The position numbers and the translations under genes were made by a program. This document shows positions 1 to 35,756 of a stretch of 35,756 nt of DNA, in pieces. Source of the DNA: Phycisphaerae bacterium (GTDB taxonomy: Bacteria > Planctomycetota > Phycisphaerae > Sedimentisphaerales > Anaerobacaceae); the NCBI GenBank assembly GCA_012744475.1, contig JAAYBV010000079.1, forward strand, positions 1 through 35,756, given 5' to 3'. Positions within the stretch are counted from its first letter, which is position 1. Every line of letters starts with the position of its first letter. Under the pieces are notes generated by a model. The model saw nothing but the letters and a program-made list of their open reading frames with translations, had not been told where the DNA came from and did no database searches.

Positions 1-2
1 GC

Positions 3-170
3 GGGATCATCAACATGGGCGCCTATGGCGGCACCGCTGAGGCGAGCAAGTCCTACTTCGGCGAACCTCCCTGCGAGACGATCATCGCCGGCGACATCAA
101 CGGCGACTGCCGCGTAGACATCGCCGATGTCATCATCCTGCTGGACCATTGGCTCCAGAGCGGTTTGTAG
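3..170 (+). CDS. Secreted protein with C-terminal dockerin-like domain (3' end only)
   Basis: Only the last 55 residues are inside the window; the 5' part lies to the left. The first part contains NMGAYGGTAEAS, a phrase common at the end of parallel beta-helix (pectate-lyase-like) repeat regions in planctomycete secreted proteins. It is followed by GDINGDCRVDIADVIILLDH, which has the spacing of a type I dockerin / EF-hand calcium loop (D-x-N-G-D-x-x-V-D-x-x-D) followed by its helix. Only one such loop is visible, so this may be a half dockerin acting as an anchoring or sorting tail rather than a true cellulosome dockerin. The stop codon is TAG at 168-170. The catalytic or binding role cannot be judged from this fragment. 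I am confident it is coding and secreted-type; the substrate is unknown. Confidence 0.8.
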   Translation, partial: GIINMGAYGGTAEASKSYFGEPPCETIIAGDINGDCRVDIADVIILLDHWLQSGL

Positions 171-227
171 GAGCGTTTGCAGTGACGCCGTGAGGCGTTA
201 TGCTCTTACGAGCACGCTACAAGCATA
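171..227. repeat. Double hairpin between convergent genes
   Basis: Two perfect 5-bp stem, 4-nt loop hairpins stand in tandem: acgcc-gtga-ggcgt at 185-198 and tgctc-ttac-gagca at 201-214. They fill the short gap between the stop of the dockerin-type gene (plus) and the stop of mraY (minus). No T-run follows on either strand, so this is not a classical intrinsic terminator. It could still slow both transcripts, or be one copy of a dispersed palindromic repeat. Confidence 0.55.
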
Positions 228-1367
228 TTAGCGGAGTTTGAGGGTGGCCAGGGCCAGCGCAGCGAAGGCGGCGGCCATCAGCCAGAAGCGGACGACCACC
301 TGCGGCTCGCTCCAGCCGGCCAGGTGGAAATGGTGGTGCAGCGGCGCGCAGCGGAAGAGGCGCTTGCCGTGCGTGTACTTGAAATAGCCCACCTGGAGCA
401 CCACGCTCATCAGCTCGATGACGAACACGCCCCCGATGACCAGCAGCAGCAGCTCATTGCGCGTCACGAGGGCGCCATAGCCCATCGCCGCGCCGAGAGG
501 CAGCGAGCCGACGTCGCCCATGAAGGTCTGGGCCGGATAGCAGTTGAACCACAGGAAGCCCAGGACCGCCCCCAGCACCGCCGCGAAGAAGATGCTCAGC
601 TCGCCCGCCTGCGGGATGTGCGGCAACAGCAGGTAGCTGGCCCACGTCATGGGCGTCATCCGCGACATCGTCTCGGACGCGACGTAGCAGAGAAAGGCCA
701 GCACGAGACTCATGATCGCCACGCAGCCGGAAGCCAGTCCGTCCATGCCGTCGGTGAGATTCACGGCGTTGCTGGTAGCGGAGATATAGAAGATGGCAAC
801 GACGACAAAGGGCCAAGTGCCCAGCACCAGACCTTTCTTGTAGAAGGGCACCCACAGCAGCTTGCCGTCGGGGATCGCCCTGAAATCGTAGAACAGGAAC
901 AGGGAGATCAGCACCGCGCCGCCGATCTGGAAGATCAGCTTCTCCCAGGCGTGGAGGCCGTCGCGGCCGCGCTGGCGGGTGGCCGCCGTAAGCTTGAGCC
1001 AGTCGTCGATGCCCCCGAGCGCGCCGAACCACAACAGCACGAACAGCGCCTTCTGAACGAACGGGTTGTTCAGCTTGGCCCACAGCAGGGTGCTCACGGC
1101 GGCCGAGAAGAGGATGATCAGCCCGCCCATGGTGGGCGTGTTGGCCTTCTCCTTCGTCAGCTCGTTGAGTGCGGCGTGGTGGAACTCCGGCCGGTCGCCA
1201 ATCTTCTTCCGCATCAGCCAGCGGATGATCCGCGGGCCGATCACCAGCGCGATTGCCAGAGACGTCAACGTCGCCATGACGGCGCGAAACATGACGTACT
1301 GGTACGCATAGAAATGCAGCGTCTCGGTCAGGAAGTCGCTGAAATGACGAAGCAGATGGTAGATCAT
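228..1367 (-). CDS. mraY: Phospho-N-acetylmuramoyl-pentapeptide transferase MraY
   Basis: Integral membrane enzyme that transfers phospho-MurNAc-pentapeptide from the UDP precursor to undecaprenyl phosphate, making lipid I at the inner face of the cytoplasmic membrane. The protein is 379 residues, normal or slightly long for the family. Diagnostic motifs are all present in order: TPTMGG (about 78-82), the DDW catalytic pair (121-123), NAVNLTDGMDGLASG (200-214), MGDVGS (283-288, with the third conserved aspartate) and HHHFHLAGW (344-352). Many hydrophobic segments fit the ten-helix fold. It is the last gene of a murE-murF-mraY run on the minus strand, 88 nt after murF. The gap holds an imperfect inverted repeat. 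No murD, ftsW or murG follows; the next gene is convergent and unrelated. Confidence 0.96.
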   Translation of the reverse strand: MIYHLLRHFSDFLTETLHFYAYQYVMFRAVMATLTSLAIALVIGPRIIRWLMRKKIGDRPEFHHAALNELTKEKANTPTMGGLIILFSAAVSTLLWAKLNNPFVQKALFVLLWFGALGGIDDWLKLTAATRQRGRDGLHAWEKLIFQIGGAVLISLFLFYDFRAIPDGKLLWVPFYKKGLVLGTWPFVVVAIFYISATSNAVNLTDGMDGLASGCVAIMSLVLAFLCYVASETMSRMTPMTWASYLLLPHIPQAGELSIFFAAVLGAVLGFLWFNCYPAQTFMGDVGSLPLGAAMGYGALVTRNELLLLVIGGVFVIELMSVVLQVGYFKYTHGKRLFRCAPLHHHFHLAGWSEPQVVVRFWLMAAAFAALALATLKLR

Positions 1368-1380
1368 TTAGAGTGCAAAG

Positions 1381-1466
1381 ATCAAAAATCAAAAGGCAAG
1401 ACTGCGAGACTCAAAACCGCAAGGCCCCGAGTTGGCTGTCCTGCCGTTTGATATTTCACCTTTGAT
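1381..1466. repeat. Imperfect inverted repeat between murF and mraY
   Basis: The left arm atcaaaaatcaaaaggca (1381-1398) reappears in inverted, slightly altered form as tgccgtttgatattt...gat (1442-1466), around a core of about 43 nt. The block is A/T-rich, unlike the flanking genes, and sits exactly in the 88-nt gap between two otherwise close cell-wall genes. It looks like a small dispersed, MITE-like element. Its copy number elsewhere cannot be seen here. Confidence 0.4.
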
Positions 1467-2835
1467 ATCCCTTTATCAATCCCTGAACGACGGTCTCCAG
1501 CCGGGCCGTACGTGAGCCCTTGACCAGAATAATGTCGTATTCCATTATGATCCTCTCCAGATTATCACAAAGAGAAGCGGTGTCGTCAAAACAAACTGCT
1601 CGCAGATCGTGTGTCGCGGCCTCGCGGGCGGCTTGGGCAGTGGTTCTCGTCGGCTCCCCGACGGCAACGAGCAGGTCCACTCCCGCGCGGGCCACCTCGC
1701 GCCCGAGTTCGGCGTGCAGCGCTTCGCTCTGTGCTCCGAGTTCGGCCATGTGGCCGCAGACGAAGACCGTGCGACGCTTCGCACCCGCCTCGGCACGCAG
1801 GCCGGCGAGAATCGCCAGGGCGTTCTTCATCGAGGCCGGGCTGGCGTTGTAGCAGTCGTTCAGCACGGTCAGCGTGCCGAGCTGCAGTGGTTCGGCCCGC
1901 ATCGCCACGCCGGATAGCGTTCGCACCGCCTGCGCGAACTCCTCCACGGTCGGACCGAACTGCCTGCATACCGCCCAGGCGGACAGCGCGTTCTCGACGT
2001 TGCCCGGTCCGGGCAGCGGCAGCTCGACCGGCACGCCCTCGATGACGAAGCGGCTGGTCAGACCGTGATGAGTGATTCGCTCGGCGCGGTAGTCTGCGCC
2101 GGGCGACCTTCCGAACGTGCGGAAGGGCCTGCCGAGGCTGCGGCAGGCGGCCGTCAGGATCTCCATGTCGCCGTTGACGATGAAGACGCCGTCGTCGGCC
2201 AGACCCTGCGCGATCGCGGTCTTCTCTCGGACAATCGTGTCGAGACTGCCAAAGCCCGCCAGGTGGGCCGGGTGGACGTTTGTCACCACCGCCACGTTCG
2301 GCTGCGCGATCCGCGTCAGGTACGCGATTTCACCCAGTTGGTTGGCGCCCAGTTCCGCGACGATCACCTCATCGTCGGGCCTGGCGTTCAGCAGCGTCAG
2401 AGGCAAGCCGATGGTGTTGTTGAAATTCTTCTGCGCCTGGTGCGTCCGAAAATGTCGGCCCAGAACATGGTGAACGATCTGTCGAGTCGTGGTCTTGCCG
2501 ACCGAGCCAGTGATGGCGACCACCTTGAAAGCGTGCATCCTGCGGTACGCGCGCGCCAGATCTCCCAGAGCGACGATCGTGTCGGCGACCTTGAGCAAAG
2601 GGCCGGGGGCCTCGATGTCGCGGCTGACGACGGCGCAAACAGCGCCCCTGGCGAACGCAGCGGCCACATGGTCGTGCCCATCGAACCGCTCACCCGGCAG
2701 GGCGAAGAAGCAGTCACCCGCCTTCGTCGTGCGCGAGTCCGTGCTGATTCCCGTGATTGATAGCCGGCTCCAATCGCCCGGCGCAATCGGCGCGTTCAGG
2801 ATGCGGCCCACGATCTCGATGGAAAGCTCTTTCAT
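1456..2835 (-). CDS. murF: UDP-MurNAc-tripeptide--D-alanyl-D-alanine ligase MurF
   Basis: Cytoplasmic ATP-dependent ligase that adds D-Ala-D-Ala to UDP-MurNAc-tripeptide, completing the pentapeptide used by MraY. The start is placed at ATG 2835: it overlaps the murE stop in an ATGA junction and has AAAGGA seven to eight bases upstream. A GTG 18 nt earlier is possible but has no comparable site. The resulting 459 residues are normal for MurF. Visible features are the N-terminal substrate domain with STDSRTTKAGDCFFALPG (31-48), the P-loop ITGSVGKTTT (108-117), the Mur-ligase phrase NFNNTIGLPLTLL, and a C-terminal ligase domain with NDCYNASPASMKNAL. It is translationally coupled to murE. Confidence 0.96.
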   Translation of the reverse strand: MKELSIEIVGRILNAPIAPGDWSRLSITGISTDSRTTKAGDCFFALPGERFDGHDHVAAAFARGAVCAVVSRDIEAPGPLLKVADTIVALGDLARAYRRMHAFKVVAITGSVGKTTTRQIVHHVLGRHFRTHQAQKNFNNTIGLPLTLLNARPDDEVIVAELGANQLGEIAYLTRIAQPNVAVVTNVHPAHLAGFGSLDTIVREKTAIAQGLADDGVFIVNGDMEILTAACRSLGRPFRTFGRSPGADYRAERITHHGLTSRFVIEGVPVELPLPGPGNVENALSAWAVCRQFGPTVEEFAQAVRTLSGVAMRAEPLQLGTLTVLNDCYNASPASMKNALAILAGLRAEAGAKRRTVFVCGHMAELGAQSEALHAELGREVARAGVDLLVAVGEPTRTTAQAAREAATHDLRAVCFDDTASLCDNLERIIMEYDIILVKGSRTARLETVVQGLIKGYQR

Positions 2836-4292
2836 CGGCGTCCTTTGAGGCACTCACGGGCGACTTCCTGGTCGCTGAAGTGGATCTTCTCGGCGCCGAT
2901 GATCTGGTACGTTTCGTGTCCTTTGCCGGCGATCAGCACGATGTCATTCGGCCTGGCCTGGGCGATGGCCAGCTCGATGGCTTTCTTGCGGTCGGGCTCG
3001 ACGGTTACCGTCGCTTGTCGCTCGTCGCTCGTCGCTCGCCGACCCTCTGCGGGGTCGAAGCCGGCGACGATGTCGGCGATAATCGCATTCGGGTCTTCGG
3101 TGCGCGGGTTGTCGCTGGTGACGATCGCGACGTCGGCCAGATGTTGGGCCACCTTCGCCATGCGAGGGCGCTTCGTCTTGTCACGATCGCCGCCGCAACC
3201 GAAGACGACGATGAGCCGGCCCTTGCAGAGGGGTTTGAGCGTCGTCAGGACGTTGTGCAGGGCGTCGTCGGTGTGCGCGAAATCGACGAGGACGGAGAAC
3301 TCGTCGCCGCCGACCTTCTCGAGGCGACCAGGAATGGTCTTCAATGAGGACAATCCCGCCGCAACAGTGTCCAGATCGAACCCGGTGGCCAGGCAGAGCC
3401 CGGCGGCAGCCAAGTGATTGGCGATATTATAGGCTCCGAGCAGCGGCGTGACCACGCGAGCCTTCCGCCCTCCGTGTCCGAGCGTAAATCGCGCGCCGTC
3501 GACCGTCATCGACTCGACGTGCGCGGTGATGTCGGCCGGCTCATCGACGGCAAACCACCAGATGCAGGCATGGGTCTGCGCGGCGATGGCGTGGGCTTCC
3601 TGCGCCTGCCTGTTCAGCACGGCGGTCGCGCCCGGAGCAAGCCCGGAGAACAGGCGCATCTTGGCGGCCAGGTAGTTGTCTTTGGTCTTGTGGTAGTCGA
3701 GGTGGTCGCCCGTCAGGTTGGTGAACGCGGCGGCCTGGAACTCGATGCCCGCCAGGCGGTCCTGATCCAGGGCGTGGCTGCTGGCCTCGATCACCATGTA
3801 CTCGGCGCCCGCTTCGACCATGCTGTGCTGCATCCGGGCGACGGTCAGCGTGTCCGGCGTCGTCAGCGAGGCGGGCGTGACGCCCGAGCCGGTGTCGTAG
3901 ACGACGGTGCCCATCAGGCCGCACCGCTTGCCGGCGTGGGTGATGCACGCGTGTACGAGAAAGGCGACAGTGGTCTTGCCGTTGGTCCCGGTCACCGCCA
4001 GATTCGTCAGCTTCGAGGCCGGCCGGCCATAGCTCGCCTGGGCCAGCAGCCCGGCCGCCCGGGCCGAGTTCTCCACCACCACAGTCGTGGCCGACGATGA
4101 GGAGTGGTTGGGCCTCTGGCAGACGATATACTGGGCGCCGTTAGCGATCGCCTGGTCGATGAACCTGTGACCATCCGCAGCGCTGCCGGCGATGGCGACG
4201 AACACGTCGCCTGGCCGCACCAGGCGCGAGTCGGTGCGAACGCCGGGAGGGACATCGCCGCAGACAACTGCCAGCAATTCGTCGAATGTCAT
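2832..4292 (-). CDS. murE: UDP-MurNAc-tripeptide synthetase MurE, meso-diaminopimelate type
   Basis: Cytoplasmic ligase adding the third amino acid to UDP-MurNAc-L-Ala-D-Glu; 486 residues, normal length. It shows TDSRLVRPGDVFVAIAG (N-terminal uridine-binding domain, 20-36), the P-loop TGTNGKTT (101-108), the ATP/DAP-binding C-terminal domain with DNPR at 394-397, and GKGHETYQI near the end. DNPR is the signature of enzymes that select meso-diaminopimelate rather than lysine, so the wall is expected to be DAP-type. It is first of three co-directional genes; its TGA overlaps the murF ATG. Oddity: residues 419-428 are encoded by four tandem heptamers (gtcgctc on the plus strand), an apparent repeat expansion in a loop of the C-terminal domain. 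The ribosome binding site is weak. Confidence 0.96.
   Translation of the reverse strand: MTFDELLAVVCGDVPPGVRTDSRLVRPGDVFVAIAGSAADGHRFIDQAIANGAQYIVCQRPNHSSSSATTVVVENSARAAGLLAQASYGRPASKLTNLAVTGTNGKTTVAFLVHACITHAGKRCGLMGTVVYDTGSGVTPASLTTPDTLTVARMQHSMVEAGAEYMVIEASSHALDQDRLAGIEFQAAAFTNLTGDHLDYHKTKDNYLAAKMRLFSGLAPGATAVLNRQAQEAHAIAAQTHACIWWFAVDEPADITAHVESMTVDGARFTLGHGGRKARVVTPLLGAYNIANHLAAAGLCLATGFDLDTVAAGLSSLKTIPGRLEKVGGDEFSVLVDFAHTDDALHNVLTTLKPLCKGRLIVVFGCGGDRDKTKRPRMAKVAQHLADVAIVTSDNPRTEDPNAIIADIVAGFDPAEGRRATSDERQATVTVEPDRKKAIELAIAQARPNDIVLIAGKGHETYQIIGAEKIHFSDQEVARECLKGRR
3010..3037. repeat. Heptanucleotide tandem repeat inside murE
   Basis: Four consecutive 7-bp units read gtcgctt, gtcgctc, gtcgctc, gtcgctc on the plus strand. 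On the coding strand they encode residues 419-428 (R-A-T-S-D-E-R-Q-A-T) of MurE. Because the unit is not a multiple of three, gain or loss of one unit would shift the reading frame of an essential gene. Three units restore the frame. Confidence 0.85.
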
Positions 4293-4583
4293 GCTCGTAT
4301 GTTCCCTGTCTGCGACGGCGCAGACGAACCTAACTACTGTTGAAAAGCTATCTTACGTCGAGTGCGTCGAAGGTGCAACGGCACGCAGCCGGTGGTCGAA
4401 AAGCGCAAACCTTCACCCGCTATACCTATCGGCATCCGACGCGATTTGGGATGAAAAACAACGCGGCTGCCCGTACAATCGGCAGGGCGCGGCGAACATG
4501 CTCCGGCGCGGCCGGTATGGAACAGGGAATCGAACGACAAGCTCGGGCTTTGTCGGCAATGTCTCGGGAGGAATACGACAGCC
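4293..4583. other. Divergent intergenic region between murE and the transglutaminase-like gene
   Basis: The 291 bases between the murE start (minus) and the next start (plus) must hold both promoters. I see a possible -10 TACAAT at 4474-4479 for the plus-strand gene without a convincing -35, and a Shine-Dalgarno GGGAGGA at 4566-4572. I found no gene, RNA or clear repeat. Confidence 0.4.
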
Positions 4584-6059
4584 ATGAAGAAGACGCTAAC
4601 GATCGTCCTGCTGCTTGCGGCATGGTGCTCGCCTGCGTGGGCGGCGGAAGAGACGGAGTACCTCGCGGTCTTCATGCAGGGCAAGAAGGTGGGCCACGCG
4701 GCGTACACGCGATCCGTTGAGGGCGACCAGGTTACGACGAGCGAGGACGTGAGCATCACGATCAGCCGGCTCGGCATTCCGCTGACGGTCCGCATGACCG
4801 ACATCAGCGTGGAAACCACGACGGGCAAGCCGCTGAGCTTCGAATCGATCCAGGTGCTCGGCACCATGACGGTGATCAAGGTCACCGGCACGGTCGGCAG
4901 CGACGGCGTGGTCGAGCTGGTCAGCACCTCGATGGGGGCGGAACAGAAGACCACGATCCCCTGGCCCGACGGCGCGGTCATGTCCGAAGGCCTGCGTCTG
5001 GTGACGCTCGAGAAGGGCCTTGCACCCGGTTCCGAGTACCGCGTGAAGATTTTCGATCCCTCCGTCACGCAGGCCCTTGATGCGGTTGTTTCCATCGGTT
5101 CCAAGCGGGAGGTGGACCTGCTCGGCCGGGTCGTCAAGCTGACCGAGGTCACCAGCACGCTGGCCATGCCCGGCTCCGGCCCGATCACCAGCACCAGTTA
5201 CGTCGACGACGACATGCAGGCGCTGAAGAACACCATGTCCATCGCGGGCATGAACGTGGACATGATCGCCTGCCCCAAGGAATTCGCGCTGGGCGAGAAC
5301 GACGTGCTGGAACTGATCAACACGATGTTCGTCGCGAGCCCGACGCCGCTGGGCAACCCGCGCAGGGCCTCTGCAATCACCTATTGGCTGGCTCCCAGCG
5401 GCAGCGAGGAGTTCACGATCCCGACGACGGACAACCAGACGGCCGAACGGCTCGACGAGGGCGAGGTCAAGCTCGTGATCCGGCCGGTGGCGGCGCTGGA
5501 AGGCGGGACCTTCCCCTATGAAGGCAGCGACCCGGCGTTGCTGGAGGCGGTCAAGCCGACGCGATACCTCCAGAGCGACCGCAAGGAGATCGTCGAGCTT
5601 GCACGCAAGGCCATCGGCGACACGAAAGACCCGGCGGAGGCGGTCCGGCGGATCGAAGCGTTCGTCGCCGACTACATCGAGGACAAGAGTCTGTCGGTGG
5701 GCTATGCATCGGCGGCCGAAGTGGCGGCCAGCCGCCAGGGAGACTGCTCGGAATTCGCCGTGCTGACTGCCGCGCTGTGCCGGGCGGTGGGCATCCCCGC
5801 ACAGGTCGTCGTCGGAATCGCCTACGTCGAGGACTTCGCCGGCCACGAGGGTTTCGGGGGCCACGCCTGGACGCAGGCCTGGGTTGCAGGCAAATGGGTC
5901 GGCCTCGATGCGGCATTCAAGAGCAGCGGTCGCGGCGGACACGACCCCGGACACATCGCCCTGGCCGTCGGAAACGGAGACCCCACCGACTTCTTCAACA
6001 TGGCCGGCGCGCTGGGCCGCTTCAAGATCGAGAAACTTGAAGTCGAGCAGGCCCTATAG
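4584..6059 (+). CDS. Exported transglutaminase-like (papain-fold) protein
   Basis: 491 residues beginning with a signal peptide (MKKTLTIVLLLAAWCSPAWA, cleavage after about residue 20), so it acts outside the cytoplasm. Residues about 25-340 form a large beta-rich N-terminal region without a recognised motif. The C-terminal part is a transglutaminase core with the full Cys-His-Asp triad: Cys388 in RQGDCSEFAVL, His427 in FGGHAWTQAW and Asp442 in VGLDAAF. Proteins of this fold in bacteria are mostly peptidases or peptide-processing enzymes; true cross-linking activity is rare. The substrate is unknown. The start ATG follows GGGAGGA by about eleven bases. It is single-gene, divergent from murE and convergent with recJ, with only a 12-nt gap to the recJ stop, so it has no space for a terminator. 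Confidence 0.85.
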   Translation: MKKTLTIVLLLAAWCSPAWAAEETEYLAVFMQGKKVGHAAYTRSVEGDQVTTSEDVSITISRLGIPLTVRMTDISVETTTGKPLSFESIQVLGTMTVIKVTGTVGSDGVVELVSTSMGAEQKTTIPWPDGAVMSEGLRLVTLEKGLAPGSEYRVKIFDPSVTQALDAVVSIGSKREVDLLGRVVKLTEVTSTLAMPGSGPITSTSYVDDDMQALKNTMSIAGMNVDMIACPKEFALGENDVLELINTMFVASPTPLGNPRRASAITYWLAPSGSEEFTIPTTDNQTAERLDEGEVKLVIRPVAALEGGTFPYEGSDPALLEAVKPTRYLQSDRKEIVELARKAIGDTKDPAEAVRRIEAFVADYIEDKSLSVGYASAAEVAASRQGDCSEFAVLTAALCRAVGIPAQVVVGIAYVEDFAGHEGFGGHAWTQAWVAGKWVGLDAAFKSSGRGGHDPGHIALAVGNGDPTDFFNMAGALGRFKIEKLEVEQAL

Positions 6060-6071
6060 GGCCGACCAGAG

Positions 6072-7823
6072 CTATTCGAACTGGACATCGAGGGCGATGA
6101 ATTCGACGTTGCTGTTGCCGTTGTAGTGGTTGATCTGGGCCTCGAAGGCGACGTTGAAGAACTCCTTTTCGAGCATCTTCTTTTCGAGGTGGCCCATGCG
6201 GAATCCGACGCAGCGTGCGGCGCCGGTGTTGTCGCTGATGGTGAACTGGAGATGGTCGCTCTTGGCGCCGACGCGTCGTGGCGTGGCGGCCAGCCGCACA
6301 CCCTTGGCCGCGAAAACCGGCTTGGGATTGCCCTGCCCGAACGGGCCCAGCAGGTTCAGTTGCTCGACCGCCTCGCGCGTGAACTGCCTCAGCGGAGCGA
6401 GCGCATCGATGTGGAGCTTGGCGACGACGTCGGCTTCGTGCAGGTGGTCGGCGGCGTAAGCCTCGAAGGCGGCGGCGAAGTCGTCGATCCGCTCCGGCTG
6501 GATCGTCAGGCCCGCCGCCATCGTGTGACCGCCGAACGTCGCCAGGTGGGCTGAGCAGGCCCTGATCGCGCTGAGCAGGCAGAAGCCGGGGATCGAGCGA
6601 GCCGAGCCCTGGGCGGCGCCGTTCTCGCCGGGCGCCGCGTTGATCATGACCGTGGGCCGATAGTATCTATCGACCATCCGCGACGCGACGATGCCGAGCA
6701 CGCCGGTGTGCCAGCCCTCGGCGGCCAGGACGATGCTGCGCCGGTCGGGGTGGTTCAGCCCCCTCTGCACGACCATGTCGCAGGCCTCCTTGACGATTTT
6801 CTTCTCGCACTGCTGGCGTTGGGTGTTCTGGTCCCTGAGGTACTCGGCGATCTGCATGGCCCGCAGATCGTTGGTGCTGGTCATCAGCTCGACCGCCAAG
6901 CGGGCGTGGCCCATGCGGCCGGCGGCGTTGAGCATCGGCGCCAGGCGAAAGCCGATGGCGTAGCTGTCCAGGCCCTGGCCGGTCAGTCCGGCCGAGGCGA
7001 TCAGCGCGCGAAGCCCACACAGCTTGCTCTCGGGCAGCGACCGCAGTCCGAAACTGGTCAGGATGCGGTTCTCGCCTCGCAGGTCCACCACGTCCGCGAC
7101 GGTCCCGATGGCTGCCAGGCTCGTGGCGTTGAGCATGAACTCGCGCAGCTTCGGTTCGAGTCGAGGTCCGCGACTGAACTCCTCCGCCAGCGCCCAGGCA
7201 AGCTTGTAGGCGACCATCGCTCCGGCGGAGTCCTGGTTGGCATACGAAGCCTCCAGGACCGGGTGCACGATGGCGACTGACTCGGGCAGCGTTGCTTCGG
7301 GCGTGTGGTGATCGGTGACGATCAGGTCCATGCCGAGTGTGTGGGCCTGGGCGGCGGCCTCGATCGCGGTGATGCCGCAATCGACCGTCACCAGCAATTT
7401 CGTGCCGGACTGGGCCAGCGAGCGCACCGCGTCGATATTCAGGCCGTAGCCTTCGTCTATCCGATGCGGAATGTAGAAATCGACCGTCGCGCCCAGCAGC
7501 GTCAACAGCTCCCACAGGATCGAGACGCCCGTGATGCCGTCGACGTCGTAGTCGCCGTAAAGGGTGATCTTCTCTTTGCTTTCGATGGCCTGCCGGATTC
7601 GCCACACCGCCGGCTCGATGCCGGGCATCTTGTCCGGGCGAATCAGCTCGGTGAGCTTCGGACGAAGGAAGACGCTGCCGTCGCCGGCTTCGGTGATCCC
7701 CCGATTGAGCAGGACCTGCGCCACCAGGGGCGAAACCCTCAGCGATTGGGCCAGCGGCGCGACCCGCTGGTCGGTCGGCCGGACCACCCACTCGTTCTTC
7801 TGCGTCCTTGCGGATAACAACAT
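6072..7823 (-). CDS. recJ: Single-stranded-DNA-specific 5'-3' exonuclease RecJ
   Basis: 583 residues, normal for RecJ, which degrades 5' single-stranded ends in recombination and mismatch/base-excision repair in the cytoplasm. The DHH phosphoesterase motifs are intact: GDYDVDG (90-96), VTVDCG (145-150) and VTDHH (169-173). The DHHA1 domain shows GSARSIPGF (406-414) and GGHTMAAG (431-438). The C-terminal OB-like domain contains LLGPFGQGNPKPVF. The start ATG at 7823 has only a weak upstream site, but no better in-frame start lies near. Transcription is convergent with the transglutaminase-like gene. Nothing unusual is seen in the sequence. Confidence 0.95.
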   Translation of the reverse strand: MLLSARTQKNEWVVRPTDQRVAPLAQSLRVSPLVAQVLLNRGITEAGDGSVFLRPKLTELIRPDKMPGIEPAVWRIRQAIESKEKITLYGDYDVDGITGVSILWELLTLLGATVDFYIPHRIDEGYGLNIDAVRSLAQSGTKLLVTVDCGITAIEAAAQAHTLGMDLIVTDHHTPEATLPESVAIVHPVLEASYANQDSAGAMVAYKLAWALAEEFSRGPRLEPKLREFMLNATSLAAIGTVADVVDLRGENRILTSFGLRSLPESKLCGLRALIASAGLTGQGLDSYAIGFRLAPMLNAAGRMGHARLAVELMTSTNDLRAMQIAEYLRDQNTQRQQCEKKIVKEACDMVVQRGLNHPDRRSIVLAAEGWHTGVLGIVASRMVDRYYRPTVMINAAPGENGAAQGSARSIPGFCLLSAIRACSAHLATFGGHTMAAGLTIQPERIDDFAAAFEAYAADHLHEADVVAKLHIDALAPLRQFTREAVEQLNLLGPFGQGNPKPVFAAKGVRLAATPRRVGAKSDHLQFTISDNTGAARCVGFRMGHLEKKMLEKEFFNVAFEAQINHYNGNSNVEFIALDVQFE

Positions 7824-7905
7824 CTAACCCACACGCCCAACAGTCGCGATTGAAAGCGATATCCCGGCGCCCCTTATACCACAACGCACGTCCCCTCTCA
7901 AGCGG

Positions 7906-7933
7906 GTAGGGGCGAATGATGATTCGCCCCTAC
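7906..7933. repeat. Perfect 12-bp palindrome, family GTAGGGGCGA
   Basis: gtaggggcgaat (7906-7917), loop gatg, attcgcccctac (7922-7933). It begins 12 nt after the stop codon of the lacZ-type gene on the minus strand. A related copy is at 19199-19226, also just after a minus-strand stop. It may fold as a 3' mRNA hairpin; it resembles REP-type dispersed palindromes. Confidence 0.75.
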
Positions 7934-7945
7934 GAAGGCCGCGCA

Positions 7946-11424
<3,479 letters not shown>

Positions 11425-12156
11425 ATGGGCAGCCGTTTGAAGGACAAGGTGGCGATTGTGACCGGGGCCAGCCGGGGCATCGGCCGGGCAATCGGTGTGG
11501 CCCTGGCCGGCGAGGGGGCGACCGTGGTCCTGGCGGGCCGGGCCGAGGCCGATCTGAGCGAGACGGCTAAGCGCATCCGCCAAGTCGGAGGCACGCCGGA
11601 AATCGTCCCCACGGAACTGACCGAAGAACAGTCCATCATGAACCTCGTGGCCGTGACCTCCGAGCGCTTCGGGCGGCTCGATATCCTGGTCAACAACGCC
11701 GGCATCACGCATTCGGCGCCGCTGGAGCAGACGCGGACGGAGGACCTGGACCGCTGCTGGGCCGTCAACGCCCGGGCGCCGTTTCTGCTGTGCCGCGAGG
11801 CGCTGCCCCTGCTCCGCAAGGCCGAGCGGGCGACCATCGTCAACATCTCCTCGGTCGTCGGGGTCAAAGGCTATCCGCTCCAGAGCGCCTACACCGCTTC
11901 GAAGCACGCCCTTCGCGGGATGAGCATCGCCCTGGCGGAGGAGCTTCGCGGCTCCGGCGTCCGCGTCCACGTGATCTGCCCGGGCGCAGCGGACACCGAG
12001 ATGGTCAGCCGCGTGCGTCCCGACATCAATAAGGTCGAACTTATCGGACCGGACGAAATCGCCGAGCTGGTGCTCTATCTCGTCGCGCATCAAGGCAACG
12101 CGGTCGTCGACGAGCTGCACATCCGCCGCGCGACGGCAGCCCCCTGGTTTGGTTGA
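11425..12156 (+). CDS. Short-chain dehydrogenase/reductase (FabG-like SDR)
   Basis: 243 residues, classical SDR length. NAD(P)-binding TGASRGIG (13-20), NNAG, and the catalytic Ser142/143-Tyr156-Lys160 set (NISSVVG, SAYTASKHAL) are present; CPGAADTEM marks the usual loop after beta-strand 6. The family reduces or oxidises ketones and alcohols such as 3-oxoacyl-ACP, sugars or steroids. It is one of many FabG-like SDRs, and its place directly before a secreted GH2 enzyme does not settle the substrate; a fatty-acid role is possible but no fab genes are nearby. The start is preceded by GAGG seven bases upstream. It is first gene of a three-gene plus-strand operon, with only 13 nt to the next start. 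Confidence 0.88.
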   Translation: MGSRLKDKVAIVTGASRGIGRAIGVALAGEGATVVLAGRAEADLSETAKRIRQVGGTPEIVPTELTEEQSIMNLVAVTSERFGRLDILVNNAGITHSAPLEQTRTEDLDRCWAVNARAPFLLCREALPLLRKAERATIVNISSVVGVKGYPLQSAYTASKHALRGMSIALAEELRGSGVRVHVICPGAADTEMVSRVRPDINKVELIGPDEIAELVLYLVAHQGNAVVDELHIRRATAAPWFG

Positions 12157-12169
12157 GAGGACAGATCGA

Positions 12170-14986
12170 ATGGTTGACAAATCGATGTGGGTGCGGGCCC
12201 TCCTGGGCGTACTGCTGGCGAGCGCCTGGGCGAGCGCCGACGAGACACAGGTCCTCTACCTCTCTGGCCAGGGCAAAGACGATCCGGTGACGTGGGAGTT
12301 CTTCTGCACTGCCGGACGCAACAGCGGCCAGTGGACCACGATCGGCGTGCCCTCGAACTGGGAGTTGCAGGGGTTCGGCGCCTATAACTACGGCAACGAA
12401 CGGAGCAAGAGCGACGAGCAGGGCAAGTACCGCCGGAAGTTCACGGTGCCCGATGCCTGGGCGGACCAACGCGTCTTCATCGTCTTTGAAGGCGTGATGA
12501 CCGACGCGGAGGTGCGGATCAACGGCCAGTCGGCCGGACCGAAGCACCAGGGAGGCTTCTACCGGTTCAAATATGAGATCACCGACCTGATCAAGCTCGG
12601 GGAGAATCTGCTGGAGGTGGACGTCAGCAAGGTCTCGGCCGACGGCAGCGTCGAGCAGGCCGAGCGGCAGGCCGACTACTGGGTCTTCGGCGGCATCTGC
12701 CGGCCCGTCTACCTGGAGGCCGTCCCCGAGACGTTCATCGAGTCCATCGCCATCGACGCACGAGCCGAAGGCTCGTTCCGGGCGGTCGTGAACCTCCAGG
12801 GAATCGGCCCGGATGATGCTGTCAAGGCCACGATTATCGGCCGCAACAGCAGCCCCATCGGCGGGGTTGTCACTCTTGCGGCCCCGCTCGAAGACGGCCA
12901 GACCACCGCATCGCTGACGGGCAAGGCGATCGGGATCGAGCGTTGGACCGCCGAGACGCCCGCCCTTTACGACATGGAGATCAGTCTGACCAGAGGGCGC
13001 CAGATCGTCCATACGGTGACGCAGACGTTCGGCTTTCGCACGTTCGAGGTCCGCCCGGGCGACGGGCTGTACCTCAACGGGCAGAAGATCCGCCTCAAGG
13101 GCGTCTGCCGGCACAGCTTCTGGCCCGACTCGGGCCGGTGCCTCAGCCAGCAAATCAGCTACGACGACGTGCGCCTGATCCAGTCGATGAACATGAACGC
13201 GGTGCGGATGTCGCACTATCCACCCGATACGCATTTCCTCGAAGCGTGCGACGAGCTGGGCCTGTATGTGCTCGACGAGCTGGCGGGCTGGCAGAAGCCG
13301 CCTTACGACACCGAGATCGGCAAGAAGCTGGTCCGCCAGATGGTCACGCGGGACGTGTGCCATCCCTGCGTCCTGTTCTGGGACAACGGCAACGAGGGGG
13401 GCTGGAACCGCGAGTTGGACGACCAGTTCGCACTGTACGATCCGCAGAAGCGGACGGTCCTGCACCCGTGGGAGAGCTTCAACGGCCTCGACACCGACCA
13501 CTACGAGAGCTACGAAAGCACGCTGCGAAAGCTCTCCGGCTCGACGCTGTTCCTGCCGACGGAATTCCTGCACGGCCTCTACGACGGCGGTCACGGGGCC
13601 GGATTGAACGACTACTGGAAGGCCACGGTCGCCTCGCCGATTGGCGCCGGCGGCTTCCTCTGGGCCTTGGTCGATGAGGGCGTCGTGCGGACGGACCGGG
13701 ACGGCGCGATCGACGTGGCCGGCAATCAGGCCCCCGACGGGATCGTCGGCCCGTATCGCCAGAAGGAGGCGAGCTTCTACACGATCAAAGAGATCTTCTC
13801 GCCGATCCAGATCGGGCTGGACAAGCTGCCGCCGGATTTCGACGGCCGGGTGGAACTGGAGAACAGCTACGATTTCACGAACCTGCGCGACTGCCGGTTC
13901 GAAGTCCGGCTCGCCGAGTTCCCCGGGCCGGATGGGCGCGGCGAGGGACACGAAACGCTCTTTGGCCGCACGTTCGACGGACCCGATGTACCCGCCCATG
14001 GCCGGGGCGCGCTGGACCTTGCCTTGCCGGCCAACTGGACGCAGGCGGACGTCTTGTACCTGACGGCCTTCGACCCCGACGGCCAGGAGGTCTGGACGTG
14101 GTCCTGGTCGGTGCAGGACCGGGACTACTACCGCGACCGGTACATCGCGATACGGGCCGACGAGGCCCCGCGCGTCGAAATCAGCGGCGCCACCAACGAA
14201 ATCCACGTGCAGGCGGGCCCCCTGGTCCTGGCCTTCACGGGCAACAGCGGCCAGCTCGCCTCCGTCACCCTGGCGGGCAAGCCGATCGAGTTCGGACTCG
14301 GGCCCAGGCTGATCGGCGGAACGGCCGAACCCGCGAAGGTGTCATTCTCCCTCAAGGGCGATGGCGTGGTCCTCCAGGTGACGTACACCGGCGACATGGA
14401 CAGCGTGCTCTGGAACATCTATCCGACCGGCTGGGTCCTGCTGGAGTACCAGTACCAGCTCGAAGGGGCGCGCGACGCGTTCGGGATCGGTTTCGAGTAC
14501 CCGCAGGAGCGCGTCAAAGGCGTCCGCTGGCTCGGGCGCGGGCCCTACCGCGTGTGGAAGAACCGCACCAGAGGCGGCGTGCTCGACGTCCACCGCAACA
14601 CGAACAAGAGCCACACGCCCGGCCTGACGTGGGACTTCCCCGAGTTCGAGGGCTACTACCGCGACTGGCACTGGGCGGTCCTCGAAACGGACCAGGCGGC
14701 CATCACGATCGTCAACATGACCGAAGACCTCTTCCTGGGGCTCTATCGTCCCGACGACGGTCCCGATCCGAGAACCACGAGGCTCGACGTGCCCGAGACG
14801 GGCATCGCCTTCCTGCACGGCATCCCGGCGATTGGGACGAAGTTCCACCCGGCCGAGGCGCTCGGGCCGGAAAGCGGCAAGAACATCGCTTCGGGCAAGC
14901 ATCGCGGCGCGGTCTGGCTGCACTTCGGCGAGCTGGATGCCCGCCGCAGGCCGCCGGCTCTCCGGCCGGATACGGCGCGGAATTGA
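12170..14986 (+). CDS. Exported divergent glycoside hydrolase family 2 enzyme
   Basis: 938 residues from ATG 12170, which has GAGAGGA eight bases upstream; an ATG at 12149 would overlap the SDR gene and lacks a site. A signal peptide ([18 protein letters not shown]) gives export. The order is GH2 sugar-binding domain, Ig-like domain, TIM barrel and a C-terminal LacZ small-chain-like domain ([17 protein letters not shown]). The acid/base is Glu409 in [10 protein letters not shown] and the probable nucleophile is Glu465 in [14 protein letters not shown]. The barrel motifs differ clearly from LacZ ([12 protein letters not shown] instead of [11 protein letters not shown]), so the sugar may be a different beta-galactoside, beta-glucuronide or mannoside. 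It lies between the SDR and dtd genes and diverges from the first GH2 gene. Confidence 0.88.
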
Positions 14987-15005
14987 CCAGATACTCGGAG
15001 GCCAG

Positions 15006-15455
15006 ATGAGGGCAGTAATTCAACGCGTCACAGAAGCGAAGGTCGAGGTGCAAGGGGACCCGGTCGGCCAAATCGGGCCGGGACTGCTCGTGTACCTCGG
15101 CGTCGGCAAGGACGACACCGAAAAGGATGCCGAGTTCATGGCCGACAAGCTCGTGAACCTGCGGATCTTCTCCGATGAGGCGGGCAAGATGAACCGCAGC
15201 GTGATCGACGTCGGCGGGGCGGTCCTGCTGATCAGCAACTTCACGCTGCAAGGCGACTGCCGCAAGGGCCGGCGGCCCGGCTTCGACGCCGCGGCTCTGC
15301 CCGAAACCGCCGAGCCGCTCTACGAGAAGGTCGCCGAGCTGATCGCCCGCAGCGACGTGCCCGTCGCCAAAGGCTCCTTCGGCGCGCACATGCACGTCAG
15401 CAGCGTCAACGACGGCCCCGTCACCTTCCTGTTCGACAGCACACGCCTGTTCTAG
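15006..15455 (+). CDS. dtd: D-aminoacyl-tRNA deacylase Dtd
   Basis: 149 residues, typical of this homodimeric editing enzyme that removes D-amino acids (and glycine mischarged on tRNA-Ala) from tRNA in the cytoplasm. MRAVIQRV at the start, SNFTLQGD (77-84; the family usually has SQFTL) and the cross-subunit GPVT (137-140, Gly-cisPro) are present. GGAGG stands five bases before the ATG. It is 19 nt after the GH2 stop, so it is probably co-transcribed with the SDR-GH2 genes although its function is housekeeping. A strong hairpin follows the stop. Confidence 0.96.
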
Positions 15456-15491
15456 CCCGGCCGCCGTCAAGGCCAAGCCCGCCGAGTACGA

Positions 15492-15522
15492 AAAGGGCTG
15501 CGACACCGCGTCGCAGCCCTTT
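15492..15522. terminator. Bidirectional hairpin terminator after dtd
   Basis: aaagggctgcgac (15492-15504), loop accgc, gtcgcagcccttt (15510-15522): a perfect 13-bp stem with A/T at its foot, giving TTT on the plus and TTTT on the minus strand. It separates dtd from the convergent cadherin-like gene and probably ends both transcripts. Confidence 0.85.
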
Positions 15523-15560
15523 GTTGCACTTCAGACATCCCCTCGCCGTCGCGCCAAGCC

Positions 15561-16754
15561 CTAATACAGCTTCACGATCTCGATGTGATCCGAGCCCTCG
15601 TACAGCACAGGGCTGGTCGGAAACGCTGCCGCGTGGACGCGCAGATAGGCGGTGCCGCCCGGGAAGGGGTCGGGGTCCAGGTCTTCCGGATCCATCGTGA
15701 CCACCACCAGCAGGTCAAGCCGCCCGTCGTCGTTGACGTCAAATTCCGTGGACAGGTACCTGTCGCCCCATCCGCAGATCTGCAGAACACCGGCCCCGGC
15801 CAGGAAGATCTTCGCCGGGTCCAGCGCCGTGGCGTCAAAACCTTCCGTCGAGAAGATCGCCACAGGAATCACCACAGGAATAAACCTCGGACACCAAACA
15901 TAGATGCGGTTGCTCTCGCTGCCCGGCCTGATGTCAATGTCGATGCTGCCTGAATTGACAGTCACCGTGACCGTGGCGCTCGCGGTGCCCCCGTTGCCGT
16001 CGCTAATGGTGTACGTAAACGCGTCGATTCCAACGAAGTCCGCATCCGACGTGTAAGTCACGACTGCCCCGTCCGTCGTCGCCGTGCCGTTCGCCGGGTC
16101 GCTCACGCCAGAGATCGTCAGCGGATCGTCCTCAGGATCCTCGTCGTTGTCCAAAACATCAATCGTGACAGAAGTATTGATCGTCGTGGAGGCACTGTCG
16201 CCATACGCCTCCGGAGGGCTATTCGCCGGGGGCGTGCCGCCGGGCGGCAGCAGGTTGATCGCGATGTTGCTGTAGAACAGCAGGCTGATGGGAGAGTCAT
16301 CCTCATAGGACCCTGTCAGCGTCCCGCTTCCGCCAACCGGGGTCCACTGGCCATCAGCAATCGTGCCAGTGGTCACCGCGAAATCTGTCCCGTAGACGGT
16401 CACGGTCCCACTGGTGAAAGAGATCCCGTTACCGACAGATCCACCCGTGATGTAGGCATCGCCCCCCTGTACATAAAGACGGCGCGTGATTCGGCCCGAA
16501 GGCGCGAGGTTAACCGTTCCCCCACCGAAGGCATACACACTCTCTGCTGAGTACGTTGGATTGTCAGACAACTCGGTGGCATCACTCCCGGCATAAGCGA
16601 TCACCTTGTCCGGGCCAACGTCGAGCCTGTCGTATGTTTCGCCGGTGCCAATTTCGATTGCTTCGCTCACGCTCGCACTTGCCGCAACGAGCAACACGGC
16701 GACGAGGCTGACTCCCAGCCAGCCTGACTTTCGGGCTACTTTGCTACCAGTCAT
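15561..16754 (-). CDS. Exported protein with cadherin-like (Big/VCBS-type) repeat and IDIRPGS domain
   Basis: 397 residues with a signal peptide (cleavage near ASVSEA, about residue 32). Residues 33-170 are short glycine-rich beta-strand repeats (GGGTVNL, GGDAYITGGSV, SGTVTVYGTDF), in the style of beta-solenoid passenger regions. Residues about 175-268 are one cadherin-like tandem repeat (PPEAYGDSASTTINTSVTID, VLDNDEDPEDDPLTISGV, DAFTYTISDGNGGTAS). Residues about 270-397 form the domain starting IDIDIRPGSESNRI, with PVAIFSTEGFDATALDP and FDVNDDGRLDLL, a module seen at the ends of many exported planctomycete proteins. The role is likely structural or adhesive at the cell surface; no enzyme motif is visible. 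AAGGG lies about eight bases before the ATG. Confidence 0.85.
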   Translation of the reverse strand: MTGSKVARKSGWLGVSLVAVLLVAASASVSEAIEIGTGETYDRLDVGPDKVIAYAGSDATELSDNPTYSAESVYAFGGGTVNLAPSGRITRRLYVQGGDAYITGGSVGNGISFTSGTVTVYGTDFAVTTGTIADGQWTPVGGSGTLTGSYEDDSPISLLFYSNIAINLLPPGGTPPANSPPEAYGDSASTTINTSVTIDVLDNDEDPEDDPLTISGVSDPANGTATTDGAVVTYTSDADFVGIDAFTYTISDGNGGTASATVTVTVNSGSIDIDIRPGSESNRIYVWCPRFIPVVIPVAIFSTEGFDATALDPAKIFLAGAGVLQICGWGDRYLSTEFDVNDDGRLDLLVVVTMDPEDLDPDPFPGGTAYLRVHAAAFPTSPVLYEGSDHIEIVKLY

Positions 16755-17118
16755 GGAAGTACCCTTTCAAAGAGGTCTCTGTTGCTGCGTCTGGGGTCAT
16801 TACCCCGCGATCCTGCTCACCTTCGTTGCAGAGGTTTATCGGTCCTGGACTGCCAATTTCTTGAGGCCAAGGGCGCCATCGTGTCCCTCCTGCCCGCACG
16901 TCCGGTAATGAAGCGTCTGAAAGACGGCAAATGTTGGCGCGTTTCTTTTCAGAAAACCCTTTTTTTTTTCGGGATTCTGGGTGGCCGGGCCGGTGTCAGG
17001 CCCTGTGACAGATGGATTCTTGGCCTTGCGGCGAGGATTTCGTAGGTTTTCCTTAGGCGGGCGGGGTACCCCGTCCGCCCGGAGACCATCGTGGAGTCTT
17101 CCTGAGGAGGTCGGAACG
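16755..17118. other. Divergent intergenic region before the prepilin gene
   Basis: 364 bases without a gene. It holds a run of ten T (16960-16969), flanked by ccc and ggg, and the 24-bp palindrome at 17056-17079. A strong GAGGAGG (17104-17110) serves the plus-strand gene. I checked both strands for a c-di-GMP (GEMM) riboswitch core, since such leaders often precede pilin genes, and saw none. Confidence 0.5.
17056..17079. repeat. 24-bp palindrome with central GGTACC
   Basis: ggcgggcggggt / accccgtccgcc pairs along all twelve positions with a single G-T wobble. It lies in the probable 5' leader of the prepilin gene, 24 bases before its Shine-Dalgarno site. It is related in sequence (GTCCGCC) to the inverted repeat at 11219-11250. 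Confidence 0.65.
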
Positions 17119-17613
17119 ATGCGAAGAAACGGCTTCACATTAGTTGAACTGATGATCGTCGTGGCGATCCTGGGCATCCTGGGCGCGATCGTCTTTCCCA
17201 CATACCAGAGCAATGCCGCCGAGGCCAAGGCCTCCTCCGCCAAGAGCAATCTGAGCATCCTGCGGACCCAGATCGAGCTGTACAAAATGCAGCACAACGG
17301 GGCGCTACCGGGCTCTGCAATGGGAGGGCCGATTGCGGAAGGCCTGCTTCCGGAACAGTTCTTGGGAACAACCGCCATCGACGGTGACTCATCACCAAGC
17401 AAGACGCCGTCGGATCCCTACCTGTACGGCCCGTATCTGCGGACGATCCCGACCAACCCGTTCAACAGCGAGTCGAACATCAAGTACTCGACGGACTTCG
17501 CGACGGATGCGGGCGTCGTCGTCAGCGGCTGGTTGTACAACACCGCGACCGGCGAGATCTGCCTGAACTACCCCGGCACGGACACCGAGGGCGTCGCGTA
17601 CATCAGCTACTAA
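17119..17613 (+). CDS. Prepilin-like / type II secretion pseudopilin (GspG-like)
   Basis: 164 residues. The N-terminus MRRNGFTLVELMIVVAILGI is a class III (type IV pilin) signal: cleavage by prepilin peptidase after Gly5, Phe6 methylated, Glu10 at position +5, then a long hydrophobic helix. The rest resembles GspG major pseudopilins (short helix with IELYKMQHNGALPG, then a small beta domain). Single pseudopilin genes away from any secretion cluster are frequent in planctomycetes. Whether it joins a type II secretion pseudopilus or another envelope filament cannot be told here. The start is set by GAGGAGG eight bases upstream; the reading frame is open further upstream but without a signal. 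Confidence 0.92.
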   Translation: MRRNGFTLVELMIVVAILGILGAIVFPTYQSNAAEAKASSAKSNLSILRTQIELYKMQHNGALPGSAMGGPIAEGLLPEQFLGTTAIDGDSSPSKTPSDPYLYGPYLRTIPTNPFNSESNIKYSTDFATDAGVVVSGWLYNTATGEICLNYPGTDTEGVAYISY

Positions 17614-17826
17614 CCCCCGGGCCCGCCGCCTCTTGTGATATTCCGCAGGATTGGAGACGAAGCGGATTGCGCGCACCTGCCCGGCGTCCTGTAGCGTCAG
17701 TCAAACCCGACCAGCGCGGCATGCCCCTCAAGTGTTTTCGCCATATCGCCGATTTCCATAGACAGGCGGAACCACGGCAACCGTTGGTTTCGGAAGATCT
17801 GTAGGCGGAATTGAGGAGAGACTACG
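17614..17826. other. Short intergenic stretch
   Basis: 213 bases between the prepilin-like gene and the beta-barrel-like gene. GAGGAGA before 17827 is the only signal I can name; no terminator with a T-run or riboswitch was recognised. Confidence 0.4.
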
Positions 17827-18303
17827 ATGAGGCAGGCAATTGCCCTGGCGGCGATTCTGGTCGCCCTGTTCTCCAGCAACGTCTATGCCGGCGGCGATCT
17901 GGGCGTTGGCGTGATCGTCGGCGAGCCCACCGGCCTGAGCGTCAAGTACTGGCTCGACGGCGAGCGGGCCATCGACGGCGCCGCAGGCTGGTCGTTCTCG
18001 GGGAAGGACTCCTTTCACCTTCACGCGGATTATCTGGTCCACCGATTCGATCTGTTCCAGAACCCCGAAGACGCCCAGGGCCTCGCAGGAACGGCGTTCT
18101 ACTACGGCGTTGGGGCCAGACTGAAGGACAAGGACCGGGACGGCGACACGGCGTTCGGCATCCGCATCCCGCTGGGCATCACGCACCTGTTCGCCGAGAC
18201 CCCGTTCGACCTGTTTGCGGAGATCGTCCCGCTGGTCGATCTGACGCCGGATGTCGATCTGGACCTCAACGTCGCCGTCGGTCTGCGGTTCTACTTCAAA
18301 TAG
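17827..18303 (+). CDS. Small exported beta-barrel-like protein, unknown function
   Basis: 158 residues with a signal peptide (MRQAIALAAILVALFSSNVYA). The mature part alternates polar and hydrophobic residues in strand-length stretches (GVGVIVGEPTGLSVKYWL, FHLHADYLVHRFDLF, TAFYYGVGARLK, TAFGIRIPLGITHLF, DLNVAVGLRFYFK) and ends in an aromatic-rich strand with phenylalanine near the C-terminus, the usual outer-membrane beta-barrel sorting pattern. It resembles the small DUF3996-type exported proteins; function is unknown. GAGGAGA stands eight bases before the ATG. It is monocistronic and convergent with aqpZ (28 nt apart). Confidence 0.75.
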   Translation: MRQAIALAAILVALFSSNVYAGGDLGVGVIVGEPTGLSVKYWLDGERAIDGAAGWSFSGKDSFHLHADYLVHRFDLFQNPEDAQGLAGTAFYYGVGARLKDKDRDGDTAFGIRIPLGITHLFAETPFDLFAEIVPLVDLTPDVDLDLNVAVGLRFYFK

Positions 18304-18331
18304 CGGCCCACCGGTCGTAGTAGGGGTGCGG

Positions 18332-19030
18332 TCAGGCGTCGCTCCGGCCGAGCCACTGATACGCGACCCCCGCCAGCAGTGCGCCGACGATGGGAGCCAC
18401 CCAGAACAGCCACAGTTGGCTCAAGGCCCAGCCGCCCACGAAGATCGCCGGCCCCGTGCTCCGCGCGGGGTTCAACGACGTGTTCGTCACGGGAATGCTG
18501 ATCAGGTGGATGAGGGTCAACATCAGGCCGATGGCGATCGGGGCGAAACCCTGCGGCGCCCGTTTGTCGGTCGCGCCGAGGATCACCATCAGGAACATGA
18601 ACGTGAGCACCAGCTCGGCGACGAACGCCGCGAGCAGCGAATAGCCGCCGGGCGAATGCGCGCCGTATCCGTTGGATGCGAAACCGCCGGCGAGACTGAA
18701 GCCCGTCTTGCCGCTGGCGATCACATAGAGAACCGCGCCGGCGGCGATGCCCCCGATGACCTGCGCCGCGATGTAGGGCACAAGCTCCGAGCCTGGAAAC
18801 CGCTTGCCCGCCCACAGGCCGATCGAGACCGCCGGATTCAGATGGCAGCCCGAAATGTGGCCGATCGCATACGCCATGGTCAGCACTGTCAGGCCGAAGG
18901 CCAGGGACACGCCCAGCAGGCCGATTCCCACGTTGGGAAAGGCCGCCGCCAGAACCGCGCTGCCGCAACCGCCGAACACCAGCCAGAACGTGCCCATGAA
19001 TTCCGCAACCGAACGCTTCGCCAGTGACAT
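18332..19030 (-). CDS. aqpZ: Aquaporin Z (water channel)
   Basis: 232-residue inner-membrane channel with six hydrophobic segments and both NPA boxes: [11 protein letters not shown] (NPA 65-67) and [13 protein letters not shown] (NPA 187-189). The constriction-site residues of water-selective AqpZ are present in [16 protein letters not shown] (His175, Thr184, Arg190); a glycerol facilitator would have Gly and a larger pore here. The start is ATG 19030 with AAGGAG seven bases upstream; the open frame continues upstream to 19153 without membrane character. It is the downstream member of a minus-strand pair with the DUF11 lipoprotein, but two hairpins in the 212-nt gap suggest separate transcription. 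Confidence 0.95.
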
Positions 19031-19086
19031 AGAACGACTCCTTTCCTTCCTGCTCCAATGGAACCCGTCCCGCACACGTGCTGCAG

Positions 19087-19103
19087 CCCGCGCTGTGCGC
19101 GGG
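19087..19103. repeat. Short GC hairpin upstream of aqpZ
   Basis: cccgcgc (19087-19093), loop tgt, gcgcggg (19097-19103). It lies 57 bases before the aqpZ start in the 212-nt gap after the lipoprotein gene. It could be a leader hairpin or part of a terminator; there is no T-run. Confidence 0.45.
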
Positions 19104-19198
19104 ACGACGGGCCGGACACCACTCAACGAGCAGGTCCGGCCCATCGACTGCACTTTCTACACCCGGTGAGACTTCTGACCACCACCGGGCAGATTGGA

Positions 19199-19226
19199 GC
19201 AGGGGCGAGCCGTGGTTCGCCCCTGC
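19199..19226. repeat. Palindrome, second copy of the GTAGGGGCGA family
   Basis: gcaggggcga (19199-19208) and tcgcccctgc (19217-19226) pair perfectly; three further inner pairs (one wobble) leave a two-base centre. It sits 16 nt after the stop of the DUF11 lipoprotein gene on the minus strand, the same placement as the copy at 7906-7933 after the lacZ-type gene. Confidence 0.75.
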
Positions 19227-19242
19227 GTCCATCGAGAATCCA

Positions 19243-20868
19243 TCAGTACTGCCGCGTGGCTTCGGTCTCTTCCACCGGGCGTCCCAGCTCCTGCGTGTTC
19301 ATCGTCACGCTGAAGCGGATATCGCCGGCGCGGAGAGCCTTGACGACCACGCGCCAGGTCGCCTTCTGCTTGGCCGGCAGAGTGGCCAACGGCGCGAAGC
19401 GAATCGTCCGGCCTTCCACGGTGGCTCGCGTCGGACCGTCCGAGGAGACGTACTCCTGCGCATCTTCGAGCACGCAGGTGATCTGCACGTTGTGGTCCAG
19501 CGCCGAACCCTGGTTCGTCGCGGTGATCACATACGTCTCCTGCCCGCCCACCTCGATCGGGTCGGAGATATCGACCACTTCGAGCAGCACGGCGGCAATG
19601 CCCTCGACGCTGGTTCGCGCCGAGGCAGTCACGGCGTCCGCACAGGCAGCCACCGCCGTAACGGTGTTGACCTGCGGCTCCGCCGTCGCCGGCGTGTACG
19701 TCACGCTGAGCGTCCGCGAGGCATTGATCGCCAGCGTGCCCACCTGCCAGACGACCTTGCCGCCGGAAACCGTGCCACCCGTGGAGGCCTGCACCTGCCG
19801 TACTCCCGCAGGCAGCGTGTCTTCAACGACGGTGTTGACCGCCGGAGCGTCACCCTTGTTCGTGACCGTAATCTGATAGGTCAGCGGACGGCCGAGGAAC
19901 AGTCTCTCCGGCCCGGTCTTGGTGATGGCGAGCACGGGCTGGTGAACGATCGTCCGGGTTTCCGCCTCGGCCTTCAGGCCGCTGGCCGACGTGGCAACCG
20001 CTCTGTTGATGTACGTTCCCGTTCTGGCAGCCTTGAGGTTCACAGCGAACTTCTTGGACTGTCCGGCCGCGAGCGTGCCGGCGTCGACCGCGATCTGGTT
20101 CTTGCCGTCGGCTGTTTCCAGTCCGGGCGGCAGCGTATCGAGAACGCGCACGCCCTGGATGTCACCGGTGCCGCTGTTCGTCACAACGAAGCTGACCGGG
20201 ATCGGATCGCACAGCATCACCTCCGCCGGCGCCGTCTTGGTCAGCGCCAGTTTCGGCTCGACCACCTCGATGTTGGCGCAGGTCGGGACCACGAAGTCGA
20301 CCGTCGCGCAGTGCCGCAGACACTCGGCGCTGGTGGCCATGCCCATGACCTTCATCTCGCGACTGGCCTTCGGGTCCAGAGAGCCCAGCGCCCAGATGAG
20401 CTGGCCGTCAGTAGCGCTGGCCGGCGGGTTGGACCCCTGAAGACGGAAGTTCCCCGGCAGGCGCTCCTTCACAACGACCTCGCTGACCATCACGTCGCTG
20501 ACGTTGGTGGCGCGGATGGTGAACTCGAACGGCGCGTTCAACGCGACCTGGGGCGGCGCCTGCACGTCCAGCCGGACGGCTCCCTGCGCCGGGTACATCT
20601 GCGAGGCCACCGACGAGCCGCATCGACCGCCGGCGGAGGGCCGAGCGCCGGTAGAGTCCTGCGCCGTCAGCCGGGCGGGAGCGGGAGCGGGCGCCGGGGC
20701 CGTTTGCCGAGCGGGAGCCGGCGCGGGCGCCGGGGCCGGGGTCGGCTGCTGCGCGGTCGTGGTGCGCCGCGGCGGTCCTGTGACTCCGCCCGATGAACAG
20801 CCTGCCAGTAGCAGCGCTGCCACGAGCAACAATGTCAATAGCGATCGTATCGCCGTTCGTGATTCCAT
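19243..20868 (-). CDS. DUF11-repeat lipoprotein
   Basis: 541 residues from ATG 20868, which has AGGAG seven bases upstream; the frame is open further upstream without a start signal. The signal ends in a lipobox (LLLAGC, Cys24), so the protein is membrane-anchored by lipid. A linker (about 28-62) is a duplicated Pro-Ala block (PAPAPAPAPAR, then APAPAPAPAR). Then come Ig-like DUF11-type domains: about 80-190 (with VKERLPGNFRL), 200-300 (LALTKTAPAEV, VLDTLPPGLE), 305-410 (LAITKTGPERLF, VEDTLPAGVRQ) and 425-541 (VVDISDPIEVGG). Such proteins are usually surface or envelope scaffolds. The several Cys residues (for example GGRCGSS, AECLRHCATV, VPTCANIEV) could form disulfides. No catalytic motif is visible. 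Confidence 0.88.
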   Translation of the reverse strand: MESRTAIRSLLTLLLVAALLLAGCSSGGVTGPPRRTTTAQQPTPAPAPAPAPARQTAPAPAPAPARLTAQDSTGARPSAGGRCGSSVASQMYPAQGAVRLDVQAPPQVALNAPFEFTIRATNVSDVMVSEVVVKERLPGNFRLQGSNPPASATDGQLIWALGSLDPKASREMKVMGMATSAECLRHCATVDFVVPTCANIEVVEPKLALTKTAPAEVMLCDPIPVSFVVTNSGTGDIQGVRVLDTLPPGLETADGKNQIAVDAGTLAAGQSKKFAVNLKAARTGTYINRAVATSASGLKAEAETRTIVHQPVLAITKTGPERLFLGRPLTYQITVTNKGDAPAVNTVVEDTLPAGVRQVQASTGGTVSGGKVVWQVGTLAINASRTLSVTYTPATAEPQVNTVTAVAACADAVTASARTSVEGIAAVLLEVVDISDPIEVGGQETYVITATNQGSALDHNVQITCVLEDAQEYVSSDGPTRATVEGRTIRFAPLATLPAKQKATWRVVVKALRAGDIRFSVTMNTQELGRPVEETEATRQY

Positions 20869-21208
20869 GGTTTTTCTCCTTTCCAAGCGCTGGGTCGCCG
20901 GCACGGTGCCGGCCTGAATGTCGAAGAACAGAAACGATATCCCCCGCACTCTGCTCACCGCCTGCGAAAAACCCACGGCCACTCCGACGGTCCCCACTTG
21001 ATGGTAGACTCGGTTCGTGCAGAAACGCTCTAAGGAAATTCCCCGATTTACTTCGGTATTTTGTCGCTTGCCGCGGCATGCACAGTCATGAACGCCCCAC
21101 GATCGATCGCAGGTCTCAGGCCCCGTCCTGCGAAAACCGCCGGTTCATTGTGGAAACTACGTATACCTTCAGAGGTATCGCGCACGCGACATACCGCGCA
21201 TCGGCGGC
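20869..21208. other. Intergenic region before the lipoprotein gene, with hairpin
   Basis: 340 bases between the uxaE stop and the lipoprotein start, both on the minus strand. A perfect inverted repeat gccggcac-g-gtgccggc lies at 20897-20913, about 28 bases before the lipoprotein start codon, where it could act as an operator or leader hairpin. The part near uxaE has no T-run terminator. No gene was found. Confidence 0.45.
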
Positions 21209-22456
21209 TCAGTCGATGAAGAGGGGCCGCAGGTGACGGTCGTAAATGTTCGTGGTGACCTGTTCGGCGATGGTCCGTTCATGCCGCTCCAGGGCGTCGA
21301 GGAATCGCGGGCCCATCTCGGCGGCGATCTTGTAGCCGACGTGGAGCAGTTGCCGGAAGTGGTGATTGTAGTACGCACAGAACGGGTCGTGCCGCAGCGC
21401 TTGGGCGAATAGCGAGCCGTCCCAGTTGGCGACGACCCGTGGATCGGGCAGTCGGCTCCTGTCGATGGCGATGACGGTCGCGTACGGACCGCACAGCTCG
21501 TCCATGCGCGCCAGCGCCTGATTGTAGACCTCCTTGGCGATGGCCAGCCCAGGGTCGCCGGCCAAGGCCAGCCCGATCAGCTCCTCCAGCCACGTCGTGC
21601 CGGCGGTCTTGACGTGCAGGCCCGCGTCGCACCGCTTCAGAGCGTTCTGAATCGGTTCGTAGATCGAGAACTTGTCGCTGCCGGAATGAATGCTGAGCTT
21701 GAGGTCCGCGGGCAGGCCGAATTGCCGGACGGCATACGCGATTACCGCCAGATCCTGCTCGAACTCGGCGGTGAACGCTGCGAGGTCGCCCATGTAGTCG
21801 ACTCCTTTGTTGAATCGCCCGCTGAACTTCGGCGCCACCGTCTGCGCGGCAATCCCCTCATCGGCGACGGCCGCCAGGATCATGAGCAGCTCGACCGGCG
21901 TCTGCGGCGCATCTGTCTCGTCCATCGACACTTCTGTGATGAAGCGGCCGGCGCCCTTGCGCGACTGGATGTGCCGATAGATCCGTCCGGCTTCCCTGAC
22001 GGCGGCCAGATACTTCGAGGCGATCGCCTTCAGCCCGGCGGCCTCGATTCTCAAAGCCTTTGGGAGCCCGTCGATCTCCAGCGTGCCGATCAGCGACGCG
22101 TGTCGCGAAAGGAACGCGTCGACTTCAGCCTGGGCCGCCGGTTGTCCGATCCAATCGGCGACGTCAAGCGTGAAGAAGTCACTGGCTTCGATGAAGTGGT
22201 CCACGTTGCGCAGACCGATGTGGTCGGCGTCTACGAAGTAGGGCCCGGCCCAGCCGCACGCCGCAACCGCCGCATCGGCCTCGCGACGCACGTCGGCAGG
22301 CTCGGTCCCGATGATGCTGTGTTCGCGGTGCGACTTGTTCCAGACCGGCGTCACGTCAACGCCGGCCTCCTTCGCCTTCTGCAGCGCCGCCAGTTGGGCC
22401 CGCCCCTGATGACCGAACCGATCCCCTATCCCAAACGAGTACTTTCCCAGCATCAT
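21209..22456 (-). CDS. uxaE: Tagaturonate 3-epimerase family protein (UxaE-like)
   Basis: 415 residues. It matches in order the motifs I know from Thermotoga UxaE: FGIGDRFG (8-15), VDADHI, SMDETDAPQTP, KGVDYMGDLAAF, LSIHSGSDKFSIYE, LHVKTAGTTWLEEL and LLHVGYK. UxaE converts tagaturonate to fructuronate in galacturonate breakdown, letting galacturonate enter the mannonate branch. The conserved Asp/His/Glu residues in DADH and HSGSDK fit a metal-dependent sugar-acid epimerase in the cytoplasm; no signal peptide is seen. GAGGTGA lies six bases before ATG 22456; a second ATG follows at once. No other uronate genes are adjacent, so substrate assignment rests on the family. Some members of this superfamily may act on other ketohexuronates. 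Confidence 0.78.
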   Translation of the reverse strand: MMLGKYSFGIGDRFGHQGRAQLAALQKAKEAGVDVTPVWNKSHREHSIIGTEPADVRREADAAVAACGWAGPYFVDADHIGLRNVDHFIEASDFFTLDVADWIGQPAAQAEVDAFLSRHASLIGTLEIDGLPKALRIEAAGLKAIASKYLAAVREAGRIYRHIQSRKGAGRFITEVSMDETDAPQTPVELLMILAAVADEGIAAQTVAPKFSGRFNKGVDYMGDLAAFTAEFEQDLAVIAYAVRQFGLPADLKLSIHSGSDKFSIYEPIQNALKRCDAGLHVKTAGTTWLEELIGLALAGDPGLAIAKEVYNQALARMDELCGPYATVIAIDRSRLPDPRVVANWDGSLFAQALRHDPFCAYYNHHFRQLLHVGYKIAAEMGPRFLDALERHERTIAEQVTTNIYDRHLRPLFID

Positions 22457-22585
22457 GAATCACCTCATAGAAGCCGTCGGTTTCCGTCATACCGGGCGCA
22501 GTGGCCAACGCCGGACGCCCGCACCGCCGTCACGCCAAGCCCTCGGCAGGGCACATCATCCAATCCCGACCCGCGCGAAAGCAAT

Positions 22586-22621
22586 AAAAAAAACCCCGCA
22601 GCGCATCCCTTCGCCACGGGG
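22586..22621 (-). terminator. Rho-independent terminator after the TPR lipoprotein gene
   Basis: Read on the minus strand: CCCCGTGGCG, loop AAGGGATG, CGCTGCGGGG (10 pairs, two wobbles), then eight T. It begins about 60 bases after the stop of the TPR lipoprotein and isolates it from uxaE. Confidence 0.88.
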
Positions 22622-22681
22622 CAATGAAAAACGATGGAGACATCGTGCTCGTTCGTTGTCTGAGAGACTGGTGAACCGACT

Positions 22682-23374
22682 CTACTGCTTCTTCTCCATG
22701 GTCATCGGGGGCGCCTCCGGCGATTCCACAACGACTCCGAGCCTGCCCAGCGCCCCGGAGACGTCCGGCTGGCGCGGATTCAACTCGAAACTCCGGCTCA
22801 GATACTGCCGGGCCTTCGCGGTGTCGTTCTTGCCCAGATAGTAGAAGCCCACCTGTTTGTTAACGTCATAGGAGTCCGGTCCGACCAACAGCGCCTGCCG
22901 GAAGCAGCGCAACGCGTGCTCGTCGAGACCGACCCTCTCAAACTCCCACGCCAGCCGCAACAACTCCTGATCGTTCGTCGAAATCTGTTGGATATAGGCC
23001 GACGCATACTGCTCGCCCTTGGCCTTTTGGCCCTGATCGATGAACAGCTTCACTACCCCGGCCTGGGCCGCCCGCAACGCCGGGTCGAATCCCAATGCCA
23101 TGTTGTAGTGATATTCGGCCTTCGTCCACTGCCCGCTCTGCGCATACACCCGTCCCAATTCGTAATGCGCCTGGGGGTTCTCAAATTTCTTCCCGATCTC
23201 TGCGAGCAACTCCCTCTCGCCGCGTCCGGACGGAATCACACCGGTGGAATCAACGGAACTCTGCGTGCTGGTGGGCTGGCAACCCGCAACGAGGATCACA
23301 ACCGAACAGACGAGCAAGAACACACGCGAGCCTCTGGCCGCTGGCGTTCTCATGCCTCTGCGTTCCCTCGTCAT
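22682..23374 (-). CDS. TPR-repeat lipoprotein
   Basis: 230 residues from ATG 23374, chosen for AGGGAGA eight bases upstream (ATG 23353 is an alternative). The signal ends in a lipobox VILVAGC (Cys32). After a polar spacer come several tetratricopeptide-like helical pairs: AHYELGRVYAQSGQWTKAEY, LAWEFERVGLDEHALRCFRQ and VNKQVGFYYLGKNDTAKARQ, followed by LSRSFELNPRQP. TPR domains bind partner proteins, so this is probably an envelope scaffold, of the broad Tol-Pal/BamD/PilF style, but none of those can be named specifically. It is monocistronic, ended by a strong terminator, and divergent from the ECF sigma operon. Confidence 0.85.
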   Translation of the reverse strand: MTRERRGMRTPAARGSRVFLLVCSVVILVAGCQPTSTQSSVDSTGVIPSGRGERELLAEIGKKFENPQAHYELGRVYAQSGQWTKAEYHYNMALGFDPALRAAQAGVVKLFIDQGQKAKGEQYASAYIQQISTNDQELLRLAWEFERVGLDEHALRCFRQALLVGPDSYDVNKQVGFYYLGKNDTAKARQYLSRSFELNPRQPDVSGALGRLGVVVESPEAPPMTMEKKQ

Positions 23375-23679
23375 CCAGCGTCTCCCTATCCTAACGGAGC
23401 CCATCAAGCGGTAAATACCTCATCCTTCAACCGACGCACCGCATTTTGCCAACGGCGTTCACAGATTGCAAGCGAAAAAACAACGCGCTTCCAATAAAGT
23501 CGCAGTTTTTTTCGCGACAGCGTGACATTCGCGCGCATCCATCGCGTGCCGCACATCCTTGTAATAAAATGGGCGCGCGAATCGACTTAGCTGTAGTGGC
23601 AAGATGGGCAGGTTCGGTATCTTGCCGCGCGCGACGTACCCGGGTGAACGCGCACGAGTGGAGAGCAAGAGGTCGCTGT
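23375..23679. other. Divergent region between the TPR lipoprotein and sigma factor genes
   Basis: 305 bases, comparatively A/T-rich, with a weak inverted repeat gtcgc...gcgac around a T-tract (23499-23518) and a -10-like taaaat at 23565-23570. AAGAGG at 23667-23672 is the site that sets the sigma-factor start. An open frame on the plus strand extends back to 23446 but its residues look non-coding (rich in Arg, Cys, His). Confidence 0.45.
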
Positions 23680-24210
23680 TTGCAAGTGCATGATTGGAAG
23701 AGAATTACTGAAGAGCATGCGTCGGCGGTTTGGCAGACCGCATATCGTCTGCTGCACAATCAAGCGGACGCGGCGGATTGCCTGCAAGAAACGTTCCTGG
23801 CCGCCTTCGAATTGGCGCAGCGTCAGCGCGTGCGCAACATTCGCGGCCTGCTGCTGCGTCTGGCGACGACGCGAGCGATCGACCGCCTGCGCCAGCGCAC
23901 GCGGCGAGCACGCCAGGAATCGGAGTGCGAAGACTGGCAGCAGCTCGCCAGCGCCGAACCAGGGCCCGACAGCGAGGCGCAATCGTGCGAACTGGCCGCC
24001 CGCTTGCGCGCCGCCATCGGGCAACTGCCGGCGCAGGAAGCCAAAGTGTTTTGCCTGCGGCACTTTAACGAGCTGAGTTACCGCCAGATTGCCAAAGAGC
24101 TTCAAATCACTACCGGCGCCGCGGGGGTGCTGCTGCACCGCGCCAAGACGAAACTGCGCGAGCTGCTGGCGCCGGTCGAGGAAGAAACGAGGTTGCCCTA
24201 TGGAACATGA
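23680..24210 (+). CDS. ECF-type RNA polymerase sigma factor
   Basis: 176 residues from TTG 23680, seven bases after AAGAGG; the ECF fold begins right there (DWKRITEEHASAVWQTAYRL), while the upstream open frame has no sigma-like content. GTG 23686 is another possible start. Region 2 includes LLHNQADAADCLQETFLAAF and the DNA-melting/-10 helix ending RLRQRTRR; region 4 is LPAQEAKVFCLRHFNELSYR plus QIAKELQITTGAAGVLLHRA, a helix-turn-helix for the -35 box. It overlaps the next gene by 11 nt, the usual arrangement of a sigma factor with its inhibitor. It probably directs its own operon; I could not find a matching -35/-10 pair. Confidence 0.93.
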   Translation: MQVHDWKRITEEHASAVWQTAYRLLHNQADAADCLQETFLAAFELAQRQRVRNIRGLLLRLATTRAIDRLRQRTRRARQESECEDWQQLASAEPGPDSEAQSCELAARLRAAIGQLPAQEAKVFCLRHFNELSYRQIAKELQITTGAAGVLLHRAKTKLRELLAPVEEETRLPYGT

Positions 24211-24922
24211 CGACGACATTCTCCAACGCGCGATCGAACAGTGCCGGAACGAGGCCATTCCTCCGCATCCGCCGCAAGCGGTGGTCGATGCAACAGTTGC
24301 GACGCTGGCGGAAGCCGCCGCACGTAAGGCGGACTCGCCGCGTCAGCGAAACACGCACGTCTTGCGGCTGACGACGAGATTTGCCGCCGCCGCAGCCGTG
24401 TTGATCTTCGCCGGCTACGCTGTGGGCAGACTCTCGGCGCCTCGAACCCTCGACATCGAACAGTTGCGTCAGGCAGTGGAGGCCTCGCTGGCCACCTCGA
24501 TCGAGCCGACCGTGCGCCAAAGAGTGATCGAAGACCTCGGCCGGCAGTGGCAGGCGACGCTCGAGACGACGTATGTCGCGCTGCGAGAGGACCTTACTGT
24601 GCAGTACCGACACGAGCTTGCGCAGGTCGCCGTCCAGACGCTGGCCGCTTCCAACGCCAACACCAATCGGCTGCTTGAAAACCTGATCGAGTCGATCAAC
24701 GTCGCCGACATGCAGAAACGTCAATGGTTTGTGGCCGGCCTGGAACAGATCCACACGGCGCGCCGTCAGGACAACACGCAGTTCGCCGACGCGCTGGTCA
24801 GCTTCGCCAGCGCCGTGGGCGGCGAATTCGAACGCACGAAGCAAGATATGGTCAACCTGCTGGCCGAGACGCGCGGGGGTGCCGGCGCGCCCGATCAGCC
24901 TGATTCAGCCACCAAAGACTAA
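24200..24922 (+). CDS. Probable membrane anti-sigma factor
   Basis: 240 residues; the ATG lies inside the sigma gene (11-nt overlap), with GAGG seven bases upstream, so translation is coupled. Topology: a cytoplasmic N-terminus of about 58 residues (MEHDDDILQRAIEQCRN, IPPHPPQAVVDATVATLAEA), one membrane helix (RFAAAAAVLIFAGYAVGRL, about 60-78), then about 160 extracytoplasmic residues that are almost wholly helical and may form a coiled coil (EASLATSIEPTVRQRVIEDL, LLENLIESINVADMQKRQW). There is no zinc-binding HxxxCxxC motif, so it is not a ZAS-type anti-sigma factor; assignment rests on gene position and topology. The long helical outer part may sense an envelope signal, possibly through the next gene's product. 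Confidence 0.72.
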   Translation: MEHDDDILQRAIEQCRNEAIPPHPPQAVVDATVATLAEAAARKADSPRQRNTHVLRLTTRFAAAAAVLIFAGYAVGRLSAPRTLDIEQLRQAVEASLATSIEPTVRQRVIEDLGRQWQATLETTYVALREDLTVQYRHELAQVAVQTLAASNANTNRLLENLIESINVADMQKRQWFVAGLEQIHTARRQDNTQFADALVSFASAVGGEFERTKQDMVNLLAETRGGAGAPDQPDSATKD

Positions 24923-24934
24923 AGGAGCAACAAG

Positions 24935-25951
24935 ATGAATCTGATTTGCCGAACGTCCGCCCTCGTTACCACCGTTATTCTCGTTCTGGTCTCTCCTGGC
25001 AGCGCCCAAGTGGCGTCCAGCGGCGGGGAGTCGGCCCCGACCCCCCCGACGACCGTCAGCATGACTGTCCCGCCCGCCACAGACCGATTGCGCAGCGTCT
25101 TCGAGATGAAGACCCTCGGCTCCACGAACCGCTCCCCGGCGGTGGTCATCGTGCCGGACAGGCAGATGACTACCGACGAACTGACGAACATCACCGAGGA
25201 CGTCACTGTGATGAGGCGTATCCTGGAGAACAAGCTCCGGCAGGCCAACCTTCTGCCACCCGCAGGCCCGTTCTCCCACCTTGTCGGGTACGCTTACCCG
25301 TACTTCGCCGGAGGCGACGGCGACGCAGGGCGGAGCATGTATCTCCAGGGCTACGGCCTTCTGTACGTGATGGACGTCGACTATCCGCTCGCGCCGGGAC
25401 TGCAGGCCGAACCCAACGAAACACCCGAGCCGAAATTGGAGGGAGATCCGCTATGGGCCAGGACCCGTGACGAGATCTACCAACCGCAGCGGCTGGACCG
25501 CAAGAAGGGCGCAGGCGAGTCAAGGCCGACTTACAGCGCAGAAAAGGTCGAGAACCTCACGACGGCGGTCGTCCAGACGCTCGTCCACGCCGCCAACATC
25601 CGGTGCCTGGCGCCGGAAGAGTCGGTCATCCTAAGGCTGACAGGAAGCCCTGAATCCGCCGGCGAAACGATCGCGATAACGGGAACAGGCCAGATCGTGG
25701 TCAAGAGCAACAACGACGTGCGCATTGTGGAGGGCCCTTTGGCCGAAACGGCGCAGACCGTGCTGACGATCCGAGCCAAACAGGCCGACATCAAGGCTCG
25801 CGCGGAAGGCAAACTGACCGACGAGCAGTTCCGCCAGCGCGTCCAGATTCTCTCACAGCCCGTGCTCGGTGCGGCGATGGACGTGCTGCCGGTCTCGCCC
25901 GGTGCGTCCACGAGTACCGGTCAGCGGCGTACCGGCAGTCGTAGCCGTTGA
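24935..25951 (+). CDS. Secreted protein of unknown function in the ECF sigma operon
   Basis: 338 residues with a signal peptide (LVTTVILVLVSPGSA, cleavage near residue 24). Twelve nt after the anti-sigma stop and preceded by AAAGGAG, it is clearly the third gene of that operon. It has no motif I can name. Recognisable blocks are VVIVPDRQMTTDELTNITED, RILENKLRQANL and a glycine/tyrosine-rich stretch ending GRSMYLQGYGLLYVMDVDYP (about 127-150), an acidic/Pro segment (EPNETPEPKLEGDPLW), and a C-terminal half with IAITGTGQIVVKSNN. The basic, low-complexity tail ends RRTGSRSR. I recall similar LQGYG-containing proteins next to sigma/anti-sigma pairs in other Phycisphaerae, but I cannot confirm this here. 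A signal-responsive envelope protein is the simplest guess. Confidence 0.7.
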   Translation: MNLICRTSALVTTVILVLVSPGSAQVASSGGESAPTPPTTVSMTVPPATDRLRSVFEMKTLGSTNRSPAVVIVPDRQMTTDELTNITEDVTVMRRILENKLRQANLLPPAGPFSHLVGYAYPYFAGGDGDAGRSMYLQGYGLLYVMDVDYPLAPGLQAEPNETPEPKLEGDPLWARTRDEIYQPQRLDRKKGAGESRPTYSAEKVENLTTAVVQTLVHAANIRCLAPEESVILRLTGSPESAGETIAITGTGQIVVKSNNDVRIVEGPLAETAQTVLTIRAKQADIKARAEGKLTDEQFRQRVQILSQPVLGAAMDVLPVSPGASTSTGQRRTGSRSR

Positions 25952-25969
25952 TCCACGCATGGTGCCTGC

Positions 25970-26008
25970 GACGCCCGCGGCGCGACCGCGCCGTGGGCGT
26001 CTTCTTTC
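25970..26008 (+). terminator. Terminator hairpin after the ECF sigma operon
   Basis: gacgcccgcggcgc (25970-25983), loop gacc, gcgccgtgggcgtc (25988-26001): a 14-bp stem with one wobble, followed by ttctttc on the plus strand. It lies between the convergent ends of the operon and gyrB; the minus strand lacks a T-run, so it mainly serves the operon. Confidence 0.8.
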
Positions 26009-26009
26009 G

Positions 26010-28580
<2,571 letters not shown>

Positions 28581-28602
28581 TCATCCCCCCGGTCGGCACG
28601 TC

Positions 28603-28920
28603 TTACCGGTGGCGCTGCGCCATCGCGACGACGATCCGCCGCACCGCCGCACCCGGACACAGACGCTGGAGCTCCGTCTGGAGCTCTGCCTTGCACAATT
28701 GCAGCTCATACATATAGCTGGCCGCATCGACCACGATTCTCACGGAACCGCCAACGACGCTCTCGATGCGACAGTGCTGGCGCATCGGCGCCGGCAGCAC
28801 CGTCTGCCACGCCTCGATCAGGGAACCGCAGCGAGCATGCAGCGGCGCGAGGCGTTCCACGAAATCGCCGACCGCGTCCCCCAACCTGCATGGCTCAAGC
28901 GCTCGCGAATTCGGATTCAC
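28603..28920 (-). CDS. dciA: DciA-like protein (DUF721), replicative helicase operator
   Basis: 105 residues starting at GTG 28920 with a perfect AGGAGG five bases upstream. The DUF721 fold is recognisable from the central GSLIEAWQTVLPAPMRQHCR (about 32-51), VGGSVRIVVDAASYMYELQL (KH-like core) and the final helix ELQRLCPGAAVRRIVVAMAQ. DciA is the ancestral loader of the DnaB helicase in bacteria without DnaC/DnaI. Its place between dnaN and gyrB is the classical one near replication origins and supports the call. The family is short and variable, so I give moderate certainty. It lies 28 nt after dnaN and is probably in one operon with it and gyrB. Confidence 0.78.
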   Translation of the reverse strand: MNPNSRALEPCRLGDAVGDFVERLAPLHARCGSLIEAWQTVLPAPMRQHCRIESVVGGSVRIVVDAASYMYELQLCKAELQTELQRLCPGAAVRRIVVAMAQRHR

Positions 28921-28948
28921 GTGACCCTCCTGGTCTCAGACCGCGTGG

Positions 28949-30058
28949 CTAACCAAGGTTGATGGGCATCAGGACATACAGGAAGTCTGCGCCGCTCTTG
29001 ATGAGCCCCGGCCGATCCGCCTGGCCCAGCTCCAGTTCAAACTCAGGCTCGCGAACGACCTTGAGCACGTCCATCAGGAAGACCGGATTGAAGCCGATGT
29101 CGATGGCCTCACCGCTATACTCCACAGGCATGCTGACCTCGGCCGCACCCGCCTCCGGCGAGCTACCGGAAAAGACCACTGTGTTGGGTTTGACCGAGAC
29201 CTTGATCCCCTTGGACTCCTCGCTCGTCAACAGCGATGCACGGCGCACGGCGCTCAGCGCGATCTCCGTAGAGAGCTTGAGCTTCTTATCATAGTCTGTC
29301 GGAATGATGTCTTCGTATTTCGGGAAGTTGCCTTCCACCAGATTCGAACTGATCACCACGTTCGCGCAGCGGATGAGGATCTGGTTGTCGACAAGCTTGA
29401 CCGACACGCTCTCTTTTTCGCGTGGCGGGAGCTTTTCGAGCAGGCCCATCGTCTTGGCCGGAACGATGATCTTCTGCGTGGCCTTTTCTTCCTTCGGCGC
29501 TTTCTCCAGCGAAACGCGGCAGCGCGCCAGGCGCCGTCCATCAGTGGCCACCAACAGCAACTTCTTGCCCTTGACCTCCCAGAGCACGCCGTTGATCGCG
29601 TACCGACTGCTCTCCTTGGCGGTCGCGAACAGACACTGTTGGATCCCCGACTGCAGCTGCTCCAGCGTGATCGTGATATCGACGTCCCCATCGTCGAGCG
29701 AAGGGACCTTCGGGTATTGCTTGGGGTCCTGGCCATAGATTGTAAAGCGGCTGTCGGCGCCGCGGATCTCGCAAGTGCTCTCCGCCGCGTCAAGCACCAG
29801 GACGTCCTCGGCGCTGGCCCGCACGATGTCGGCAAGGTGACTGGCCTCGACGACCACTTCCCCTTCGCGGGCAATCTCCACCTCGGAGACCAGATAATTC
29901 AGGCCCATTTCGAGGTTCGTAGCGCAGATGCGGACCTGCTTGCCGCTGGCAGCGATGCGGACACACTTCAAGACGGGTTTCGGCGTCCGGCTCGGGACGA
30001 CGGAAATCACCAGTCCGAGGGCTTCGGCCAACGCGGAACGGTTGAATGTGACTCTCAT
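28949..30058 (-). CDS. dnaN: DNA polymerase III subunit beta (sliding clamp)
   Basis: 369 residues, normal for the ring-forming processivity clamp. The start is ATG 30058 (MRVTFNRSALAEAL), with AGAGGT eight bases upstream; 12 further codons are open upstream but are unlike the family. Visible motifs: SRTPKPVLKCVRI, KVPSLDDGDV, LLLVATDGRRLARCRV (domain 2, the family's ATDGHRLA), SNLVEGNFPKYEDIIP, IDIGFNPVFLMDVLK and the C-terminal YVLMPINLG. It is the first gene of the dnaN-dciA-gyrB run; dnaA and recF, which often flank it, are absent here. A reasonable promoter is seen upstream (30128-30156). Confidence 0.97.
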   Translation of the reverse strand: MRVTFNRSALAEALGLVISVVPSRTPKPVLKCVRIAASGKQVRICATNLEMGLNYLVSEVEIAREGEVVVEASHLADIVRASAEDVLVLDAAESTCEIRGADSRFTIYGQDPKQYPKVPSLDDGDVDITITLEQLQSGIQQCLFATAKESSRYAINGVLWEVKGKKLLLVATDGRRLARCRVSLEKAPKEEKATQKIIVPAKTMGLLEKLPPREKESVSVKLVDNQILIRCANVVISSNLVEGNFPKYEDIIPTDYDKKLKLSTEIALSAVRRASLLTSEESKGIKVSVKPNTVVFSGSSPEAGAAEVSMPVEYSGEAIDIGFNPVFLMDVLKVVREPEFELELGQADRPGLIKSGADFLYVLMPINLG

Positions 30059-30127
30059 GGCAGACCTCTGCGCTAAGGGTTCCTCAGGCTGCAAAGATGC
30101 AGCGGGGTATCACCAAAACAGCCCCAC

Positions 30128-30156
30128 AGTTTAATCGCTGTGCGCCTTGCGGACAA
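30128..30156 (-). promoter_or_regulatory. Candidate sigma-70-type promoter for dnaN
   Basis: On the minus strand TTGTCC (30151-30156), 17-base spacer, TAAACT (30128-30133); four of six consensus matches in each box. It ends 70 bases before the dnaN start. Confidence 0.45.
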
Positions 30157-30294
30157 TCTTTTTCCGCGAAAACCTCGCCCCCGAGGCGTTTTGGAGAACC
30201 ACGGGACTTGCACGCCACTACAGACAGACCGCCACCGAATTGCGGCATTGCAGGCGATCCTGTTGGAGAACCGGCGTGTGGACAGACAACTCGA

Positions 30295-30320
30295 ATAAGA
30301 AGGATAAGAAGGAAATAAGG
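30295..30320 (+). repeat. Tandem ATAAGAAGG repeats
   Basis: Two perfect 9-bp copies, 30295-30303 and 30304-30312, followed by the partial copy aataagg (30314-30320). They lead directly into a TAG-triplet run. Iteron-like; possible initiator or regulator binding. Confidence 0.6.
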
Positions 30321-30340
30321 TAGTAGTATTAGTCATATAG
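30321..30340 (+). other. TAG-triplet run resembling a DnaA-trio
   Basis: tagtagtattagtcatatag contains TAG at the spacing of repeated triplets, like the DnaA-trio element where DnaA opens bacterial origins. It is A/T-rich and followed by a GC cluster (gcggccgg). The consensus DnaA box is 87 bases away, further than usual, so this is suggestive only. Confidence 0.3.
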
Positions 30341-30426
30341 GCGGCCGGATTGTTAGTATTGCCAGATAGGGTTTTATAAGCCCTTGTGACTTCGGGAGAT
30401 GGCGACACGGATAGCCGTCTTGTTTG

Positions 30427-30435
30427 TGTGGAAAA
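30427..30435 (-). promoter_or_regulatory. DnaA box TTTTCCACA
   Basis: The minus strand reads TTTTCCACA, fitting the TTWTNCACA consensus. It is the only full-consensus match I found in the dnaN-activase gap. Confidence 0.55.
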
Positions 30436-30460
30436 ACTGTTACGTTGAGAGTGGGTGGAC

Positions 30461-30489
30461 TTGACAATACGGCCGGTTTTGAGTAATCA
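30461..30489 (+). promoter_or_regulatory. Possible promoter for the activase gene
   Basis: A perfect -35 TTGACA (30461-30466) with a 17-base spacer leads to TAATCA (30484-30489), a poor -10. The orientation fits the downstream gene at 30701. Confidence 0.35.
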
Positions 30490-30700
30490 ACAGCCTTGCG
30501 TGTCTGTTTCTAACAGGAAGAATCATAAGAACTAACACTCGACGCATGGTCTCTGTAGAGCCTGCCAAAGTGCGTCCCTATTAGGGGGCTGGCGCTGGAG
30601 GCCTGTGCGATTTGAGCGCTGTCCTGCGGCGGCGCCGATGGTCTGTAAAGCGGCCGGACCGAAGAGCCTCAGCGGCACACGAACATACGGATGGATAAAG

Positions 30701-33700
30701 ATGCAGGTGAACGACAGCGTGCACTCGAATAGGCGGACCGGCAAGGGGAATCTCTTCGCAGGTATTGACATCGGCAGCAGTGCCTTGCACTACATTGTGC
30801 TGGACGGGGATGGATCGGTCTTGTATTCGCCCGCGCCGATCATGCACTTCGCCAATCCGCTCGGCGCCATGGCCGAGGCCTGGCGCGACGTGCTGGCGCG
30901 GTTTGATCGCAAGACCATTCGCAGCACGGCGCTGACGGGCAGCGCCGCCCAGAGCTTTCCGAGCGTGATGGCGGGCGCCCTCTATGTCTACGACAGCGTT
31001 GCCATCCCGAAAGGGGCGGAGGTGCTCGCGCCACAGGCGCGTCACGTCTTCCACATCGGGGCCAAAGACGCGTACTTCTTCACGCTCGGCGCCACCGGCG
31101 GCCGCCAGATCATCCGCGAGTGGCGCACGGGCACGAAGTGCGGCGGCGGCTCGGGGATGCTCATCGAGAAGCAATGCCGGCGCTTGTTCCAGGGAGATGT
31201 GCCAAGCCCGGAGCTGGAGGACTGCGGGCCGGCCGAGGATGAGCCGCACCGAGCGGCGGTTGCCGCGCGCAACCGGCGGAAGCTCCAGGATCGCGTGGAG
31301 GAGATGTTCCGCCGGGCCGAACAGGAAGCCGCCAGGAGCACTGAGCCGAGCGAGTTCCTCGCCCGCTGCGGCGTGGTCGTCCAGTCCGATCTGATCCACA
31401 AACAGAACGAGGGGGCCACCCGCGTCGACAACCTCGCGGGCCTGTTCCGCACGGTGGCACGCAACTACGTGATCGACGTGCTCGGCTCCAGCGAGTTCGG
31501 CGGCGCCGGCGGCCAGGGCCAAGCCATCTCGACCGGCGGTGTCTTCTCCAACGACTTGGTCCGCGCCAACCTCGCGGACCTGCTGGGGATACCGATCGTC
31601 CGGCCGGAGCACCACCACAATATCGCCGCCGCCGGCGCAGCGCTCAAGGCTCTCGAAGAAGGCAATGCCTTCGTCCTGGACCTCGATCAACTTGCGAAGG
31701 TCGCCGAGCATAGTCGCCAGAAGAGAGCGTTCGCGCCGCCGCTCAGCGCAAGTTTGGCGCGCGTGCGCGAGCGAAGTGAAACCCTCGCCGCTGAGATCGC
31801 GCCCGGCACGGAGGTCGTGCTCGGCATCGACGGCGGCAGCACCACGACCAAAGGCGCCATCGTTGAACTCCAGACCGGCAAGCTCCTCGACAAGCTGTAC
31901 ATCAAGACGCATGGCAATCCCGAAGAGTCGCTCAAGCGCGTGCTGCGCTACCTGTCGCGCCACAAAGACAATGTCATCATCAAGGGCGTCGGCGCCACGG
32001 GATCGGCGCGCAAGCTCTACGAGAAGATCCTGCTGAGCAAGAAGAAGGCCCAGCAGCTCGCCGAGCACGGCGTCATGTTGGCCGATCGCATCACCGACGA
32101 GATCACCTGTCACGCGCTGGGCGTCAAGCACTGCAACCCCGAGATCGACACGATCTTCGAGGTCGGCGGCCAGGACATGAAGTTCACCTGCTTCTCGCCC
32201 GATGGGACCGTCAAAGAAGCGAAGATGAACTACAGTTGCCAGGCTGGCTCCGGCCAGACGCTCGAGAACATGGCCGACGTGATCAACCTGGATGTCGAGA
32301 GCACGCTGCAGGAGGCCGCGTTGCAAGCCAGGCGCGTCCCGATCATCGACTCGACCTGCGGCGTGTTCATGGAAATGGACGAGAACCGGCTGATTGCCGA
32401 GGGCTTCGGGCGCGACGAGATCGCCGCCGCCATCCTGCGCGGCACCGCCGGCAGCTATTACTACAAGTTCGTCGGCGGCGCCCAGCACGTCGGCAGCAAG
32501 TGCTCCGCGCAGGGCGGGCCCGCGCTGGGCAAGGCGTTTCTGGCCGCGCTGGCCCAGGTCACCGACGGCGTCGTCGAAGCCTACCCGCACCGCGAGATGT
32601 TCGGCGCCTGGGGCCAGGCCCTCGATATCATCAGGCACATCCGCGAACTCGAACAGCAAGGCCGGACGCACGGGACGGCGTTCCGTGGCTGGGAAATCGT
32701 CGATATGCCGTTCGCGAAGCGCAAAGTCGCCTGCCGCGACCTCTTCGGCGAGCGCTCCTGCGGCATTCGCGATTGCCAGCTCGAAGTCTTCCACATCGAG
32801 GACGACGAGATCATCACCGGCGGCTTCTGTCCGCTCGGCAATTCCGAAGCCGTCGCAAAGCCCAAGACCAACTACGTCGACCGCTACCACCGCATCTACG
32901 AGAAGCACTTCAAGAAGCAGGGTTGCATCCAGACGGAGCTGCGTTCCGCCGAGCCGACGGGCCCGACCGTCGGCATCAAGCGCAGCATGGCGACCCTGGG
33001 CGAAAAAGGCATCTGGAGCGCAGCGCTGTTCCGCAAGCTCGGCTTCTACCCGGTGGTGTCGCCGCGCAGCAACAGCGAGATCGCCAAGATCGGCGTCGAC
33101 AATTCGCGCACCGAGTTCTGCATCGCGCGCAAGCTGGCGACCGGCCACGCCGCCGTGCTCAACGGCGACCCGGCCATCGAGTATCTGTTCAACCCCAGCT
33201 TCATCGAGCAGCGCAGGCCCGAGCGGCCCGACCTGAAGTACTGCATCTACACCGAGTCCGAAGGCTACGTCCTCAACGACGTGCTCAGCCTCGACAAGAT
33301 GCGCCAGATCAACCCGATCCTGCACTTCGGCGACCTGCCCCTGCTGGTCACCGAGATTCGAAAGGAATTCGCCCGCGTCGGCTTCTCGTTCAACGACCGC
33401 CAGATCAAGAACGCCATCGCCTACGCCGAGAGCGCCGAGAATCAGTTCAAGAGCGACCTCTATGCCGAAGGCGACCGCTTCCTGCAGCGCGTCGAGCGCG
33501 AGGGCGTCAAGGCCTACGTCGGCATCGGACGCGACTACGTCCTGCTCGACCCCGAGGCCAGCTCCAATTCCGGGGCGATGTTCTCGCAGGTGCGCGGGCT
33601 GGATTACATCCCGCAGCAGTTCCTCGAACACAAGTTCCTGGACCTGTCGATCAAGGAGTTTGTCGACAACGAATTCTGGGTGCAGAGCGTCAAGATTCTC

Positions 33701-35386
33701 AAGGCCAATCTGTTCGTCGCCAACCATCCGAACCTGTTCCCCATCCGCATGATCAATTTCGCCTGCGGGCCCGACAGTCTGAAGATCTACCAGGAGGAGA
33801 ACATTCAGCAGGCCGCCGCCAAGCCGCTGCTCGTGCTGGTCACCGACGCCCAGACCAACAACGCGCCGTTCGTCACGCGGACCGAGGCCCACGAGCGCGT
33901 GGTCAACGAGAGCCGTCCGGTGCCCGTGGACGCCACGAAGCTCAAGGGATATTCGGCGAACAGCTACAACAAGCGGACCTGGCTGATCCCTTACATGGGT
34001 GACGCCAGTTACATGGGCGCCGCCGGCCTGAACTACTTCGGGATCAGCAGCCAGGTGCTGCCGACGGACACGCCCCGCGGCTACGAAGTCGCGCGCAAGC
34101 ACATTTCCACGGAGGTCTGCTATCCGCTCAAGGGTGTCGTCGGTGACGCGATCGGTTTCTTGCAGGAGCAGATCGAGAAGACCAGCCGGCAGGAGGTCGA
34201 AGACAACTATCTCGTGATGCTGCCGACGACAAGCGGCCCGTGCCGGTTCGGCAAGTACACCGAGCTGCTCCAGGAGTTCATGCGGCTGGAAGGCCTGGAG
34301 AAGATCCCCGTCGTCGGCCCGTCGTCCGAGACCGACTACATCGACATCCCGCTGCCCGAAGACCTGCGCCCGTCCGACCGGATGAAGATGCAGCAGATCC
34401 TCTTCAAGGGCATCAACGCCTCCGATCTGCTCGAAGACATCCTGCGTCGCTTCCGCCCGTACGCGGCGGACAAGGCCGAGGCCGACGCCCTGAAAAAAGA
34501 GCGGCTCGAAGCGGTCAGCGCGATCGTCGCCGCCGGGGCCGACACTGACAAGATGGTGGGGTGGGGACACGACACGGTCGCCATGTTCCAGGCGCTGCCG
34601 CTGGCGCACCGCGAGCGGTTCCCGCTGATCCTCTACATCGGCGAGATCTACATGCGCCAGCACGACCCCTACACGGACCAGGTCGTTCGCCAGCTCGAAG
34701 ACCGGCAGTTGGAGGTGGTTCGCGATCCGATCACCGACTGGCTGCTGTACGTCAACCGGATGAACGTGCGCAACAACAAGCGCGACGTGCGTCTGGGCCT
34801 GCGGTCGCTCGACGTGGGCCGCGCGTGGCGGTCGAGTGGGCAACTGGGCAAGTCGCTGCTGAAGTCGCGGTACATGAACCACGTCGCCGAGAAGCTGGCC
34901 GCGCCGTTCCACGAGGTGCTCGCCGGGAGGCACGTGCTGCCGCATCCGATGGAGATCATCGAGAAGCTCGAACGCGAGCACGAAGGCCATGGCAACATCG
35001 AGGGCGAGTCGCCTCTGAGCACGGGCATCGCGTACTACTTCATGCACGACCTGATCCGCCCGCACGGCGACGCCTATATCTCCGGCATCTTCCACGTCGG
35101 GCCGTTCACCTGCATGCAGGAGGGCGTCGCCACCGCGAAGATCGAGGCGATGATGAAGGAGTTCCGCAAGAAGAACCCCGATCTGGTGTTCCCGATCATC
35201 CACGCGTTTTTCGGCGATTCGCCCAACGCCAACCTCGCCGCGGAGATCGCCGTCTTCCGGGAGCAGTGCTACCAGAAGCGCGACCTGCTGCGCGGCCGCC
35301 ACAGCGGATTGCCTGCCCGCGAGGTCCGCAGCTACACGCCCAGCCGTACGCCCGCCGACACGAAGGCCTCGCCCGCCCAGCGATAA
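30701..35386 (+). CDS. Fused acyl-CoA dehydratase activase: two BcrAD/BadFG ATPase domains, DUF2229 and HgdB-like domain
   Basis: 1561 residues from ATG 30701; GTG 30605 would add 32 residues but has GGAGG only three bases away and unconserved sequence. Domain 1 (about 20-350) is an ASKHA ATPase with GIDIGSS (21-27), Cys147 in TKCGGGSG and Cys223 in ARCGVV. Domain 2 (about 372-640) is the canonical activator ATPase: GIDGGSTTTKG (375-385), EVGGQDMKF, and Cys513 and Cys553, spaced as the cluster ligands of HgdC (C-x39-C). DUF2229 starts near 755 (VGIKRSMATLGEKGIW); the C-terminal part is HgdB-like (GPCRFGKYTELLQ, FHVGPFTCMQEGV). Relatives use ATP to push electrons at very low potential through a 4Fe-4S cluster to 2-hydroxyacyl-CoA dehydratases or double-cubane proteins. 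It belongs to anaerobic metabolism; the substrate is unknown. Confidence 0.88.
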   Translation: MQVNDSVHSNRRTGKGNLFAGIDIGSSALHYIVLDGDGSVLYSPAPIMHFANPLGAMAEAWRDVLARFDRKTIRSTALTGSAAQSFPSVMAGALYVYDSVAIPKGAEVLAPQARHVFHIGAKDAYFFTLGATGGRQIIREWRTGTKCGGGSGMLIEKQCRRLFQGDVPSPELEDCGPAEDEPHRAAVAARNRRKLQDRVEEMFRRAEQEAARSTEPSEFLARCGVVVQSDLIHKQNEGATRVDNLAGLFRTVARNYVIDVLGSSEFGGAGGQGQAISTGGVFSNDLVRANLADLLGIPIVRPEHHHNIAAAGAALKALEEGNAFVLDLDQLAKVAEHSRQKRAFAPPLSASLARVRERSETLAAEIAPGTEVVLGIDGGSTTTKGAIVELQTGKLLDKLYIKTHGNPEESLKRVLRYLSRHKDNVIIKGVGATGSARKLYEKILLSKKKAQQLAEHGVMLADRITDEITCHALGVKHCNPEIDTIFEVGGQDMKFTCFSPDGTVKEAKMNYSCQAGSGQTLENMADVINLDVESTLQEAALQARRVPIIDSTCGVFMEMDENRLIAEGFGRDEIAAAILRGTAGSYYYKFVGGAQHVGSKCSAQGGPALGKAFLAALAQVTDGVVEAYPHREMFGAWGQALDIIRHIRELEQQGRTHGTAFRGWEIVDMPFAKRKVACRDLFGERSCGIRDCQLEVFHIEDDEIITGGFCPLGNSEAVAKPKTNYVDRYHRIYEKHFKKQGCIQTELRSAEPTGPTVGIKRSMATLGEKGIWSAALFRKLGFYPVVSPRSNSEIAKIGVDNSRTEFCIARKLATGHAAVLNGDPAIEYLFNPSFIEQRRPERPDLKYCIYTESEGYVLNDVLSLDKMRQINPILHFGDLPLLVTEIRKEFARVGFSFNDRQIKNAIAYAESAENQFKSDLYAEGDRFLQRVEREGVKAYVGIGRDYVLLDPEASSNSGAMFSQVRGLDYIPQQFLEHKFLDLSIKEFVDNEFWVQSVKILKANLFVANHPNLFPIRMINFACGPDSLKIYQEENIQQAAAKPLLVLVTDAQTNNAPFVTRTEAHERVVNESRPVPVDATKLKGYSANSYNKRTWLIPYMGDASYMGAAGLNYFGISSQVLPTDTPRGYEVARKHISTEVCYPLKGVVGDAIGFLQEQIEKTSRQEVEDNYLVMLPTTSGPCRFGKYTELLQEFMRLEGLEKIPVVGPSSETDYIDIPLPEDLRPSDRMKMQQILFKGINASDLLEDILRRFRPYAADKAEADALKKERLEAVSAIVAAGADTDKMVGWGHDTVAMFQALPLAHRERFPLILYIGEIYMRQHDPYTDQVVRQLEDRQLEVVRDPITDWLLYVNRMNVRNNKRDVRLGLRSLDVGRAWRSSGQLGKSLLKSRYMNHVAEKLAAPFHEVLAGRHVLPHPMEIIEKLEREHEGHGNIEGESPLSTGIAYYFMHDLIRPHGDAYISGIFHVGPFTCMQEGVATAKIEAMMKEFRKKNPDLVFPIIHAFFGDSPNANLAAEIAVFREQCYQKRDLLRGRHSGLPAREVRSYTPSRTPADTKASPAQR

Positions 35387-35646
35387 TCGTTCCGAGTGGC
35401 AGCCTCAAGCGCAGCGCTCGCCTGAGCCTGCCGAACGGCTTGGGGATGGCGGGCTCCGACCACATGCTTTCCCGACAGGCATGCGGCAAGTGCATCGCAC
35501 GTTCGTAGCGGCGTCGTCCGACGCTACCTGTGCGCGTTTCCAGCAGCCCCCTGCCGCGCGCACCACAAATGCCTGGACAAGTCCCGGCGGATGTGCTATG
35601 ATTTCTAATAGAGTTGAATGCCGAGATCGGATACGGAGGGAGCACC
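35387..35646. other. Intergenic region with palindromic repeats and promoter
   Basis: 260 bases. Near the left is an imperfect palindrome-rich segment (35401-35445) containing, on the minus strand, TTCGGCAGGCTCAGGCGAGC, reminiscent of widespread short dispersed repeats. At 35505-35527 lies gtagcggcgtcg-tc-cgacgctac, a stem with a three-base bulge. The promoter for the next gene is at 35574-35602. No T-run terminator for the activase gene is seen. Confidence 0.45.
35574..35602 (+). promoter_or_regulatory. Sigma-70-type promoter for the terminal secreted gene
   Basis: TGGACA (35574-35579), 17-base spacer, TATGAT (35597-35602); five of six matches in each box, 44 bases before the start codon. 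It is the best promoter match in the window. Confidence 0.7.
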
Positions 35647-35756
35647 ATGATGCGGAGGATCGTTCGGAGAGTCGCATTCGTCGCGGGAATCTTTCTGCTG
35701 ATTGTGGGCGCTGCCCCTGTAGGCGCCCAGCGCATCGTCTACGTCGATGACGACGC
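35647..35756 (+). CDS. Secreted beta-helix-type protein (5' end only)
   Basis: The first 36 codons are in the window; the rest lies to the right. The start ATG (a second ATG follows at once) has GGAGGG six bases upstream. It encodes a clear signal peptide: basic MMRRIVRRV, hydrophobic AFVAGIFLLIVGA, cleavage after APVGA, then QRIVYVDDD. YVDDDA directly after the signal peptide is the usual opening of planctomycete right-handed parallel beta-helix proteins, many with dockerin-like tails like the fragment at the left end of the window. Function cannot be inferred from the fragment. Confidence 0.82.
   Translation, partial: MMRRIVRRVAFVAGIFLLIVGAAPVGAQRIVYVDDD

Follow-up and report, generated by a model that had tools for sequence, protein, structure and literature searches.

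Three adjacent genes of a Phycisphaerae bacterium probably encode a gene-switching protein, its membrane brake and an exported partner of that brake. They lie in the window, by which we mean the whole stretch of DNA that was analysed (35,756 nucleotides). We consider it probable that they form a self-contained, autoregulated ECF circuit in which the second protein (P2) is the anti-sigma factor and the third (P3) is a dedicated partner of the P2 outer domain, one that may restrain release of the sigma factor as RseB does. Support for this circuit comes from gene linkage in both directions, from the exchange of P2 heads among related systems and from upstream motifs that are specific to sigma clades.

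A compact operon led by an ECF sigma factor

The three genes form one tight operon on the forward strand, ending in a terminator. An earlier note on this DNA had described an 11-nt overlap followed by a 12-nt gap, and our coordinates reproduce this exactly: the sigma and P2 genes share 11 nt, and the spacer between P2 and P3 is 12 nt. The terminator that it had placed at the end of the operon was likewise found, as a strong hairpin 3' of P3 with a modest T tail; 1 of 200 shuffles folded equally well. The features are as follows.

23560..23586, + strand: promoter-like motif TGTAATAAA-N14-CGAC, a candidate autoregulated ECF promoter
23680..24210, + strand: ECF sigma factor, 176 aa (TIGR02937, Sigma70_r2, r4_2; A clade); TTG at 23680 and GTG at 23686 are both possible start codons
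24200..24922, + strand: P2, candidate single-pass membrane anti-sigma factor, 240 aa (from position, zf-HC2-headed homologues and an outer domain kept across head types)
24200..24370, + strand: P2 cytoplasmic head, residues 1-57, non-zinc, putatively sigma-binding (42-residue head model)
24371..24436, + strand: P2 transmembrane helix, residues ~58-79 (hydropathy; conserved columns)
24437..24919, + strand: P2 extracytoplasmic domain, predicted helical (AlphaFold2, low pTM; outer-domain model)
24935..25951, + strand: P3, exported LQGYG protein, 338 aa (homologue matches; predicted alpha/beta core)
25970..26001, + strand: intrinsic-terminator-like hairpin, 14-pair stem, tail TTCTTTCG, fold z -4.0

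The first gene encodes an ECF sigma factor, matching TIGR02937 at E 5e-27 and the Pfam models for regions 2 and 4, the only regions that ECF sigma factors have. In the sigma tree it belongs to a clade of 39 rows (the A clade, SH-aLRT support 99), made up of the 28 sigma factors of A-type triads and 11 that lie beside further proteins with an A-type head. The ECF superfamily model has 67 matches over cut-off in this 5.75-Mb genome. Elsewhere in it, nine ECF-model matches, two of them probably one ORF, form an unusual cluster within ~16 kb (G000:C104:19062-34918).

P2 is very probably an anti-sigma factor

Hydropathy gives P2 a single hydrophobic segment (windows within residues 52-81, peak at 61-79), with a conserved G-Y-x-x-G-R-L-S motif at the outer end of the transmembrane helix and an outer part of ~160 residues; the protein has one cysteine and no HxxxCxxC. 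One membrane helix, about 160 residues beyond it and no zinc anti-sigma motif had been claimed from the letters, and the hydropathy and motif checks agree. The window P2 thus stands outside the zinc-binding anti-sigma factors, which carry HxxxCxxC in the cytoplasmic head. It gave no credible match in Pfam or NCBIfam and no relative among PDB sequences (best E 0.08). AlphaFold2 models the outer part as one long helix, residues 86-226, at a mean pLDDT of 68 and a pTM of 0.26, a fold that we do not trust, and in the single chain it predicts two head helices, 2-17 and 26-43, at pLDDT values of roughly 60-70.

The identity of P2 is carried by its homologues. In Verrucomicrobia, P2 homologues give matches to zf-HC2 (of five tested, four exceed the Pfam cut-off), and a second system in the same genome (L033) has a P2 paralogue with HxxxCxxC that matches zf-HC2 at E 4e-7. 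Among 83 tabulated P2 proteins, 26 have a zinc head (HxxxCxxC before the membrane helix), 30 are of A type, the non-zinc type of the window P2, 17 of B type, 5 of C type, 1 other and 4 unreadable; we sorted out types B and C by visual inspection of the sequences, and A is what remained. A 27th zinc case is locus L200, fetched after the models were built, with a sigma gene, a zinc-motif P2 whose outer domain matches at E 1e-7, and P3; L198-L200 enter the linkage count only and stand outside the head, motif and tree tables. The earlier proposal that P2 is the inhibitor is strongly supported because homologous P2 proteins carry zinc anti-sigma (zf-HC2) heads; binding of the sigma factor by the window's own head stays putative. 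We conclude from these comparisons that P2 is very probably an anti-sigma factor.

P3 is exported and matches no Pfam or NCBIfam family

P3 had been described as an exported protein with no nameable domain, a description borne out by its hydrophobic, signal-peptide-like N-terminus (judged by hydropathy only) and by the Pfam and NCBIfam searches, which returned no family at E up to 1. A search of PDB sequences found no relative (best E 0.94). The AlphaFold2 model has a confident alpha/beta core, with blocks 71-110, 201-240 and 271-310 at 84-98 pLDDT, and loose loops that leave the whole at a mean pLDDT of 69.5 and a pTM of 0.60. Foldseek gave no usable fold from this model (110 rows, best E 0.73). 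The first structural rows from VIA-align are CamS, the sex pheromone cAM373 precursor (3n2q: Z 7.5, rmsd 3.7, 107 residues; 3ib5: Z 6.1, rmsd 4.5, 109 residues), at 11-12% identity and below the tool's caution line of Z 8, with the next row at Z 3.5; the PDB sequence search gave no match between CamS and P3. We treat a CamS fold for P3 as a lead only, suggested by the model. The P3 structural matches listed include neither RseB nor CnrX, an absence to which we attach no evidential weight.

The length of the P3 ORF ranges from ~280 to 960 residues among loci. Of four long P3 proteins scanned, two match carboxypeptidase-regulatory repeats, both under cut-off, and the other two do not; in the homologue at L162:5064-6281, a stretch that looks TPR-like by eye forms an insertion within the core's variable region. 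Tandem P3 copies occur in 16 of 90 tabulated loci (L042, L044, L045, L050, L053 and others), and the duplication is old in part of the tree, because first and second copies form separate branches there. A constant core with variable outer parts would suit a receptor that passes varied signals to a constant partner.

P3 genes follow sigma and P2 genes in two phyla

Queried with the window P3, 49 of 161 genomes of the order match (own included), among them all five other members of the genus, and G000:C84 of this genome carries a further copy. A P3 profile scan of named genomes found 21 loci, 16 in Planctomycetes and 5 in Verrucomicrobia, where one genome has a second copy; a single-protein P3 scan of genome contigs found no relative. 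A phylum-wide profile search, insensitive because at most 5 candidates per genome were scored, matched at least 6 of 392 genomes, own included. A Verrucomicrobial P3 query picked out 1 of 387 genomes, that of the query itself, so either few Verrucomicrobia have the family or the query is too narrow.

We built profiles for the sigma factor, P2 and P3 from the fetched loci, which were gathered through P3 or P2 matches and come mostly from metagenome-assembled genomes, and read the gene order in each. Second copies of the same places were dropped before counting (L093-L107, L110, L114-L122), leaving 90 tabulated P3 loci, and three added places bring the sample to 93, six of them Verrucomicrobial; a few of the places may be pieces of a single gene split between contigs. 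The earlier note had asked whether P3 homologues always follow sigma/anti-sigma pairs. They do so in full, with a sigma gene and a distinct P2 gene 5' of them on the same strand, in 74 of 93 places; the rest are 6 with remnants or with a zinc-finger anti-sigma gene replacing P2, 12 that are cut, and 1 clear orphan.

At L058 (7641-8027) and L158 (~6250-6500), the start of a sigma gene runs into the end of a P2 gene, with P3 present, the same kind of event in two genomes and either internal deletion or assembly error; the L058 remnants share one ORF, which the sigma and P2 models both match, and L158 was read by eye, the outer-domain model reaching only E 0.014. Four loci from other families of the phylum (L159-L162) have a sigma gene, a zf-HC2 ORF (above the Pfam cut-off in two loci and below it in the other two) and P3. 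Among the cut places, L048, L051, L069 and L143 have P2 on a contig that ends before the sigma gene, and at L062, L063, L067, L083, L157 and L199 the contig ends at or inside P3. We rejected L076 and L090 as exceptions to the linkage; both contain assembly gaps, and L076 retains P2. The sole true orphan is L198 (4978-6378, on G020:C423), which has repeats and a start that looks lipoprotein-like by eye, with no sigma or P2 gene in the 4.9 kb of upstream sequence that was covered; two ORFs follow it, which by eye we take to resemble LptF/LptG permeases.

The linkage also holds in reverse. The P2 search of the 161 genomes was independent of P3, and its matches reaching the outer domain were included in the loci read: 78 of 80 P2 outer domains have P3 downstream, and the other two stop at the contig edge. 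Chance adjacency was rejected: for a random gene, the likelihood of an ECF match on its own strand in the 2.5 kb before it is ~1.5%.

Heads and outer domains are exchanged

A model of the outer domain only, built from 27 A-type P2 proteins and run on 9332 ORFs at E<0.001, recovers 17/17 B-type, 5/5 C-type and 22/26 zinc P2 proteins, the misses being L159-L162. Its only further matches are two P2 proteins at contig ends, and reversed ORFs gave none; the outer domain is therefore one family under several heads.

The converse holds for the head. A model of the 42-residue A head found 11 further proteins at E<0.1, each directly after a sigma gene that falls in the A clade (support 99). Of these proteins, L135, L136 and L137 are truncated or represent P2 at the edge of a contig; in the remaining eight the head is joined to a different outer part, for example a FecR domain in L128 and L130 or carboxypeptidase-regulatory repeats in L124, L126 and L127. 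None of the eight systems shows a P3; seven of them are informative, because the L130 contig ends there. Head type thus tracks sigma clade, and the outer domain tracks P3. As read from these alignments and trees, two modules recombine, sigma factor with head and outer domain with P3, a pattern that points to a physical or functional bond within each pair. Head type changes 12 times on the P3 tree, supported branches forcing fewer, and the number of exchanges is not fixed because support is weak for the deep branches of both the P3 tree and the sigma tree. The B-type trios L061, L066, L070, L075, L078, L079, L085, L091, L138 and L139 adjoin a second sigma gene, which comes with a short anti-sigma-like gene of a different sort.

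Promoter-like motifs are specific to sigma clades

The motif [TC]GTAATAAA-N13/14-CGAC lies 5' of every A-clade triad but one (27 of 28; L060 is the exception) and of none of 49 others. Most A-clade sigma genes with other outer domains are also preceded by it, with spacing within 1-2 bases. B-type operons have [CT]TGCGC-N14-16-CGTCTA in 17/17 cases and at L140, and a zinc subgroup that includes the second copy in this genome has TG[TC]AAT-N15-18-TGTC[TC] (9 of 25 zinc loci); no shared upstream motif was found in the C type or in the other 16 of 25 zinc loci. The motifs cross no clade boundary except at L140, which has a B-clade sigma factor and an unreadable head. The commonest exact word pair occurs in 26/28 A, 11/17 B and 6/25 zinc loci, against at most 3, 2 and 3, respectively, in five letter shuffles each, and in 2/5 C-type loci against 2 in shuffles. 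Because the patterns were fitted on these same, related sequences, the motif counts are descriptions with an internal contrast and not independent tests.

In its own genome, the A motif has one site, even with one mismatch allowed, and five of six genomes of the genus have one site. Across the family (89 genomes), 59 exact sites were counted, compared with 32 matches to the backward pattern, so an extra site elsewhere is no evidence by itself. The motif of the second system has 5 sites in this genome at up to two mismatches against 6 backwards, and only its own site stands out. According to the available text of PMC8103513, which gives an early criterion, the usual autoregulated ECF promoter has AAC at -35 and CGT at -10; the A motif has plausible spacing, but its -35-like TAAT and -10-like CGAC differ from these. 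We infer that TGTAATAAA-N14-CGAC is a candidate autoregulated promoter of the operon, from which the leader would be ~90 nt. About 95 nt 5' of it, TTGCAAG followed by an A run (window 23466-23480) is conserved in several A-type relatives. At L147:579-847, a copy of the promoter motif and a truncated sigma start lie ~3.8 kb 5' of the full operon, a partial duplication.

A proposed circuit and its alternatives

In the circuit that we propose, the short cytoplasmic head of P2 would hold the sigma factor at the membrane, and exported P3 would sit on the outer rod of P2 and control its cleavage or shape. A signal altering P3 or its contact with P2 would lead P2 to give up its hold on the sigma factor, regulated proteolysis being the most likely means; this genome has two M50 protease ORFs, which are weak support because the family matches in all 14 control genomes. 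Free sigma factor would then transcribe its own operon from the candidate promoter, making more sigma factor, brake and partner. P3 may normally restrain release, as RseB does, and a trigger role is also possible.

As the main alternative, P3 could be the output, a surface or periplasmic protein made on demand by the sigma factor, with P2 sensing something else. P3 is the sole further gene behind the only A-motif site in the genome, and its signal-peptide-like start, its wide range of lengths, its tandem copies and the orphan at L198 would all suit such a product. A mere target, however, should follow the sigma factor, and P3 instead keeps to the P2 outer domain through several sigma clades, each with its own upstream motif, and does not show up where A-clade sigma genes are paired with other outer domains; we regard the output role as unlikely, with a real share of the probability nonetheless. 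A more far-reaching view, which we rate as less likely than not, takes P3 and the P2 outer domain as a portable receptor module, joined in evolution to at least four separate sigma/anti-sigma-head pairs (three non-zinc types besides the zinc type). The sigma factor would serve only its own operon in this genome, so P3 would be both detector and product, in a closed loop that keeps one exported protein at a steady amount or state of assembly.

Two further accounts concern what P2 and P3 do to their partners. P2 might be more than a pure inhibitor and act in the manner of FecR, with a share in activating the sigma factor, as the A heads on the FecR-domain proteins L128 and L130 would allow, but homologous P2 proteins bear the zf-HC2 heads typical of inhibitors and the window P2 has no FecR domain, which makes this improbable. 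More improbable still is that P3 is an enzyme modifying P2 or a cell-wall ligand. It does have a small set of invariant or near-invariant residues, polar ones included (E88, D89, D171, W174, H218, N221), but it matched no enzyme family, and His218 and others are missing by eye in distant members; the suggestion in the earlier note that the secreted protein modifies the inhibitor found no support on the same grounds. P3 as an RseB-like partner of the P2 outer domain is the reading that we retain.

Discussion

ECF systems with a third component are already known. In Escherichia coli RpoE-RseA-RseB, a third, periplasmic protein encoded in the same operon binds the anti-sigma outer domain, and the promoter is autoregulated (available text of PMC8103513). 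Our trio shares the combination of sigma factor, probable membrane anti-sigma factor and exported third protein. It differs in that the P2 outer domain is modelled as one long helix and in that the operon's own motif site is the only one found in the genome. P3 is not a member of MucB_RseB, which we take to be the Pfam model name for the RseB family, because it matches no Pfam family.

The CnrH-CnrY-CnrX system offers another likeness, in the short non-zinc P2 head with its two predicted helices and in the exported third protein. CnrX is a helical periplasmic partner. Anti-sigma domains of class II, the CnrY-like class, grip the sigma factor with two short helices. The anti-sigma factor CnrY of Cupriavidus metallidurans has two helices (available text of PMC7406223). 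Our trio differs in having no family match, a P2 outer domain of 160 residues and a P3 predicted to be alpha/beta. Neither P3 nor the window P2 matched CnrX/Metal_resist; one P2 homologue (L103) reached Metal_resist at E 0.05, under the family cut-off. With the zinc-binding class I anti-sigma factors (zf-HC2), the likeness is shared by 26 of 83 P2 proteins and L200, whereas the window P2 is without the motif. The link to FecI-FecR is that an A-type head and an A-clade sigma factor occur with FecR domains in L128 and L130.

A literature search, within the parts of the sources available, found no published description of the trio. As far as Pfam, NCBIfam and the searched literature show, the P3 family, the A-type head and the exchange pattern are new. 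To our knowledge, the signals sensed by ECF systems in Planctomycetes are largely unknown. For a genome with 67 ECF-model matches, the trio provides one recurring sensory module with named parts, and candidate promoters can now be named for the main sigma clades. The 42-residue non-zinc head is a probable anti-sigma domain that Pfam and NCBIfam miss, and one outer domain on different anti-sigma heads amounts to a natural exchange experiment. With P3, a family that Pfam and NCBIfam lack joins RseB and CnrX as a third component of such systems. The trio recurs in relatives and in a second phylum, which identifies it as a so far undescribed form of a familiar class of surface or stress sensor.
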